Shown piece by piece: positions 1 to 64,000 of a stretch of 64,000 nucleotides of DNA (position 1 is its first letter; the number at the start of each line of letters is the position of its first letter). The notes beneath the pieces were generated by a model. That model searched no databases, was not told the DNA's origin, and worked only from the letters and a program-made list of their open reading frames with translations. Made by a program: the position numbers and the translations under genes. This stretch comes from Treponema sp. Its GTDB lineage: Bacteria; Spirochaetota; Spirochaetia; Treponematales; Treponemataceae. The DNA is taken from positions 51,275 through 115,274 of the forward strand of contig JAIKYZ010000008.1 of assembly GCA_024682655.1 (NCBI GenBank). The letters run 5' to 3'.

Positions 1-1
1 T

Positions 2-1609
2 TTAGTTTCCTGTTCTTCATCTTCAATAAAAAATCAAACCCAGCCATTTCCGGGGATTGAAACACTTCCCACAGAAGTAATTGAACTTGAAAAAGGAAAA
101 ATTCAAGGAATTCAGCTTACAGATAAATCTCTTGAATTATTTGCCGGTATTCCCTTTGCAAAAGCACCTGTGGGAGATTTACGCTGGAAAGAACCTCAGG
201 ATTTAGAGGCCTGGGATGATATTTATTATGCCGACCATTTTGCTCCTATGGCCATGCAAAATCAAACTCCTAAAATTATCAGAAAACTCATGAATGCTTA
301 TGTTCATTCAAAAGGAGACAGAACTGATTTTGCACCTATGTCAGAAGATTGTCTTTATCTTAATATCTGGAGACCTAAGGGCTTAGATTCTACTTCAAAG
401 CTGCCGGTTTTGGTTTATGTTCACGGTGGCAGCCTTTCAAGTGGTTCCAGCTGGTTTCAATCTTATGACGGCGCAAGTTTAGCTCAAAAAGACTTAATTT
501 TTGTTACAATTTCCTATCGTTTGAATATTTTTGGATATTTTGCAAGTCAGGAATTAGCAGAGGAAAGTCCAAACGGAACTACAGGTAATTACGGCCTTTT
601 GGATCAGATTAAGGCCCTTGAATGGGTTAATAAAAACATCAAAGAATTTGGTGGAGACCCAGAAAATATTACAATTGCCGGAGAATCTGCAGGTTCTTCT
701 TCTGTAAACGCTTTATGTGCATCTCCTTTATCAAAGGGAATGTTTAAAAGAGCAATTGCAGAAAGTTCTTCTCTTGTAGTTCCTGTTCCAGCCCATACCT
801 TCCGTTCAAGAGAACTTGCTCTTTCTACTGGTCAAAAAATTATGGATGAACTTGGTGCTAAAAATCTTGCAGATATGAGAAATCTTTCGGCCCAGGAATT
901 AATGAAAACTACTCATGTAAATAATTCTATGACAGTGGATCCTTATTCTATGCCTGAATACCCTTGGGAGATTTACCAGAAAGGTCTGAATCATGAAGAA
1001 GCCCTTTTGAATGGTTTTAATAAAAGAGAAGGCGATGCATTTATCGTTTTATCAAAAATCACTAAGAAAAATTACAGAGATTTAGTGGCAGATTCACCTT
1101 ATGTAACAGATGTTGACGGCTTATGTTCTTTAGCAGAACCAGTAAAAAACAACAAAGAGGCTAAAAAATTCTACGGCAGGTTATTTTCTGCCATTTGTTT
1201 TACTTATCCTCACGACAGCTGGACTAAAGTTCTGGAAAGTCAGGGAAAACCCGTTTATGAATATTATTTTTCTAAGGAAAATAAAGGAATTGGTACTTAT
1301 CACTCTGGCGAAATGATTTATGCCTATGGAAATGTTCCAAAAACTAAGGCCTATAATCAAAGTGATTATGAATTAGAAGAAATAATGTCTGAATATTGGG
1401 CTAATTTTGCAAAATACGGAAATCCAAATGGACTTGGAGAATCAAATCTTCCTTTATGGCAAACTTCAAAAGAAAGTAATGGTTTGCTTTTAGAATTGGG
1501 AGAAGAGATTTATATGAGAGAAGATCCATTTAAAGAAATATATCAGTATCTGGATTTTGATATTGGTGCTGAAAATAGACCTGCAACTTTTGGTCGTAGT
1601 GAAGATTAG
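2..1609 (+). CDS. Carboxylesterase type B, lipoprotein (5' partial)
   Basis: Alpha/beta-hydrolase of the type-B carboxylesterase family, which hydrolyses carboxylic esters; in this glycosidase-rich genome an acyl or feruloyl ester substrate is only a guess. The open frame runs to the window edge and its first residues read LVSCSSSS, a lipobox, so the true start lies just outside and the mature enzyme is probably membrane-anchored outside the cytoplasm. The GTG at 170 is only the first start-like codon inside the window. Visible family motifs are AGIPFAKAPVGDLRW, EDCLYLNIW, the nucleophile elbow GESAG (Ser codon 686-688), and GTYHSGEM containing the likely catalytic His. The acid is probably the Glu in NKREGDAF. 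A 70 bp gap separates it from the metal transporter. Confidence 0.9.
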   Translation, partial: LVSCSSSSIKNQTQPFPGIETLPTEVIELEKGKIQGIQLTDKSLELFAGIPFAKAPVGDLRWKEPQDLEAWDDIYYADHFAPMAMQNQTPKIIRKLMNAYVHSKGDRTDFAPMSEDCLYLNIWRPKGLDSTSKLPVLVYVHGGSLSSGSSWFQSYDGASLAQKDLIFVTISYRLNIFGYFASQELAEESPNGTTGNYGLLDQIKALEWVNKNIKEFGGDPENITIAGESAGSSSVNALCASPLSKGMFKRAIAESSSLVVPVPAHTFRSRELALSTGQKIMDELGAKNLADMRNLSAQELMKTTHVNNSMTVDPYSMPEYPWEIYQKGLNHEEALLNGFNKREGDAFIVLSKITKKNYRDLVADSPYVTDVDGLCSLAEPVKNNKEAKKFYGRLFSAICFTYPHDSWTKVLESQGKPVYEYYFSKENKGIGTYHSGEMIYAYGNVPKTKAYNQSDYELEEIMSEYWANFAKYGNPNGLGESNLPLWQTSKESNGLLLELGEEIYMREDPFKEIYQYLDFDIGAENRPATFGRSED

Positions 1610-1679
1610 AATATTTACAGTACAATTACCTGATATTTTTGTTATATTTTTACAAAATTGTTGGAATTAAAATCACATT

Positions 1680-2711
1680 ATGAGTTATTTAGATGATTTA
1701 CCAGAAAAAACAAGTCTCCAGGTTTTTGATGAAGATTCTCTAATTTTTTCGAGTAAGGGAAAATGGCTTTATCCCTTATTTGAATTAGAGGAATTCTTAA
1801 AAACTTATTCTGGTAAAAATCTATCTTCTCATGATACTGCTATTGGTAAGGCCGCCGCTTTTCTTTCAATCAGGCTGGGAATAAAAAAAATCAACGCAGA
1901 ACTAATCAGTCAAAACGCCCTGAATTATATTAATTACTTAAATAAAAATCTGCCAGAAGAAGAAAAAATCCAGGTAAATTATAAAAATCTGGTTGATAAA
2001 TTGATGTGTGCAACAGAAAATCAACTTGAAGATTTATATGACGGTGATTTAATTTATTCAATTTTAAGGCAGAGGGCTAAACTGGTTCAGGGGATTTCGG
2101 TAAAAGTCGAAAATCTTACTTATTCCTTTGGTTCAATAAATAATCTTTCTTTTGAATTAAAAGCGGGGGCCCATCTTATGATTTTGGGCGAAAATGGGGC
2201 TGGTAAAACAACTTTGTTAAGACTTCTGGCAGGAATTTATAAACCTCTTTCAGGTCGTATTTTATTAGACGACAAAAATCCTGCTGATTTAGATAAATTT
2301 ACAATTGGTTATATTCCCCAGGCCTCAGATAATAGTAATTTTAGTCTTTCTGTTGAAGAAGTAATTGGACTTGGAATTGACAAAAAGGTTAAAGATAAAA
2401 AATCCCTGATAGAAAAATGTCTGATAAGGACTTCCAGTCAAAAATTGGCGGGCAGGGCTTTTAACAGTTTGAGTGGGGGAGAAAAACAAAAAATATCTCT
2501 TGCCCGCTGTCTTGCTCAAAATGCAAAATTACTTCTTTTGGATGAGCCAACTTCTGCCTTGGATAACGAAAATAAGAAAATGGTAACGGATATTTTACGT
2601 TCTCTTACAATTTCTGAAATTCCAACAATAATTGTAGTAACTCACGATAAGGAACTGGCTAATCTTCCGGGTTGGGATAAATTAATTTTGGGGGAAGAAA
2701 ATGTGGACTAA
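1680..2711 (+). CDS. Metal ABC transporter ATPase with N-terminal DUF1893-like domain
   Basis: Energises the Zn/Mn-type ABC importer encoded by the next two genes. The ABC domain fills the C-terminal ~205 of 343 residues: Walker A GENGAGKTT, signature LSGGEKQK, Walker B LLLLDEPTSALD and the switch His in VVTHDKE. The N-terminal ~125 residues are not part of an ABC ATPase. Their pattern (SLIFSSKGKWLYPL, then TAIGKAAAFLSIRLG, then VNYKNLVDKLM) resembles the small DUF1893 family, which I know as a deaminase-like fold without established function. The gene overlaps the permease by 11 bp, so translation is probably coupled. The ATPase call is certain, the metal assignment is by context, and the DUF1893 call is pattern recognition. 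Confidence 0.88.
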   Translation: MSYLDDLPEKTSLQVFDEDSLIFSSKGKWLYPLFELEEFLKTYSGKNLSSHDTAIGKAAAFLSIRLGIKKINAELISQNALNYINYLNKNLPEEEKIQVNYKNLVDKLMCATENQLEDLYDGDLIYSILRQRAKLVQGISVKVENLTYSFGSINNLSFELKAGAHLMILGENGAGKTTLLRLLAGIYKPLSGRILLDDKNPADLDKFTIGYIPQASDNSNFSLSVEEVIGLGIDKKVKDKKSLIEKCLIRTSSQKLAGRAFNSLSGGEKQKISLARCLAQNAKLLLLDEPTSALDNENKKMVTDILRSLTISEIPTIIVVTHDKELANLPGWDKLILGEENVD

Positions 2712-3528
2712 TTTAAGTTTAATATTTACCCTGGCTCCAATCACCCGTGGATTTTTTGCCATGATTATTTCCGGAGCCTTTTTTCCTCTCTGCGGATTGA
2801 TGGTTCTTCGACTTGATTTAGTTCCCCTGCGTTATATGCTAATGCACGGGGTAATTCTTGGTGGAGCCCTGTCTTTAGCCTTAAATCTGCCCCTTTTCCC
2901 GGTGACAATAACTATTAATCTGCTTTTGATTTTTATTATGATGTTTTTTAACAAAACCCAAAGCTTTGGCTTTTCTGGTGCAAGTGCAGCCGCAATGGTT
3001 TTAAGCATGGCATTGGCTTCAATTCTTATGCAAGTTGCTGATGTTCCCGCAAAAGATACTTTAAATCTTATGTGGGGAAGTCCATTTGCCTTAACTAATT
3101 CAGATTTAATAATTTTACTGGCAATTTCCTTTCTTTTGATTTCCTATATTTTCTTTAATTTTAAAAATATTCTGGCCTTATTCTTTAATAAAGATGTTGC
3201 CCAGGCCATGGGAATAAAAGTCCGCTTGAATTATACCTTTATGATTTTGATTATTGCTCTTCTTGTAGCCCTTGCAATGAAACTTCTGGGAGCCTTTTTA
3301 ATTGACTCTTTGTTAATACTTCCAGTCCTAAATGCCAATCTATTTTGCGGAAAAAAATCCTCTGGAATTAAAAAACTTTTTATTACAAGTTCAATTTTTG
3401 GTCTTATAAATTCGCTTTTAGGCTACAGCCTGGCTGTAATGATAAACTGGCCACCCGCAGCTACAATTTCACTTTTAGCAGTAATAATTTATATAATTTT
3501 ATCTTTTGGAAAAAGGAGATCTAAATGA
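2701..3528 (+). CDS. Metal ABC transporter permease (ZnuB/MntB, ABC-3 family)
   Basis: Integral membrane subunit of a zinc/manganese/iron-type ABC importer. The 275 residues hold about seven to eight hydrophobic helices, including the ISGAFFPLCGLMVLRLDLVPLRYMLMHG-type segment near the N-terminus and the SLLILPVLNANL segment near the C-terminus that are characteristic of the ABC-3 family. Its start overlaps the ATPase gene by 11 bp and its stop overlaps the binding-protein start by 4 bp (ATGA), a tight co-translated operon. The exact metal cannot be read from the sequence. Confidence 0.9.
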   Translation: MWTNLSLIFTLAPITRGFFAMIISGAFFPLCGLMVLRLDLVPLRYMLMHGVILGGALSLALNLPLFPVTITINLLLIFIMMFFNKTQSFGFSGASAAAMVLSMALASILMQVADVPAKDTLNLMWGSPFALTNSDLIILLAISFLLISYIFFNFKNILALFFNKDVAQAMGIKVRLNYTFMILIIALLVALAMKLLGAFLIDSLLILPVLNANLFCGKKSSGIKKLFITSSIFGLINSLLGYSLAVMINWPPAATISLLAVIIYIILSFGKRRSK

Positions 3529-4277
3529 AAAAAATTACTTTACTTTTAATTATTCTTATACTTTTAAGCAGCTTAATTTCCTGCAATAAAAAGAAAGAAT
3601 CAGACAATTCTTCCCAAAAGTATATTGCCTCTACAAGCTGGACAGCCGCTTTTGCAGATTTAGCTGGCCTTGATAAGGTTGACGCCATTGCCCCCGCATC
3701 CTTACGTCACCCGCCAGAGTACGAAGTAACACTTTCGGATATTGAGATAATAAAAAACTCAGAATATTTTATTTTTGCAGGTTTTGAAAGAATGATGCAG
3801 ACTCTGGGAACTGCTATTGATGGTGTAAATATGGTAAAAATCACCTGTGATAATTCTATTCAAACTGTAAAAAAATCTGCTTTTCAAATTGCAGAAGTTA
3901 CAGGAACTCAAGAAGAATGTCAGAAAAGAGTAGAAGAATATATTTCTACAATTTTAGAGGGTAAGAAAAAACTTGAAGAAATGGGACTTGCCGGAGCAAA
4001 AGTTTACTGTAATAAAAATCAGATTTATCTTGCCAGGGATTTAGGTCTTGAAGTTGTAGAAATCTTTGGACCGGGCCCTGTTACAAGTCAGCAGATTTTA
4101 ACAGCAAAAGAAGGGGATTTTGATTTTATAATTGATAATGTTCATAATCCAGTTGCAGGTCCATTGACCGAAGTTTCAAGTGCAAAATATATTATCTGGA
4201 GAAATTTCCCGGAAGTGATTGAAAGAAATGCACTTAAGAATGTTGTTGCTAAAAATATTGCAGAAATTACAGAATAA
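3525..4277 (+). CDS. Metal ABC transporter substrate-binding lipoprotein (ZnuA/TroA-like)
   Basis: Solute-binding subunit of the upstream ABC importer. It starts with a lipoprotein signal ending LISC, so it is anchored to the outer face of the inner membrane. HPPEYEVTLSDIE (cf. the DPHxxEPTPSD of cluster-A binding proteins) supplies the first likely His ligand, and a late NVHNPVAGP segment carries another His. At 250 residues it is shorter than typical ZnuA or TroA (about 300) and has no His-rich loop. Transcription probably ends at the hairpin at 4289-4320, inside the converging kinase gene. Confidence 0.82.
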   Translation: MKKITLLLIILILLSSLISCNKKKESDNSSQKYIASTSWTAAFADLAGLDKVDAIAPASLRHPPEYEVTLSDIEIIKNSEYFIFAGFERMMQTLGTAIDGVNMVKITCDNSIQTVKKSAFQIAEVTGTQEECQKRVEEYISTILEGKKKLEEMGLAGAKVYCNKNQIYLARDLGLEVVEIFGPGPVTSQQILTAKEGDFDFIIDNVHNPVAGPLTEVSSAKYIIWRNFPEVIERNALKNVVAKNIAEITE

Positions 4278-4278
4278 A

Positions 4279-5664
4279 TTATAAATAAGGGAGTTGAATG
4301 ATAAATTCAGCTCCTTTTTTATCGCGGCGATTTTCTGCTTTAATTTTTCCGCCCAGGGCTTTTACGATTGTAGAGGAAATTGCAAGCCCAAGACCAGAAC
4401 TTCCCTGACTGCGTTTATGAGCCTTATCTCCCTTGTAAAAACGTTCAAAAATATGAGGTAAAACCTCTTCTTCAAAACCAGGTCCGTTATCTTTTTCAAT
4501 TATAAATACCTGGTCATCTTTTATAAAAGAATCTAATTCAATTAGGCATTCTTTATTTTCTGAACTTTCAGCCTTATTTTTCCAGAATTTTATACTGTTA
4601 GAGATTAAAGCCGTTAAAACCTGGTGGAGTAATTCAATATCGCACTTAAAATTAATGTTGATAGAAGGGGAAAATATTATCTGTAAATCAGGATTTATTG
4701 GGCAGAATTCCTTTTTTAATCTGTCAAAAAGACTGGAAATACTGCAATTTTCATAAAATATTTCTTCTTTTCCATTTTCCAATTTTGAAATTTGCAGAAG
4801 ATTTGTAATTATTGCGCTCATAGAATTTGCTTCTGTGATTATTAAATCAAGAGATTCTTCTAATTGATTTGGGTCCTTTTTTCCCCAGCGCTTTAATAAT
4901 CCTGCCTGTCCCAGAATTCCTGCAATTGGAGTTTTTAATTCGTGGGAAACATCACTTGTAAAATTTCTTTCCCTTTCAAAATCTTTGCGTAAACTTTCAA
5001 AGAGGGAATTAAAAGTCTGGGCCAGTTGATCTAATTCATCATTACGTTTACTTATTGGCAGCAGATTTTCAAGATTTGTACTGCTCATTTGACGGGCACT
5101 TTCTGTAATTTCTTTTACGGGTTTCATAGTTCTTTTTGTGATAAATAATGAAACCAAAAAGGAAATGATTAAAATAGGCAGGGCAAAAATCAAGGCAATT
5201 TTGGGAATTTCTCTTACCATTTCGGCCGCTGCATCCCGGTCCATATCCACCGAGGTTTGCACAATCCACACTTCATTATTTTTACCTTTAAGTTCGCAGC
5301 TGCTGTATAAAATAGTTAAATCTCCATCCGCATAATAATCTGCCTGATGATAACGTTTTACCGTTCCTTCTGTTAATGGAAGTTTTGGTAAAAAGGGGTC
5401 GTTAGTGTGAATAATCTGTCCCGTTTTAGAATCATAAACAAGATAAGTTAAAAAATATGGTAATCCTAAAAGTTCTGGAGTGCTTTCCTGTGTGATATTT
5501 GAACAGACTAAAGCAGTCAGCCCCATAAGAGTATTTTTCATTCTGTTGTTAATTGAAAATCTTAAGACAAATACAAAACCAGAAGATAAAAGTAAGACAA
5601 TCAGAGCTACAATCAGCATAAATCTTATGGAAAGTCTTAAAGAAAGGCTGTTTTTTATCTTCAT
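4279..5664 (-). CDS. Sensor histidine kinase
   Basis: Membrane-bound kinase of a two-component system; it autophosphorylates and passes the phosphate to the response regulator encoded one base upstream. Order in the 461 residues: TM helix (about 12-32), extracytoplasmic sensor region of about 120 residues, second TM (about 155-175), HAMP, phosphoacceptor helix with DVSHELKTPIAGIL, then an ATPase domain with an N-box, DNGPGFEEE, and the GSSGLGLAIS G-box. All catalytic motifs are intact. It is the last gene of a three-gene operon (exported protein, regulator, kinase). The stimulus is unknown. Its 3' end overlaps the terminator of the converging metal transporter operon. Confidence 0.93.
   Translation of the reverse strand: MKIKNSLSLRLSIRFMLIVALIVLLLSSGFVFVLRFSINNRMKNTLMGLTALVCSNITQESTPELLGLPYFLTYLVYDSKTGQIIHTNDPFLPKLPLTEGTVKRYHQADYYADGDLTILYSSCELKGKNNEVWIVQTSVDMDRDAAAEMVREIPKIALIFALPILIISFLVSLFITKRTMKPVKEITESARQMSSTNLENLLPISKRNDELDQLAQTFNSLFESLRKDFERERNFTSDVSHELKTPIAGILGQAGLLKRWGKKDPNQLEESLDLIITEANSMSAIITNLLQISKLENGKEEIFYENCSISSLFDRLKKEFCPINPDLQIIFSPSININFKCDIELLHQVLTALISNSIKFWKNKAESSENKECLIELDSFIKDDQVFIIEKDNGPGFEEEVLPHIFERFYKGDKAHKRSQGSSGLGLAISSTIVKALGGKIKAENRRDKKGAEFIIQLPYL
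4289..4320. terminator. Rho-independent terminator inside the converging kinase gene
   Basis: The arms GGAGTTGAAT and ATTCAGCTCC (4290-4299 and 4305-4314, one G-U pair) are followed by six T on the + strand. It would end the metal transporter transcript. The whole hairpin lies within the last codons of the minus-strand histidine kinase gene, which ends at 4279. Confidence 0.75.
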
Positions 5665-5665
5665 A

Positions 5666-6334
5666 TTACACCATCATATATCCAATGCCACGAATAGTTC
5701 TTATGTATTCACTCTTGGCCACTTGATCAATTTTTGATCTAAGGTAATTTACATAAACATCAACAGTATTTTCTTCTATGAAATAATCTTTACCCCAAAC
5801 TTTATCTATGATTTGATTACGGCTGAGGGCAACATTTACGTTTTCCATAAAATACTTAAGCATTAAAAATTCAAGTTTAGAAAGATTGATGCTATTTCCC
5901 TGAATATTAGCGCTCATACTCTGGGTATTTAATTCAAGGTCTCGATTTTTAAGCAGGGTTTCATTTGAAACAGACTTAAAGCGGCGCAAAACAGCAGAAA
6001 TTCTTGCAAGTAATTCTTCAATCGCAAAAGGTTTTGAAATATAATCATCTGCCCCGGTGTTTAAGCCATTTACCTTGTCGTAAGTTTCCCCCTTGGCAGT
6101 AACTAAAATTACCGGGGTAGAGGAAGCTTTTCGGATTCTTCTAAGAACTTCAATTCCATTTAATTCAGGAAGCATTATATCAAGCAAAACTAAATCAGGT
6201 TTTTCCTCTTCAAATACTTCAAGGGCCTGACGTCCATCTTTTGCGACAAGGCAATTATAACCTTCGTGTTTTAATTCCAGTTCTTCAAAATTTAAGACAG
6301 TTTCGTCGTCTTCTACAATTAAGATTTTTTCCAT
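5666..6334 (-). CDS. OmpR/PhoB-family response regulator
   Basis: DNA-binding output of the adjacent kinase. The receiver domain (about 1-115) has the acidic pocket ED, phosphoacceptor Asp in LVLLDIMLPE, the Thr of VTAKG and the Lys of ISKPF. The C-terminal winged helix (about 125-222) ends in the typical RTIRGIGYMM hairpin. It overlaps the upstream exported-protein gene by 16 bp and lies one base from the kinase gene, so the three are co-expressed. The likely target is the divergent promoter region 6982-7128; this is inferred from arrangement only. Confidence 0.94.
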   Translation of the reverse strand: MEKILIVEDDETVLNFEELELKHEGYNCLVAKDGRQALEVFEEEKPDLVLLDIMLPELNGIEVLRRIRKASSTPVILVTAKGETYDKVNGLNTGADDYISKPFAIEELLARISAVLRRFKSVSNETLLKNRDLELNTQSMSANIQGNSINLSKLEFLMLKYFMENVNVALSRNQIIDKVWGKDYFIEENTVDVYVNYLRSKIDQVAKSEYIRTIRGIGYMMV

Positions 6335-6981
6335 ATTTTTTCTCTCCAGGAATATAAATATTGTGCATTACTACTTACTTTTTCAAGTTTTAAGGCTTGA
6401 ATCTCCAGTCCCTGCCAGGACTTAATATTTTGAATAATCAGATTAAAATTTTCTTCTTCATTAGTGATAATAAATCTAATTCCCCGGGAATTTTTCATAA
6501 ATTGATAGGTGAAAGGGTAGTTTGTATTAATTTTTGGACAGGGGGGAATTTTTTCCTCTTCCTGGGGTAATTTTTTATTGGGATATTTAAGGGGAGGTCT
6601 TCTAGGTGGGGGCATCCTTTTTTCTTTTTGATTTTCAGACATTTCTTCCGGCTCAACCCAATCATTATTTTTATTATTTGAATCTTCAAGGGGGAGAATA
6701 AGAATTGAATCTGCTTTTATTGACATAGGGTCTATTTCGGAGGTGAAAAATACATCCAGACAAGTTTGATTTTCTTCTATTTGGAGAATTTTTATTGCAC
6801 AGATAAAAAAATCTTTTTCACTTTCCAGTTCTTTTAATCTTTTTCCGTGGTAAGAATAAATTCCATCTTCTGGTGGTGGCGGAAAAGCCCTTATATTTTG
6901 ACTTTTCTGCTGGCTTTGTGCAAAAAGAGGAAGTCCTGATATAAATAAGCCTGAAAGCATAATTAAACTCTTTATATTCAT
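6319..6981 (-). CDS. Exported Pro-rich protein of the two-component operon, function unknown
   Basis: No family is recognised. The 220 residues begin with a signal peptide ending near PLFAQS, followed by a PPPPEDG stretch, a domain of about 75 residues, a Pro/charge-rich linker (MPPPRRPPLKYP) and a C-terminal domain of about 80 residues with several Trp and Tyr. It is the first gene of the operon with the response regulator and kinase, which suggests a periplasmic accessory sensor or regulated target. The divergent gene at 7129 also encodes a small exported protein with Pro/Lys-rich segments. Confidence 0.7.
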   Translation of the reverse strand: MNIKSLIMLSGLFISGLPLFAQSQQKSQNIRAFPPPPEDGIYSYHGKRLKELESEKDFFICAIKILQIEENQTCLDVFFTSEIDPMSIKADSILILPLEDSNNKNNDWVEPEEMSENQKEKRMPPPRRPPLKYPNKKLPQEEEKIPPCPKINTNYPFTYQFMKNSRGIRFIITNEEENFNLIIQNIKSWQGLEIQALKLEKVSSNAQYLYSWREKIWKKS

Positions 6982-7128
6982 GATTTAATAATAATCGAAA
7001 ACGACCTTTATCTTAAGCCTTTTTTTATTAGAGTTTTCTAATTTTCTATTAATATCTGTCTAAAGTTTTCAAAGCCCATTTTCTTTATTCTTTTGATTGT
7101 AAGATGATTTTTCTTACGAGGAGTATTT

Positions 7129-7638
7129 ATGAAAGAAACAAAAAAATTTACTTTGGTTTTTGCAATCATTACTTTAATTGGAAGTAGTTTAGTTTTTGCA
7201 AGAAGCAATCCAAAAATTAACAAGGACAATCAAAAAGATTCTGCCAAAAAAATGGAAATGAATGGAGAGGATGGAAATCTTCCTAAAATTGACTATATAG
7301 GAAAAGTAACTGCAATAGACACAGAGAATTCTTCTGTTACAATTGCAGATGCAGACGGAAATGAATTTACTGTAATAATCAGCCCATTTACTCACATCAA
7401 AAAGGCAGATATGGAAAAAGCTCCTGAAAATCCACCAAAAGATATGAAAGATGCCCCAGCTGATTTATCTTTACCAAAAGGACTTAAAAATCCTCCAAAA
7501 ATGGATGGAGATTTGCCAGAAAATGAAGAATCTTTAGACATTTCTGCAATCAAAACTGGTGACTGGCTTATGATTTCAATTTATAAAACAGACACTAAGA
7601 ATCTTCTTGCAAGTAGAATTATTCTTAAGAGCCTATAA
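7129..7638 (+). CDS. Small exported protein with DUF5666-like beta domain, function unknown
   Basis: The 169 residues start with a signal peptide ending LVFARS. The next part resembles small periplasmic beta-barrel domains of the DUF5666 type: IGKVTAIDTENSSVTIADADG, then FTVIISPFTHI, and a closing GDWLMISIY strand. A Lys/Pro/Asp-rich low-complexity insert (residues about 90-135) splits the domain. A clear ribosome binding site (CGAGGAG) precedes the ATG. It is divergently oriented from the two-component operon across 147 bp and is therefore a candidate target. The family assignment is tentative. Confidence 0.7.
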   Translation: MKETKKFTLVFAIITLIGSSLVFARSNPKINKDNQKDSAKKMEMNGEDGNLPKIDYIGKVTAIDTENSSVTIADADGNEFTVIISPFTHIKKADMEKAPENPPKDMKDAPADLSLPKGLKNPPKMDGDLPENEESLDISAIKTGDWLMISIYKTDTKNLLASRIILKSL

Positions 7639-7660
7639 AAAATAGAAATATAAATTAGTT

Positions 7661-7702
7661 AAAAAAAAGGTCTGGAAACTATAAAGTTTTCAGACCTTTT
7701 TC
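7661..7702. terminator. Bidirectional rho-independent terminator
   Basis: GGTCTGGAAACT (7669-7680) pairs with AGTTTTCAGACC (7685-7696) through one G-U pair. It is flanked by an A-run on the left and a T-run on the right, so it can end transcription from both converging sides (the gene at 7129 and the ABC ATPase at 7723). Confidence 0.88.
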
Positions 7703-7722
7703 TATTTTACTTTGATTTATTC

Positions 7723-8541
7723 TTATTGAAGAACCATCTGATCATTTGTCATACCGTGATTTTTAATTTCTTTAAATCTGGCGGCAAGATCATCCAGGGT
7801 AAGTTTTTGCTTTTCAGGCCCCTTAATATCAAGAATAATTTCACCATCATCCATCATTAAAAGTCTGTTTCCGTAATCCAGGGCTTGCTGCATATTATGA
7901 GTTACCATCATTACGGTAAGATTATATTCTTTTGCGAATTTTCTAGTTAATTTCATGACAATATCAGCATTTGTTGGGTCCAAAGCTGCGGTGTGTTCAT
8001 CCAAAAGAAGAATTGCTGGTCTTGAAAGAACTGCCATTAAAAGAGTTAAAGCCTGACGCTGACCTCCGGAAAATTGTTCTACGTTATCGTGTAAACGGTT
8101 TTCCAGGCCCATATTCAACTGCTTGAGTTCAGCCTTAAAAGCTGCACGTTTTCTTTTATTCAAACTGATTTTTAAACCCTTCCAGCCTTTTTCGCAGCAG
8201 ATTGTCATATTGTCTTCAAGGGACATTTTTCCTGCAGTTCCTAAAAGAGGATTCTGGAAAATACGGCCAATGTAAGAAGCTCTTTTATATTCAGGGTCTT
8301 TTGTAATTTCCTTGCTTAAGATATTTCCTTTTTCATCTGGTAAATCAAGGAATATTTTTCCTTTGCTTGGAGTTAAAGTTCCAGAAATAACATTGTAAAG
8401 GGTAGATTTTCCGGCTCCGTTTGAACCAATTACAGTTATAAAATCACCCTTATTAATTTCCAAATTTATATTTTTTAAAGCAATATTTTCGTCTGGAGTT
8501 CCCTGATTAAAGGTAATTCCAATGTTTTCCAGTCTAATCAT
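7723..8541 (-). CDS. ABC transporter ATPase (PF04392-type importer)
   Basis: ATPase subunit of the uncharacterised importer class that pairs a PF04392 binding protein with a BPD_transp_2 permease. The 272 residues show Walker A GSNGAGKST, Q-loop in GRIFQNPLLG, signature QFSGGQRQAL, Walker B AILLLDEHTAALDP and the switch His in MVTHNMQ. It overlaps the permease gene by 8 bp. Related systems in Firmicutes (TrpXYZ) have been linked to aromatic amino acids by regulation; that substrate is not shown here. Confidence 0.9.
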   Translation of the reverse strand: MIRLENIGITFNQGTPDENIALKNINLEINKGDFITVIGSNGAGKSTLYNVISGTLTPSKGKIFLDLPDEKGNILSKEITKDPEYKRASYIGRIFQNPLLGTAGKMSLEDNMTICCEKGWKGLKISLNKRKRAAFKAELKQLNMGLENRLHDNVEQFSGGQRQALTLLMAVLSRPAILLLDEHTAALDPTNADIVMKLTRKFAKEYNLTVMMVTHNMQQALDYGNRLLMMDDGEIILDIKGPEKQKLTLDDLAARFKEIKNHGMTNDQMVLQ

Positions 8542-9493
8542 TTGAAGCTCCTTTTGAAAGTTTTACTGCCTTTCCATATTTTTTAGGTCTCATTAAATGG
8601 CTTTTAAAATTTCCCTTTCCCTTAGCATTAGCTACGATAAGACATACAATAATTAAAAGTCCGGTAATTAATTTAAGGTCATTTGCAGTCAGGTTGATAT
8701 AATGGCCATAACGACGGGCAATAAACATAAGGGCTCTGTAAATAATAGAACCAATCAAAACTCTTAAAGTTTGCAAGCCGATTTTATTAGATTTAATAAT
8801 AAATTCACCCAGCATAAGAGAAGCAAGTCCACTCACAATTACACCCGTTCCGCTACCAACATCAGCAAAACCGTTGTACATTGAAGCAAAAGCACCGGAA
8901 AGAGCCGCAAGACCATCGCCAACACATACTCCAATACCTCTTACAATCTGTGGATTTACACCCTGAGAAATGACCATCTGTTCATTTGCCCCAAGAGCAC
9001 CCATTGTAAGTCCTAAATCTGTATGAAAGAAAAGGTCCAGAAGATATTTAAATACTATGATAAAAATTAAGAGGAAAATTAAGATTCCTATCTCATCTGG
9101 AGCATCAGGGAGTAATCGATTTGTTACCTCAGTAATTTTTGAAAAAGTAGTTTTATATTTGATAAAAGAAATATTTGCTCTGTTAGACATAATCCTAAGA
9201 TTTATAGAATAGAGCATAGTCATCATCAAAATGCCGGCAAGAAGATCTGGAACACGAAGTTTTGTGTATAAAAGGGTTGTACAAAGACCTGCAAGACAGC
9301 CTCCAAGAAAGGCCAGAAAAATACCTACAATTGGGGGAATGCCTGCTACGATACAAGCAGCAAGAATACAAGCGCCTAAAGGGAAGGCGCCATCTACTGT
9401 CATATCACAGAAATTCAAGGTTCGATAGCTGATAAAAAGGCCTAAAACCATAATTCCGTAGATTAAGCCTTCAATCAATATTGATTCAATCAT
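8534..9493 (-). CDS. ABC transporter permease (BPD_transp_2 family)
   Basis: Membrane subunit of the same importer, 319 residues with about eight to nine hydrophobic helices. The segment SYRTLNFCDMTVDGAFPLGA near the N-terminus and the loop GALGANEQMVISQGVN are typical of this permease family. It is separated from the binding-protein gene by 125 bp containing a terminator for the upstream gene and a second promoter/operator. It can therefore be transcribed on its own with the ATPase gene. Confidence 0.9.
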   Translation of the reverse strand: MIESILIEGLIYGIMVLGLFISYRTLNFCDMTVDGAFPLGACILAACIVAGIPPIVGIFLAFLGGCLAGLCTTLLYTKLRVPDLLAGILMMTMLYSINLRIMSNRANISFIKYKTTFSKITEVTNRLLPDAPDEIGILIFLLIFIIVFKYLLDLFFHTDLGLTMGALGANEQMVISQGVNPQIVRGIGVCVGDGLAALSGAFASMYNGFADVGSGTGVIVSGLASLMLGEFIIKSNKIGLQTLRVLIGSIIYRALMFIARRYGHYINLTANDLKLITGLLIIVCLIVANAKGKGNFKSHLMRPKKYGKAVKLSKGASND

Positions 9494-9516
9494 TTTTTAA
9501 TATCCTTATGCGATAA

Positions 9517-9546
9517 TATAATGTTTCTATTATTAGAAACATTATA
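9517..9546. promoter_or_regulatory. Perfect 13-bp inverted repeat, operator 2 of the PF04392 transporter
   Basis: TATAATGTTTCTA (9517-9529), a 4 bp spacer, and TAGAAACATTATA (9534-9546). The core GTTTCTA-N4-TAGAAAC is identical to the palindrome at 10655-10672 in front of the binding-protein gene. The outer part contains TATAAT on both strands, so the site would overlap the -10 of a promoter for the permease and ATPase genes. Confidence 0.8.
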
Positions 9547-9556
9547 ACTCATAGAA

Positions 9557-9590
9557 TAAAAAAAAGGAATTCCTATGTGAGGAATTCCTT
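9557..9590 (-). terminator. Terminator between binding-protein and permease genes
   Basis: AAGGAATTCC (9564-9573) and GGAATTCCTT (9581-9590) form a perfect 10-bp stem with a 7-nt loop. On the minus strand it is followed by eight T (A-run 9557-9565 on +). It should end or thin out transcription after the binding-protein gene, favouring excess binding protein over the membrane subunits. Confidence 0.85.
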
Positions 9591-9618
9591 TAACAAAATA
9601 ATCTATAGGAGGACTAAA

Positions 9619-10623
9619 TTATTTTTCTGTCATTACACCGTTTTCGATGATAAAACTTGCCTGATCAAGATAGTTCTGTGGGATTGTAATTCCACAAGCT
9701 TTTGCTACATCAAGGTCAAACAATAAATCTGAATCTTCTGGTTTTGTCATAAAACGTACAGGGATTTCGCTAGGTTTTTTGCCCTGTAAGATTTCTACTA
9801 CCATTTCGCCAGTTGCATATCCAGCCTTGTAGTAATTAAATCCAGAAGCCATGAAACAACCACCGTTTTTAGCACCTGTTACATCGCCAGAGAAAATAGG
9901 CTTTTTAGCTTCGTTGAAAACTGCAACTAAACTTGGAAGGGCAGAGAATACTGTGTTATCTGTTGTAAGATAAATACCATCAACTCTAGAAACGATAGCT
10001 TCGGCAGCCTGTTTAACTTCTGAAGAATTAGAAATTGCCTGAACAACTAATTCAAGTCCTGCTTCTTTACAACCAGCTTCTACAAGATTCAAAGCAGAGA
10101 TTGAGTTATCTTCACTTGCTGTGTAGATATAACCAAGAGTTTTAATTCCAGTGATTTCTTTGAAAAGTTTAATGTGTTCTTTTGAAGGAAGTTCATCAGA
10201 CATACCTGTAATATTTCCTTCTCCGTGTTCCAAAGTAGTTACAAGACCAGCTCCAAGAGGATCTGTTACTGTTCCAAATACGATTGGAGTTTCTTTCATT
10301 GTATTTGCAAGAGCGATTGCTACAGGAGTTGCAATTCCTACTGCTACATCAACTTTTTCGTCTTTGAACTGAGTTGCAATCTGTTTTGCTGTGTTGATAT
10401 CACCATTTGCATTCTGTAAATCAAAAGTAGCTTCGTAACCTGCTGCTTTAACTGCATCAATTACACCCTGTTCAACAGAATCAAGGGCAACGTGCTGGAC
10501 GATTTTTGCAATACCAATTTTTACTTTTTTTGCAGAATCTCCAGAGCTTTTTGTTTCTGCTTTTTTAGAGCAGCCTGTCAATAAAAGTGCAGCTGTAAAA
10601 ACTGCAAACATTTGTTTTTTCAT
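9619..10623 (-). CDS. ABC transporter substrate-binding lipoprotein (PF04392 family)
   Basis: Solute receptor of the importer, about 334 residues, anchored by a lipoprotein signal ending LLTGC. It has two Rossmann-like lobes; VAVGIATPVAIALANTMKETPIVFG-type and VTDPLGAGLV segments are characteristic of PF04392 proteins (the tryptophan/tyrosine-like group). An upstream in-frame ATG at 10641 exists, but the AGGAG ribosome site lies downstream of it, 8 nt before the ATG at 10623, so the shorter start is chosen. A strong promoter with an operator lies directly upstream. The substrate is unknown; aromatic amino acids are one possibility from related systems. Confidence 0.88.
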   Translation of the reverse strand: MKKQMFAVFTAALLLTGCSKKAETKSSGDSAKKVKIGIAKIVQHVALDSVEQGVIDAVKAAGYEATFDLQNANGDINTAKQIATQFKDEKVDVAVGIATPVAIALANTMKETPIVFGTVTDPLGAGLVTTLEHGEGNITGMSDELPSKEHIKLFKEITGIKTLGYIYTASEDNSISALNLVEAGCKEAGLELVVQAISNSSEVKQAAEAIVSRVDGIYLTTDNTVFSALPSLVAVFNEAKKPIFSGDVTGAKNGGCFMASGFNYYKAGYATGEMVVEILQGKKPSEIPVRFMTKPEDSDLLFDLDVAKACGITIPQNYLDQASFIIENGVMTEK

Positions 10624-10654
10624 TTTGATATCTCCTATCATCTAAATAATCTAA

Positions 10655-10672
10655 GTTTCTATTTATAGAAAC
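10655..10672. promoter_or_regulatory. Palindromic operator 1 of the PF04392 transporter
   Basis: GTTTCTATTTATAGAAAC, perfect 7-bp arms with a 4-bp spacer, same core as the site at 9517-9546. It abuts the -10 element of the minus-strand promoter and covers the expected transcription start. A further half site ATAGAAACAT at 10701-10710 overlaps the -35 element. This layout fits a repressor. Confidence 0.8.
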
Positions 10673-10701
10673 ATAATAGCTCTTTGGTTTGTTACTGTCA
10701 A
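10673..10701 (-). promoter_or_regulatory. Sigma-70 promoter for the PF04392 transporter operon
   Basis: On the minus strand: TTGACA (10701-10696), a 17-nt spacer, TATTAT (10678-10673). A near-consensus promoter sandwiched between the palindrome and the extra operator half site. Confidence 0.82.
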
Positions 10702-10769
10702 TAGAAACATGAGATATTTTTGAAAAATTTTATAAAAATTGAGTTATACTTTACAAAAGAGTAGATTTG

Positions 10770-11420
10770 ATGAGATTTAAGAGCATAATATTCAGTTTTT
10801 TTATAGTGAGTTTTTCAATTTTTCCACTGTTTTCGCAAAATCAGGGTGAAAATACAGATGAAAGGGGAATGGCAGAGGGAAATCTAAGGCAAAATAGCTG
10901 GTCACTTGTTATATACCGACCGGTAGGTAACGGCGACATAAACCAAGTCCGCTGCTGGCTCAAAATCCAAAATCAAGAAGGAGTGGATGTTACTTATGAT
11001 GTTGCAAAGGCCTCCTACGAATGGGTCAATGGAGACAGGGTAAAATCCTATAATTCCAGACCTCCTTTTAGCAGTGTTTTTAATCCAAATATTACAAGTC
11101 CTCTTTATAAATATGAAAAATCCTATTACCTTTCCGGAGGCATGGCTATGCATTTAATTTTAAAATCCGGAAAATATAAAATCTCATTTTATACCCCTGT
11201 TGAAAAAACTAATTTATTTGAAACTGAAAATCCCGGAGACTGGATTTCAAACACCTTTGAATATGACACTCAAAATCCCGCAAAAGTAATTTTTCTCTGT
11301 CCAACTGCTAATGAAAATGGCTTTTACAATGGGGGCTGGTGGCTTGATTATAAAGCACCAAAATTTTTCAGATTTACAATTCCTTTGATGCAATTACAAA
11401 AAGCAGAAATAAATGAATAA
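10770..11420 (+). CDS. Exported protein of unknown function
   Basis: No family is recognised. The protein (217 residues) has a signal peptide ending near PLFSQN, then an aromatic-rich, probably all-beta domain with RQNSWSLVIYRPVG, YDVAKASYEWVNG and ISFYTPVEKT-like strands, and NGGWWLDYKAPKFFRF near the end. The ATG at 10770 is preferred over the TTG one codon upstream. It stands alone between the divergent PF04392 transporter and the ZIP gene and probably acts in the periplasm or at the cell surface. Confidence 0.65.
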   Translation: MRFKSIIFSFFIVSFSIFPLFSQNQGENTDERGMAEGNLRQNSWSLVIYRPVGNGDINQVRCWLKIQNQEGVDVTYDVAKASYEWVNGDRVKSYNSRPPFSSVFNPNITSPLYKYEKSYYLSGGMAMHLILKSGKYKISFYTPVEKTNLFETENPGDWISNTFEYDTQNPAKVIFLCPTANENGFYNGGWWLDYKAPKFFRFTIPLMQLQKAEINE

Positions 11421-11481
11421 AAACTTGTTAGTATAATCTAATCAATTGAAGTCATTTTTTGCCGATGATAATATTAGAAAT

Positions 11482-12273
11482 ATGATAAGTGTAATTGCAA
11501 AGGGGTTATTAATCCCATTTTTAGGAACATCATTAGGTTCTCTTTGTGTTCTTTTTATGAAAAAAGATTTGAATGTCCGCATTCAAAGAGCTCTTACAGG
11601 ATTTGCTGCGGGAGTTATGATGGCTGCTTCTGTATGGAGCCTTTTAATACCTTCCATAGAAGAATCAAGTTCAATGGGAAAATTATCATTCATACCTGCG
11701 GTTGTAGGATTTTGTATTGGTATGTTATTCCTTTTACTTCTTGATAAAATCACTCCACATATGCATATGAACAATGTAGTTGAAGGTCCACAGACAAACT
11801 GGAAAAAAACTACAATGATGGTATTTGCCGTAGTTCTTCATAATATTCCTGAAGGTATGGCAGTTGGTGTAGTTTATGCAGGCTGGTATACAGGAATGCT
11901 TTCGGATACTTCTTCGGTAACTGCGGCCTCGGCCTTAGCACTTTCACTGGGAATTGCAATTCAAAACTTCCCTGAGGGAGCAATAATTTCCATGCCACTT
12001 CATGCAAATGGACTTTCTAAAGGAAAATCCTGTTTGATGGGTATACTTTCTGGAATTGTAGAACCAATTGCCGGTTTAATAACTATTTTACTTTCTGCTT
12101 TAGTTTTACCAATTCTTCCATATCTTCTGAGTTTTGCTGCAGGTGCCATGGTTTATGTAATAATCGAAGAGTTAATTCCAGAAATGTCAGAAGGTGAACA
12201 TTCAAACTGGGGCACAATTATGTTTATGCTTGGTTTTGCAATCATGATGATTCTGGATGTTGCTTTAGGTTAA
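11482..12273 (+). CDS. ZIP-family divalent metal transporter
   Basis: Imports divalent cations (Zn, Fe or Mn) across the inner membrane. About eight hydrophobic helices. The two metal-site helices are clear: VLHNIPEGMAVGV in TM4 and AIQNFPEGAIISMPL in TM5, with a third conserved EP in GIVEPIAG. A TTG at 11446 would add 12 residues, but a TATAAT box (11432-11437) sits only 8 bp before it, so the ATG at 11482 is chosen; neither start has a strong ribosome site. The gene lies upstream of the cobalamin region without sharing its riboswitch. Confidence 0.9.
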   Translation: MISVIAKGLLIPFLGTSLGSLCVLFMKKDLNVRIQRALTGFAAGVMMAASVWSLLIPSIEESSSMGKLSFIPAVVGFCIGMLFLLLLDKITPHMHMNNVVEGPQTNWKKTTMMVFAVVLHNIPEGMAVGVVYAGWYTGMLSDTSSVTAASALALSLGIAIQNFPEGAIISMPLHANGLSKGKSCLMGILSGIVEPIAGLITILLSALVLPILPYLLSFAAGAMVYVIIEELIPEMSEGEHSNWGTIMFMLGFAIMMILDVALG

Positions 12274-12296
12274 TTTCAAAAATTCTTTATTTCTTT

Positions 12297-12316
12297 ATAT
12301 ACCTAAATAGGTATAT
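12297..12316. promoter_or_regulatory. 20-bp palindrome upstream of the cobalamin operon
   Basis: ATATACCTA-AA-TAGGTATAT is a perfect inverted repeat about 90 bp before the riboswitch. There is no T-tract, so it is more like a protein binding site than a terminator for the ZIP gene. The half-sites TACCTA/TAGGTA recur at 34418-34438 in front of the sulfur operon with a wider spacer. A possible promoter follows: TTGCTA (12350-12355), 16 nt, TAAAAT (12372-12377). Confidence 0.5.
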
Positions 12317-12383
12317 TATTCAAAAATAATAAAATTTTTCCTCTCCGTATTGCTAGAAAAGCAAAAATATATAAAATTAAAAT

Positions 12384-12560
12384 CGTGTATTTCAATGGAA
12401 CTGTGTGAAAATCACAGACTGAATGCGCAACGGTAAGGTAAGGGCAGTAAAATAAACTGCAAAAGATCTGTAACAATCACTGAAGTAAAATTTGGGAAGA
12501 TTTGATCTTTTTAGTGTTGAAATTACACTATAATTCCAAGTCCGGAAACTTTGGTACACG
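12384..12560 (+). promoter_or_regulatory. Cobalamin riboswitch aptamer
   Basis: Closing arms CGTGTA (12384-12389) and TACACG (12555-12560) enclose conserved B12-box elements: GGAACTGTGTGAAAATCACAG, the GCGCAACGGTAAGG block, TCACTGAAG, and the 3' AAGTCCGGAAACTTTGG. The order and spacing match the cobalamin riboswitch consensus. It precedes a lipoprotein and a BtuB-like receptor, the expected targets. Loop nucleotides TGCGCAA (12424-12430) are exactly complementary to TTGCGCA (12645-12651) in the ribosome-site hairpin. Confidence 0.93.
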
Positions 12561-12634
12561 CTGAAAATCTAATTTTTTTCAAAAAACAAAAGCTTTAGGT
12601 TTTCATATCCTCCGTATGGATGGATAAACTTTAG

Positions 12635-12668
12635 TTTTTGAGAATTGCGCAGATTCGATTCTCGGAGA
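12635..12668 (+). promoter_or_regulatory. Ribosome-site hairpin, kissing partner of the cobalamin riboswitch
   Basis: GAGAAT (12640-12645) pairs with ATTCTC (12658-12663). The stem can extend with TTTTT (12635-12639) against GGAGA (12664-12668) through A-U and G-U pairs, covering the Shine-Dalgarno GGAG of the gene at 12675. Its loop carries TTGCGCA, the perfect complement of riboswitch loop 12424-12430. This is the classical L5-L13 arrangement for B12-dependent translational repression. Confidence 0.78.
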
Positions 12669-12674
12669 AAAATA

Positions 12675-13253
12675 ATGAAAAGAACAAAGTTCTCTCTCCT
12701 TAAGCTGAAAATTGCAGCTTTATTTGTGTGTACAAGTGTTTTTTTGACCGCTTGTAATTTTTTTTATTTTGGCGACAACTCCAGCCAAACAGAAAATAAT
12801 TCAACTGAAGAAAATAATTCTTCAGAAGAAAAGAATGATAATTCCTCTTCTAATAACAACAACTCTTCTTCAGTAGCTATTAATTCCAACATTTACGGTG
12901 AATGGAAATCTTCTTGGGGTGAAACATACTCAATTACAGAAAATGATTATGACAACTATTATAGTGGAAATCTTTCTTATTCAACTACAAATATTGTAAT
13001 TGTGCCTATAGATGATACAAAAGGATTTATCTACGGCCAGTTTGATGATGAAGATCACCTTGGTTATGGAGCTACTATCAATCAGTGGTATGCTCTATAT
13101 TATGATAATCTTACAAGTTCTTCTGTTTCTTTTTATCAGCCATACAAGGCCGGTGGTAAAGCAGGTTGTGATACTTTAGCAGAAGCAAAGACAGAATACA
13201 CAATTGATAATGGTTATTTTAATTTCGAATCTCCTTCTGAATGTACAAAATAA
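12675..13253 (+). CDS. Lipoprotein under cobalamin riboswitch control, function unknown
   Basis: 192 residues: lipoprotein signal ending FLTAC, then an Asn/Ser/Glu-rich flexible linker (about residues 32-70), then a compact domain beginning YGEWKSSWGETYSIT. The linker would hold the domain away from the membrane. The start at 12675 follows GGAG at 12664; the reading frame extends 30 bp upstream into the regulatory hairpin without a plausible start. Co-regulation with the BtuB-like receptor 9 bp downstream suggests a role in cobalamin capture at the cell envelope, but no homologous family is recognised. Confidence 0.8.
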   Translation: MKRTKFSLLKLKIAALFVCTSVFLTACNFFYFGDNSSQTENNSTEENNSSEEKNDNSSSNNNNSSSVAINSNIYGEWKSSWGETYSITENDYDNYYSGNLSYSTTNIVIVPIDDTKGFIYGQFDDEDHLGYGATINQWYALYYDNLTSSSVSFYQPYKAGGKAGCDTLAEAKTEYTIDNGYFNFESPSECTK

Positions 13254-13262
13254 TTTTTTTTA

Positions 13263-15218
13263 ATGAAAGAAATTAAAGAATTAAAAAAAGTAATTGCTTT
13301 TATGGGGCTGACCGGCATTTTTTTTACATCCGCCAGTCCCCTTAAAGCTCAGGAAATTACTTCTGACCCAGATATCCAGCTTCCTCAAATTACCACATAT
13401 CTCAATAATGAAAATCCTGTAAGTGAAGAAAGGCAGGTTTTTACATCAGAAGATATTGAAGAAAAAAATCTTACGGATTTACCATCTCTTCTGACAACTG
13501 CGGGTATTCAACTTTTATCCTATGGGCCTTACGGTCTTGAACAAAAGGCAAGTATCCGAGGTTTTACAGACGAAACTGTAAGAATTGTAATTGATGGAAT
13601 TTGTGTAAATAATTCCCAGTACGGGACTTTTGATCTTTCTACAATAAATCTAGAAGAAATAGAAAAAATAGAAATCCTTCGCGGCGGCTTTACAGAGTCG
13701 GTTTGTGATGAAGATGCCGTTGGCGGGGCAATTTATATAACCACAAAAAAACAGGAATTTGGAAATCATTTTTATTCTGATTCTTCTGTTAAAACTTATT
13801 TTAATTCAAATAAAATCCTCGATAGCTTTAATCAAAGTCTTGGCTATTCTGGAAACTTTAATAATAATTTTATCAAGTTAAACGGGCAGGGGACTTTTGC
13901 AAATAATAGTTACCCCTATATAAATTACAATAAAAAATTAGTTCAAAGAGAAAATGCAGAAGTTTTAGACGGTAATACTTCTGCAAATTTCCTGCATTAT
14001 TTTAAAGATGGTTCTTCTCTAAGCCTAAATGATTTATTTTACGCAGGAGATAAAAACACTCCAGGTTCAGCCTCAACAAAAAAATATGGAAATCAAAAAG
14101 ATTTAGACAATATTCTTTCTATGCAGCTTGTAAATCCAGATCTTGCTTCTGGAAAAATGAAAATAGAAAATAATCTTTCCTGGATTTCAAATACCCGTTT
14201 TTACAAGGATTCTTCCAGCGATTCTAAGCATTATATCAACTCGGTTCGCTACAATTTTACTGATAATGTAGACTATTGTAGACAATTTAAGCAGAATTTT
14301 GGACTTTCTTTTGATTATACCCACTTAGATTCAACAGATGACGGAATTCATAACCAGTTTAGCGGGGCATTAAAAATCACTTCTAAAGTATTTTTACCAA
14401 TTAATAAAGATAATCAGGAAAATTCCAGTCTTTTTGGGGCTTCTATTCCTCTTGCAATCAAATTTTGTGGACAGAATTTTGCTTTTACACCAAAAATTGG
14501 CATTAGCGGACAGTTCCCCCTCATTGATTTATCTTTAAGGGGCTATAAATTAACACAATTTCCTACAATGGACGATTTGTATTGGAATGACGGCACCTAC
14601 AAGGGAAATCCTGACTTAAGGCCAGAAGATGGTTGGGGTGGAGAGATTTCTTTATCAACTAAGACAAAAGTTTTACCTTTTACACTCTGCATATTTTCAA
14701 ATTACTATAAAAATAAGATTCAATGGGCCGGCACAAGTCCTCAGAATATTTCTTCTGCCTTTTACCTGGGCTGCGATTTTACCATCAGCCAGAATCTTTT
14801 GGGCGACAGAATTCAACTCCAGTCTTACACAGAATATTTGTATAACCGCCTCTTGAATAGGGACAACCAGTATACTTACGGAAAAAGAATAATGTGGACC
14901 CCAGATTTTGTTTCATCTTTTTCGGCAAATTTCTATTTCCCTAAAATTGGCAAAAATGAATTGTGGTCTTCTAATTTACTCCTGGAAGCAAATTACGTTG
15001 GAAAAAGATATATTACAAATATGAATACAACTTATCTAAGTCCATATCTTTTGATAAATATCTCTGGAAATTTGCAAAAAAAGGGCAAAAAAAATCAAAA
15101 TTTGCTCTTAATTCCATATTTTAGACTGGATAATCTATTAAATTGGAGTTATTGCGCAATTCCTGATTATCCAATGCCAGGAATGAGTCTTTCTTTAGGA
15201 TTTAAAATCAAATCTTAA
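13263..15218 (+). CDS. TonB-dependent outer-membrane receptor, BtuB-like
   Basis: Predicted cobalamin uptake receptor, 651 residues (E. coli BtuB about 614). A signal peptide ends near PLKAQE. The plug domain (about 40-165) includes FTSEDIEEKNLTDLPSLL, the QKASIRGF box, VRIVIDGI and IEILRGG, ending GGAIYITTKK. The rest reads as amphipathic beta strands separated by Asn/Lys-rich loops, with PTMDDLYW, NPDLRPEDGWG and a closing MSLSLGFKI strand. It follows the riboswitch-controlled lipoprotein by 9 bp. The cobalamin assignment rests mainly on the riboswitch; no BtuFCD genes are in the window. Confidence 0.9.
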   Translation: MKEIKELKKVIAFMGLTGIFFTSASPLKAQEITSDPDIQLPQITTYLNNENPVSEERQVFTSEDIEEKNLTDLPSLLTTAGIQLLSYGPYGLEQKASIRGFTDETVRIVIDGICVNNSQYGTFDLSTINLEEIEKIEILRGGFTESVCDEDAVGGAIYITTKKQEFGNHFYSDSSVKTYFNSNKILDSFNQSLGYSGNFNNNFIKLNGQGTFANNSYPYINYNKKLVQRENAEVLDGNTSANFLHYFKDGSSLSLNDLFYAGDKNTPGSASTKKYGNQKDLDNILSMQLVNPDLASGKMKIENNLSWISNTRFYKDSSSDSKHYINSVRYNFTDNVDYCRQFKQNFGLSFDYTHLDSTDDGIHNQFSGALKITSKVFLPINKDNQENSSLFGASIPLAIKFCGQNFAFTPKIGISGQFPLIDLSLRGYKLTQFPTMDDLYWNDGTYKGNPDLRPEDGWGGEISLSTKTKVLPFTLCIFSNYYKNKIQWAGTSPQNISSAFYLGCDFTISQNLLGDRIQLQSYTEYLYNRLLNRDNQYTYGKRIMWTPDFVSSFSANFYFPKIGKNELWSSNLLLEANYVGKRYITNMNTTYLSPYLLINISGNLQKKGKKNQNLLLIPYFRLDNLLNWSYCAIPDYPMPGMSLSLGFKIKS

Positions 15219-15310
15219 ATTTTATTTTTTTTTGAATTCTTAATGTCTTTTTTGATTATGGTGATAAAATATAAAGTAGAGTAATTTCTTATTATAAAAC
15301 GAGGTCCTTC

Positions 15311-16720
15311 ATGTTGGATTTTTTCAATAAAAATCAGGTTTATATGGAATTATGTTTAATGGCAGTATGTCTTCTAATTTTCTGCCTTACACTAATTACA
15401 GGAAACCTTTCTAAAAAAAGAAGATTTGCAATTTTGCTTTTGGAGATTTCGTCCTTTTTATGGATAACAGGAACCTTTTTTTATAATGTATATAAATCTA
15501 ATATTACAGATTATGGCTGGTATCTTGTTAGGCTGGGTAAATTTCTAGATTACTTTTTTAGTAATTTTATTGTTTTTGCTTTTGGCCTTTATCTTAAAGA
15601 TTTTCTTTATAACGAAGGTAAAGTAGAAAAAATGCCAGTAAGATTGTTGATTTCTGATATCATTGTTTTTATCAGTTTAATTACAATCATTATTTCTCTC
15701 TTTACAGGCTTTTATTATTATTTTGATCAAAACAGCCTTTATCAAAGAGGGCCTGGCAGATTGTTTTTTTATATACTTTCTTCACTTCCATTATTATTAC
15801 AATTTACCTGCGTAGTTAAATCATTCAAAAAATTCAGTCTTAGAATCAGTATTCCTATGACACTCTTTATTATTCTTCCGTTATTTGCAACTGTCTTACA
15901 ATTTTTTTACAAGGGCTTGTATATTTCTTCCATGTCTACAGTAGGAATGTCCGTTGTTTTATACATTTTTACAATCCAGGAAATGAATCATGCGGTAGAA
16001 AAAGCTCACAGAATGGAAGTAGAAATGCTGGAACGTTACAAAAAAGAACTTGAAGAGACAGTAGATTTAAGGACTCAGGAACTAAGAATTGCAAACGAAA
16101 AAGCAAACAATCTTCTGTTGAATATACTTCCAGAATCCGTTGCTAAAGAACTTACAGAAAATCCTGAAAAAACAATCTCAAAAAAATATCCAAACGCCAC
16201 TGTTTTATTTACAGATATTGTTGGCTTTACAAAATTAAGCTCTACAATGACTGCAGAAGAAACTGTAACTATGCTCAACACCATGTTCTCTTTATTTGAC
16301 GAAAGATGCGAAAAAGAAGGCATAGAAAAAATCAAAACAATTGGAGATGCCTATATGGCCGTTTGCGGATTAAGCGAAAGTAGTCAAAACGACGGAGCTC
16401 TTAAAATGATATCCTTTGCAAAAGGTCTTATAAAAGATGTTGAATATTTTAACTCTACCTACAATATGAATATATCAATCAGAATAGGAATTAATTCAGG
16501 TAACCTCGTTGCTGGAGTTATTGGAAAAAAGAAGTTCATCTATGATATCTGGGGAGATACTGTAAATGTTGCAAGCCGCATGGAAAGTACAGGAAGCCCA
16601 ATGAAGATTCATGTTTCCCAGAATGTTTATGAACAGACAAAAGATAAGATTTCTTATTCAAACCCAATAGAAAGTGAAGTAAAGGGTAAGGGCATGATGA
16701 AATCTTACCTCTGTGAATAA
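15311..16720 (+). CDS. Membrane-bound class III adenylate cyclase
   Basis: Predicted to make cAMP from ATP. The N-terminal ~240 residues hold seven hydrophobic helices; a coiled coil follows, then LLLNILPESVAKEL and a class III catalytic domain (about 300-469). Visible active-site residues: metal Asp in LFTDIVGFT and in TIGDAYMA, adenine-selecting Lys in EKIKTIGD and Asp in YDIWGDTVN, and transition-state Asn/Arg in VNVASRME. This is the complete set for an adenylate cyclase. It is a shorter paralogue of the cyclase at 52338-54467, which has an added extracytoplasmic domain. Confidence 0.93.
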   Translation: MLDFFNKNQVYMELCLMAVCLLIFCLTLITGNLSKKRRFAILLLEISSFLWITGTFFYNVYKSNITDYGWYLVRLGKFLDYFFSNFIVFAFGLYLKDFLYNEGKVEKMPVRLLISDIIVFISLITIIISLFTGFYYYFDQNSLYQRGPGRLFFYILSSLPLLLQFTCVVKSFKKFSLRISIPMTLFIILPLFATVLQFFYKGLYISSMSTVGMSVVLYIFTIQEMNHAVEKAHRMEVEMLERYKKELEETVDLRTQELRIANEKANNLLLNILPESVAKELTENPEKTISKKYPNATVLFTDIVGFTKLSSTMTAEETVTMLNTMFSLFDERCEKEGIEKIKTIGDAYMAVCGLSESSQNDGALKMISFAKGLIKDVEYFNSTYNMNISIRIGINSGNLVAGVIGKKKFIYDIWGDTVNVASRMESTGSPMKIHVSQNVYEQTKDKISYSNPIESEVKGKGMMKSYLCE

Positions 16721-16737
16721 CTTAACCCCTGGTTAAA

Positions 16738-18108
16738 TTATAGATTTTTATTTTCAAGTTGTCTAATATATTTCCAAAAAACAAAAATCAACTGGGCCAG
16801 CATTGCAAGCCAGATCAAAGGTTCACAAATTATAATTCCCCAAATTCCCAGATGAGGAATTATAAAGGCCGTAAACAATACTTTTCCCAGTAATTCAATT
16901 ATACTGGAAGTCAAAGGCAGAAGTTTTTTGCCCAGCCCCTGTAAAGCATTTCTGGTAACTAAAAGCATTCCCAGTACCGGAAAAAATGGAACCATAAAAT
17001 TAATATATCTGGAACCGTAAGAAATAATTTGTGGATTATCAGAACCCGAAATAGCTCCAATTAAAGCTTTAGAAACAAATGGCATAAGAATTGTGCAGAA
17101 AATCCCCCAGATTGTGCACATTAAGTAAAGTTCCTTTACACCCTTCTTGATTCTGTCTACCTTACCAGCACCAAGATTTTGCGAAACAAAGGTTGTACCT
17201 GCCATTCCCAGGGTAAAAAGCGGAATGTTTGAAATAGCAAAAATCTTTCTGGCAGAAATATGGCCGGCAATAATCATAGTTCCAAACTTATTAATAGCGG
17301 ACTGCAAAATAACGGTTCCAGAGTTAACCAAAGAACTCATTAAAGCCATAGAAAGTCCCTGGCCTAAAAGATCCCGGTAGATTCTGACATCCACCTTAAA
17401 ACTCTTTTTGTTTGGTATAAGAATTTTTATCCTAAAAAGAATGTAAAAAAGACAGAGAATTGCGCTTATTCCCTGGGCTAATACAGTGGCCAGGGCAGTC
17501 CCTTCAACTCCCATCCCAAATTTTGCAATCAATAAAATATCCAGAAAAATATTCAAAAGGGAAGAGAAAACCAGGAAAACTAAAGGCATTATAGAATTTC
17601 CAATAGCCCTTAATAAACCACTCAAAAGATTATAGGCAAACATTACACTGGACCAGGTTCCAATCATCCAGATGTAAGAAAAAGCTTCTTCTAAAATATT
17701 AGCGGGAGTTCCCAAAAGAAAAAGTAATTTCTTTAAAAAGAAAATGCAGATTAAAAGAATAAAAAGGCTTACACCAATACTTATAAAAATAGAGGATACA
17801 ACAACCTTTTTAAGCATATTTTCATCTTTTGCACCGTAGGCTCTTGCGGCAACTATTCCAAGTCCATTACCAAAACCGTTTCCAAAGCCCAGTAAAAGAT
17901 TAAAAATTGCAGAGGTTGCACCAATTGCGGCCAAAGAATCTTCGCCTAAAAAATGACCTACAACAACAATATCAACAGCATTATAAAATTGCTGAAAAAC
18001 AAAAGAAATTGCCATAGGAATAGCAAAAGCCAGAATAGATTTAAGAATTCGGTCTTTTGTTAAATCCGGATGGAAAATCTCATTCAGATTTGAATTCATG
18101 AATGCCAT
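16738..18108 (-). CDS. MATE-family multidrug/Na+ antiporter
   Basis: Multidrug and toxic-compound extrusion transporter of 456 residues with about twelve hydrophobic helices in two homologous halves. The first contains FAIPMAISFVFQQFYNAVDIVVVGHFLGEDSLAAIG, the typical MatE opening, and the second starts near MALMSSLVNSGTVILQSAINKFG. It converges with the cyclase gene. An ATG three codons in (18099) is an equally good start. The substrate is not readable from sequence. Confidence 0.92.
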   Translation of the reverse strand: MAFMNSNLNEIFHPDLTKDRILKSILAFAIPMAISFVFQQFYNAVDIVVVGHFLGEDSLAAIGATSAIFNLLLGFGNGFGNGLGIVAARAYGAKDENMLKKVVVSSIFISIGVSLFILLICIFFLKKLLFLLGTPANILEEAFSYIWMIGTWSSVMFAYNLLSGLLRAIGNSIMPLVFLVFSSLLNIFLDILLIAKFGMGVEGTALATVLAQGISAILCLFYILFRIKILIPNKKSFKVDVRIYRDLLGQGLSMALMSSLVNSGTVILQSAINKFGTMIIAGHISARKIFAISNIPLFTLGMAGTTFVSQNLGAGKVDRIKKGVKELYLMCTIWGIFCTILMPFVSKALIGAISGSDNPQIISYGSRYINFMVPFFPVLGMLLVTRNALQGLGKKLLPLTSSIIELLGKVLFTAFIIPHLGIWGIIICEPLIWLAMLAQLIFVFWKYIRQLENKNL

Positions 18109-18202
18109 TCTAGCTTTCTTAAAGAGTAATTAATAGAGCTTTAATAAAAAATTAATAACTTTTACAAATAATTATAGAGCCCAGAAAAATCAAGAAATTA
18201 AA

Positions 18203-18808
18203 TTAAGATTGTAAAAAGTCGTATTCTTTAATTTCGCAGTTAGCAATTTTAAAAGCAGCAAATTCTTCGTTGGTCATGTCATTAAAATAAGCATGAATCA
18301 TTCTTGCAATTCCACCATGACTAACAAGAAGATAATTTTTGTTACTTCTAATTTCTTCAGATCTTAATTCATCAAGTAAATTAAAAACTCTCTGGCATAA
18401 ATGCAGCATAGTTTCTCCATTACCATAATGATTTATAAACTGGGTTTTTGCTAAAAAGAATTCTTTATTTGCAGAACTTCTGTCGCTGCCTTCATATTTA
18501 CCAAAATTCTGTTCAGCAAGGCGTGGTTCACAGCGACTTGGAATTCCAGTATATTCGGCTATTTCTTTTGCTGTTTCCGAGGCCCTGGCCAAAGGTGAGT
18601 AGAGTATTTCATCAATTCTAAAGTCATGAAAATCTCCGGCATCACCATCATTTACCTTTGCCTTATCAAGTAAATCTTTAATATTTTTTGCTAAATCTAC
18701 AGCCTGTTTATGTCCCTTTTCAGTAAGAGGAACATCAGTGAATCCAGCAACCTTTTTTTCTACATTCCAAACCGATTCTCCGTGGCGAACTAAATAAATC
18801 TTTGGCAT
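18203..18808 (-). CDS. Histidine phosphatase / phosphoglycerate mutase family protein
   Basis: Branch-1 histidine phosphatase of 201 residues. The phospho-acceptor motif LVRHGESVWN is at residues 5-14, followed by GFTDVPLTEKG, SPLARASETAKEIA, the acid-bearing LAEQNFGKYEG and the second His in LVSHGGIARM. The length and lack of the longer GpmA insertions favour a broad-specificity phosphatase (PhoE- or CobC-like) over the glycolytic mutase, though mutase activity cannot be excluded. It is transcribed away from ohrR with a TATAAT-like box upstream. Confidence 0.85.
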   Translation of the reverse strand: MPKIYLVRHGESVWNVEKKVAGFTDVPLTEKGHKQAVDLAKNIKDLLDKAKVNDGDAGDFHDFRIDEILYSPLARASETAKEIAEYTGIPSRCEPRLAEQNFGKYEGSDRSSANKEFFLAKTQFINHYGNGETMLHLCQRVFNLLDELRSEEIRSNKNYLLVSHGGIARMIHAYFNDMTNEEFAAFKIANCEIKEYDFLQS

Positions 18809-18947
18809 AACATAATCCTCCTTACCTTTGTCTATTTTTGAATAATTATAGCACCATTTTCTAAATATACAGAAAAAGTTAGGGGAAAATTTCTTATAAT
18901 AAAGTGTTAAGCCTTATTAAAACTCCGTAATATTTTTTTCCATTCCC

Positions 18948-18975
18948 TTGACATTATAATATTGTATACAATAAT
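18948..18975 (+). promoter_or_regulatory. ohrR promoter with overlapping operator palindrome
   Basis: TTGACA (18948-18953), a 16-nt spacer and AATAAT (18970-18975). TATTGTATACAATA (18960-18973) is a perfect 14-bp palindrome lying between and over these elements. OhrR-type regulators bind AT-rich palindromes with TACAAT half-sites, so this fits autorepression. Confidence 0.65.
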
Positions 18976-19001
18976 ATTGTTTATGTACGTGGAGGAAAAA
19001 T

Positions 19002-19442
19002 ATGGAATCAAATGACAAATATGCATCTCTAAGATTGGAAAATCAACTTTGTTTTCCTTTATATGTTGTTTCTAGAGAAATAATCAGAAAATACACACCA
19101 TTTTTAACAGAACTCGATTTAACTTATACCCAGTACATTGTTATGATGGTTATGTGGGAGCATAAAAAACTTAAAATAGGTGATTTATGCAGCAAACTAT
19201 TTTTAGACACAGGAACACTTTCTCCACTTTTAAAAGGCATGGAAAAGAAAGGTCTTGTTACCCGTACTCGCGAAAAATCTGACGAAAGAATTGTACAAAT
19301 CGAAATTACCAAAGAAGGCGAGGCCTTAAAAGATAAAGCCCTGGCAGTCCCACAAAAAATGTTTTCTTGTGTACAGCTTAGCCCACAGGATTCCAAAGAA
19401 CTTTACAGAATTCTCTACACAATTATTGGAAAGAGTAAATAA
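19002..19442 (+). CDS. ohrR: OhrR-type MarR-family peroxide-sensing repressor
   Basis: Winged-helix repressor that in characterised relatives is inactivated by oxidation of a reactive Cys by organic hydroperoxides. Cys17 in LENQLCFPLYVVSREI is in the same context as the sensing Cys of OhrR (LCFALY). The HTH lies in KIGDLCSKLFLDTGTLSPLLKGMEKKGLV, and the wing contains RTREKSDERIVQIEIT. 146 residues is the normal length. A GGAGG ribosome site is present. No ohr peroxidase gene is adjacent, so its main target may be elsewhere or it may control the divergent phosphatase. Confidence 0.85.
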   Translation: MESNDKYASLRLENQLCFPLYVVSREIIRKYTPFLTELDLTYTQYIVMMVMWEHKKLKIGDLCSKLFLDTGTLSPLLKGMEKKGLVTRTREKSDERIVQIEITKEGEALKDKALAVPQKMFSCVQLSPQDSKELYRILYTIIGKSK

Positions 19443-19445
19443 TCT

Positions 19446-19540
19446 AGGAGGGGAAAGCCTTCCCCTGGTTCGCACTTCGTTGCTCACCACCCCTTCTAAC
19501 GGGCTTCAAACGCCAGCCCGTAACGCCCGCTAAATTCACT
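19446..19540 (-). repeat. GC-rich dispersed intergenic repeat, copy 1
   Basis: A GC-rich island in AT-rich DNA between ohrR and the sigma factor gene. It contains a palindrome around GGGGAAAGCCTTCCCC and a second hairpin ACGGGCT/AGCCCGT. Its 21 nt at 19446-19466 are the exact reverse complement of 34677-34697, and the flanking GAAGGGGT-type block also recurs, so this is an inverted copy of the element upstream of metY. Confidence 0.7.
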
Positions 19541-19678
19541 TCAAAAAATTTTTATTTTTCTTTTAAGCAGTATCGTTCAATGAGACATTGACCCTTTATA
19601 TTTTAGATATAAAAAGTTGTCACCCAGACAATTCATCACTATATTAATAGTCCTATTTGGACTTGGAGGGTTATATAA

Positions 19679-20398
19679 ATGAATGATTCTATGATTTCTA
19701 TCTACATGCGTCAGATTGAAAAGATTCCTTTACTTTCTGTAGAGGAAGAAAAAGCTCTTTTGATTCAGGCTTCTAATGGCAGTAAAAGCGCCAAAGATAA
19801 ATTAATTCAATCAAATCTAAGATTCGTTGTTAAAATTGCCAATCTCTATAAAAACCGTGGAGTGGATATAGAAGATTTAATTTGCGAAGGTAACGAAGCC
19901 CTTCTTAAGGCTATAGAAAAAATGGATTTAAGCAAAAATGTTCGCTTTATAACCTATGCCTCCTTCTGGATTAAACAATATATGAAGGCCGCAATTTATA
20001 AAACTGGTAGGGCAGTTTCTATTCCTCAAAATAAAAGCCAGGAATTAAAAAACACTAAGTGGAAGGCCGCAAGTCTGGATCAACCTTTTAACGATTCCCC
20101 AGATTCACTCACCTTGATGGATTGTATTCAAGACGAAGTAAATCTTAATCCAGAAGATGAATGTATTAACGAAATTCTTTGTAAGGATGTAAAAAACTGC
20201 CTTAATAAATTAAAAAGTAATGAATCTCAGGTCCTGATAAAACACTACGGTCTTGATGGAAAAGAGACCATGAGTTTTAGCGATATTGGAAAAGATATGA
20301 ATTATTCAAGAGAAGGGGTTCGTCAAATGGAAGCTCGTGCTCTTAATAAAATCCGCCAGATGGAAGAATTTTCTGACTTTGAGATTAATGTTGCTTAA
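19679..20398 (+). CDS. Sigma-70 family RNA polymerase sigma factor (group 2/3, short)
   Basis: Directs RNA polymerase to a promoter subset. The 239 residues start with a region 1.2-like segment (SIYMRQIEKIPLLSVEEEKALL), then region 2 (SNLRFVVKIANLYKNRGVDIEDLICEGNEALLKAIEKMD and RFITYASFWIKQYMKAAI), a region 3 segment and region 4 with the HTH SFSDIGKDMNYSREGVRQMEARALNKIR. Region 1.1 is absent, so it is not the housekeeping sigma; an RpoS/SigA-related alternative factor is most likely. No anti-sigma gene is adjacent. A GGAGGG ribosome site precedes the ATG. Confidence 0.9.
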   Translation: MNDSMISIYMRQIEKIPLLSVEEEKALLIQASNGSKSAKDKLIQSNLRFVVKIANLYKNRGVDIEDLICEGNEALLKAIEKMDLSKNVRFITYASFWIKQYMKAAIYKTGRAVSIPQNKSQELKNTKWKAASLDQPFNDSPDSLTLMDCIQDEVNLNPEDECINEILCKDVKNCLNKLKSNESQVLIKHYGLDGKETMSFSDIGKDMNYSREGVRQMEARALNKIRQMEEFSDFEINVA

Positions 20399-20417
20399 CC
20401 TCAAAAAAGCCAGAAAA

Positions 20418-22181
20418 TTATTCAAACTGGGCCATTCTAAGCTTGTAATAGGCTCCTTTTTTATCCATAAGTTCCTGTGGACTTCCGCTCTCTATAATTT
20501 TATGTTCATCAATTACAAAAATTCTATCGGAATTTTGAATTGTAGAAAGACGGTGGGCTATTACAAAGCTTGTTCTTCCCTTTAACAGACTGGCAATTCC
20601 TGCCTGAACCAATAATTCAGTTTTTGTATCAATACTAGAAGTTGCCTCGTCCAAAATTAATATTCTAGGATTAGATAACATAGTTCTGGCAAAGGCAATT
20701 AACTGTCTCTGGCCGTTACTTAGTTCGCCACCTCGGGCAGTTAATTGTGTTTCGTAGCCATTTTCTAATTCCTGAATAAAATCATGGGCATGTACTGCTT
20801 TTGCGGCGGCAATTACATCTTCTTTACTTGCGTCTAATTTTCCGTAAAGAATATTTTCGTAAATAGTTCCAGAGAAAATATAATTATCCTGGGTCATAAT
20901 TCCCATTTGAGTTCTTAAACTTTCAAGCACAAGCCCGCTGATATCCAGTCCATCAATTAAGATTTGTCCTTGGTCAATATCATAAAATCTGCTGATAAGA
21001 TTAACAATTGTAGATTTACCAGCTCCGGTTGGTCCTACAAGGGCAATTGTTTCTCCCTCTTTTACCTTAAAAGAAACGTCATCTAGTACCTTAATTTTAT
21101 GATCATAAGAAAAACTTACATCTTTAAATTCAACATTTCCCTTTACAGGTGGAAGAAGAAGAGCATTTTCTTTGTCTTTAACTCCAGGCTGGGTATCAAT
21201 AATTTCAAAGATTCTTTCGGCTCCACTGGCGGCATTTACAAACTGATTATAAAAATTACTCAAATTCATAATTGGCTGCCAGAACATACCAACATAAGAA
21301 CCAAAGGCAATATAAGTACCAATAGAAACATTATCAATACCAAGTAAAAGAATTCCTACCATATAAAGAGCCGTAGTTCCAATACTCCAGCAAAGATCAA
21401 TCCAGGAACCAAAAGCATCACTCCATCTTACAGCCTTTATAAATTCTGCCCGGTCAGCCCATACTAAATCTTTAAAAGTCTCTTCTGTTTCATCCTGAGC
21501 ATTAAAACTCTGAATAATCTTTATTCCAGACAAATCTTCGTTTATAAATGCAGTCATATTTGAAGATTTCTGTCTTTTTGCGCTCCAGTGTTTTTCGGCC
21601 TTGATAGAAATTAAAAATACCCCGGCAATCATAAATGGAAGACTACATAAAGCGGCCAGAGCCAATTTCCAGTTTTTTATAAACATAATCACTAAAACAG
21701 CAATTACAGTTACAAGATTTGGAATTAATGAAGTTACGGCGTTTTCAATAATATCTTTAAGAGAGTTAGTATCTCCAATAATTCTGGCTAAAATTTTTCC
21801 TGAAGGTCTTGAATCAAAAAAGGCCAGGTCCAATTTTTGAATATGATTGTACAATTCCTGCCTTAACTCCTGAATTACTTTATTACTGGTCTTTGCCATT
21901 ACAAGCATACGGAATCTTATAGCAAGGACGGCAATCACATTAATTACCGCTACAATAATTACAATACGAATTAAGCCTTTAACATCACCAGGCATAATAT
22001 ATTTATCTATAGCCCTTTCGTTTAAGAGGGGATTAATAAGATCTACAAAAGTACCAATTGCCATCATTAAAAAAACAAAAGCAATTCTTCCCTTATATTT
22101 TAAAAGATATTTAAAAAGACGGGGCATTGTAGAAAATTTAGATTTTTTTACCGTTTTTTCATCAATTTTATAACCGTTCAT
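20418..22181 (-). CDS. Heterodimeric ABC exporter subunit, catalytic Walker B
   Basis: Half-transporter of 587 residues: six TM helices (about 20-320) then an ABC ATPase domain with Walker A GPTGAGKST, Walker B ILILDEATSS (catalytic Glu present) and switch His in IAHRLS. The signature motif is LSNGQ instead of LSGGQ. With the Asp-for-Glu change in its partner, this forms the one degenerate ATP site typical of heterodimeric multidrug or lipid exporters (LmrCD, BmrCD, TM287/288 type). The gene follows its partner by 9 bp with an AGGAAG ribosome site overlapping the partner's stop. Confidence 0.92.
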   Translation of the reverse strand: MNGYKIDEKTVKKSKFSTMPRLFKYLLKYKGRIAFVFLMMAIGTFVDLINPLLNERAIDKYIMPGDVKGLIRIVIIVAVINVIAVLAIRFRMLVMAKTSNKVIQELRQELYNHIQKLDLAFFDSRPSGKILARIIGDTNSLKDIIENAVTSLIPNLVTVIAVLVIMFIKNWKLALAALCSLPFMIAGVFLISIKAEKHWSAKRQKSSNMTAFINEDLSGIKIIQSFNAQDETEETFKDLVWADRAEFIKAVRWSDAFGSWIDLCWSIGTTALYMVGILLLGIDNVSIGTYIAFGSYVGMFWQPIMNLSNFYNQFVNAASGAERIFEIIDTQPGVKDKENALLLPPVKGNVEFKDVSFSYDHKIKVLDDVSFKVKEGETIALVGPTGAGKSTIVNLISRFYDIDQGQILIDGLDISGLVLESLRTQMGIMTQDNYIFSGTIYENILYGKLDASKEDVIAAAKAVHAHDFIQELENGYETQLTARGGELSNGQRQLIAFARTMLSNPRILILDEATSSIDTKTELLVQAGIASLLKGRTSFVIAHRLSTIQNSDRIFVIDEHKIIESGSPQELMDKKGAYYKLRMAQFE

Positions 22182-22190
22182 TTTATCTTC

Positions 22191-23984
22191 CTAATTTGAA
22201 TACTGACTGTCATAAGTTTCTTTATACAAACCATTTAACTTTAAAAGTTCTTCATGATTTCCACTTTCCACAAGTTTACCATGCTCTAAAACTATAATTT
22301 TATCTGCATTTTTTACGGCACTAATTCTGTGGGCAATAATAATTTTTGTCATTCCCTTTAATTCATCTAAAACGCTTTGAATCTTAACTTCGGTTTCGCT
22401 GTCCAGGGCAGAAGTTGAATCATCCAGAACAAGAATTGGAGTTTTTCTAGCCAAAGCCCTGGCAATTGTAATTCTTTGCTTTTGACCGCCAGAAAGTCCA
22501 ACCCCTCGTTCACCAATTACAGTAAGTTCTTTATCCTGCATCTGGTCTACAAATTCAGAGGCATAAGCTCTTTTAAGGGCCAATCTGACTTCCTGGGTAG
22601 ACATACTTTCTCGGGCCCCAAGTCTGATATTTCCTTCAATTGTGTCGCTAAACAGAAAAATATCCTGCATTACACAGGCAACTGACTGGCGTAGAACTGA
22701 TAAAGGCAGCTGTCTTATATCAAGTCCGTCAATTTTAATTGAACCTTCTGAAACATCGTACATTCGTTTTAAAAGATTAATAATTGTTGTTTTTCCAGAA
22801 CCAGTAGCTCCCATAATTCCCAGGGTTTGACCTGCTTCAATTTTAAAATCAACATCATCCAGAATAATTGACTGTCCATTTTTATAAGTAACGTGACTGA
22901 ATTCAACATTACCCTCAATATCATTTAAAGTAAAAAGGGCAGGAATTAATTCTTCTTCGCCTTTTTCTATTAGGCTTTTATTTAAATCTTCAACAAGGAT
23001 ATCTTCCTTTATAGCAGGCATTTGTTCGTAAATTTTATTAAGTCTTTTTACACTGGCTTTTGCACTAGAAAATCCATTTACAAGCCAGCCAAGCATTTCC
23101 ATAGGCCAGACAATATTTCCAACATAAGAAAGAAAAGCCATAAGCTGACCAATTGTGATTTTATCTCCAGCAAGAGGACTTCCATTAATTACAAATAAAC
23201 CGCCAAAGAGTAGGGTAACAACAGACAGTAATCTTGTAATAGTCTGAATAACCGGATTATGTTTTACAAATACTCTGGATAAATCAATATTCAGCTCATA
23301 ATATTTTTGATTATGTTTGTGGAATTTATTAATTTCAAAGCCTTCGCGGGCAAAAGCTTTTACAGTTCTTATACCTGCAAGATTTTCTGCGGCAGTATTA
23401 TTAAGTTCAGAATTTTCCTGAGCAACCTGACCAAATAAAGAATCCAATTGTCTTTCCATTCTGATTGCAATAAAGGCAGTAGAAATCATACCAATCACAG
23501 GGATTATAGAAAGCTGCCAGTTGATATTAATCATAAAATACATTGTAGAAATAACTCTGACCACAACCTCGGCCATAAGAATTCCCATAAAGCCCGCTAC
23601 ATCCCAAATTCTGTCTACATCATCTTTAACCCGGGACATAAGCTCACCAGAATTAATTCCATCAAAGAAATTTGCAGAAAGACTCTGAATTTTTTCAAAA
23701 AGATTAATTCTGACTTCCGAAGCTATTTTACTTCCACTGTAATCGCATAAAAATTCCTTTGTATATTGAAAAATACAGCGGCCAATTCCAATTCCAAGAA
23801 TACCTAAAAGTAAAAACTTCAAAGGTTCCAGATTATGAACTACAATAACATCATCAACAATATGCTGAACTATAACCGGTGCCAGCATATCCAGCAAAAT
23901 ACCACCAATCATTGCAATCAAGGCAATAAAATAGAGAAAAGCATATTTTTTAAAATAAGAGCCTAGTTTTAATCTGTTTTTCAT
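22191..23984 (-). CDS. Heterodimeric ABC exporter subunit, degenerate Walker B
   Basis: Partner half-transporter of 597 residues with the same TM-NBD order. Walker A GATGSGKTT and signature LSGGQ are canonical, but Walker B reads ILVLDDSTSALD, with Asp in place of the catalytic Glu. The degenerate ATP site would combine this Walker B with the LSNGQ of the 20418 product. The reverse combination is fully canonical. A loop of about 40 residues before the NBD (EDILVEDLNKSL onward) is longer than in the partner. First gene of a two-gene operon; substrate unknown. Confidence 0.92.
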   Translation of the reverse strand: MKNRLKLGSYFKKYAFLYFIALIAMIGGILLDMLAPVIVQHIVDDVIVVHNLEPLKFLLLGILGIGIGRCIFQYTKEFLCDYSGSKIASEVRINLFEKIQSLSANFFDGINSGELMSRVKDDVDRIWDVAGFMGILMAEVVVRVISTMYFMININWQLSIIPVIGMISTAFIAIRMERQLDSLFGQVAQENSELNNTAAENLAGIRTVKAFAREGFEINKFHKHNQKYYELNIDLSRVFVKHNPVIQTITRLLSVVTLLFGGLFVINGSPLAGDKITIGQLMAFLSYVGNIVWPMEMLGWLVNGFSSAKASVKRLNKIYEQMPAIKEDILVEDLNKSLIEKGEEELIPALFTLNDIEGNVEFSHVTYKNGQSIILDDVDFKIEAGQTLGIMGATGSGKTTIINLLKRMYDVSEGSIKIDGLDIRQLPLSVLRQSVACVMQDIFLFSDTIEGNIRLGARESMSTQEVRLALKRAYASEFVDQMQDKELTVIGERGVGLSGGQKQRITIARALARKTPILVLDDSTSALDSETEVKIQSVLDELKGMTKIIIAHRISAVKNADKIIVLEHGKLVESGNHEELLKLNGLYKETYDSQYSN

Positions 23985-24091
23985 AAAGCAATAACCTTAT
24001 AAGTCTCCTAAAAAAATCAAATTCAGTATAGAATAGACTATTAGTTAATGGAAGTGGAATAAAATCCAATAAATTAAAATTTAAAGTACCA

Positions 24092-24107
24092 TGTTAAACC
24101 TTTAACA
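24092..24107. promoter_or_regulatory. Palindrome upstream of GH43 gene 1
   Basis: TGTTAAA-CC-TTTAACA, a perfect 16-bp inverted repeat 68 bp before the GH43 start. Its TGTTA/TAACA half-sites recur in the dyad at 59996-60015 upstream of the paralogous GH43 gene. Candidate operator of a sugar-responsive regulator. Confidence 0.55.
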
Positions 24108-24174
24108 ATAATCAGAAAAAACACCTAATAAATAATTACAAATATGATGGTATTCTTTAAAAGGAGTATTTTAT

Positions 24175-25629
24175 ATGAATCAGATTTTTAATCCTTATAT
24201 GCCTTGCTGGGAATATGTACCAGACGGCGAACCTCATGTTTTTGGAGATAGAGTTTATGTTTTTGGTTCTCATGATATGTGGAACGGTTGTGTTTTTTGT
24301 TTAGGTGATTATGTATGTTATTCAGCCCCGGTAGATAACTTAAAAGACTGGCGATATGAAGGTGTAATTTACCGTAAAGATCAGGATCCTGCCCAAGATG
24401 GTAGAATGGTTTTGTATGCACCGGATGTAGTTCAAGGCCCTGACGGCAGATATTATCTTTATTACGTTTTTGATAAAGTTGGCTTTGTTTCTGTAGCCGT
24501 TTGCGATAAACCTGCCGGAAAATATGAATTTTATGGATATGTTCATTATAAAGATGGCTGTAAATTAGGTGATAAAAAAGGGGATATGCCTCAATTTGAC
24601 CCCGCAGTTTTAAGAGAGGGGGATAAAACTTATCTTTACACAGGTTTTTGTGGAAATCACATGGAAGACAGAATTGGAGCAATGGCAAGCATTCTTGGTC
24701 CTGATATGTTAACAATTGAAGAAGAGCCTGTAGTAATTATCCCGGGAGATTCTTACAGTCAGATTAAAAGCAGGGAAGAAATTAAAAGTTCTTGTCCTTA
24801 TGAATTAAAAAATATAGAAAACTGGAAGGATTTTTATAAACATGAATTTTTTGAAGCCTCATCTATCCGAAAAGTAAAAGATAAATATTATTTTGTTTAT
24901 TCTTCTTCCGTAATGCACGAATTATGCTATGCAATCAGTGATAATCCAGTAGAAGGATTTAAATACGGGGGAGTAATAGTAAGTAATGCAGATATAGGAA
25001 TAAATACTTACAAGTCAGCAGAAATGCCTGCGGCTTACGGAGCAAATAACCACGGCGGCTTTGAGTGTATAAATGGCGAATATTATATATTTTATCACCG
25101 TCACACAAATAATACCTGGTTTTCAAGACAGGGCTGTGCAGAAAAAATCCAGATAAAAGACGACAATTCAATTCCTCAGGTAGAAATTACTTCCTGCGGT
25201 TTAAACGGAAAGCCATTAGAAGGAAAGGGCTATTATCCGGCCTATATTGCCTGCAATATTTTTAATGATAAAAATCCAGATATGTATGTAGGCGGAGATG
25301 GAAAGGCTAGAATTGTACAGGATGGTGGTGATGGGGATCAAAATCCCGCTTATATAGCAAATGTACTTGATAATACTACAATTGGATTTAAATATTTTGA
25401 ATGCAAGGAGGTAAAAAAAATAACAATAAGTACCAGAGCCTATTTTCACGGAAAATACGAAATTAGGACTGAAATTAATGGTCCTTTAGTTGGAAGTATC
25501 GAATGTGAGTCAAGTAATTTCTGGGAAGAATGGTCTGGTCAGGTAAATATTCCAGACGGTAAAAAGGCCTTATATTTTACTTACAAGGGTAGTGGATGCG
25601 GACAATTTAAGGGGTTTACTTTGGAATAA
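24175..25629 (+). CDS. Glycoside hydrolase family 43 protein, copy 1
   Basis: Predicted cytoplasmic beta-xylosidase or alpha-L-arabinofuranosidase acting on imported xylo-oligosaccharides; there is no signal peptide. The five-bladed catalytic domain fills about residues 1-330: opening NPYMPCWEYVPDGEP and VYVFGSHD, the pKa-modulating Asp in YAPDVVQGPDGRYYLYY, and the general acid Glu in FFEASSIRKVKDKYYFVYSS. The last ~130 residues look like a beta-sandwich accessory domain ending GKKALYFTYKGSGCGQFKGFTLE. AAGGAG ribosome site. It is paralogous to 60129-61580 and the two share opening and active-site motifs. Exact substrate specificity cannot be read. Confidence 0.88.
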   Translation: MNQIFNPYMPCWEYVPDGEPHVFGDRVYVFGSHDMWNGCVFCLGDYVCYSAPVDNLKDWRYEGVIYRKDQDPAQDGRMVLYAPDVVQGPDGRYYLYYVFDKVGFVSVAVCDKPAGKYEFYGYVHYKDGCKLGDKKGDMPQFDPAVLREGDKTYLYTGFCGNHMEDRIGAMASILGPDMLTIEEEPVVIIPGDSYSQIKSREEIKSSCPYELKNIENWKDFYKHEFFEASSIRKVKDKYYFVYSSSVMHELCYAISDNPVEGFKYGGVIVSNADIGINTYKSAEMPAAYGANNHGGFECINGEYYIFYHRHTNNTWFSRQGCAEKIQIKDDNSIPQVEITSCGLNGKPLEGKGYYPAYIACNIFNDKNPDMYVGGDGKARIVQDGGDGDQNPAYIANVLDNTTIGFKYFECKEVKKITISTRAYFHGKYEIRTEINGPLVGSIECESSNFWEEWSGQVNIPDGKKALYFTYKGSGCGQFKGFTLE

Positions 25630-25654
25630 TTTAAGACATTTATATGGAAAGATG

Positions 25655-25692
25655 CTAGTCTAATATAATAAAATCTAATATATTTAGACTAG
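25655..25692. promoter_or_regulatory. Inverted repeat upstream of the LRR lipoprotein
   Basis: CTAGTCTAA (25655-25663) and TTAGACTAG (25684-25692) are perfect 9-bp arms around an AT-rich 20-nt centre containing TATAAT (25664-25669). No T-tract follows, so an operator over a promoter is more likely than a terminator for the GH43 gene. Confidence 0.5.
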
Positions 25693-25719
25693 AAAATTAA
25701 AAATCAAAGGGGTTTTGTT

Positions 25720-27024
25720 TTGAAAATTAGAAATTATTTATTTTTATTAGGGTTGGCTTTCTTGATAACTTCCTGCAATATGAATGCAAAAAGTCTTCAA
25801 GAGCCTAGTGTGTCTACTACACCAAGTGTAAAAGCTGGTGATATTTTTGCACTTTCTTATTATACAGATGCAGGTGCTAACGCTTATGATTATTATTGTT
25901 TTACATCAGATACAGAGGGTGTAATTATTAGTAATCCTTATGCTAGTAAAGCTTTTGATCTTTCCACTGTAAAATTCGATTATGACGATGGACAGTCTTC
26001 AATAAATGGAAATGATTGGCTTACTTTCTTTTATGAAAATAACTGCGTAAGAGCTTTTAATAAAAAAAATGCTTATGTAAGAGAAAGTGGTAAAGATGGT
26101 CTTTATGCAACTTTTACAAATGGTGGAATTGAAATTAAATTTGCAGCAAATGGAAAAGCAAGTGTTAAAGATTCTTCAAGTGAAATAGCCTGTAAATATA
26201 CTAACGAAAATGGAAGAATTTACTTAACAGACAGTTATAAAACATACACTTTATATTATTTTTCTGACGGTTACGTAGTATTCCAGAATGCAACAAGTGT
26301 ATTCACAACTCCAGAAAAAATTACCTTGCATCTAGTATTAGATGATCCTGATGCAAGTGCAAGTTTTTCTTTACCATCTTTCTTTAAAAATTCCTTACCA
26401 GATGGCTTTACCTATTTGATTTACAATTTAAATAAGGCTAAAGCAAAAATGTCTACCGTAAAAGAATTGCTTAGAACAAATCCAAATAAAAACTTTTATT
26501 TTGGAAGTCCTTCTTCGGACTCTTTGTTCTCAGAATATGAAGTTCCTGATAATTACTTTGAAGGATATGAAAATCTTTATGGCATTAATTTTGGGAATGT
26601 ATACACTCCAGTCAAAATTGGAAATGCTGCCTTTAAAAATTGTACAAATCTTGAAACAATAGATGCGAGTCTAAAATGTTTCTGGTATTTTGGAGAAAGT
26701 GCCTTTGAAGGTTGTTCATCATTAAAAGCCATTGAAATTTCTGGATATCATTCTGATTATTACGGTGGAGTAAGCGGAAATGACGAATATATGGTAATTG
26801 GTAAAAATGCATTTAAAGGCTGTTCAAATTTATATGCCATCGTTGCTTCTTATAAAGATTGGTATGTAACTCAAGATGATATAAGTGGTACAGTAGAAAA
26901 TAAAAAGTCTATCAAAAACGAAGTTAATGATTCAAGCATAAGTGATGCAGCAGAAAGAAATAAAGCAAATGCTAAACTTCTTACCGAAACTTATGTTGAT
27001 TATACCTGGTTTGGAATAAATTAA
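25720..27024 (+). CDS. Lipoprotein with BspA/TpLRR-type leucine-rich repeats
   Basis: 434 residues starting at a TTG codon preceded by AAAGGGG; the lipoprotein signal ends FLITSC. The N-terminal ~220 residues form a Tyr/Ser-rich domain I do not recognise. The C-terminal part (about 285-380) contains BspA-like repeats with the IGNAAFKNCTNLETI and FGESAFEGCSSLKAI pattern. Such repeats commonly mediate surface attachment in treponemes and Bacteroidetes; this role is inferred. It is followed by a strong terminator and is monocistronic. Confidence 0.82.
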   Translation: MKIRNYLFLLGLAFLITSCNMNAKSLQEPSVSTTPSVKAGDIFALSYYTDAGANAYDYYCFTSDTEGVIISNPYASKAFDLSTVKFDYDDGQSSINGNDWLTFFYENNCVRAFNKKNAYVRESGKDGLYATFTNGGIEIKFAANGKASVKDSSSEIACKYTNENGRIYLTDSYKTYTLYYFSDGYVVFQNATSVFTTPEKITLHLVLDDPDASASFSLPSFFKNSLPDGFTYLIYNLNKAKAKMSTVKELLRTNPNKNFYFGSPSSDSLFSEYEVPDNYFEGYENLYGINFGNVYTPVKIGNAAFKNCTNLETIDASLKCFWYFGESAFEGCSSLKAIEISGYHSDYYGGVSGNDEYMVIGKNAFKGCSNLYAIVASYKDWYVTQDDISGTVENKKSIKNEVNDSSISDAAERNKANAKLLTETYVDYTWFGIN

Positions 27025-27052
27025 TATAATTAATTATTCTATCTAAAATATT

Positions 27053-27104
27053 TCCGGTGATTATTGTTATAGAAATTATTTCAAAAATCACCGGATTTTT
27101 TTTT
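27053..27104 (+). terminator. Strong rho-independent terminator
   Basis: TCCGGTGATT (27053-27062) pairs with AATCACCGGA (27086-27095), followed by nine T. It ends the LRR lipoprotein transcript. Confidence 0.92.
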
Positions 27105-27361
27105 GTATATTTCAAATTAGGATTTTTGTGTTTTCTTAATAAAATAAGTAGTAGGGCGGTAAATTGACGTTTTTTTTCCTTAAGTTTGTGATTTTAAGTG
27201 TCCGGTCGACAGAACATACATTATTAAAAGTCGTGTATAGTGATTAAAAATAGTATTTTTATAATTTCCCCAAGCTATCCAAGCTTCAAAATCAAATTTG
27301 TAGAAAGATAAGCATATTTATTATTTTCAGAATAGGTTTATTTGAGCCTCATGTCAATTCA
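27105..27361. other. Intergenic stretch with no recognised feature
   Basis: About 260 bp between the terminator and the next promoter. No open frame of note and no clear hairpin with a T-tract. A locally GC-richer spot around GTCCGGTCGAC (near 27200) stands out slightly but forms no convincing structure. Confidence 0.5.
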
Positions 27362-27390
27362 TTGTTTTTTTTATAAAGGTTTAATATAAT
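27362..27390 (+). promoter_or_regulatory. Sigma-70 promoter of the M15 peptidase gene
   Basis: TTGTTT (27362-27367), a 17-nt spacer, consensus TATAAT (27385-27390), 25 bp before the GTG start. Confidence 0.7.
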
Positions 27391-27415
27391 ATTAGCTTAT
27401 TGAGAGTATATAAAA

Positions 27416-28426
27416 GTGAACAAAAGTTTTTTCCTGGCTTTAACAATCCCCTTAATTTTTTCTGTAAATCTTACCAGTAAATCATTTCAAATTTGGAAAA
27501 ATAACGAAAATTCTCAGGAAAATATCCAAAAGGAAGATAAGGCAGAAGAGTCAATTAAAGTAGACAATCTAAAAGATATTTTCACAAAACACAAGGAACC
27601 TAACGAACTTGAATTATTTAGAATCTCTTATCCAGATCTAATTTTTAAATCTGAATATAATGAAGAATTAAAAGACTGGAAAATCTCCCTGGAAATTCCA
27701 GATGAAAGTAAAGAAGGTGGTTACAGAAAAGCAGAATTTTACTGGGCAAAAGGCAGTCTTCTTCCTGAATCTGAATTAAAAAATAAAGATAATTACTGGT
27801 CACTTTTATATCACTACGATTATCATACTCCCTTAGCAGATCCTGCAGATTTTACTTCTGAGCAAATAAAAGAAATTAAGAAATTTGGTTCAGATGAAAA
27901 TCGAAAAAACGGAGCAGGAACTCCTATGTTCTTTTTTGATGAACTCTATCAATCTTACAATCAGGTAAGCGTTGAAGAACATATCATCAAAAGTAATTTC
28001 CTGGGAAAAAGAATTAATATCCACGAAAGATTAAAAATTCCTTTACAAAAAGTTGAAGAAAAAATCAAAGAGGCTGCCCTAACCGACTCCGAAATTCAAA
28101 AATTTATTGACTCAATCAATCGTAACGAAGGTTATAATTGGCGACTTATTGCCGGTACAAAAAGGAAATCTTTTCACTGTCTGGGAGTTGCTCTTGATAT
28201 AATTCCAAAATCCTACCGCGGTAAATCAGTTTTCTGGAGCTGGACTAAAGATTTAGACCCCGAAAACTGGATGCTTACACCTTTAAAAGACCGCTGGATG
28301 CCTCCCCAAAAAGTAATTAATATTTTTGAAGATCAGGGCTTTATTTGGGGCGGAAAATGGATAATTTTTGATAATATGCACTTTGAATATCACCCAGAAC
28401 TAATAAATTATGCTAAAAAATCATAA
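27416..28426 (+). CDS. Exported M15-family D-alanyl-D-alanine carboxypeptidase (VanY-like)
   Basis: Zinc peptidase predicted to trim peptidoglycan stem peptides in the periplasm. GTG start with a weak GAGAG ribosome site; the signal sequence covers about residues 1-22. The catalytic region is in the C-terminal half: SFHCLGVALDI carries the first zinc His and Asp, and FDNMHFEYHP carries the second His with the catalytic Glu. The N-terminal ~200 residues have no recognised domain. It is monocistronic, between two terminators, converging with glnN. Confidence 0.86.
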   Translation: MNKSFFLALTIPLIFSVNLTSKSFQIWKNNENSQENIQKEDKAEESIKVDNLKDIFTKHKEPNELELFRISYPDLIFKSEYNEELKDWKISLEIPDESKEGGYRKAEFYWAKGSLLPESELKNKDNYWSLLYHYDYHTPLADPADFTSEQIKEIKKFGSDENRKNGAGTPMFFFDELYQSYNQVSVEEHIIKSNFLGKRINIHERLKIPLQKVEEKIKEAALTDSEIQKFIDSINRNEGYNWRLIAGTKRKSFHCLGVALDIIPKSYRGKSVFWSWTKDLDPENWMLTPLKDRWMPPQKVINIFEDQGFIWGGKWIIFDNMHFEYHPELINYAKKS

Positions 28427-28473
28427 ATAAAAACATAACCTAAAGCCTTAGGATATAAAAATAAATAAAAAAT

Positions 28474-28506
28474 AAGGGGAAAAATATAAAAAATATCTTT
28501 CCCCTT
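28474..28506 (-). terminator. glnN terminator
   Basis: AAGGGGAAA and TTTCCCCTT form a perfect 9-bp stem. On the minus strand it is followed by an AT-rich run beginning ATTTTTTATTT. It lies between the converging M15 peptidase and glnN genes, with the better T-tract on the glnN side. Confidence 0.82.
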
Positions 28507-28540
28507 ACCTTCTTTCTTATTTTCTTTGAATTATCTTAAA

Positions 28541-30631
28541 CTACTGAACTGAATACAATAAATCTTCATAACTTGGGAAGGCTTTATATTCTTCGCCAAG
28601 TAATGGTTCAATTCTATCGGCTACAGCACGAACTTTTTCCATCATTGGAATTACTTCTTTTGCATAAGCCTGTGATTTTTCCATCAAATCAGTAATTTTT
28701 CTTGTTTTTTCGTGAAGTTTTAAGAGTTCATTTGATTTATTTTCAAGAATATTGATTAATTCATTTAATTCTTTCATCAAATTAATTCCGGCATCACAAA
28801 GGTTGAATACTCTCTGCATTTTAAATTCTGTATCTGCAAGCATATTCATATATTTGAAGGCTGCCGGCATAATATCTTTGTGAATCATTTCCAGCATTGT
28901 ATTAACTTCGATGTTCAAAACCTGACAGTATTTTTCAAGCTTAATATCATAATGGCTCTGCATTTCTTCTTCTGTGTAAATGCCCATTTCTGTATAAAGC
29001 TTGATATTTTTCTTATCAAGATAATGTTCCATTGCATCTGGAGTTGTTTTGTAATTTTTTAATCCACGTTTTTCGGCTTCTTTAATCCAAGATTCATCAT
29101 AACCATTACCATTAAAAAGAATATTCCAGTGTTTTGTAATTTCTCTTTTGATGAGTTTCTGTAAATCTTCTTCAAAATTGGCTGATTTTTCCAGTTCATC
29201 TGCAAATTCCTTGAGGGTATAAGCCAAAATTGCGTTCATTGTAGTATTTGGTCCAGAAATAGAAAGTGCTGAACCTACGGAACGGAATTCAAATCTATTT
29301 CCTGTGAATGCAAATGGAGAAGTTCTGTTTCTATCTGTTGAATCTTTTGGAATTGGAGGTAATACATCAGCGCCAATTGTCATTTTCCCCTTGGCCTGAT
29401 TATTGTAAGCGGTACCTTCTTTTATTGATTTAAGAATAGCGCCAAGTTCATCACCAACATAAATCGAAATAATTGCTGGAGGTGCTTCATTTGCTCCCAA
29501 ACGATGATCATTTCCGGCAGAAGCTACAGTACAACGGAGTAAATCCTGATTCTCATCAACGGCCTTTATAACTGCTGTCAAAAATAAAAGGAACTGGGCA
29601 TTATCCTTTGGAGATTTTCCTGGGGCAAATAAATTTTCACCTGTGTCGGTCGCAATTGACCAGTTATTATGTTTACCAGAACCGTTAACACCTTCAAAAG
29701 GTTTTTCCGAAAGTAAACAAATTAAACCGTGACGGCGGGCTACTTTTTTCATAATTTCCATTGTCAACTGATTCTGGTCAGCAGCAAGATTGGAAGTTGT
29801 AAAAATAGGTGCCATTTCGTGCTGGGCTGGAGCAACTTCATTGTGTTCTGTTTTACAATAAATGCCCATCTTCCAAAGTTCATTATTTAAATCTTCCATG
29901 TATTCAATTACACGGGGTTTGATTGCACCAAAGTACTGGTCGTCCATTTCCTGGCCCTTTACTGGTTTTGAACCAAAAAGTGTACGTCCACACATCTTAA
30001 GGTCTTTTCTTTTTTGATAAAGTTTTTCGTCAATTAAAAAGTATTCCTGTTCAGGCCCCATTGTTGTTGTAACATGTTTTGCCTTATTTCCAAAAAGTTT
30101 AAGAATACGTAAAGATTGTTCATTAATTGACTCCATAGAACGTAACAAAGGAGTCTTTTTATCCAAAGCTTCTCCGTTATATGAACAGAAAGCAGTTGGA
30201 ATACAAAGGGTATGATCTTTTACAAAAGGATAAGAAGTAGGATCCCAAACTGTGTAACCACGGGCTTCAAAAGTTGAACGTTTTCCACCATTTGGGAAAG
30301 AAGAAGCGTCAGGCTCCCCTTTTATGAGTTCCTTTCCACTAAAACTCATTATGATTTTACCTTCTTCGGCAGGTGTTAAGAAGGAATCGTGTTTTTCGGC
30401 TGTAATTCCAGTTAATGGCTGGAACCAGTGTGAATAGTGAGTGGCACCCTTTTTTATGGCCCAGTTTTTCATTGCTTCTGCTACCTGATTTGCAACTTCA
30501 AGATTGAGCGGGCTGCCATTTTCCATGGTATGCTTTAGAGCTTTATAAGTCTCCGCAGGTAAAGTTTCTTTCATTACAGTCTGATTAAAAACCAAACTAC
30601 CAAAAATCTCTGTGATATTAGAACCTTGCAT
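28541..30631 (-). CDS. glnN: Glutamine synthetase type III
   Basis: Makes glutamine from glutamate and ammonia with ATP; a central nitrogen-assimilation enzyme. The 696 residues match GSIII length (about 700-730) rather than GSI (about 450). Typical elements are the GSIII N-terminus (EIFGSLVFN), PTAFCSYNGEALDKKTPLLRS, the MGPEQEYFLID metal site, CKTEHNEVAPAQHEMAPIF, the ATP-site GVNGSGKHNNWS, and NRTSPFAFTGNRFEFRSVGS. AGAGGAGC ribosome site and a good upstream promoter. Monocistronic. It is the only ammonia-assimilation gene in the window. Confidence 0.97.
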   Translation of the reverse strand: MQGSNITEIFGSLVFNQTVMKETLPAETYKALKHTMENGSPLNLEVANQVAEAMKNWAIKKGATHYSHWFQPLTGITAEKHDSFLTPAEEGKIIMSFSGKELIKGEPDASSFPNGGKRSTFEARGYTVWDPTSYPFVKDHTLCIPTAFCSYNGEALDKKTPLLRSMESINEQSLRILKLFGNKAKHVTTTMGPEQEYFLIDEKLYQKRKDLKMCGRTLFGSKPVKGQEMDDQYFGAIKPRVIEYMEDLNNELWKMGIYCKTEHNEVAPAQHEMAPIFTTSNLAADQNQLTMEIMKKVARRHGLICLLSEKPFEGVNGSGKHNNWSIATDTGENLFAPGKSPKDNAQFLLFLTAVIKAVDENQDLLRCTVASAGNDHRLGANEAPPAIISIYVGDELGAILKSIKEGTAYNNQAKGKMTIGADVLPPIPKDSTDRNRTSPFAFTGNRFEFRSVGSALSISGPNTTMNAILAYTLKEFADELEKSANFEEDLQKLIKREITKHWNILFNGNGYDESWIKEAEKRGLKNYKTTPDAMEHYLDKKNIKLYTEMGIYTEEEMQSHYDIKLEKYCQVLNIEVNTMLEMIHKDIMPAAFKYMNMLADTEFKMQRVFNLCDAGINLMKELNELINILENKSNELLKLHEKTRKITDLMEKSQAYAKEVIPMMEKVRAVADRIEPLLGEEYKAFPSYEDLLYSVQ

Positions 30632-30662
30632 AGAGAGCTCCTCTACAATTAATTATTCTACT

Positions 30663-30691
30663 ATATTAGTGAAAACGCATATTTAGGTCAA
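30663..30691 (-). promoter_or_regulatory. Sigma-70 promoter of glnN
   Basis: On the minus strand: TTGACC (30691-30686), a 17-nt spacer, TAATAT (30668-30663), 32 bp before the start codon. Confidence 0.75.
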
Positions 30692-30827
30692 ATATTAATC
30701 ATTTTTGAGTTTGGGTAAAATCTCCAGGGGAAAAATCTGTATTTTTTAAGCAAAAACATTTTATTAGTCCTTTTGGGGTGAATTCTTTGCCACTTTTTGA
30801 TATATTACTTTGGTTGAGGAAATTTTA

Positions 30828-32234
30828 ATGAAGTACGATGTTGTTATTATAGGAGCCGGTCCTGGTGGTATTTTTGCCGCTTATGAATTATTAAAAGATA
30901 ATCCTGCAAAATTAAAAATTGCTGTTCTTGAAAAAGGAAATGAATTAGCTTTACGACAATGCCCAATCAGCGCTGGAAAAACTAAACGCTGTATAAAATG
31001 CAAACCTTGTTCAATTATGAGTGGATTTGGTGGAGCGGGAGCTTTTTCTGACGGTAAATATAATATTACAAATGATTTTGGTGGAACTCTTTGCGATAAA
31101 ATCGGAAATGAAGAAGCCTTAAATCTTATGCATTATGTAGATGATATAAATCTTTCTTTTATCAAAGATAAAGATGTTCAGGTTCCTGCCCTATTTTCAT
31201 CTGCACTTTCTCAATATAAAAAAATCTGTCTTCAGCATAAATTACATTTGATGTCGGCTGATATAAGACATTTAGGAACAGATATAAATTATGTAATCCT
31301 TGCAGAAATGTACAAACACCTGGTAGATTCCGGAGTTGATTTTTATTTCAAGGCAGAAGTTACCGACATCCAGGTGGACAATGGGGTTTACACAATTCAT
31401 ACAAATAAAAAAGACGAATCAGGAACTTTTACAACTGAAAAATGTATTATTTCGGTTGGTAGAAGCGGAAGTAAATGGCTGGAAACAGTTTGTGACCAGT
31501 TAAAAATTCATACAGTTTCTAATCGTGTTGATATTGGTGTTCGTGTTGAAATACCTGCAGAAGTATTTTCCCACATCACAAATGAACTTTACGAAAGTAA
31601 AATTGTCTACCGTACAGAAAAATTCGAAGACTATGTAAGAACTTTCTGTATGAATCCAAACGGAATTGTTGTTGCCGAAAATACAAATGGAATTATTACT
31701 GTAAACGGCCATTCTTTTGAAGATCCTGCAAAAAAAACTAACAATACAAACTTTGCCCTTCTTGTAAGCAAACATTTTACAGAGCCTTTTAAAGATTCAA
31801 ATAACTACGGTGAATCAATTGCAAGACTTTCAAATATGCTTGGTGGCGGTGTAATTGTACAGCGTTTTGGTGATCTTGAAAGAGGACGAAGAAGTACACC
31901 AGGTAGAATTAAAGAATCCACTCTCCAACCAACATTAGCAGCAGAACCTGGAGATTTAAGTCTGGTTCTTCCAAAAAGAATATTGGACGGAATTATAGAA
32001 ATGATTCACGCCCTGGACAAAATTGCCCCTGGAACTGCAAACGATGATACCTTGCTTTATGGTGTTGAAGTTAAATTCTACAATATGGAAGTTGACGTAA
32101 ACGAAAATCTTGAAGTACCTGAATACAAAGGCCTTTACATTATTGGAGATGGTTCTGGTGTAACTCATTCCCTTTCTCAGGCAGCAGCCTCAGGTGTTTA
32201 TGTAGCCCAGAAGATTAAAAATCCCAAAGCTTAA
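30828..32234 (+). CDS. FAD-dependent oxidoreductase (COG2509-type)
   Basis: Flavoprotein of unknown substrate. The dinucleotide-binding motif VVIIGAGPGGIFAAYEL starts at residue 5. Cys45, Cys55, Cys58 and Cys61 (CPISAGKTKRCIKCKPC) form the Cys cluster characteristic of the COG2509 group, followed by MSGFGGAGAFSDGK. A C-terminal GDGSGVTHSLSQAAASG motif closes the FAD site. An upstream TTG at 30810 is rejected because GAGGA lies between it and the ATG at 30828. It is 9 bp from the downstream metallo-hydrolase gene, so the two probably work together. Confidence 0.88.
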   Translation: MKYDVVIIGAGPGGIFAAYELLKDNPAKLKIAVLEKGNELALRQCPISAGKTKRCIKCKPCSIMSGFGGAGAFSDGKYNITNDFGGTLCDKIGNEEALNLMHYVDDINLSFIKDKDVQVPALFSSALSQYKKICLQHKLHLMSADIRHLGTDINYVILAEMYKHLVDSGVDFYFKAEVTDIQVDNGVYTIHTNKKDESGTFTTEKCIISVGRSGSKWLETVCDQLKIHTVSNRVDIGVRVEIPAEVFSHITNELYESKIVYRTEKFEDYVRTFCMNPNGIVVAENTNGIITVNGHSFEDPAKKTNNTNFALLVSKHFTEPFKDSNNYGESIARLSNMLGGGVIVQRFGDLERGRRSTPGRIKESTLQPTLAAEPGDLSLVLPKRILDGIIEMIHALDKIAPGTANDDTLLYGVEVKFYNMEVDVNENLEVPEYKGLYIIGDGSGVTHSLSQAAASGVYVAQKIKNPKA

Positions 32235-32243
32235 GTAGATTTT

Positions 32244-32900
32244 ATGGCATTAATAAAATTAACTGAAAATATCTCTTATCTTGAATCCAGTGAAAAACCT
32301 CTTTCTTCGGAAGTTATTTTTATCAAAACCGATAAAAGCACCTGGATTTTTGATGTTGGCTTAAATAATGAAGCTTACAAAGAAATAAAAAAGATTCAGG
32401 GGCCTAAAAACATTGTAATTTCACATTTTCACCCGGATCATATTATGAATCTGGCTAGAATTTCCTGCAAAAACCTTTATCTTTCTAAAAATACTAAAAA
32501 ATACACTTTAAGAGGAAATGTCATTTCTGAAAGTATGGAAATTGATGAAAATCCAAAAATTACAATAAGGGAATTTCCTTCAAGTCATGCTAAAGGCTCT
32601 TTAATTTTAATTTGTCAGGATTATGCTTTTTTAGGCGACGGACCTTATGCAAAACCTGTCAGAGGTCACCACAGCTACAATGCCCAGCTTTTACTTGAAA
32701 TGATAAAAGTAATGGAAGAACTGGATGTAAAATACTTTTGTTTAGATCACGATAAAAATTTTATTCAAAGTAAAGAAGAAGTTATCAACCGATATAAAGA
32801 AATCTATAAAAACTACCATAAGCCCGATTCCCCTATTATTGATGTAGAAGATTTTTTTAATCCAGATGGAAAAGTAAAAGAAGATCCTCCAATTAAATAA
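32244..32900 (+). CDS. Metallo-beta-lactamase-fold hydrolase
   Basis: 218-residue MBL-fold protein. The metal motif SHFHPDH is complete (His61, His63, Asp65, His66); further likely ligands are the His in FPSSHAKGS, the Asp in FLGDGPY and the His in CLDHDKN. It has no signal peptide and is cytoplasmic. It lies 9 bp behind the flavoprotein gene, in the same operon. The substrate is unknown; a thioester or small-molecule hydrolase is more likely than a beta-lactamase. Confidence 0.85.
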   Translation: MALIKLTENISYLESSEKPLSSEVIFIKTDKSTWIFDVGLNNEAYKEIKKIQGPKNIVISHFHPDHIMNLARISCKNLYLSKNTKKYTLRGNVISESMEIDENPKITIREFPSSHAKGSLILICQDYAFLGDGPYAKPVRGHHSYNAQLLLEMIKVMEELDVKYFCLDHDKNFIQSKEEVINRYKEIYKNYHKPDSPIIDVEDFFNPDGKVKEDPPIK

Positions 32901-33082
32901 ATCAAAATAGCATTTTTAAATTCTGTCTACCATTTTTACAAGAAAGTCCTTTTTCTAAGTTTTCTGAGTAAAATTTACAGTTAATGAGTCTAATATTTCA
33001 TACTATCTCTTATTTTTTTTAGATTTTTCCGTGTTAAAATCGTATTTACTGTATAAAAAAAAACTTTTAAAGGGGATTTTTT

Positions 33083-34372
33083 ATGAAAAAATCATCAAAA
33101 ATAATCAAATTTCTTGCCTTGGCATTTTTAACTTTTACTCTCTTTTCTTCTTGTTCTTCAACTACAAAAAATCAAGAAAACATTCAAGAAAACACAGAAA
33201 ATATAGAATTCCAGGAAAATGGACTGGCAGTATTAAATATTAAAGAACCCTTGGTTTTAGATCCTTACCCTACTAATCACAGAGGTGATGGAACTTTCCA
33301 CGATGCCGCCTATATCGCAAAAGATATGAAAATTGGACTAAATCTTGGAAACACTATGGAAGCCTACGAAGCAAATGGCTGTGAAAAAAACTCTTTTACC
33401 TGGATTCCACGACTAGGAAATAACAAAAGCAGTGATTACGAAAGCTGCTGGGGAGCCCCAATTACAAGCCAGGAAATGGTAGACGGAATTAAGGCTGCAG
33501 GATTTAGCACCGTCCGTATTCCAGTTTTCTGGGGAAATATGATGGAAAATGACGGAACCTGGACAATCAACCCTGAACTTTTGGACCGTGTAAGAGAAAT
33601 TGTAGATTATTGTTTAAATGATGATTTATATGCCGTTGTAAACATTCATCATTTTGATGAATTTATTATCAGAAGAAATAATATTGAAGACTGTCAGGTA
33701 ATTTTTACTAATCTTTGGACTCAGATTTCTTCCTACTTTGCTGATTACGGCGAAAAACTTATTTTTGAAGGTTTTAATGAATACCTTGGAGGAAATGTTT
33801 TTAATTCTACCGGTTATCTGGCCCCTCTAAATAATGAAATGGGCTATAAATATACCAACACTATGAATAAAGCCTTTGTAGAGGCAGTTCGCTCTACCGG
33901 GGGAAATAACAGCCAGAGAGTTTTAATTATCAGTGGACTTTGGACAAATATCGACAGAACTACAGCAAAATTTTATCAGGTCCCAGAAGATTCTGTAAAA
34001 GATAAACTTATGGTTTCGGTTCACTATGTTGATAATTCAATGTACTGGGCCGGAAAAATTGCTACTTCGGAATGGGTAACTTATATTGATCAGCAGTGCG
34101 GATTATTGGAAAAAGCTTTTACTTCAAGAGGTATTCCTGTATTCCTTGGAGAAACTACCTCTTTCTACCCTTCACTACGTTCAAGTCAGACCTATAAAAA
34201 TTCTCAGGACTGCGTAAAATATGTAATGGAAACTCTTTTAACAAAAGGCTTTGTGCCAGTTTTATGGGATACCCCAAATAATTTTTACAATAGAAACGAG
34301 GCAAAAATAAAGACTTCTGAAAACGAAAAAATGATTAAAGAAGTTGCTGAATTTGCAGAAAACTTAAATTAA
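33083..34372 (+). CDS. GH5-family endoglucanase-like lipoprotein
   Basis: Predicted cellulase or related beta-glycanase at the cell surface or in the periplasm. The lipoprotein signal ends LFSSC (residues about 1-24). The GH5 barrel starts near MKIGLNLGNTMEA and shows STVRIPVFWG, VVNIHHFDEF, the acid/base Glu in FEGFNEYLGG (the NE motif) and the nucleophile Glu in PVFLGETTSF, followed by VLWDTPNNF. 429 residues is typical for a single-domain GH5. AAGGGG ribosome site. No carbohydrate-binding module is attached. Activity on xyloglucan or mannan is also possible. Confidence 0.92.
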   Translation: MKKSSKIIKFLALAFLTFTLFSSCSSTTKNQENIQENTENIEFQENGLAVLNIKEPLVLDPYPTNHRGDGTFHDAAYIAKDMKIGLNLGNTMEAYEANGCEKNSFTWIPRLGNNKSSDYESCWGAPITSQEMVDGIKAAGFSTVRIPVFWGNMMENDGTWTINPELLDRVREIVDYCLNDDLYAVVNIHHFDEFIIRRNNIEDCQVIFTNLWTQISSYFADYGEKLIFEGFNEYLGGNVFNSTGYLAPLNNEMGYKYTNTMNKAFVEAVRSTGGNNSQRVLIISGLWTNIDRTTAKFYQVPEDSVKDKLMVSVHYVDNSMYWAGKIATSEWVTYIDQQCGLLEKAFTSRGIPVFLGETTSFYPSLRSSQTYKNSQDCVKYVMETLLTKGFVPVLWDTPNNFYNRNEAKIKTSENEKMIKEVAEFAENLN

Positions 34373-34417
34373 TTTGTCCCAGCTATAACATCAAGAAACT
34401 TTTAATATTTTTTCTTT

Positions 34418-34452
34418 TACCTATTGACATACTAGGTATTTAACTATATAAA
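34418..34452 (+). promoter_or_regulatory. Promoter of the sulfur operon with overlapping dyad
   Basis: TTGACA (34424-34429), a 17-nt spacer, TATAAA (34447-34452): a near-consensus promoter. The dyad TACCTA (34418-34423) - 9 bp - TAGGTA (34433-34438) brackets the -35 box, a likely repressor site. The half-sites equal those of the palindrome at 12297-12316. Confidence 0.78.
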
Positions 34453-34485
34453 TATCTTATCGTAAATCTTGTCAAAAGGAGGCAA

Positions 34486-34560
34486 ATGATGAAATATTAT
34501 TTCGGAAAATTAGTTCGAGAAAATTTCCGTAACGGAGTCATGTGCCTCTGTTGTCTCTAA
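34486..34560 (+). CDS. Cysteine-rich leader peptide of the metY/cystine transport operon
   Basis: A 24-residue ORF behind a perfect AGGAGG Shine-Dalgarno (34477-34482), starting MMKYYFGKL and ending VMCLCCL. Three of the last five codons are Cys (TGC 34543, TGT 34549, TGT 34552). It lies between the operon promoter and metY, whose product makes sulfur amino acids, and ahead of a cystine-type transporter. The segment TTGTCTC (34551-34557) is exactly complementary to GAGACAA at the metY ribosome site (34720-34726). The leader's own ribosome site and start (34479-34489) can pair with the first Cys codon region (34538-34548) at 10 of 11 positions. This fits ribosome-stalling attenuation by cysteinyl-tRNA; the mechanism is inferred. 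Confidence 0.82.
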   Translation: MMKYYFGKLVRENFRNGVMCLCCL

Positions 34561-34562
34561 TT

Positions 34563-34590
34563 GGGCTGAAAGTTCTTTAGCCTTTAATTA
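34563..34590 (+). terminator. Possible weak attenuator hairpin after the Cys leader
   Basis: GGGCTGAAAG and CTTTAGCC (34563-34572 and 34575-34582) form a short, bulged stem just behind the leader stop codon, followed by an interrupted T-rich run. It could be an attenuator, but the T-tract is poor. Confidence 0.35.
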
Positions 34591-34621
34591 TTTTACAGTT
34601 TAAATTATCAAATTCGCAAAC

Positions 34622-34697
34622 AGGGTTTGGGGCGGAGCCCCAGGCGAAGGGGTAGCCGATTCTTTAGATGAGGCGCAGGGGAAGGCTTTCCCCTCCT
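34622..34697 (+). repeat. GC-rich dispersed intergenic repeat, copy 2
   Basis: GC-rich block in the 5' UTR of metY with hairpins GGGGC-GGA-GCCCC (34629-34641) and a palindrome around GGGGAAGGCTTTCCCC. 34677-34697 is the exact reverse complement of 19446-19466. It sits between the Cys leader ORF and the metY ribosome site. Confidence 0.7.
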
Positions 34698-34730
34698 CTA
34701 TATAAGTATGCATAAACAGGAGACAATATT

Positions 34731-36014
34731 ATGGCAAATTATAAATTCGAAACTTTACAATTACATGTTGGTCAGGAAAATGCTGACCCTACTACTGACT
34801 CTCGCGCAGTACCAATTTATCAGACTACATCTTATGTTTTTCACAATTCTAAACACGCCGCAGACCGTTTTGGCCTTGCAGATGCAGGAAATATCTACGG
34901 ACGTCTTACAAACTCAACTCAAGATGTTTTTGAAAAAAGAATTGCAGCCCTGGAAGGTGGTTCTGCAGCTTTGGCAACTGCCTCGGGAGCCGCAGCAATC
35001 AGCTACACTATTCAGGCCCTGGCAGCAAACGGTGGTCACATTGTAGCCCAGAAAACAATTTACGGTGGCTCTTACAATCTTTTGGCTCATACTTTACCTC
35101 AGTATGGAATTACAAGTACTTTTGTAAATGCCCACAATCTTAAAGAAGTAGAAGCCGCAATCAAAGAAAATACCAGGGCAATTTATCTGGAAACTTTAGG
35201 AAATCCTAATTCTGATATTCCAGATATTGATGAAATTGCAGAAATCGCTCACAAGCACGAACTTCCTCTTGTTGTAGATAACACTTTTGGAACTCCTTTC
35301 CTTATCAGACCTTTGGAACACGGAGCTGATATTGTTGTACATTCTGCTACAAAATTCATTGGCGGCCATGGAACAACTTTAGGTGGAGTAATTATTGAAG
35401 GTGGAAAATTCGACTGGAAAAAGAGCGGAAAGTATAAAAATCTTGCTGATCCAAATCCAAGCTACCACGGAATTTCCTTCTACGATGTACTAGGCCCAGC
35501 GGCTTTTGTAACTTACATCAGAGCAATCCTTCTTCGCGACACTGGTGCTACCCTTTCGCCTTTTAATGCCTTCCTTTTACTTCAGGGACTTGAAACTTTA
35601 TCATTAAGAATTGAACGCCACGTAGAAAACACAAAGAAGGTTGTTGAATTCTTACAAAATCATCCTAAGGTTGCAAAGGTAAATCACCCTTCTCTTGCAG
35701 AACATCCTGACCATGCTCTTTATCAGAAATATTTTCCAAACGGTGGGGCCTCAATCTTTACTTTTGAAATAAAAGGAGGTCGTGATGAAGCCTGGGCCTT
35801 TATCGACCATCTTAAGATTTTCAGTCTGCTTGCAAATGTTGCAGATGTAAAATCTCTTGTAATTCATCCAGCCTCTACTACTCATAGTCAGTTGTCTGAT
35901 GAAGAACTGAGAGATCAGGGAATCAGTCAGAGTACAATTCGTCTTTCAATTGGCACAGAACACATTGATGACATAATTGCTGATTTGGAAGAAGGATTTG
36001 CCGCAATCAAATAA
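34731..36014 (+). CDS. metY: O-acetylhomoserine sulfhydrylase
   Basis: PLP enzyme that converts O-acetylhomoserine (or O-acetylserine) and sulfide to homocysteine (or cysteine). 427 residues, the long form typical of MetY. Opening [20 protein letters not shown] and [36 protein letters not shown], the PLP-contacting [11 protein letters not shown], and the Schiff-base Lys in [14 protein letters not shown]. The ribosome site AGGAG at 34718-34722 overlaps the segment complementary to the leader peptide's Cys codons. It leads an operon with a cystine-type ABC transporter, 57 bp upstream of the binding-protein gene. Confidence 0.95.
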
Positions 36015-36071
36015 AGCTAAGTAAATCTAAAAGAGAGAGTTTAATTTTATTAACCAAAAGAGGAAAATCTT

Positions 36072-36923
36072 ATGAAAACTAATAATATTTCTATAATAAA
36101 AAAATCATTTATAATGGGGCTTACAATTGTAAGTTTATTTATTACTCCACTTTATGCAAAGGGAAAGTCTGCCAGAAGTCTTACTCAAATTAAAAAGAGC
36201 GGAAGTATTAAAATTGCGGTCTTTAGCGACAAAAAACCATTTGGCTACGTTGATGAAAATGGAGAATATCAGGGTTACGATATTTATTTTGGAAACAGAA
36301 TTGCAAAGGACCTTGGTGTAAAAGTTAAATACATTCCAGTTGAAGCAGCTAGTCGTGTAGAGGTTCTTACAACTGGTAAGGTGGATTTGGTTCTGGCTAA
36401 CTTCACTGTAACTGAAGAACGTGCTCAGAAGGTTGATTTTGCCCTTCCATATATGAAAGTTGCCCTGGGAATTGTTTCTCCAAAATCAGCCCTGATTACA
36501 GATCCTGCCCAACTTAATGGAAAAACTCTTATTATTGCAAAAGGAACTACAGCAGAAGCTTATTTTTCTAAAAACTACCCGGAAATTAATCTTTTAAAAT
36601 TTGACCAATATTCAGAAGCCTACAATGCACTTTTGGATGGCAGAGGTGATGGCCTTTCTACTGATAACACAGAGGTTCTTGCCTGGGCTATTGAAAATCC
36701 TGATTTTGCGGTTGGAGCGGGTGCAGATTCAATTGGCAACCTGGATTCTATTGCGGCTGCTGTTCAAAAAGGAAACAAAGAACTTTTAGATTGGCTTAAT
36801 GATGAAATTATAAAGCTTGGAAAAGAAAATTTCTTCCATGCAGATTACGAAGCCACTCTACGCGAAGTCTACGGAAAAGATTCTGATGCTGACAGTCTGG
36901 TTGTAGAAGGCGGAAAACTCTAA
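36072..36923 (+). CDS. Cystine/amino-acid ABC transporter substrate-binding protein
   Basis: Periplasmic binding protein of the polar amino acid family (SBP_bac_3), 283 residues with a signal peptide ending LYAKG. The opening SGSIKIAVFSDKKPFGYVDENGEYQGYDIYFGNRIAKDLG is the family signature region; VDLVLANFTVTEERAQKVDFALPYM forms the ligand lobe. Position behind metY and a Cys-codon leader points to cystine or cysteine as substrate; the fold alone would allow other polar amino acids. It is probably lipid-free: no lipobox Cys is present. Confidence 0.88.
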   Translation: MKTNNISIIKKSFIMGLTIVSLFITPLYAKGKSARSLTQIKKSGSIKIAVFSDKKPFGYVDENGEYQGYDIYFGNRIAKDLGVKVKYIPVEAASRVEVLTTGKVDLVLANFTVTEERAQKVDFALPYMKVALGIVSPKSALITDPAQLNGKTLIIAKGTTAEAYFSKNYPEINLLKFDQYSEAYNALLDGRGDGLSTDNTEVLAWAIENPDFAVGAGADSIGNLDSIAAAVQKGNKELLDWLNDEIIKLGKENFFHADYEATLREVYGKDSDADSLVVEGGKL

Positions 36924-36955
36924 AAATATTGAGCGTGCAAAATTGTGAGGAATAA

Positions 36956-37609
36956 ATGGATTTTAATTTTATAAAAGAAAACCTGGACCTTTACTATAAA
37001 GCAGCAATTCTTACCCTAAGGCTTGGTTTTACAGGAATTATCCTTTCCTTCTTTACAGGACTTTTTTGCGCGCTCATTACTTACTGGAAAGTTCCTGTCA
37101 TAAAAAAAATAATAGCTGTATATATTGAAATTTCAAGAAATACTCCTCTTCTTATACAGCTCTTTTTTCTTTATTTTGCACTTCCAAAACTTGGAATAAA
37201 ACTTTCTTCAGAAGCCTGTGCTATTATTGGTCTTACCTTTTTAGGGGGCTCCTACATGGCAGAAAGTATAAGGAGTGCCATTGAATCAGTCAGCAAAAAT
37301 CAAATTGAAAGCGGACTTTGTCTAGGCTTAAGTAAAATACAGATTCTTTTTTACCTTATTCTTCCTCAGGCCCTAAGATTCTGCATTCCAGGAATTGTGG
37401 CAAATATAATTTTTTTACTGAAAGAAACTTCGCTTTTTAGTGCTGTAGCTCTGGCAGATTTAATGTTTGTAGCAAAAGATTTAATAGGTCTTTATTACAA
37501 AACTGAGGAAGCCCTTTTTTTACTGGTGATTGCTTATTTTATAATTCTGCTGCCAATTTCCCTGCTGGCTCATTTTTTAGAAAAGAGGTTGGATTATGGA
37601 AGAGTCTGA
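36956..37609 (+). CDS. Cystine-type ABC transporter permease 1
   Basis: HisM/GlnP-family membrane subunit, 217 residues, about five helices. The EAA loop that contacts the ATPase is visible as ESGLCLGLSKIQILFYLILPQALR. Typical PLLIQLFFLYFALP segment upstream. GTGAGGA ribosome site. It overlaps permease 2 by 14 bp, so the two are translated together and likely form a heterodimeric channel. Confidence 0.92.
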   Translation: MDFNFIKENLDLYYKAAILTLRLGFTGIILSFFTGLFCALITYWKVPVIKKIIAVYIEISRNTPLLIQLFFLYFALPKLGIKLSSEACAIIGLTFLGGSYMAESIRSAIESVSKNQIESGLCLGLSKIQILFYLILPQALRFCIPGIVANIIFLLKETSLFSAVALADLMFVAKDLIGLYYKTEEALFLLVIAYFIILLPISLLAHFLEKRLDYGRV

Positions 37610-38294
37610 AAGCATAAATCAATTTTATCTAGCCATTTCGGTTTTATTTAAGGGTAAAAATTTTATAAGACTTTTAAATGGTCTATGGGTTACTGTGTGG
37701 ATTACATTAGTTTCTGTTTTACTTTCGATTTTCTTTGGCCTGATTTTTGGATTTTTGATGAATAAAAAGAACAAAGTTCTCCGTCTTATCTGTAAAATTC
37801 ATCTTGAAATAATGAGAATTACACCACAACTTGTTCTTCTTTTTATAGCCTATTATGGAATAAGTCACCTTTTTGGAATTTCTATTTCTGGAGAACTTGC
37901 AAGTATACTTGTTTTTACTCTCTGGGGAAGTGCTGAAATGGGAGATTTAGTAAGAGCTGGATTAGAGGCTATTCCCAATCACCAGTACGAAAGTGGCAGA
38001 GCTCTGGGCCTAAAAGAAAAACAGATTTTCTTTTACATAATTTTACCTCAGACTATAAGGGGTCTTATACCAACTACGATGAATCTTATTACCAGAATGA
38101 TTAAAACAACCTCTCTGGTAGTTTTTGTAGGCGTAATAGAAGTTGTAAAAATAGGACAGCAAATTATAGAAGCAAACCGAATAAAAATTCCTAGCGCTTC
38201 AATCGCGGTTTACGGACTTATATTCATTTTATATTTTTTAGTCTGCTGGCCAATTTCGCTTACTGCAAAAAAAATTGAAAAAAGAGGTCTTTAA
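37596..38294 (+). CDS. Cystine-type ABC transporter permease 2
   Basis: Second HisM/GlnP-family membrane subunit, 232 residues with about five helices. EAA loop [29 protein letters not shown]. The N-terminal ~25 residues are cytoplasmic. It follows permease 1 with a 14 bp overlap and precedes the ATPase gene by one base. Confidence 0.92.
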
Positions 38295-38295
38295 T

Positions 38296-39036
38296 ATGGC
38301 TTTATTAAAAGTAGAAAATCTTCATAAATCTTTTACTGAACAAAATGAAATCCTGGACGGAATTTCTTTTGAATTAAATAAGGGGGAAGTTCTGGTAATT
38401 TTAGGTTCTTCCGGTTGTGGAAAATCTACCTTACTGCGTGCAATAAACGGGTTGGAAAGCATTCAAGAAGGACAGATTTATTTTATGAACCAGCTAATAT
38501 CAGATTCAAATAAAACCAGCCGTCTTATCCGTCAGAAAATCGGGATGGTTTTTCAAAGTTATGACCTCTTTCCTCATTTGACCGTAATGCAAAACCTGCT
38601 TTTAGGCCCCTTAAAAGTACAAAAAAGAAATAAGGATGAAGCTAAAGAGCAGGCAGAAAAGCTTTTAGAAAGAATTGGCTTAATAGATAAAAAAAATGCC
38701 TACCCCAGGGAATTATCTGGTGGTCAAAAGCAAAGAGTCGCAATTGCAAGAGCCCTTTGTATGAATCCCCAGCTTCTTTTATTTGACGAAGTTACAGCAG
38801 CCTTAGACCCCGAAATGGTTAGAGAAGTTCTTGATGTTATTATGGATCTGGCAAAAGAAGGAAAAACAATGATTATTGTTACCCATCAATTAGATTTTGC
38901 AAAGGCAGTAGCTGACAGAGTAATCTTTATAGATCAGGGAAAAATTTTAGAAGACTCAAAACCAGAAGATTTTTTTAACTGGCCAAAAAGTCAAAGGGCA
39001 AAAGAATTTTTACAAGCCTTCAAATTTGAAAAATAA
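38296..39036 (+). CDS. Cystine-type ABC transporter ATPase
   Basis: 246-residue ATPase of the polar amino acid uptake family (GlnQ/HisP type). Walker [11 protein letters not shown]-loop [17 protein letters not shown], signature LSGGQKQR, Walker [16 protein letters not shown], switch His in [13 protein letters not shown] at 38275 inside the permease gene is open in this frame but GAGG lies behind it, 8 nt before the ATG at 38296. Last gene of the sulfur operon; no strong terminator follows. Confidence 0.93.
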
Positions 39037-39178
39037 TTGGAATCCTGCAAAAAAATCTTTATCATATACTTCATAATTAAACTTTTCTTTTGAACAAGAA
39101 GACAGCTAATAAAAATTAGTTATCATGTTGTTCAAATTTGATTTTGATGATAGACTTCACTCTCAGGAGAGTTTTATT

Positions 39179-41071
39179 ATGAAGAAAGTATTTAAATTAA
39201 AATCAGACTCTAAGTCGGTTCCTTTTAAAATTCTTATCTATTTGTGGTTAACCTGCATAATTCCTTTTATAGCTTTTATTCCAATCAGTATTTTTACAGG
39301 TGGTTATACTTTTAAAGAATGTATGACTTACTTAAATAATGGCTTGCACATGGCTTTTATGGCTTTTGCCCTTATTGGTCCACTTTTTATTTTTCTTTGG
39401 ATAAAAAAAGCCGCCAAAAATAACAAAATGGAATCTGAAAGTGATGTTTTAAGATTAAATACTGCAATTAAACATGTCGAAACTTTATCTTTTGTAATTC
39501 CAATTCTATTAGTTGTTTTAGAACCCATTTTTGTTTCCATCTACAATATGAAAAATGGTTTTTCACCTGTAGCTTTCCAGGGAAATTCTTATATTTTTTA
39601 CAATTTTTCATTAACTTTTGGTGGAATGTGTGTTTTTTCTGTATTCACCTATATTTTATCAATTTCAGGCTTAGAAAAATCCCTTTCCTGGATTCCTTAT
39701 AAAAGGGACTATATGTTCCTTTCATTTTTACAAAGATGTCTTTTAATTGCATTTTTCGTACTTTGTGGAATGCTCTTTATGATTGAATCAATTTACGATG
39801 TTCCATTAAATCGTCAAATCCCTATTAGAAGCTTATATCTGACAAAAGTAACTCCCTTTGCCCTTTTTGTAGGTTTTATGGGAGTGTTAGATATGTATGT
39901 TGAGTTAAAAGATGTTAACCGCTGCATTAAATATATTGGAAAATTTTCTGAAGATCTTTCTAAAAAGAATTATCAGACTGACGACATTCCTGTCTTAATC
40001 CGCTGTGAACTTGGAGACCTTGCAAATCACTTAAATTCTTTAAGAGATTCTACAAGAGTTCTTATTTCTGACTTAAAAAACTCTGTACAAATTACTGCGG
40101 CAGGGGCTGAAGCTTTGGGCCATGAAATGCTGATAGTAAAAAAAGAAGTAAATTCCATTAACTCAGGAATTGAAAGTGTAAATAATGAAATGACAAATCA
40201 GTCTTCTGGAGTTGAAGAAACTAGTGCCTCTGTAAATCAAATCATAAGCAGAACTCATACATTAAATAAAAGTATAGAAGGTCAGGTTTCGGCAGTAAGT
40301 CAATCTTCTTCGGCTGTTGAACAAATGGTTGCAAATATCAATTCTGTAACCCAAATCCTTAATAAAAACTCTGAATCTGTAAATGCCCTCACAAGTGCTT
40401 CTGACGATGGTCGTAAATCGGTTGAAACAGCAGTAAATACTTCTCTTAAAATTATAGAACAGTCTGCAACTTTAATCGAAGCAACTTCTATTATTCAGAC
40501 AATTGCATCTCAAACTAACTTACTTGCTATGAATGCCGCTATTGAATCTGCCCATGCAGGAGACGCAGGAAAAGGTTTTGCAGTAGTTGCAGATGAAATT
40601 AGAAAACTGGCAGAACAGTCTAGTGAACAAAGTAAAACAATTAATGACAACCTTAGAGACCTTTCTACTTCTATTCAGCTGGTTTCTACAAACACAAAAG
40701 AAGTTCAGGATAAATTCAGAATCATTTATGATTTAGCCCAGACTGTTATGAAGCAGGAAAACGTTATAAAGAGCGCCATGGAAGAACAGGCTGAAGGTAA
40801 TAAACAGGTTTTAGATGCAATAAAACACATCAATGCTACCTCTTCTGAAGTAAAAGATGGTTCTGTAGAAATGGTTGCAGGAAGTGAAACAATTGTAAAT
40901 GAAATGACAAATCTTACTGATGTAACAAAGAATATAAATAATGAAATGACAGGAATGGCAAGTAGTATCCAGGGTATAACTGCTGCCATCAATAATATTT
41001 CGAATTCGACAGAAGAAAATCTTGTACAGATGTCTTCTCTGTCGGAGCAGATGGATGCATTTTTAATATAG
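39179..41071 (+). CDS. Methyl-accepting chemotaxis protein with six-TM N-terminus
   Basis: Chemoreceptor of about 630 residues. The N-terminal ~255 residues contain six hydrophobic helices with short loops and no large periplasmic sensor, so it may sense membrane state or a partner. A HAMP-like linker and a long coiled coil follow. The conserved signalling tip is [40 protein letters not shown] (CheA/CheW contact). No C-terminal CheR-binding pentapeptide. The ATG at 39179 with CAGGAGAG directly upstream is preferred over the ATG at 39125. A strong terminator follows. Confidence 0.92.
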
Positions 41072-41111
41072 GGTTATTTCAGACCTATTAATAAAACCCC
41101 CTAATTATTTT

Positions 41112-41157
41112 CACCTCCGGGTTAGACAAATATGTTTAATTCGGAGGTGTTTTTTTT
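41112..41157 (+). terminator. Rho-independent terminator of the MCP gene
   Basis: CACCTCCG (41112-41119) and CGGAGGTG (41142-41149) followed by eight T. The loop can extend the pairing through TTA/TAA. Confidence 0.9.
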
Positions 41158-41161
41158 ATCC

Positions 41162-41989
41162 TTATTCTACTTCTACTATTTTTGGCTGAGAATGTTGATT
41201 TTTCCAGGCAAAGAAAGCAAAAAGTCCGTTTAAGGCAGAAAGCAGTAAAATAAATAATTCAATAGCCCAGATTGGATAATGTAAAGAAGATAATAGTCCA
41301 GAAATAAAATCTAATCCTGCGTGAAGAATAATTGCGATTGGAAGATAAAACCAATTCTTTTTATTTTTACTGGCAAAGAAAACTATAAGAGAAAATGCAA
41401 TATGAGATAGAAAAGCAGATAATCTTTCAATAATGCTTAAATAAAAAACATAGGATTTTGTATTAATCAACTGACTTTGGATTAATTGAAGTGCCCCTGC
41501 AGTTGCACTTCCACTTTTTTGTATTAAAGAGGGAAGATTTCCAGAGTTAATTACAATACAGTAATAAAGATTGGAAATCATAGAAATTACAAGAATGGCA
41601 ATAATTTCCATGCCTGCGTGCCCTGCTCCATACATAAAAGCTTGTCTGTCATCTTCAAGATCTTTTCTTAAAAGGCTTTTAAATGCAATAAATCTTCCAA
41701 ATTCTTCAAAAATTCCGGCATAGAGAGCAGCAAAAAGACAGGAAATAATAAGATTTTGATTAATAAAGTTCAAAAGATTTTCATTTAAATAAAAAGGAAG
41801 TTTGGCAACTTGCTCCAGAATTAAAGCAAAAAGGAAAAATACCCCAGCTCCAACAAAGAAAGATTTTGTCTTTCCATTTAATTTTTTGCGACAGAAAATA
41901 AAAGAAAGGACAGGAATGGCAATCCCCATAATTAAAGTTAAAATAATTGCAACCACATTAGAGACTGGAACTTTTTCAATAGGATTCAT
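41162..41989 (-). CDS. YhfC-family intramembrane metalloprotease-like protein
   Basis: 275-residue membrane protein with seven to eight helices. The active-site pattern of the YhfC/PrsW-related group is present: Glu95-Glu96 in GIFEEFGRFIAF, His124 in YGAGHAGMEI, and a third helix with LHAGLDF. Members are predicted membrane-embedded proteases; substrates are unknown. It is transcribed alone, away from the small LRR gene at 42114. Confidence 0.82.
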   Translation of the reverse strand: MNPIEKVPVSNVVAIILTLIMGIAIPVLSFIFCRKKLNGKTKSFFVGAGVFFLFALILEQVAKLPFYLNENLLNFINQNLIISCLFAALYAGIFEEFGRFIAFKSLLRKDLEDDRQAFMYGAGHAGMEIIAILVISMISNLYYCIVINSGNLPSLIQKSGSATAGALQLIQSQLINTKSYVFYLSIIERLSAFLSHIAFSLIVFFASKNKKNWFYLPIAIILHAGLDFISGLLSSLHYPIWAIELFILLLSALNGLFAFFAWKNQHSQPKIVEVE

Positions 41990-42113
41990 AAAAACTCCTT
42001 AAATATTTTTAGTTTACAGAAATTCTACAAAAGCCTTAATTTTATGTCAATTCAAAAAAAGCATGACAGAAAATAATGACATCTGCCGATAATCTAAATA
42101 TATTGTTTAAACT

Positions 42114-42740
42114 ATGAATGAGAATTTTGTAATTAAAGATGGCCTTTTAGAGGCATACAAGGGTACAAGTTTTGATGTTGTAATTCCAGAAGGAGTAATT
42201 ACCATTGGTAAAAAAGCCTTTATGGGAAATACTTATGTAAAAAACCTGGTAACAAACCCAGAACTTGAAAATATTGATGATTATGCTTTTTCCAATTGCG
42301 AAAGCCTAAGAGAAATAAACCTTGGCGAAAAAGTAAAGAGAATTGGTTATGCGGCTTTTGAAGGCTGTTCACGACTTGCAAAAATCAACATTCCAGAAAG
42401 TCTGGAGGAAATTGGTACAGGAGCCTTTGATTTATTGGCCCCAATTTCTGACAAAAAAGTTCTTTCTAAAATCTGGGAAATAGAAGAAGCCACAGAAGAT
42501 AAAATGAATGACCTTGCCCTTCCAATGCTTAAATTGATTTTTAAGGAATTTAGGGGAAGCGGCATAGAATTCGAAGCCTATCCTGCCGGAGATAAAATCA
42601 ATGTAGATTTAACTGACAGCGATGTATTTGAATATCTTGAATTACCCTTTATTTTAGACCCCGAAAAGGATGAAAGACTTCCAAAGGCTTTAGAAGATCT
42701 CAGAAAATTCATAGAAAGAGCAAAAATAATGAATTCCTAG
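42114..42740 (+). CDS. Cytoplasmic BspA-like leucine-rich repeat protein
   Basis: 208 residues, no signal peptide. The N-terminal half contains LRR_5 repeats: VVIPEGVITIGKKAFMGNTYVKNL, LENIDDYAFSNCESLREINL, VKRIGYAAFEGCSRLAKINIPESLEEIGTGAF. The C-terminal ~95 residues (from about 115) are acidic and unrecognised. Unlike the lipoprotein at 25720 it should stay in the cytoplasm, so a protein-binding scaffold is the best guess. It converges with the helicase gene. Confidence 0.78.
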   Translation: MNENFVIKDGLLEAYKGTSFDVVIPEGVITIGKKAFMGNTYVKNLVTNPELENIDDYAFSNCESLREINLGEKVKRIGYAAFEGCSRLAKINIPESLEEIGTGAFDLLAPISDKKVLSKIWEIEEATEDKMNDLALPMLKLIFKEFRGSGIEFEAYPAGDKINVDLTDSDVFEYLELPFILDPEKDERLPKALEDLRKFIERAKIMNS

Positions 42741-42759
42741 AAAAATCTGGGGCGAAATA

Positions 42760-44925
42760 TTATTCGTCAAATTTTTTAAGGGGAGCCTTAAAAGACATTT
42801 TTCTAGGAGTTGGGATATTATCAAAAATAACTGTGTATACATGTTTTGCAGAATCAATTTGAGATATTCTACCCTTTCCTAAGATTTCATGCCCCACTCT
42901 GTCGCCTATTTTAAGTCCCGACAGGTTTTCTATTTTCCCAAGAAAATCGGCCTTTGATTCTATATAATTCTTTGTCCTTTTATAAAGTTCTTCTGGTATT
43001 TCAACAAGATAATCCAAATATTTTTTGTCCACGTCAAAAATAAATCTGGAAGGATATCTATTTGCAGACCCCTTAAAATCTCCCTGTGCATCTGTTAAAT
43101 AAAGGGCATTTTTAGCCCTGCTACTTGCAACAAAAGCCAGTCTGCGTTCTTCTTCCATTGCCTGAATTGAATCTACTTTTTTGCTGGGGAATATATTTTC
43201 GTTCAGTCCTACAATAAAAACTATTGGAAATTCCAGTCCCTTTGCAGAATGTACTGTCATCAAACGAATTTTATCTTTTGGGCTGTCTAAATCTGAATTT
43301 GTATAAAGAGCCGCATGAGATAAATAATTCTCAAGATTACATTCTTCTCCGCAGGAAACTTCATATTCGTAAATTGACTGTTTTAATTCGGCAAGATTAT
43401 CAAGTCTTTCCTGACTTCCTTCGGTTCTTAAAGCATATTCATAGGAACTTTCGTTCATTACAAAGCTAAAAAGTTCCGAAACCTGCATATTTTCATAGCT
43501 TTTTGAATAATTTTCGATTAAATCTACAAAAGCTTTTGCCTTTGTATTCTGAAATATTTGGTCTTCCAGATTTAATTTAAGGGCCTGATAAAGACTTCCC
43601 CCATTATTTTCAACATATTCTTTTAAAAATTTAATTCTTCTTTCGCCAATGTTTCTTTTGGGACTGTTTACAATGCGTAAAAAAGATAAATCATCTTTGT
43701 AGGCTATCATTCTAAGATAGGACAGGGAATCTTTAATTTCTTTTCGTTCAAAAAATGGAATGCCGGAAAATAAAGTATATTCAATCTTCTTTTTTTGGAA
43801 AACTTCTTCAATTGTTCGGGAAAGATAATGAGCCCTGTACAAAATAACCATATCATGGGGCGAAAAGCCAGCTTTTTCATATTCAATAACTTTATCTGCA
43901 ATAAATTCCGCTTCTTCCTGAGCTGTCTGGGCATGAAAATAAATTGGGCGGACTAAATCCTGACTTTGATTTTTTCTGGTGGCAATTAGATTTTTTTCTA
44001 TACGATTTTTATTTTTAGAAATAAGGGAATTTGATAAATCAATAATTCCAGGCAAAGAACGATAATTTTGCATAAGCATTATTGTTTTTACATTTGGAAA
44101 ATTTTTATCAAAATTTATGAGATAGCGGGCATCGGCACCTCTCCAGGAATAAATTGTCTGGTCCGGATCCCCTACAATAAAAAGATTTTTATGATAATCG
44201 CAAAGGACTTTCATAAGTTCATATTGAATAAAATCTATGTCCTGAAATTCATCAATCATGATATATTCAAGTCTTTCCTGCCACTTTTGACGAATTTCTG
44301 CATCTTTTTGAAAGATATAAAGAACAAATTTAAGTAAATCATTGTAATCAAGACCAAAACACTTTTTTTCCTGATACAAGTAACCGTAAAAAATAATATC
44401 TTCAACAGATTTTGAAGCAAGGTACTTTTGATGTAAAAGTTCCAGATCCATATTAATCATATCAAGATAATAATCAGGATGAATAAAGAGTTTTAGATTT
44501 TCGATTAAATCCCGGGCCTTGGAAAAAGTCATCTGCCTTAGGGTAAGGCCCCTTTCTTCATAAATAATTTGCAGCATGGAATCTATATCAGAATTATCAA
44601 GAACTAAAAAACTCTTAGGATATTGAATGGCATTTGAATCTTCCTGTAAGACCGAAAGACAAAAGCCGTGGAAAGTGGAAATATAGCCCGTATCATTATC
44701 GCCGGTTAATTTACGTATTCTGTTACGCATTTCGGCGGCGGCCTTATTTGTAAAAGTTACACAGAGAATATTTGACGGCAAAACCCCAATTTCATTTACC
44801 AGATAGGCAAAACGATAGGTTAAAGCCCTTGTTTTTCCAGATCCTGCACCCGCTATTACCCTGACAAAACCTTCACTAGTGGTTACAGCTTCCCTTTGTT
44901 CTTTATTTAATTCTTCCAGATTCAT
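42760..44925 (-). CDS. UvrD/Rep/PcrA-family ATP-dependent DNA helicase
   Basis: SF1A 3'-5' DNA helicase of 721 residues, acting in repair or replication restart. Motifs in order: Q motif LNKEQREAV, I AGAGSGKTRALTYR, Ia TFTNKAAAEMRNRI, II MIDEFQDI, III VGDPDQTIYSWRGA, IV MLMQNYRS, V MTVHSAKGLEFPIVFIVGL and VI EERRLAFVASSRAKN. The C-terminus keeps a Tudor-like GDRVGHEILGKGRISQID segment as in PcrA/UvrD, which binds RNA polymerase in known cases. Complete and monocistronic. Confidence 0.95.
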   Translation of the reverse strand: MNLEELNKEQREAVTTSEGFVRVIAGAGSGKTRALTYRFAYLVNEIGVLPSNILCVTFTNKAAAEMRNRIRKLTGDNDTGYISTFHGFCLSVLQEDSNAIQYPKSFLVLDNSDIDSMLQIIYEERGLTLRQMTFSKARDLIENLKLFIHPDYYLDMINMDLELLHQKYLASKSVEDIIFYGYLYQEKKCFGLDYNDLLKFVLYIFQKDAEIRQKWQERLEYIMIDEFQDIDFIQYELMKVLCDYHKNLFIVGDPDQTIYSWRGADARYLINFDKNFPNVKTIMLMQNYRSLPGIIDLSNSLISKNKNRIEKNLIATRKNQSQDLVRPIYFHAQTAQEEAEFIADKVIEYEKAGFSPHDMVILYRAHYLSRTIEEVFQKKKIEYTLFSGIPFFERKEIKDSLSYLRMIAYKDDLSFLRIVNSPKRNIGERRIKFLKEYVENNGGSLYQALKLNLEDQIFQNTKAKAFVDLIENYSKSYENMQVSELFSFVMNESSYEYALRTEGSQERLDNLAELKQSIYEYEVSCGEECNLENYLSHAALYTNSDLDSPKDKIRLMTVHSAKGLEFPIVFIVGLNENIFPSKKVDSIQAMEEERRLAFVASSRAKNALYLTDAQGDFKGSANRYPSRFIFDVDKKYLDYLVEIPEELYKRTKNYIESKADFLGKIENLSGLKIGDRVGHEILGKGRISQIDSAKHVYTVIFDNIPTPRKMSFKAPLKKFDE

Positions 44926-45064
44926 AGTTTTAATATAATATAAAAATCCAAAGTGGCATACATTTTACATAGAATTAACTTGAAGAAGAGAAAAAATCAT
45001 ATAAAAATTTCAATTAAAGAGTTATAAATATAATTGATAGAAATTAAGACGGACAGAGGAAATT

Positions 45065-45745
45065 ATGATTTATATTCTAGAAGATGATGATGCCATCAGA
45101 AAATTAATTCACTACACCTTGAACAGTCAGGGCTTTGAAAGTAAAGAATTTGCTCTTCCTTCAGACTTTTGGAAGGCATTAAAAGAGTCAAAACCAGACC
45201 TTATTCTTCTGGACATAATGCTACCGGAAGAAGACGGAATCTCTATTCTTAAAAAAATCAAAAATGACAAAGAAAATTCTTCAATTCCTGTAATAATGCT
45301 GACCGCAAAAGATACCGAATTTGATGTAGTTACCGGACTTGATAGCGGGGCTGATGATTATGTCACTAAACCCTTTGGAATGATGGCCCTGCTTTCAAGA
45401 ATTAAAGCAGTTCTGCGCCGATACGAAAAAACCAGGAAAGATAAAAATACAGAAAGTGTATATGAAATTAACAATATTAAAGTTGATACCAGAGAACACC
45501 GGGTTTTTGTTAATAAAAAAGAAGTAATTCTAACCTTAAAAGAATTTGATTTACTTACCCTTTTGATTAAAAACCGGGGAAATGTACTCACAAGAGAAGA
45601 ATTACTGGACCTGATCTGGAAAATTGATGCTGACATAGAAAGTCGTACTGTTGATGTTCATGTTAGAACTCTTCGCCAGAAAATTGGTGATGATAAGGGA
45701 GAGATAATAGAAACTGTAAGAGGAGTGGGATATAAATGCGTATAA
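45065..45745 (+). CDS. PhoB-like OmpR-family response regulator
   Basis: 226-residue regulator. Receiver with EDDD pocket, phospho-Asp in LILLDIMLPEEDG, Thr in MLTAKD and Lys in VTKPFG; C-terminal winged helix ending IETVRGVGYKCV. It overlaps the kinase gene by 10 bp. The arrangement and an adjacent Na/Pi cotransporter at 48613 make a phosphate-starvation role plausible, but the pair could equally serve another stimulus. Confidence 0.92.
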   Translation: MIYILEDDDAIRKLIHYTLNSQGFESKEFALPSDFWKALKESKPDLILLDIMLPEEDGISILKKIKNDKENSSIPVIMLTAKDTEFDVVTGLDSGADDYVTKPFGMMALLSRIKAVLRRYEKTRKDKNTESVYEINNIKVDTREHRVFVNKKEVILTLKEFDLLTLLIKNRGNVLTREELLDLIWKIDADIESRTVDVHVRTLRQKIGDDKGEIIETVRGVGYKCV

Positions 45746-47091
45746 GAAGTAAGTCATTAACTTTTAGAATTTTTCTAAGTACTTTTTTGATGGGGGCTTT
45801 GATTTATTTTATCTGTGCCCTTTTATTCATCTCAAATCTCTATAATTATTTTGAAGAGCAGATTTACAGCGAACTGGAAACAGAAAGCCTTTTTCTTGAA
45901 GATTATGTATTAAAAAATAACCTTTCCCAGCTTTCAAATTTCAATACAAAAAATCGAATCACTTTAATCCACAAAAATGGAATTGTATATTTTGATAATT
46001 TTGTTGATCCTTCTACTTTGGAAAACCACGGAACTCGTACAGAATTTCTGGGCGCCTTGTCTTACGGAAATTACACCTCTTCCCGATTTTCTGAAACAAT
46101 GATGAAAAAAACTCTTTATTATGCAAAACAACTTGAAAGTGGTGACGTTCTTAGAATCTCCTGTGACCAGCATACAGTTGGAGTTTTAATTTTAGGAATG
46201 AGTCAGGCCCTGCTTTTAATGCTGATTATTGCAATTATAATCTCTGCTTTAGTAGCAAGTTTTACTTCAAAAAAGATTATTGAACCTTTGAATAAAATTG
46301 ATTTAGAAAATCCTCAGAATGCTGATATTTACGATGAATTAAAGCCTTTTACAAAAAGAATTTCCGAAGAAAATTTTGAAAAAAGCCAGAGAGAAGAATT
46401 AAGAAAACAGTTTACTGCAAATGTAAGTCATGAACTTAAAACCCCACTCACAAGTATAAGCGGCTTTGCAGAAATCTTAAAAAATGGCGGACTTGATGAA
46501 AACACCACAAAAGATTTTGCCAATACAATTTATGAAGAAAGCCAGAGATTAATAAATCTGGTAAATGACATTATTAAAGTTAGTAAACTGGACGAAAAAT
46601 CAATTTGCCAGGAAAAAGAAAAATTAAGTTTGAGGGAAATCGTAAAGGAAGTCTTTGAAGTTCTAACTGCCGCAGCTAAACAAAAGTCTATTACCCTAAA
46701 TCTTTACGGAGATCAGGGCTATATTTGGGGTGTAAGATCTGTAATTTACGAAATGCTGTATAATTTAGTAGACAATGCTATAAAATATAATAAGGAAAAT
46801 GGCTTTGTAAAGGTAACAATTGAAAGCCAGGAAGAAGATTCTGTCGACAAAAAAGCCTCATCAGTTAGGATTTCTGTTGAAGATTCAGGTATTGGAATTG
46901 AAGATAAAGAAAAAGAGAGAATTTTTGAACGATTCTATCGGGTAGACAAAAGTCGTTCTAAAGAAAACGGTGGTACAGGACTTGGACTTTCGATTGTAAA
47001 ACACGCCGCAAAATATCACAATGCTAATATCAAAGTGAATTCTCAGATGGGAAAAGGTTCTGAATTTGTAATCACTTTTAATAAGGAATAA
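45736..47091 (+). CDS. PhoR-like sensor histidine kinase
   Basis: 451 residues: TM1 (about 10-30), extracytoplasmic segment of ~120 residues, TM2 (about 155-175), phosphoacceptor motif NVSHELKTPLTSISGFAEIL, N-box in MLYNLVDNAIKYN, G1 VEDSGIGIEDKEKERIFERFYR and G2 GGTGLGLSIVKHAA. Complete catalytic set. Co-transcribed with the regulator upstream (10 bp overlap). It converges on the membrane SARP-like regulator with only 2 bp between stops. Confidence 0.93.
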   Translation: MRIRSKSLTFRIFLSTFLMGALIYFICALLFISNLYNYFEEQIYSELETESLFLEDYVLKNNLSQLSNFNTKNRITLIHKNGIVYFDNFVDPSTLENHGTRTEFLGALSYGNYTSSRFSETMMKKTLYYAKQLESGDVLRISCDQHTVGVLILGMSQALLLMLIIAIIISALVASFTSKKIIEPLNKIDLENPQNADIYDELKPFTKRISEENFEKSQREELRKQFTANVSHELKTPLTSISGFAEILKNGGLDENTTKDFANTIYEESQRLINLVNDIIKVSKLDEKSICQEKEKLSLREIVKEVFEVLTAAAKQKSITLNLYGDQGYIWGVRSVIYEMLYNLVDNAIKYNKENGFVKVTIESQEEDSVDKKASSVRISVEDSGIGIEDKEKERIFERFYRVDKSRSKENGGTGLGLSIVKHAAKYHNANIKVNSQMGKGSEFVITFNKE

Positions 47092-47093
47092 AA

Positions 47094-48131
47094 CTACTTT
47101 TTAAGGGCTTTTTGTTCAAGAAAAGCGGCAACCTCTTCGGCCCAGGAAAACTGACTCATAAATTCTCCGCCAAAGTTATCCAGGGCCCTTTTATCTCCTG
47201 CCAGAAAATCATAATAATCACATTTTATTACTTCCGGATTAATTCTAAAATTGTTGTATTCGGTAATAAAAAAATTCTGAATTTCTAATTGATTGAGGGT
47301 ATGCTTTATATCAACAATTAGATTGCGAAGACTGCTTCCATAGCGAGATGAATCTGCCCTTTCGCCCCAGAGAATTGAAATCAACTGTTTAGAATTTACA
47401 GAACTGCCGTTTTTATAAATCAGATAGCCCAAAAGTTCATTTGACTTTGTTCTAGAAAATCTTACTACTTTATTTTCAAAAATCAGGGTGAAATTTCCAA
47501 AAGTCTTAGCCTCCAGATTATTCTTCTGTTTTTTAAGAAATAAAACCTGCTTCTTTTCTACTTTTCTTTTGTAAAAGGAAATACAAATCATTACAAATTG
47601 AGTTAAAAGAGCATCTGCTAAACCTGTAAGACCAAAATTATCATAAATACCGGGGCCTAAAAAAGCCATTCCAATTGAAAGTCCAATAATAAAGGGAATT
47701 GGCGAAAAAGTAAAAACGGAAAGTGAAATAAATCCGGTGAGTGTATAACTTACAAATCCATTAAAGGGCTGGCCAAGAATATAAAAATTGTAGAGAGAGG
47801 CCCCAATCATAGTGTGAATAATCATATAAACAGGGATTGTCTTCCAAATATATGCCCTATTCCTTTCAATATTTTTAATTTTCCGGGAATAAATAAAGGA
47901 ATATAAACTTACGATGGTAAAAATGCCAAAATAGATCAGGGAAATTATCTGATTTTGCAAATTATCGTGATGCAAAAAAATTACTGCCAGAATATCTGCA
48001 AGGCCAAAAATAAATAATATTGGACTGATTATTAAAACATGAATTCTGTTTGTTTCGGCTGAGTCGGCCAAATCAAGCTGCGAAATATAATAGCGTTCTT
48101 TATATTTTGCCTTAAGTGACTTTTTATTCAT
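47094..48131 (-). CDS. Membrane-anchored SARP-like winged-helix transcription regulator
   Basis: 345 residues in two parts. Residues about 30-195 hold six hydrophobic helices with very short loops. After a basic linker (KRKVEKKQVLFLKKQKN), residues about 210-345 read as a SARP/OmpR-type DNA-binding domain: FGNFTLIFENKVVRFSRTKSNELLGYLIYKNGSSVNSKQLISILWGE, then SSLRNLIVDIKHTL, then a stub of a BTAD domain (CDYYDF, GGEFMSQFSWAEE). It is therefore a one-component membrane-bound regulator. It lies divergently next to an intergenic region with 11-bp-phased direct repeats, the site type SARPs bind. No signal is known. Confidence 0.8.
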   Translation of the reverse strand: MNKKSLKAKYKERYYISQLDLADSAETNRIHVLIISPILFIFGLADILAVIFLHHDNLQNQIISLIYFGIFTIVSLYSFIYSRKIKNIERNRAYIWKTIPVYMIIHTMIGASLYNFYILGQPFNGFVSYTLTGFISLSVFTFSPIPFIIGLSIGMAFLGPGIYDNFGLTGLADALLTQFVMICISFYKRKVEKKQVLFLKKQKNNLEAKTFGNFTLIFENKVVRFSRTKSNELLGYLIYKNGSSVNSKQLISILWGERADSSRYGSSLRNLIVDIKHTLNQLEIQNFFITEYNNFRINPEVIKCDYYDFLAGDKRALDNFGGEFMSQFSWAEEVAAFLEQKALKK

Positions 48132-48213
48132 AGACTTTAAAATCCATATACTTTTATTAATTTATTTAATAATGCCATATTTTTTATTAAATATCATCAA
48201 AGTTTTTACATTT

Positions 48214-48279
48214 GTGCTGATTTCGTGCTGATTTTTATAGCTTTTATGTGCTGATTCTGTGCTTTTTGAAACTTATAAT
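48214..48279 (+). promoter_or_regulatory. Phased direct repeats and -10 box, SARP-type activator promoter
   Basis: Four direct repeats begin at 48214 (GTGCTGATTTC), 48225 (GTGCTGATTTT), 48248 (GTGCTGATTCT) and 48259 (GTGCTTTTTGA). Spacings are 11, 23 and 11 bp, i.e. one, about two and one helical turns. A consensus TATAAT (48274-48279) starts 8 bp after the last heptamer, with no -35 match. Characterised SARP promoters share this geometry (heptamers every 11 bp, last one 8 bp from -10). Confidence 0.75.
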
Positions 48280-48286
48280 TTAAAAA

Positions 48287-48364
48287 ATGGAATACAAGAA
48301 AATCATAATACTGGCAGTTGTATTGGTAATGTTAATTTTACAGCTTATTTCACTTATAAACTAA
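48287..48364 (+). CDS. Putative 25-residue single-TM micropeptide, possibly leaderless mRNA
   Basis: ATG at 48287, only 7 nt after the TATAAT box, so transcription would start at or next to the ATG and no Shine-Dalgarno exists. The peptide begins MEYKKIIIL and continues as one hydrophobic helix ending SLIN: charged N-terminus followed by about 18 hydrophobic residues, a typical small membrane protein. It is flanked by the phased repeats upstream and a long terminator hairpin downstream, forming its own transcription unit. Expression is unproven; the alternative is that this is a short regulatory RNA. Confidence 0.5.
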   Translation: MEYKKIIILAVVLVMLILQLISLIN

Positions 48365-48415
48365 GTGTTAAATAAAAAAAACATTTAAACTCCTTTTAAG
48401 TTATATTAGTTTTTA

Positions 48416-48542
48416 GGGGATGTCCAATAAGTAAATAATGCGGTGGTTGAGCTTGTCGAAACCACCACATATAGTGTAAATGGTCATTTCGACAAGCTCA
48501 ATGACCACAGTGCCAAATCTTATTGGACATCCCCTTTTTTTT
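48416..48542 (+). repeat. Nested REP-like inverted repeat acting as terminator
   Basis: The outer arms GGGGATGTCCAATAAG (48416-48431) and CTTATTGGACATCCCC (48519-48534) match perfectly over 16 bp and are followed by eight T. Inside are two hairpins, GGTGGTT/AACCACC (loop GAGCTTGTCGA) and GGTCATT/AATGACC (loop TCGACAAGCTC), whose loops are exact complements (15 nt including flanks). The GAGCTTGTCGAAA core is a widespread REP-type motif. It can terminate the upstream micropeptide transcript. Confidence 0.82.
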
Positions 48543-48550
48543 AAATATAA

Positions 48551-48572
48551 ATTTTACTTAAATTTTACAAAA
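48551..48572 (+). promoter_or_regulatory. Tandem ATTTTAC repeats, possible Pho box
   Basis: ATTTTACTTAA and ATTTTACAAAA are adjacent 11-bp direct repeats upstream of the Na/Pi cotransporter. PhoB-type regulators bind 7-bp direct repeats with 4-bp spacers. The PhoB-like gene at 45065 is a nearby candidate regulator. Confidence 0.4.
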
Positions 48573-48612
48573 GCAAATATCATTTTATTGAGATTTAAGG
48601 CATACTTGGGCT

Positions 48613-50256
48613 ATGTTTTTTAATCTGATTGGCAAGGCGTTATCTTTTATTGGATCCCTTTCCCTCTTACTTTTTGGGATGAATATGCTTTCTAACGGTA
48701 TACAAAAGGGAGCCGGAAGTGGACTTCAAAAGTTACTGGCAAAAATTACCGGAAATCGTTTTAAGGCAGTTCTGACAGGAATTGGAGTTACAGCCATAAT
48801 TCAATCTTCTGGAGCTACTACTGTAATGGTAGTCAGTTTTGTAAATGCCGAGATTCTAACCCTTGAACAGGCAATCGGAGTTATTTTTGGTGCAAACATT
48901 GGAACTACCGTAACTGCCTGGATAGTTTCTCTTTTTGGCTTTTCTTTTAGCATTTCTGCTGCGGCCATTCCACTTTTTGGCTTTGGTTTTATTGTAAAAC
49001 ACCTTAAAAAATTAAGAATTCATAACTTTGCCGATTCCTTTATGGGTTTTGCCCTGCTTTTTATGGGATTGGGATTATTAAAAGAAAGTCTATCCTTTGC
49101 TCCTGCAGCCCAGAAAATCTTCCTGGGGATTTCAAACCTGGGAATTTGGGGAATACTTCTTGGAGTTTTAATTGGAGCCTTTATAACTGCCCTAATCCAC
49201 TCTTCATCAGCCATGACAGCAATTGTTCTAACTATGGCGGCTAATGGTTCTTTAAGCTGGGAATTAAGCGCAGCGATAGTTCTTGGTTCAAATATAGGTT
49301 CTACAATTGATGCCGTAATGTCCGCTTTTGGAGCAACAACAAATGCAAAAAGAACGGCTCTGGTTCATGTTGGATTTAATGTAATGGGAACTTTACTTGC
49401 CCTTGTCCTTTTTAGAACTTTCTTAAACCTTATTGATTTTATTGTACCAGGAAAACCGGAAGCAGATATTACAACCCACATTGCTATGCTTCACACAGTT
49501 TTTAATGTATGTACAAGTTTAATCTTTATTCCTTTTGTAAATCAGATTGCAAATCTTGCAAGACATATAATTAAAGAATCACCTAAAGAAAAAGACCAGC
49601 ACTACAAATTACCAACTATCCTTCCTTCAAGTCACGTAAGTGCAGACTTATACCTTTTCCAGATCCAAAAAGAAATTACTAAAATGGCTTCTAAAGATAT
49701 GGAAATGCTGGATTCAATCTGCAATACAATCACAAACAATAATATTGCCCAGGAAGAATGTGAAAAAGTAAATCATCTGGAAGAATATATTGATGAAATG
49801 AATGATGCAATTACCCACTTTTTACAGCATTGTCAGCGACTTCCAACCGCAAATAAAAAAGACAGAAATACCTTTGGAAATCTTATTCACATTACAGATT
49901 GTATTGAAAGTTTAAGTGATGAATCTTGTTCTTTAATGCATACCCTTAAAAAATATGTAGAAAACAAAACTGTAGACCTAAATAGAATTAAAGAGATTTC
50001 TGAATACACAGAGTCAGTTCGAATATTCTTTGAAGAAGTTTGTACCTATTTTGCACTGGGAATTAACGATGAACAGAAAACTCACGGTGAAGCCCTGGAA
50101 AATAAAATTGACCTTAAGAAACATCAGTTAAAACGAGCTTCCAGAGATAGAATTGAAAATGGAGCCGATGTTCGCTCTGAACTTCAATACATTGATATGG
50201 TTCGTAAAATTGAAAGAGCCGGTGACTGTGTTTACGCGATTGTACAGGCAATTTAG
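48613..50256 (+). CDS. Na+/phosphate cotransporter with C-terminal PhoU-like domain
   Basis: 547 residues. Two inverted PF02690 repeats each carry the QSS motif: AIIQSSGATTVMVVSFVNA in the first and ALIHSSSAMTAIVLTMAANG in the second, with GANIGTTVTAW and GSNIGSTIDAV loops. The last ~210 residues are a cytoplasmic helical PhoU-like domain (EEYIDEMNDAITHFLQHC onward). Imports phosphate with sodium. Transcribed alone, near the PhoB/PhoR-like genes, with a candidate Pho box upstream. Confidence 0.92.
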   Translation: MFFNLIGKALSFIGSLSLLLFGMNMLSNGIQKGAGSGLQKLLAKITGNRFKAVLTGIGVTAIIQSSGATTVMVVSFVNAEILTLEQAIGVIFGANIGTTVTAWIVSLFGFSFSISAAAIPLFGFGFIVKHLKKLRIHNFADSFMGFALLFMGLGLLKESLSFAPAAQKIFLGISNLGIWGILLGVLIGAFITALIHSSSAMTAIVLTMAANGSLSWELSAAIVLGSNIGSTIDAVMSAFGATTNAKRTALVHVGFNVMGTLLALVLFRTFLNLIDFIVPGKPEADITTHIAMLHTVFNVCTSLIFIPFVNQIANLARHIIKESPKEKDQHYKLPTILPSSHVSADLYLFQIQKEITKMASKDMEMLDSICNTITNNNIAQEECEKVNHLEEYIDEMNDAITHFLQHCQRLPTANKKDRNTFGNLIHITDCIESLSDESCSLMHTLKKYVENKTVDLNRIKEISEYTESVRIFFEEVCTYFALGINDEQKTHGEALENKIDLKKHQLKRASRDRIENGADVRSELQYIDMVRKIERAGDCVYAIVQAI

Positions 50257-50259
50257 TTT

Positions 50260-51144
50260 TTACAAGAAAAGTTTCTTAAAATTATCATCAATCTGATTTC
50301 CAAGTTTTGAAGAAGGAATTCCTTTTTTTGAAGAAACATACTCGTAAATATATTTCATATTTGCAGGGGTGTTTATTGTATTTTTGAAAGGAACTGGAGC
50401 GTAGTAAGGGGAATCCGATTCAATTAATATTCTGTCTTTTGGAACATAATCAATAATTTCGGCCATATCAGCAGCGGCTTTTTTTCCTGAATATGTTACG
50501 GCCCCGCTAAAAGAAATATACCAGCCTAAATCAAGGAAAAAGTCCAGTTCAGATTTACTGTAAGAATAACCGTGAATTACCCCCCTATTCCACTGGATTG
50601 CTTTTAATACATCAGAAGTTTCATTAAAACCCTTGCGAGAATGAACAATTACAGGCATATTTAATTTTTTTGCAAGAGCCATCTGAAGAGCAAACAAATC
50701 TCTTTCGTCCGAAACTGTTTTATAATCAAAATAATCATGCTGGCGGCCTTCGTATTCCAAAGATTCCCAGTCATGATCAATACCACAAGGGCCAATGGCA
50801 ATTAAACGATTTGCAAATTCACTGTCAGAATCTTTAAATTCATTAATGCTATCTTCAAGATTTTCTATGTATTCATAACGATTTTCTACAGATTCAAGAT
50901 CGGGCATAATTCCGGCAGAAAAATAAATCATCTGGCTGGCATTTTTCTTTAAATCAGAATCTTCAATTAAATCAAGACATTCCTGAAAAGTTTGAACCCT
51001 ATGCCAGATATCATCAGCCTTAATTCCAGAATCAAGAGCAAAAAAAGCCTTATTTGAAGCCATCTGAGCTAAAACCTGGGAAACTGAATCTAAATCTGAG
51101 TCCTCAATCAACTGTGTTAAATTAAAAAGTAAATCTGAATACAT
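50260..51144 (-). CDS. TatD-family hydrolase with missing metal ligands
   Basis: 294 residues related to TatD DNases/metal-dependent hydrolases. Retained: VIVHSRKG (HxR), GVIHGYS (His) and RILIESDSPY (Asp). Missing: the N-terminal HxH motif (the protein starts MYSDLLFNL, and an in-frame stop lies just upstream, so no longer start is possible) and the Glu of the GEIGLD motif, which here reads GPCGIDHDW with Pro119. Three of the usual two-metal ligands are thus absent, so it may be inactive or use a different chemistry. It converges with the Na/Pi transporter gene and precedes no obvious partner. Confidence 0.82.
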   Translation of the reverse strand: MYSDLLFNLTQLIEDSDLDSVSQVLAQMASNKAFFALDSGIKADDIWHRVQTFQECLDLIEDSDLKKNASQMIYFSAGIMPDLESVENRYEYIENLEDSINEFKDSDSEFANRLIAIGPCGIDHDWESLEYEGRQHDYFDYKTVSDERDLFALQMALAKKLNMPVIVHSRKGFNETSDVLKAIQWNRGVIHGYSYSKSELDFFLDLGWYISFSGAVTYSGKKAAADMAEIIDYVPKDRILIESDSPYYAPVPFKNTINTPANMKYIYEYVSSKKGIPSSKLGNQIDDNFKKLFL

Positions 51145-51175
51145 ATAATTATTATCGACAAAAAATAAAAAAATA

Positions 51176-52222
51176 CTAAATTGTCTTAATCACCTCAATC
51201 AAAGAATCAAGATCTTCTTTTTTAGTAGCCCAGGAAGTTGCAAATCTTATTACGGTGTGATTTTCGTCATATTTTTCCCAAAAACCATACATAACCTTTT
51301 TACCTAAAGCTTTAAGTTTTTCATTTGGAATGATAAAAAAGACTTGATTAGTAGGATTTTCAAAATAAAGTTTATATCCTGCTTGAATCAGGGCCTGTCT
51401 GATTTTATCTGCATAAGAAACCGCTTCTTTTCCCAGCTGAAAATATAAATCAGACTTAAATAATTCTTCAAACTGAATACCGGTAATTCTTCCCTTTGCT
51501 AAAAGTGCCCCATGTTGTTTAATTTGTGTAATTAAGTGAGGAATAAAATCTGGATTTGGAATAACAAGAGCTTCGCCAAAAAGAGTTCCACATTTAGTTC
51601 CGCCAATATAAAAAACATCTGTTAATTTTGCTAAATCTTTCAGACTTAGGTCATTTTCTTTTGAACCAAGGGCATAAGCAAGACGGGCCCCATCAAGATA
51701 AAGTGGGATTTTTCTTTTACGACAGATTTTAGAAATGTCAGAAAGTTCTTTAAGAGAATAAAGAGTTCCTAATTCACTTGGCTGGGAAATATAAACCATG
51801 CCAGGTTCAACCATGTGTTCCCAGTTTGCATCATCATAAAAATCAGAAATATATTTTTCTAATCCCTGGGCTGTAATTTTTCCATTCTGACTTTTGATTG
51901 GAAGAACTTTATGGCCAGTGTATTCAATTGCCCCAGCTTCGTGAACTGCAACATGGCCGGTATCTGCGGCAATTACCCCCTGCCAGTTTTTCAAAAGACA
52001 GTCGATTGCAAAGGCATTGGTTTGAGTACCGCCAATTAAAAATTGAACCTGAGCCTTAGGACAGGCACAGGCCTTTCTTATAAGATTTCTGGCAGATTCA
52101 GAAAATTCATCGCTTCCATAACCTGCAGTGTGAAGCATATTAGTTTCGTTTAATCTAGTTAAAATATTTGGGTGAGCCCCTTCCATATAATCTGATGAAA
52201 AAGCAAGTAATTCTTCTGCCAT
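51176..52222 (-). CDS. L-threonine/allo-threonine aldolase family PLP enzyme
   Basis: Beta-eliminating lyase-fold PLP protein of 348 residues, likely cleaving (allo-)threonine to glycine and acetaldehyde. Family features: opening FSSDYMEGAHPNIL, YGSDEFSESARNLI, FLIGGTQTNAFAIDCLL, HVAVHEAGAIEYTGHKV, Asp of YLDGARLAYAL and the Schiff-base Lys in YIGGTKCGTLFGEALV. Complete, no signal peptide, monocistronic or loosely linked to the tatD-like gene 31 bp downstream. Confidence 0.9.
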   Translation of the reverse strand: MAEELLAFSSDYMEGAHPNILTRLNETNMLHTAGYGSDEFSESARNLIRKACACPKAQVQFLIGGTQTNAFAIDCLLKNWQGVIAADTGHVAVHEAGAIEYTGHKVLPIKSQNGKITAQGLEKYISDFYDDANWEHMVEPGMVYISQPSELGTLYSLKELSDISKICRKRKIPLYLDGARLAYALGSKENDLSLKDLAKLTDVFYIGGTKCGTLFGEALVIPNPDFIPHLITQIKQHGALLAKGRITGIQFEELFKSDLYFQLGKEAVSYADKIRQALIQAGYKLYFENPTNQVFFIIPNEKLKALGKKVMYGFWEKYDENHTVIRFATSWATKKEDLDSLIEVIKTI

Positions 52223-52337
52223 ATTAAAGTCCTTATCCAGAAATATAAAATCTGGAAATAAAATAATTTAGGCCTTAGTATAGCACAAGAATGAGTCTTA
52301 ATACATTGTAAAAAATAGTTTTTAGTGATTCTAAGCC

Positions 52338-54467
52338 TTACAAAAAGTAAGTTTTCATCATACCTTTTCCCTTTACATCGATTTCTGTATTTTCGCTGTA
52401 TTGGAAAAGATTTAAAGTCTGGGCTTTTGTTGTTTCGGTTACATGAATCTTCATTGGAAGGCCTGTACTTTCCATACGGCTGGCAACGTTTACTGTATCG
52501 CCCCAAATATCATAAATAAACTTTGTTTTTCCGATTACACCGGCAACAAGAGGTCCTGAATTTATTCCAAGTCGGATTAAAAGTTTAATGTTAGAATTTT
52601 CATTAAATTTTCTTACATCATCTAAAAGTCCACGAGCAAAACGAATCATTTTTGCAGCACCGTCATTATTTTCATCTTGAGTAAGACCGGCTGCAGCCAT
52701 ATAGGCATCTCCAATAGTTTTGATTTTTTCAATTCCTTCGCGTTGAGCTCTTTCATCAAACATAGAGAACATTTTATTCAACATTGTTACAACTTCTTCA
52801 GCACTCATTTCGCCGCTGATTTTTGTAAAGCCAACTATATCTGTAAATAAAACTGTAACATTTGGATATTCTTTAGCGATTGTAGAATCTGGATGAGCAG
52901 AAAGTTCTTTTGCAATTTCTTTTGGAAGAATGTTCAAAAGCAGACTTTCAGAACGATTTTTTTCACTTTCGAGTTCTTTAGTTCTTTCTTTTACAGTAGC
53001 TTCAAGTTTTTTATTTTCTTCTTCAACACGAATAAGTTTTCCTTCGAACATTGTAATTGTCATTGAAATTACAAAAAGGATAACAAGAATTGCAAGGAAA
53101 ATATCAAAAAGAAGATTAGAAAGTGGTTTTAATATACTTGAATAGGTAAATACAATTTTTTGTGAAAGTGGCTGAAAATCATGTGGGCTATACATAATAC
53201 AACCAAATCCAAGAGTCTTTAAGGGAGTTATTTTATAAAAATCTACCCCGTGAAGATTTTCTTTATCTCCTTCATGTGGTTTTTGTACATTTAATTTTCC
53301 ATCCGCAAGAGTAAAAGTTCCATTCCAAGGTCCTGGATCAATGGAACAATTTTCAGGAAGTTCAATAGAAAAATACCAGTCTGTAATAATTGTACTTTTC
53401 ATATTGTTGTAAATTACACCGTCATACTGAGCTCCAGTTCTATCAGGATCTGCACCATCTACCCATTGTTTTTCTGCATTACGCTCAAAAGTAACACAAA
53501 CCGCTTTGGAAATATTATTTTCTGAATATGGATTATCAATTTTAAGAGTTTTTTCTGGAAGTGAAATACCTGTAATAGAAATAATTACAAGAACGATTAA
53601 GATTCCACCTACACTGATTGAAAGAGTCTGCCAGAAGTGATTTCTTACAATTCTTTTTTTTGTCTCACTAGTTTCAGCTTTTTCGCCATCTTTTTTATAA
53701 ACAGGACTTATAATTGAACCAGATTTTGCGCCAGAATAAAACTCTAACTCCATTAATTTTATAGAAGAGTAAAAGAGATGTAAGGCACCAAGTCCTAAAG
53801 AAATATTAATCCAAGAAAATCCGTAAATAAATAAAATCAGGAAAGTTCCAATTAAAGGAAGGAAGAAATAAATTATAAGAGTAACAAATACATTAGAAGC
53901 CAATTTTTTTCTATTTTGAACAAGCATTGTAAAGGTAATTAAACCAGGTAAAAGGCCTAAGGCTATACTCAAAGGATAAAGAGGATTTCTGTGGTAAAGA
54001 TTATTTTCATCAAAATAATAAAAGAGATTTGTAAACTGACTGATAATTACAAGACAGATTCCTACAAAACAGAAAAAGAAAACAATAAAAAGCTGTACAG
54101 GAATTCCACTTTTAATGGCTTTTTTTGGATGTATAAGAATTGAAAAATTTAATCGGGCCTGTTTAATAAATTCACAGGAATAAAAACAAAAGAAAAATGC
54201 AATAAGATAATTACAAATAAAAACAGAAAGATTGCTAAAACGAACCATGTAATAGCCAATCATACTTATATTTCCACGATAAAAATATGCAAGAGCATCT
54301 GAAAGCAGTAAAAAGCCGGTAAATACTTCAATAAGAATTAAAGTTCTGCGGCCATTCCTATTGAACTTATGACCTGACCCCAAAAAGATTCCTACCTGGA
54401 AACAGAAAAAAGATAAAAAACAAAGAAATGAAACACTAATAATTCTTGTAAATTCAGACACCTTCAA
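52338..54467 (-). CDS. Class III adenylate cyclase with extracytoplasmic CBM2-like domain
   Basis: 709 residues. Residues about 1-240 hold seven hydrophobic helices, paralogous to the N-terminus of the cyclase at 15311. A TM helix at about 280-302 is followed by an outside domain (about 320-440) and another TM at about 450-472. The outside domain reads like a family 2 carbohydrate-binding module: GVIYNNMKSTIITDW (Trp364), FSIELPENCSI, WNGTFTLADGKLNV (Trp381) and TLGFGCIMYSP. Then a coiled coil, LLLNILPKEIAKEL and a complete cyclase domain with LFTDIVGFT, EKIKTIGDAYM, YDIWGDTVNVASRME. Prediction: a cyclase gated by an external ligand, perhaps a polysaccharide. Confidence 0.87.
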   Translation of the reverse strand: MKVSEFTRIISVSFLCFLSFFCFQVGIFLGSGHKFNRNGRRTLILIEVFTGFLLLSDALAYFYRGNISMIGYYMVRFSNLSVFICNYLIAFFFCFYSCEFIKQARLNFSILIHPKKAIKSGIPVQLFIVFFFCFVGICLVIISQFTNLFYYFDENNLYHRNPLYPLSIALGLLPGLITFTMLVQNRKKLASNVFVTLIIYFFLPLIGTFLILFIYGFSWINISLGLGALHLFYSSIKLMELEFYSGAKSGSIISPVYKKDGEKAETSETKKRIVRNHFWQTLSISVGGILIVLVIISITGISLPEKTLKIDNPYSENNISKAVCVTFERNAEKQWVDGADPDRTGAQYDGVIYNNMKSTIITDWYFSIELPENCSIDPGPWNGTFTLADGKLNVQKPHEGDKENLHGVDFYKITPLKTLGFGCIMYSPHDFQPLSQKIVFTYSSILKPLSNLLFDIFLAILVILFVISMTITMFEGKLIRVEEENKKLEATVKERTKELESEKNRSESLLLNILPKEIAKELSAHPDSTIAKEYPNVTVLFTDIVGFTKISGEMSAEEVVTMLNKMFSMFDERAQREGIEKIKTIGDAYMAAAGLTQDENNDGAAKMIRFARGLLDDVRKFNENSNIKLLIRLGINSGPLVAGVIGKTKFIYDIWGDTVNVASRMESTGLPMKIHVTETTKAQTLNLFQYSENTEIDVKGKGMMKTYFL

Positions 54468-54554
54468 GAACTCCTAAAAAATATCTTCTATTATAATTAT
54501 AATGGTAATATCCTATCTATCTCAAGACCAAGAAATGAAAATAAAAAGATAAAA

Positions 54555-55529
54555 TCATTCTTCGTAGCAAGAGTTATCGATACAGGAATCAATTTGATAT
54601 TGGCTTGTAAGATTATTTATTGTTACAAGAAAGGATATTGTATCCTGTAAAGAAGCCTTATCCTCTTGAGTAATTGCAACTGAATAATCATATTTTTGAG
54701 CAATTGATAAAATTTCCTGAGGGCTGACGTTTAAGGCCTGGGCAAGTTTTGCTTGATATTCTTGATTAATAGTTTCTATCTGCCCTGCTGAATTTTCATA
54801 TTCTTTCAAAATCATAGAAATAATATCTTTATTCTGAGCAAGATATTCTTCCCGGACAACAAAACCATTTGTTCCCCTCAGATTGATATCTTCTCCCTGG
54901 GCTAGAATTTTAACAAGACCTTTATCAACCAAGCGGGTAATATTTGGCTCCCAGATAACAACTGCATCAACAGATTTTGACGCCAGAGCATATTCTGCAT
55001 CTCCGGCGGAAATATTACAAAATTCTACACCTTCAAAACCTATACCAGTTTTTTCAAGTAATTTTTTTGAAAAATTATGACCGGTTGAGCCAAAAACTGT
55101 AGCAATTTTCTTACCTTTTAAATCATTTATATTGTTTATACTATTATCATCTTTTCTTACAAGCATAGCATAGGCATTAGGACCCCGGGCAGGAACTCCA
55201 ACCATTTTCATTCTATTACTTTTTTCCAAAGCCAATACTGTTGGTACATCTCCAATTAAACCTATATCCGATAAATCAGCAAAAAGAGATTCGTTGATTG
55301 AAGGTCCGCTTTCAAAATCCTGCCAGATTATAGTAACATTCTTTTCTGCAAGGACATTTTCCAGACTTTTTGTATATCTGGCAATATAAAGAGGTATAAA
55401 GGCAGCAGAAGGTTGAATTGCAACTCTTACACTTCTAGCTTCTAATTTGCGACCTTTTTTACATCCCGTAATAGAGATCAAAGACAATAAGCTTAGTAAA
55501 AATAATAAAAAATTTCTTGATTTTCTCAT
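54555..55529 (-). CDS. Orphan SsuA/NrtA-type substrate-binding lipoprotein
   Basis: 324 residues, lipoprotein signal ending SITGC. The NMT1/SsuA-like fold is visible in VRVAIQPSAAFIPLYIARYTKSLENVLAEKN, FADLSDIGLIGDVPTVLALEKSN and DLKGKKIATVFGSTGHNF, with DAVVIWEPNITRLVDKG in the second lobe. Relatives bind sulfonates, nitrate or pyrimidine precursors. No permease or ATPase gene is near; it is divergent from a dCache-GGDEF protein, so a receptor role feeding that sensor is possible. The best promoter puts the transcript start 2-3 nt from the ATG and no Shine-Dalgarno is seen. Confidence 0.82.
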   Translation of the reverse strand: MRKSRNFLLFLLSLLSLISITGCKKGRKLEARSVRVAIQPSAAFIPLYIARYTKSLENVLAEKNVTIIWQDFESGPSINESLFADLSDIGLIGDVPTVLALEKSNRMKMVGVPARGPNAYAMLVRKDDNSINNINDLKGKKIATVFGSTGHNFSKKLLEKTGIGFEGVEFCNISAGDAEYALASKSVDAVVIWEPNITRLVDKGLVKILAQGEDINLRGTNGFVVREEYLAQNKDIISMILKEYENSAGQIETINQEYQAKLAQALNVSPQEILSIAQKYDYSVAITQEDKASLQDTISFLVTINNLTSQYQIDSCIDNSCYEE

Positions 55530-55537
55530 AGTTTTCT

Positions 55538-55566
55538 ATAATAACATTAGAAATTTGTCTTGTAAA
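55538..55566 (-). promoter_or_regulatory. Promoter of the orphan binding protein
   Basis: On the minus strand: TTTACA (55566-55561), a 17-nt spacer, TATTAT (55543-55538). It lies so close to the ATG (55529) that the mRNA would be nearly leaderless. Confidence 0.55.
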
Positions 55567-55653
55567 TTTTTTATCCTATAAATAACTTTTATATCATTCA
55601 GACAATTTTGGCATTATAATATTTCTTGAATTTTTATCGAGAGGATTTTGCCA

Positions 55654-57528
55654 ATGAAAATTACCAGAAAACTAAAAATCATACTTATTGCAATATTACT
55701 TTATCTAATTCTATCTACACTAACAGCCTCTGTAATTTCTTTTCATAAAAATGTTTCAAAAATTTTTCAAACGACAGTTCTTAAAAGTATAGATGAAATT
55801 CAAGAACTCTATAAAGAAAATCTGCAGGAACAATTTGAAAGTCAAATTTCAATGCTTGAAGCCCAGGCCCGTTATTTTGAAGAAGTAAATCTGGAAGATG
55901 AAGAAGAACTAAAAAAAGTTATTACCGCTACAAAAGGAATTGGAGATTTTAAGAAAATTGCTATTGTAAATAAAGAAGGTGTTTGTACAAACTTTACAGG
56001 ACAAAATCTTTCTAACTATTCTACAAAAACTATTTTTAGAGAAACCTTTTTAAATGCAAAAGCCCAGATAAGTAATAAAATTGAACTTGATGAAAGCCTT
56101 GAACCAATACTTACACTCTCCTATCCAATCATTAGAAATAACACAGTTAAGGCAATGATTATTGGAACTCTCCCCTACAAAACCCTAAAAAAGCAGTTTT
56201 CTGTTTCACTCTTTTCTGGTGAAAATTATATATACATTATTACAACTGACGGAAACATCATTTTAAGTAACCGTGATAAAAACAAATCCCTTTACAATGT
56301 AAATATTTACGATTACCTGAAAACTAATTCAGAAGAAGTTAATGAAGAAATAGACAAAATGCGAAAAGACATTATAAGAGACTATTCTGGCTTCATAACT
56401 TATAAAAATGGTAACGAAAATAACATTTTTGCCTATGAACCAATAGGAATCAACGGATGGTATATTATTTCTGTAATCCCAAATTCTTATATTCAGGAAC
56501 AGCGATTTTCCTTCAGTAATCTTGTAATTAAACTCTTTCTTGTTTTTGCAATAACCTTGGGAGCTTTTATTACCATCCTTGCTACAATTTTAAGAAGAAA
56601 TTCAACCGTGGAAAAAGATAACGAAAGACTTACAATTGCTACTCATCAAAACCAATCCCTTATCTTTGAATATGATATACAAAAGAAATCTATAGAATTT
56701 TCCGGGGATACTATTTTTATGCTGGGAGTTGATAAAAAAACAATCTCGGCAGATTTAGCCAGAACAGAATATTTTAAACGGGTGCATGAAGATGATATTA
56801 GTGTTCTGGAATTAATGCAGGATACAATAACAGGTAAAAACAGCGATTATCTTGCTGAATTCCGTTATAAGAATTTTACAAATGAATACATCTGGATTCG
56901 AGTAACAGGTACCCTTATTCGCCGTGAAGACCGAAGCCCTGCAAAATTTATTGGAAGTATTAATAATGTTAATGCACAGATCATGCATGAACAGGAACTT
57001 AAATCAATTGCCGAAGTTGATGCTCTAACCAGTCTCTTAAATAAAAGTGCAATGCAGGAATATGTATCTACTTTCCTCAAGGAAAAGGCAGAAGAATCCT
57101 TATGTGCTATGTTTATGCTGGATTTAGACAATTTTAAGATGGTAAATGATAATTTGGGACACCTTGCAGGAGATAAAGCCATAAAAGATGCGGCAAAGAA
57201 ATTGTCTTTAATTTTCTCAGAGAAAGATTATATCAGTCGTTTTGGAGGAGATGAATTTTGTATTCTTCTGAGGGTAAGTAAAGATGTGGGAAAAGAAAAT
57301 TTCTTGAGACTTGTTAATGAAAAAGCAAAAAATCTCTGCCTTATTTTAAGGGAAAAATATTTTGATGAAAAAAATACCATCGAAGTAAGTGGCAGTATAG
57401 GAATTGCCCTCTACCCTGAAAATGGAAGCAGTTACGATGATTTATTCCGCTATGCAGATCAGGCCCTTTATTATATAAAACAAAACGGTAAAAACGGCTA
57501 TAAGATTTGGGATAACTCTTTATTATAA
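55654..57528 (+). CDS. dCache-PAS-GGDEF diguanylate cyclase
   Basis: Membrane c-di-GMP synthase of about 624 residues. TM1 (about 8-30), a periplasmic double-Cache sensor (about 35-280, ending YEPIGINGWYIISVIPNSYI), TM2 (about 287-310), a PAS domain (about 325-445, with HEDDISVL and FRYKNFTNEYIWIRVTGT) and a GGDEF domain with intact SRFGGDEFCILL. The inhibitory I-site reads SEKD instead of RxxD, so product inhibition is probably lost. ATG 55654 is chosen over TTG 55648 because of spacing from GAGAGG. Divergent from the orphan binding protein; 66 bp before a c-di-GMP phosphodiesterase gene. Confidence 0.92.
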   Translation: MKITRKLKIILIAILLYLILSTLTASVISFHKNVSKIFQTTVLKSIDEIQELYKENLQEQFESQISMLEAQARYFEEVNLEDEEELKKVITATKGIGDFKKIAIVNKEGVCTNFTGQNLSNYSTKTIFRETFLNAKAQISNKIELDESLEPILTLSYPIIRNNTVKAMIIGTLPYKTLKKQFSVSLFSGENYIYIITTDGNIILSNRDKNKSLYNVNIYDYLKTNSEEVNEEIDKMRKDIIRDYSGFITYKNGNENNIFAYEPIGINGWYIISVIPNSYIQEQRFSFSNLVIKLFLVFAITLGAFITILATILRRNSTVEKDNERLTIATHQNQSLIFEYDIQKKSIEFSGDTIFMLGVDKKTISADLARTEYFKRVHEDDISVLELMQDTITGKNSDYLAEFRYKNFTNEYIWIRVTGTLIRREDRSPAKFIGSINNVNAQIMHEQELKSIAEVDALTSLLNKSAMQEYVSTFLKEKAEESLCAMFMLDLDNFKMVNDNLGHLAGDKAIKDAAKKLSLIFSEKDYISRFGGDEFCILLRVSKDVGKENFLRLVNEKAKNLCLILREKYFDEKNTIEVSGSIGIALYPENGSSYDDLFRYADQALYYIKQNGKNGYKIWDNSLL

Positions 57529-57594
57529 ATTGACTTAAATCTTTACAATAAATTATGGCTCGCATAAAATTAGGCTTTCAGGAAGGAGTTAATT

Positions 57595-59247
57595 ATGAAA
57601 TATGTAGCTAGAAGAAATATATTATTGGCTTTTTATGTGCTTTTAAATTTGACTTTTGCAGTTATTATCAGACTTTCCTTTTCCATTTCACAGGAAATAA
57701 ATATTGGTTCTTTTGTAATTTCAGCGAATTCTCTTAGAGGAATTTTATCTTCTCTACAATCAATCACCTGTGTCCTTATGGTTTTTGCAAATTACAAAGT
57801 GGGAATATATTTTGCTGGCTTCTTATCTATAAACTCTTTAATTTCTTCTATAATTCCTGTAATTAAATACAATTCTTTATCGAGTCTGCCAGGTGCCATT
57901 GGTACAGTTGTTTCTTTTATAATCTTAATTATTATCTATTCTTTCTACAAAAAGGCCTCAATAAGCAGTATAACAGATTATGTTACCGGACTTGAAAATA
58001 GACGTAGTTACGAAACAAAAGTAACAGAAAGATTAAAAACAAATAAAAATTTTGCAATTGCCTGTATTGAAATTGAAGATTTTAAGCATATCAACAACAC
58101 TCTTGGAATGCCAGGTGGAGATTATATTCTTAAACAAATAGCCAAAAGATTAAGCCCAGTTCTTGAAGATAATGACATTCTTTTTACAATAACCGGACCA
58201 ACCTTTGCAATTCTTTTTAACAAAGCAGATTCAGTCGAAGAAATTAAAAAAAGACTTCAGGATTTTATATGTCCTCATACAGTATCTACACAAACAGAAA
58301 GATTTACAGTTTCCCTTGCCTGTGGAATAATTTTTGTTGATGAAAAGTACCAGAATACAGCAAATGCATCACAACTTCTTAGAAATGCCGAAACTGCCCT
58401 TTTAGCTGCCCATAAGGAAAATGATGAAAAAATAGCCGTTTTTAATGAAAAAATGGAAAATGATGAAGAAGAACAAAAGAGAGCCGAAAGACTTATACAC
58501 GAAAGTCTTGAAAATGATTATTTTTACCTGGTATATCAACCACAGTATTATACTTCAAATAAAAAATTAAGAGGCTTTGAAACCCTTATCCGTTGCCGAA
58601 AACCAGATGGAAATATTATAAGTCCTTTGAATTTTATTCCAGCTGCAGAAAAAACTAATCTTATTATGAAAATAGATGATTACGTTCTTAGACGAGCAAT
58701 GAAAGAATTTAAGACAATTTTAGATAATATTAACAAATCTTATATTCTTTCAATAAATGTTTCTGCAAAAAATATTGGCAGCGAAAATTTTGCCGAAAAA
58801 GTAAAAGCCTTGCTCCTGGAAACTTCCTTTCCTGCAGAAAATCTTGAAATTGAAATTACGGAATATTCCTTTGCCGATTCAATGAAAACTACTATCAAGA
58901 ATATTCTTGAACTCAAAGAGATTGGAGTTCAAATTGCCCTGGATGATTTTGGTACAGGCTATACTTCTATTGCCCAGTTGATGAAACTTCCTGTAAATCT
59001 TCTTAAAATTGACAAGAGCCTCATTGATGATATTGAAACCAACCAGACAATGCGCGATATGATTGATTCTGTAATTTACATGGGCCACATTATGAACTGC
59101 GAAGTAATTTCGGAAGGTGTAGAAAATGATAAACAAATAGCCCTGCTAAAAGAACACAATTGCGACTTTATACAGGGCTTTGTCTGGGGAAAACCTCAGT
59201 CATTAAAAGAAATTGAAGAACTATGCAATAAACTTTTAATGGCCTAA
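57595..59247 (+). CDS. Membrane c-di-GMP phosphodiesterase, degenerate GGDEF plus EAL
   Basis: 550 residues: four to five N-terminal helices (about 5-125), a GGDEF-like domain in which the signature is replaced by TITGPTFAIL (no cyclase activity expected), and an EAL domain (about 295-545). The EAL domain keeps the catalytic set: FETLIRC (ETL variant, Glu present), SINVSAKN, LEIEITEYSF, ALDDFGTGYTS, LLKIDKSL, VISEGVEN and QGFVWGKP. It should therefore hydrolyse c-di-GMP, opposing the cyclase directly upstream. AGGAG ribosome site. Confidence 0.92.
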   Translation: MKYVARRNILLAFYVLLNLTFAVIIRLSFSISQEINIGSFVISANSLRGILSSLQSITCVLMVFANYKVGIYFAGFLSINSLISSIIPVIKYNSLSSLPGAIGTVVSFIILIIIYSFYKKASISSITDYVTGLENRRSYETKVTERLKTNKNFAIACIEIEDFKHINNTLGMPGGDYILKQIAKRLSPVLEDNDILFTITGPTFAILFNKADSVEEIKKRLQDFICPHTVSTQTERFTVSLACGIIFVDEKYQNTANASQLLRNAETALLAAHKENDEKIAVFNEKMENDEEEQKRAERLIHESLENDYFYLVYQPQYYTSNKKLRGFETLIRCRKPDGNIISPLNFIPAAEKTNLIMKIDDYVLRRAMKEFKTILDNINKSYILSINVSAKNIGSENFAEKVKALLLETSFPAENLEIEITEYSFADSMKTTIKNILELKEIGVQIALDDFGTGYTSIAQLMKLPVNLLKIDKSLIDDIETNQTMRDMIDSVIYMGHIMNCEVISEGVENDKQIALLKEHNCDFIQGFVWGKPQSLKEIEELCNKLLMA

Positions 59248-59275
59248 GTTTGATTTTTTATTTTATCAATTAATT

Positions 59276-59911
59276 CTAAATACTCTTACTTCTTTCCCAA
59301 CCGTCGCCGGCATCGGTCTTGTGTCTTACAAAATAAAAGTCACATTCGTCGCCGCCCTGACACAGGGTTTTGGTTCTGATAAAGTCGGTATAATGAAGTT
59401 CTCCGTAATTTATGATATCAGCATGACAGCACATTGAACCAAGCTTCATTAAATTGCGTTTGCCAAGAATTTTTGCGTAAATACATTCATTACATTCAAA
59501 ATGAAATTCGTCTTTTGGGTCTGTATCATTGTGCCAGGTATATCTCCAGCCAATCCCAGATTTTTTGCTAAAACCAAGAGGTACTACTTTTTTCATAAGT
59601 GCCATAAAGAATCCTTTTTTAGAAAGTTTTTGCATTTCTGAAGGATTTAAGAATTTCCACATTTCTTCTGACACAATTTTATATGCTTCTTCTTCGCTTT
59701 TCCCATGGTTTTGAAGACATTCATACATTGCAATCGAAGTTAAAATCTGGGCCATATGCTCATAATTACCCTTGTCGCAATAATATTTTTCTTCTTCAAG
59801 AAGTTCTGTCATTCTGGAATAAATATCAGCTTGTAAATCCTTTGATAAAGTTGGAAAAAAGTTCTGATAACGACTGATTTTTACCATTTCCTGCGGAATG
59901 TATTTTTTCAT
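59276..59911 (-). CDS. L-2-amino-thiazoline-4-carboxylate hydrolase family protein
   Basis: 211 residues resembling the ATC hydrolase family (PF14196). The family's Cys-rich C-terminal half is visible: FHFECNECIYAKIL, GSMCCHADIINYG, FIRTKTLCQGGDECDFYF. Characterised members open a thiazoline ring during cysteine synthesis, but most family members in gut bacteria are uncharacterised. No signal peptide. It stands alone, converging with the phosphodiesterase gene. Confidence 0.8.
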   Translation of the reverse strand: MKKYIPQEMVKISRYQNFFPTLSKDLQADIYSRMTELLEEEKYYCDKGNYEHMAQILTSIAMYECLQNHGKSEEEAYKIVSEEMWKFLNPSEMQKLSKKGFFMALMKKVVPLGFSKKSGIGWRYTWHNDTDPKDEFHFECNECIYAKILGKRNLMKLGSMCCHADIINYGELHYTDFIRTKTLCQGGDECDFYFVRHKTDAGDGWERSKSI

Positions 59912-59995
59912 ATAAAGGCTCCTATAAAATGAAAATCGAGATATAATTTATCAGACTAGTTTAAATTTAAATCCTTAATAATTTTATCACTTTAT

Positions 59996-60015
59996 TTGTT
60001 AGGTTACCATAACAA
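59996..60015. promoter_or_regulatory. Dyad upstream of GH43 gene 2
   Basis: TTGTTA-N8-TAACAA, about 115 bp before the start codon. The TGTTA/TAACA half-sites match the palindrome at 24092-24107 in front of the paralogous GH43 gene, with a wider spacer (8 versus 6 bp between the 5-mers). Confidence 0.45.
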
Positions 60016-60128
60016 AGTCTTAATAGATTAATAGCTGGTCCCCCAAAAAAATAAGAAATAAGGACAAAAAGATATTGTAGATGAACTATAAAAAAAGTTA
60101 AAATTATTAACTATCACAGGAGATTTTT

Positions 60129-61580
60129 ATGAAAGAATATATTAAAGGTGCAAATCCCTATATGCCTTTGTGGGAACATGTTCCAGATGGAGAACCAAGA
60201 GTTTTTGAATACAAGGGCGAAAAAAGAGTTTATGTTTATGGCTCCCACGATATAGAAAAGACTGAATATTGTGGTCGAAATCAAGTTGTTTGGTCGGCCC
60301 CGGTAAAGGATCTTACAAATTGGAAATGTCACGGAGTATGTTATGAGGCAAGTGATAAATCAATTTTATTTGCCCCAGATGTTGTTCAAAAAGGTGATAC
60401 TTTTTATATGTATGCGGCAGAAGATCATGGTTCCAGAGTCATGGTAGCCAGCAGTAAAAATCCTGCAGGTCCTTTTACAAATCCTGTTAAAACCGATTTA
60501 GGTTTTGACCCTGGAGTTCTTGTTGATGATGATGGCCGAGTTTATGCCTACTGGGGTTTTTGTAAACAATACTGTGCTGAATTAAACGATGATATGGCAA
60601 CAATCAAAGAAGGAACTTTCCACGAAAACATTATTAAACACTGTAATGCAGAATGGGCTATGGACGATGGAATGTATGATGAAGAAGATGCTTTCTTTGA
60701 AGCCTCTTCTCCCCGCAAAGTAAATGGTAAGTATGTTTGTATTTACTCAAAAAGATATTATAGAGCTTGTCCGGAATACGGAGTTCCAGAAGGTGGATGT
60801 AACGGATTTCTTTCTTACAAATACAGTGATTCTCCTTTGGGTGGATACAAAATGGGCGGAGATATCAGTTTTAACGGTGGAGAACTTTTGCCAAATCCAG
60901 ATGGTTCTAAGACTATGACCTACCGCTGGGGAAATAATCACGGGTCAATTATTCAGATTGAAGGTCAATGGTACGTTTTTTACCACCGTCAAACTGGAAC
61001 TAATGAATTTTCACGTCAGGCAATGCTGGAACCTGTAGATGTAGCTCAAGATAAAGAAGGAAAAATCTTTATTGGAAAGATTACTTACAAGGATGGACAG
61101 CCAATTTCTTCCCAACCTGTAGAAATGACTTCCCAAGGGGCTCATGTAAATGGACTTGATGCCCGTAAAATAATTTCTGCCGGATATGCCTGTCATATTT
61201 TTGGTGGAGAAAAAGGTGGAGCAAATGGTGGTCAGGGAGGAGCCTATATTAAAGCGGTTTACCAAGAATCTGATGAAGTTTCCGCTCCAATCGTTGATAT
61301 TAGCAGCGGGCTTACAGTTGGCTTCCGTTATCTGCAATTTGGAAGTCTTAGCCCAAAATCACTAACTGGAAAAATTGATGCTAAGGAAAAGCTTAAAATA
61401 AATATTAGAGTTGATGATTACAAAGGTAAAATTATCGCTTCCTGCAATGTTAAAAAGGGAGAAAATACTTTTACAGCACCAGTAACCAGCGGTCTAATAG
61501 GAAAAAGAGCAATTTACTTTGAATTTCTGTCGGAATCAAAAGGAATTATCTGTAATTTTGACACTTTTACCTTTGATTAG
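60129..61580 (+). CDS. Glycoside hydrolase family 43 protein, copy 2
   Basis: 483 residues, paralogue of 24175-25629 with the same plan: GANPYMPLWEHVPDGEPRVF, VYVYGSHDIEKTEYCGRN, Asp in LFAPDVVQKGDTFYMY, FDPGVLVDDDGRVYAYWG, the general acid Glu in FFEASSPRKVNGKYVCIYS, and RWGNNHGSIIQIEGQWYVFYHRQTG. The C-terminal ~130 residues form a beta-sandwich-like accessory domain ending AIYFEFLSE...FDTFTF. No signal peptide, so cytoplasmic degradation of imported arabino- or xylo-oligosaccharides is likely. AGGAG ribosome site. Confidence 0.9.
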   Translation: MKEYIKGANPYMPLWEHVPDGEPRVFEYKGEKRVYVYGSHDIEKTEYCGRNQVVWSAPVKDLTNWKCHGVCYEASDKSILFAPDVVQKGDTFYMYAAEDHGSRVMVASSKNPAGPFTNPVKTDLGFDPGVLVDDDGRVYAYWGFCKQYCAELNDDMATIKEGTFHENIIKHCNAEWAMDDGMYDEEDAFFEASSPRKVNGKYVCIYSKRYYRACPEYGVPEGGCNGFLSYKYSDSPLGGYKMGGDISFNGGELLPNPDGSKTMTYRWGNNHGSIIQIEGQWYVFYHRQTGTNEFSRQAMLEPVDVAQDKEGKIFIGKITYKDGQPISSQPVEMTSQGAHVNGLDARKIISAGYACHIFGGEKGGANGGQGGAYIKAVYQESDEVSAPIVDISSGLTVGFRYLQFGSLSPKSLTGKIDAKEKLKINIRVDDYKGKIIASCNVKKGENTFTAPVTSGLIGKRAIYFEFLSESKGIICNFDTFTFD

Positions 61581-61595
61581 AATAATTGTGAGTGC

Positions 61596-62108
61596 TTAAA
61601 CTCCGTGAACTTCATCAATGAGGGCCTTGTACAAAAGCATCATATCTTTGTTTGATTTTCTCAAGGCTCCCGCAATTCTTCTGGAAATTCTATACATTAC
61701 ATAATAACCCAGGAGAGGCTCTGAATCGCAGAGTTCCTTAAAGGAATCTCCTTCAAGTTTTAAAGTCTGGCAATCTGTCAGGGCATAAATTGAAGCCGAG
61801 CGAGTATCTTTATCTACAAGAGCTACTTCTCCAAAGAAAACATTTTGTTCTGCATCAAGATTAGCAACTGCAAACTGGTCATCATTTGGAGTCATTTTTT
61901 TTGCCTGAACTCTTCCACCGTAAAGAATGTAAAGACTATTACCTACATCACCTTCCTGAATGATAACCTGACCGGCATTAAATTTTACAGGCTCTAAAAT
62001 CTGACAAACCTTTTCCAGAATACGTTTATGTTCTTCCTTTTGAGGATTTAAATCAGAAAATATTTCCAGTTTTACAAGTTTTTCTATTAATTCGTCATTT
62101 GATTCCAT
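61596..62108 (-). CDS. Cyclic nucleotide-binding domain protein
   Basis: 170 residues made almost wholly of one cNMP-binding beta-barrel. The phosphate-binding cassette reads FFGEVALVDKDTRSASIYAL, with the Glu and Arg that hold the ribose and phosphate in CRP-like proteins. There is no HTH or enzymatic domain, so it is a stand-alone cAMP receptor or regulatory subunit. Two adenylate cyclases occur in the same window. It follows the RCK fragment by 35 bp; in an intact locus it may have served the ion channel. Confidence 0.9.
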   Translation of the reverse strand: MESNDELIEKLVKLEIFSDLNPQKEEHKRILEKVCQILEPVKFNAGQVIIQEGDVGNSLYILYGGRVQAKKMTPNDDQFAVANLDAEQNVFFGEVALVDKDTRSASIYALTDCQTLKLEGDSFKELCDSEPLLGYYVMYRISRRIAGALRKSNKDMMLLYKALIDEVHGV

Positions 62109-62143
62109 ATTGCTTCCTGTTTTTTTTCAAGTCTAAACACTTC

Positions 62144-62950
62144 TTATTTAGAAGCATTACCGTGAATAAAAATTGCCTTAGAACTATCCTGAATTACATA
62201 ATCTTTTGGTGGATTAAATACAGGAATATTACTTTGAAGAGTTTTAATCTTCTTTAAGTTGGCAACGATTTTTTCCATGTTAGGATTTTTTTGAGCTTCT
62301 GCCAGGGCTTCCTGACGTCGTTTATAGAAATTTCCTGTATTCTCCAGAACCCCGATTAAAATATCATTTTTATCAAGGGAATCTGAATATTCCTGGTAAG
62401 AAAGCCCTACAAATTTTGAAGGAATTTCTTCAAGGAAAAGACCCTGTTCATCATTTTCGGCTGCTAAAGCTCTTAAAATATGACTCATACCCTTTCCACT
62501 TGAAGCCTGTACAAGCAGATTCTGTTCATAATCCGAAGCCATAATTATTTCATCACAGCGGGCAAGGTCCAGATGTTTTTCGAATTTTGAATCGATAATT
62601 TCGGCTACACAGTAGATACGAGGATTTAAGTTTTTTATAGTGATTACAGCAAGAACAGTTCTTGAGTCTGTTTCCAAAGTTGAAAATTGTTCAGACTTAT
62701 CAGCAAGAATCATAACCCGGTCAGCAGTTTTTATCTGAGCTTTAAGGAGATTGTCTTCATCAGTAAAATCACCACGCAAGAAGTTTATTGCCTTTAACTT
62801 TTCATTAGCCTGAATTACTTCAATATCAGAATGTTTTGCATCGTTAAGGATTACTATATTCTCCGGTGGAATTTCTGGGTTTGCCAAAAGCATGCCTTCA
62901 AGAATATCTTCAAAGCCAGGTTTCCAACCACAAATATTGCAAAATAGATT
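62144..62950 (-). pseudogene. 5'-truncated CASTOR/POLLUX-type ion channel, RCK (TrkA-N) part
   Basis: The open frame encodes the NAD-binding RCK domain of a potassium-type channel: FEDILEGMLLANPEIPPENIVILND, RVMILADKSEQFSTLETDSRTVLAVITIKNLNP, and KFEKHLDLARCDEIIMAS. Homologous sequence continues 17-19 codons upstream of the first ATG (62893): in-frame codons read CGWKPGFEDILEG, the normal entry to this domain, but then hit TAA near 62954 with no start codon. The transmembrane pore expected before it is absent. The fragment is therefore most likely the remnant of a gene cut at about 62950. Internal translation of 249 residues from 62893 remains possible. Confidence 0.75.
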
Positions 62951-63320
62951 TTACTAGATGAATTTGAGAGGAATATGCGAATTTTTTCGAACTTTTTTGA
63001 TTTCTTCATAAAACTTTTAATAATACTGTCCTTATGTTTTAATATAGATTTGAGTTAAATGGTATCTTTTTTTTGTTAGAAAATAAGGAATTTAGGGCGG
63101 CGAAACTTGAAGGTTGTGGAGCAAAAAAGACTTCTTTTTAAAATTCGAAATTGAACCTATTATTAAGACGCACAGTCTAAGCCGCATTATATTATTTTTT
63201 TCTTGATTTATTACAGTTTACCAAACATTTCCACAACTTCTGTTTTATTCGCACAGCCTGTTTTTGTGAAATCATGGAAAGATGGTTTTCCACGGTACAC
63301 TTGATGATAAAATTAGATAA
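62951..63320. other. Non-coding junction region
   Basis: About 370 bp between the truncated channel gene and the next gene. No reading frame of note, no channel remnant and no terminator-quality hairpin recognised. The break in homology at its left edge suggests a deletion or insertion boundary. Confidence 0.5.
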
Positions 63321-63680
63321 TTAAGAGTCAATAAACTCAATGTTAAATAAGTCGCAGATTCTTTTTGCCTCATCTTTAGATTCGTCATCACAATACATAA
63401 CGCCAGTCTTCGGATAGTTTTTTAGGAAGTCTGCAAGCTCTTTTTCAGAATGCAGAATTTCTACATTACCGTGCGATTTATAGTTTTTATCATACAGTAA
63501 AATCCCTATCCAACCACCATTCCATTTTTCCGCAGAATACATGTATTTTTGTTTTGTAAACGTAAATTCAATTTGCGGATACTTTATAAGTCCATTTTCA
63601 TCTTTTGGCATTGTCTGTAACATGTCATAGATATCACGACCATCTTCTGCGGAGATTTTCTTTAACTTAAATTCAGGCAT
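63321..63680 (-). CDS. Small protein with GNAT-like N-terminus, possibly chimeric
   Basis: About 119 residues. The start at 63680 is preceded by GGAG; the ATG at 63692 lies before that site. Residues about 1-28 (FKLKKISAEDGRDIYDMLQTMPKDENG) resemble the first helices of a GNAT acetyltransferase, but the rest (SAEKWNGGWIGILLYD, KELADFLKNYPKTGVMYCDDES) does not continue that fold and is not recognised. It starts right behind the stop of the upstream kinase-like gene (TGACATG) and is co-transcribed with it. Confidence 0.6.
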   Translation of the reverse strand: MPEFKLKKISAEDGRDIYDMLQTMPKDENGLIKYPQIEFTFTKQKYMYSAEKWNGGWIGILLYDKNYKSHGNVEILHSEKELADFLKNYPKTGVMYCDDESKDEAKRICDLFNIEFIDS

Positions 63681-63681
63681 G

Positions 63682-64000
63682 TCACACTCCATATCGATAT
63701 TCTTTTTCTTCTTTCTGATTTGCTTTGAGCTTGTATTTTTTGATTACGATATCTGCGACCTCATCTGGAGAAAGATTTGTGTTGTCTATTTTAAGATGAT
63801 TTTCAAAAAGGATTTCTCCTTCTTCTGTATTTAATCTGTGTCGCTGCGAATCCTTTAATAGATTATCTTCGCTCCATTTGGTGTCTTTTTTTGATGCCTT
63901 TCTTTCCATGCGGTGAGGAGTGAGATTTCTTTTAAGGCGTGTATCTAAATCTGCGCTGAGTTCAACAAAATAAAAGTTTCCGCCTGCACTTGTAAACTGC
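63682..64000 (-). CDS. P-loop kinase-like protein, C-terminal part (5' end outside window)
   Basis: The frame is open to the window edge; the ATG at 63909 is internal, since coding-like sequence continues upstream (GGNFYFVELSADLDTRLKRN). The visible ~106 residues look like the C-terminal half of a small AAA-type nucleotide/nucleoside kinase: VELSADLDTRLKRNLTP (LID-like Arg region), then HLKIDNTNLSPDEVADIVIKKYKL, the classic terminal strand and helix. The P-loop lies outside the window. It overlaps the next gene's ribosome site. Confidence 0.6.
   Translation of the reverse strand, partial: QFTSAGGNFYFVELSADLDTRLKRNLTPHRMERKASKKDTKWSEDNLLKDSQRHRLNTEEGEILFENHLKIDNTNLSPDEVADIVIKKYKLKANQKEEKEYRYGV

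Follow-up and report, generated by a model that had tools for sequence, protein, structure and literature searches.

In this Treponema genome metY is preceded by a 23-codon leader ORF whose Cys codons are complementary both to the leader's own ribosome-binding site and to that of metY, an arrangement that comparative sequence analysis leads us to read, with a probability of roughly 0.6, as a cysteine-sensing translational attenuator. If this is correct, spirochaetes would possess a genus-wide cysteine-sensing leader system, in which one short codon run serves as the sensor and as the lock for two ribosome-binding sites. The approximately ninety variants that occur naturally, some of them lacking Cys codons, would then offer a means of asking whether it is the codons or the nascent chain that sense.

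The leader lies in a window of 64,000 nucleotides (the whole stretch of DNA analysed), where the gap between a cellulase-family gene (ending at 34372) and metY (starting at 34731) holds a promoter, an AGGAGG sequence and a short ORF (Table 1). A preliminary description of this DNA had named these elements, and every letter of them is present, including the peptide end Val-Met-Cys-Leu-Cys-Cys-Leu-stop (VMCLCCL). The ORF that it drew is also real, but had been given 24 codons from 34486; judging from the homologues and a 6-nt Shine-Dalgarno (SD) spacing, translation probably starts at the second ATG, 34489, giving 23 codons. The promoter is absent from the output of our consensus scan, the rule of which demands a T at the last −10 position. 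Downstream, metY was as described (TIGR01326) and is followed by a polar amino-acid ABC transporter; its specificity for cystine is putative, no equivalog cut-off having been reached among the NCBIfam families listed.

Table 1. Features of the leader region and the genes behind it (positions in the window)
Feature	Position	Strand	Basis or remark
Operator-like palindrome ACCTAYTNNNNNARTAGGT	34419..34437	+	Overlaps the -35 box; read from sequence
Promoter TTGACA-17-TATAAA	34424..34452 (TTGACA 34424-34429, 17 nt, TATAAA 34447-34452)	+	Read from sequence
Leader Shine-Dalgarno to start codon, segment A	34477..34489 (AGGAGG 34477-34482)	+	Partner of codons 17-20
Leader ORF, 23 codons, MKYYFGKLVRENFRNGVMCLCCL	34489..34560	+	93 homologous leaders, the window's own counted; ORF list also permits ATG 34486
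Conserved core of the nascent peptide (residues 4-16, YFGKLVRENFRNG), coding segment	34498..34536	+	Codon-difference counts, residues 4-11
Segment B1, codons V17 M18 C19 L20	34537..34548	+	Anti-SD to the leader's own SD; swap and recoding tests
Segment B', codons C21 C22 L23 and first stop base	34549..34558	+	Anti-SD to metY; swap tests
Hairpin directly 3' of leader stop	34563..34583	+	Terminator-like in consensus scan
G+C-rich dispersed repeat within the gap	34620..34700	+	Lineage-specific, outside the leader family; own-genome matches
metY Shine-Dalgarno and start, segment C	34719..34733	+	Read from sequence
metY, O-acetylhomoserine sulfhydrylase family	34731..36014	+	TIGR01326, 636 bits against a cut-off of 495
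ABC transporter for polar amino acids: SBP (36072-36923), two permeases and an ATPase	36072..39036	+	Cystine specificity putative; NCBIfam

Both complementarities previously reported in the window are present as stated. Around the leader start, GAGGCAAATGA (34479-34489) pairs with TCATGTGCCTC (34538-34548) at 10 of 11 positions, and TTGTCTC (34551-34557), within the Cys codons, is the exact complement of GAGACAA (34720-34726), which overlaps the metY SD. The latter pairing extends to a helix of 10 pairs, two G-U pairs included (34549-34558 with 34719-34728; −13.3 kcal/mol), which covers the metY GGAG and is retained in two other loci, L088 and L157. None of the Rfam 15 covariance models matched the leader at its gathering score, the best being a chance-level snoRNA (19.3 bits against a cut-off of 58). 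The window as a whole has one Rfam match that reaches its gathering score, a Cobalamin riboswitch (RF00174, 40.5 bits) at 12397-12549 on the + strand. The G+C-rich element in the gap was considered as a part of the device and rejected as a dispersed repeat: 34600-34715 is matched wholly or partly at 17 places of its own genome, the window's included, and L012 and L157 have a similar stretch in their gaps.

The leader belongs to a family. The pattern NFRNGxM occurs at 102 sites in 76 of 200 genomes of the same genus, against 7 sites for the reversed pattern, and 93 of the 102 are leaders by a rule requiring F5, L/I8, V/I9 and R10; the nine rejects, which resemble the core nowhere else, were dropped. 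Seven leaders that vary at residues 6-8 were outside the earlier, smaller locus sets and are inside the final 93. Between them, the search pattern and the locus filter fix K7, L8, N12-G16 and M18, so conservation was counted on residues 4-11 over all 93. A BLASTN search of 34418-34600 against 59 genomes matched 19, all of the same genus and the own genome counted, some at two or three places; several of these matches comprise the promoter part only. With a stricter pattern and one genome per species, 91 stretches were found; among the 80 matches listed, 76 belong to Treponema or to spirochaete records with a less precise name, including T. bryantii, T. saccharophilum, T. porcinum, T. zioleckii and a T. 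brennaborense MAG. An order-wide sample gave a similar pattern in 28 of 291 genomes and 3 of 82 genera. Leader-bearing Treponema come largely from rumen and gut samples, and a single genome can carry up to four leaders (e.g. G160).

Two Clostridia MAGs (L192 and L217) among the 80 matches listed carry the core ahead of metY as ...NFRNGRM-stop, ending directly after Met18 with no Cys; horizontal transfer, a binning error and an ancestral form are possible explanations. Two Bacilli matches (L172 and L224) were rejected because they lie within a 728-aa ORF. Matches of the metY type were present in 187 of 196 genomes. Among the 30 best metY loci, 28 had enough upstream sequence; the leader was present in 19 of these 28, and in the other nine, where none was found, an operator and promoter lie near the gene (by eye). 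On this sequence sample, the leader is dispensable ahead of metY.

Conservation is concentrated in the middle of the peptide, the consensus of which is Mxx[YF]FEKLVRENFRNG[VRL]M[CR]xCC. Among the 93 leaders, the core residues left free by the search are nearly constant, with F5 and R10 invariant, E6 in 91, K7 in 87, L8 in 92, V9 in 90 and E11 in 86; N12-G16 and M18 are fixed by the pattern, so that their invariance is no evidence. A looser search upstream of metY, for any of KLVR, VRENF, ENFRN, NFRNG or a degenerate core, returned 19 leaders, all of which contain NFRNGxM. Pairwise codon differences between 80 non-redundant leaders were 9,443 synonymous to 2,370 non-synonymous over residues 4-11, compared with 550 to 4,715 over residues 2-3 and 1,687 to 7,061 over residues 19-22. 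The family consists of short ORFs with their own SD and start, conserved at the protein level in 93 leaders and predicted to be translated. That the core is conserved as protein while its codons vary suggests an arrest-peptide element besides codon sensing; residues 4-11, whose conservation is independent of the pattern, belong to a stretch of exit-tunnel length. An attenuator that merely counted codons would not need a conserved peptide core, and a codon-only model therefore leaves it unexplained. A second ingredient is presumably called for, most simply an effect of the nascent chain on the pause.

Behind the core, the codons of the predicted end-product amino acid, Cys, are clustered. The preliminary description had proposed looking in related Treponema for conservation of the ORF and its Cys codons, and this was found: Cys follows Met18 in 88 of the 93 leaders, and two or more Cys do so in 71. 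The exceptions are five Cys-less tails (L070, L076, L081, L082 and L168), and a further Treponemataceae leader, L220, also has no Cys in its tail. At 73 leader loci, Cys makes up 187 of 507 tail residues (37%), and 0.25% of the residues encoded by the first genes. Position 19 is filled by C, R, S, Y or H, or by a stop; it is the Cys richness of the tail that is conserved, not the Cys pattern.

Comparison across the family demonstrates, at the level of sequence, selection on two adjacent pairings: A:B1, which would close the leader SD, and B':C, which would close the gene SD. When partners were swapped between loci (5000 permutations), segment A paired better with its own codons 17-20 than with swapped ones (−11.29 versus −9.72 kcal/mol, z −7.65, 0/5000; 80 loci), and segment C did so with its own codons 21-24 (−5.95 versus −4.99, z −4.55, 0/5000; 74 loci). 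Both complementarities described for the window are thus general in the family. The crossed pairings were not significant (A with codons 21-24, z −1.6, 281/5000; C with codons 17-20, z +1.26), and the B':C pairing gave z −1.66 (283/5000) in the 29 non-metY loci alone. Of the 108 cells obtained by sliding both windows, C with codons 21-24 scored lowest (67 loci; z −3.6, with an sd of 1.14 over all cells). Codons 17-24 taken whole had given a weak signal against the gene SD (z about −2), as their first half pairs with the SD of the leader; the clear result came from testing the halves separately. Synonymous recoding weakened A:B, the real codons having a median rank of 0.04 and falling in the lowest tenth at 73% of 73 loci; for B:C the effect was smaller (median rank 0.23, Wilcoxon p 0.0005; 71 loci).

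Relatedness between loci has to be considered here, since a control pairing of the post-stop segment with the gene SD gave z +3.3 and +3.6, and relatedness can therefore move z by that amount. Loci were thinned by downstream-protein identity to 66, 41, 32 and 27, whereupon z was −8.2, −6.7, −6.0 and −5.0 for A:B1 and −4.7, −3.3, −2.8 and −2.7 for C:B'; the last value, at 27 loci under 80% protein identity, is −2.66 (16/5000). In-gene and gap controls in the thinned sets gave z between −0.3 and −1.5. The advantage of B':C over swapped partners thus survives thinning to 27 loci. For A:B1, Val17 is GTC in 50 of 53 cases, though the downstream genes use GTC for 7% of their Val codons. In segment A, A/G goes along with T/C at codon 19 (counts 35/8/3/13; uncorrected for relatedness, Fisher p 1.6e-5; 8 of 80 loci without GGAGG were left out, and 13 with another base stand outside the 2x2 test), such that Arg19 (CGY) leaders tend to GGCGC and Cys19 leaders to GGCAC. 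Single compensations include TAC with GGTAC in L144 and TCT with GGAGACAT in L131, and the Cys-less L076 keeps a predicted B:C duplex. RNAalifold, applied to seven locus groups, predicted both helix types, A:B1 and B':C, in two metY groups, only the A:B1 type in some other groups, and neither in the URO-D group.

Masking of the metY ribosome-binding site by the Cys codons, as originally proposed, was reproduced by modelling in the window, where a ribosome on the Cys codons raises the predicted accessibility of the gene SD from 0.29 to 0.80, but was weaker across loci. In partition functions of whole 5' regions at 66 loci, pairing of the gene SD with the Cys region exceeded 0.3 in 30% of own contexts and 19% of swapped ones (Mann-Whitney p 0.20), and a ribosome mask at codon 19 produced a mean opening of +0.058 in own and +0.033 in swapped contexts (66 loci; p 0.25). 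The modelled stall-dependent toggle is therefore clear in the window and in a minority of other loci, with own contexts not significantly above swapped ones.

These observations suggest a model in which, with ample Cys-tRNA, the ribosome would complete the leader and depart, both pairings would re-form, and leader and gene would be locked. With Cys-tRNA scarce, it would wait at codons 19-22, covering B1 and B'. This would release the gene SD for translation of metY, and likewise the leader SD, so that a further ribosome can load and the lock stays open. Since the two anti-SD segments are adjacent, both locks can shut together, and one ribosome at codons 19-22 would cover both. The least certain step is that FEKLVRENFRNGxM in the exit tunnel may slow the ribosome or stabilise its pause. 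A fuller version, tentative and in our view somewhat short of an even chance, is a hybrid regulator, in which an arrest peptide (FEKLVRENFRNGxM) is joined to a Cys-codon run acting as a two-way anti-SD, one stalled ribosome opens its own start (and so reinforces itself) as well as that of the gene, and the whole forms a modular cassette placed before as many as four operons in a single Treponema genome.

Might the leader act on transcription instead, with a post-stop hairpin or a Rho site terminating unless a ribosome stalls in the leader? In the window a terminator-like hairpin does lie behind the stop, other leaders repeat a hairpin of the GCTGAAAG type, and hairpins near the leader stop were present in 55 of 93 leaders, against 31 expected from shuffles. 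However, a hairpin with a U-run was found in 8 of 88 gaps, some gaps are as short as 21, 34, 40 and 44 nt, and the hairpin would remain free with a ribosome on the first Cys codon, which is the wrong sign. We rejected a terminator as a general feature on the grounds of the 8/88 count and the gaps down to 21 nt, which point to control of translation, and regard transcription attenuation as very improbable. The least probable reading in our estimation is that the leader encodes a trans-acting, Cys-rich metal- or regulator-binding microprotein, or does no more than supply the gene with reinitiating ribosomes. Conservation of the core as protein, and the presence of several leaders in some genomes (four in G160), would fit this. 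Against it stand the conserved richness but variable pattern of Cys, the selection on synonymous sites for pairing, and the co-orientation of the next called ORF with the leader in 86 of 86 loci. For reinitiation, the median gap of 112 nt is also far from the leader-gene distance of 10-11 bp that has been linked to it (PMC4833913, in the text available, where Spirochaetales leader genes are treated statistically and neither Treponema nor cysteine appears). The post-stop hairpin itself, GGCTGAAAGNNCTTTAGCC in the window (34563-34583), recurs with compensatory variants, such as GCCGGAAAGATCTTTCGGC in L134 and CTGAATGTCATTCAG in L071.

A closer competitor, which we nevertheless consider unlikely, dispenses with codon sensing: FEKLVRENFRNGxM, with Met18 in the P site, would stall in response to a small molecule or by default, and the Cys codons would matter chiefly as anti-SD RNA. 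This accords with the conservation of residues 4-11 as protein over variable codons, with the freedom of the codon after Met, and with the retention of the core in Cys-less leaders, one of which (L076) has a predicted B:C duplex. It leaves the 37% Cys of the tail unexplained if codon identity is irrelevant, the invariance of N12-G16 and M18 is partly imposed by the search pattern, and no chain sequence in the PDB resembles the consensus peptide.

The cysteine-sensing attenuator that we favour has several relatives. Mycobacterial polycysteine short ORFs, reportedly leaderless in the 2020 account of Canestrari, are likewise short ORFs upstream of cysteine genes, and their Cys codons lie close to the stop; the Treponema leader, in contrast, has AGGAGG and a 5' UTR. 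SpeFL, SecM and ErmCL are arrest peptides. TnaC is another (PMC8429421), and all four resemble the Treponema family in being short leaders with a conserved stretch of exit-tunnel length, but the latter has in addition a Cys-codon tail, and its stalling is predicted. Actinobacterial cys/cbs operons have Cys leader peptides with Cys codons near the stop of a short upstream ORF, before cysteine genes and with no conserved terminator in the account given (PMC1262725). Compared with the actinobacterial and mycobacterial Cys leaders, the Treponema leader adds a conserved core, dual anti-SD pairing, many operons and another phylum. The LEU element of actinobacterial leuA has a regulatory codon run predicted to pair with the SD of the gene, as here, but consists of leucine codons and a pseudoknot, and the part of that paper concerned with it describes no self-masking of a leader SD (PMC1262725). 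In the Rhodobacterales, the uORFC-8-2 motif ahead of cysS contains a uORF with tandem Cys codons for which ribosome-mediated attenuation was proposed; as presented there, it ends in an intrinsic terminator and serves cysS only (PMC8632094), unlike the Treponema family with its 8 of 88 gaps, although the hairpin in the window is terminator-like in a looser scan. In the open-licence PMC papers searched, as far as their accessible text goes, the family was not described under leader peptides, Cys attenuation, arrest peptides, uORFs, spirochaetes or the core RENFRNG. Its apparent novelty, claimed earlier, thus holds for Rfam and this literature, with the reservation that relatives of its kind exist in actinobacteria and Rhodobacterales (PMC1262725, PMC8632094, as excerpted); the leader family would be a new case of known ribosome-mediated Cys attenuation.

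Beyond what had been described before, the family exhibits protein-level conservation of the core, a shared operator-promoter, and a spread to metQ, cysK, URO-D/ABC and NifB/NifH-like operons. Behind the 93 leaders, the first gene is of the metY/MetB type in 55, URO-D-like in 10, MetQ in 8, LanC-like in 4 and cysK in 3, with 9 single cases and 4 unclustered. The single cases are a PatB-cluster gene, an ABC ATPase, NifH, a FliY-like SBP and five others (an M20 peptidase ahead of metN, an SBP, an SDR, a GST-like gene and one without a Pfam match); the unclustered ones include, by eye, a metY-like (L091), a LanC-like (L096) and a Cys/Met-metabolism enzyme gene (L168). URO-D-like genes are followed in several loci by an SBP and permeases, and all three cysK genes by a NifB-like gene, two also by a NifH-like one. 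The leader therefore stands upstream of Cys-metabolism genes (metY, cysK, MetQ/N and others), with no evident link for a few first genes (L078, L124).

Upstream of the leader, the palindrome ACCTAYTNNNNNARTAGGT, allowing up to 3 mismatches at its 14 specified positions, was present within 110 nt in 65 of 73 non-redundant loci and in 1 of 73 shuffled controls. Presumably this shared palindrome and promoter provide a second, transcriptional layer of control. The regulator is perhaps a CymR-like Rrf2 protein: L070 carries such a gene, whose best NCBIfam match is CymR, below cut-off, and by eye L220 and L242 also have downstream Rrf2-like ORFs.

Some of the genes behind the leader deserve mention in their own right. 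The MetY of the window has 427 residues with no Cys, and its start Met is its sole Met. NifB-, NifH- or FeMo-Co-domain proteins accompany cysK (L166, L156, L146) or metY-cysK (L081), and in L152 they stand alone behind the leader; these Nif-like genes may constitute a nitrogenase-like sulfur-salvage system. The first ORF of L070 is an 80-aa remnant in which the beginning of one PLP-enzyme-like frame is fused to the last part of a second, with metN/metI/metQ-type genes downstream; its PatB-type cluster label rests on the second half of the remnant. Finally, a LanC-like protein (PF05147; Pfam on L167) comes first behind the leader in L145, L150, L151, L167 and L096, and is followed by cysK in L150, L151 and L167, that is, in three of the four loci assigned as LanC-like.
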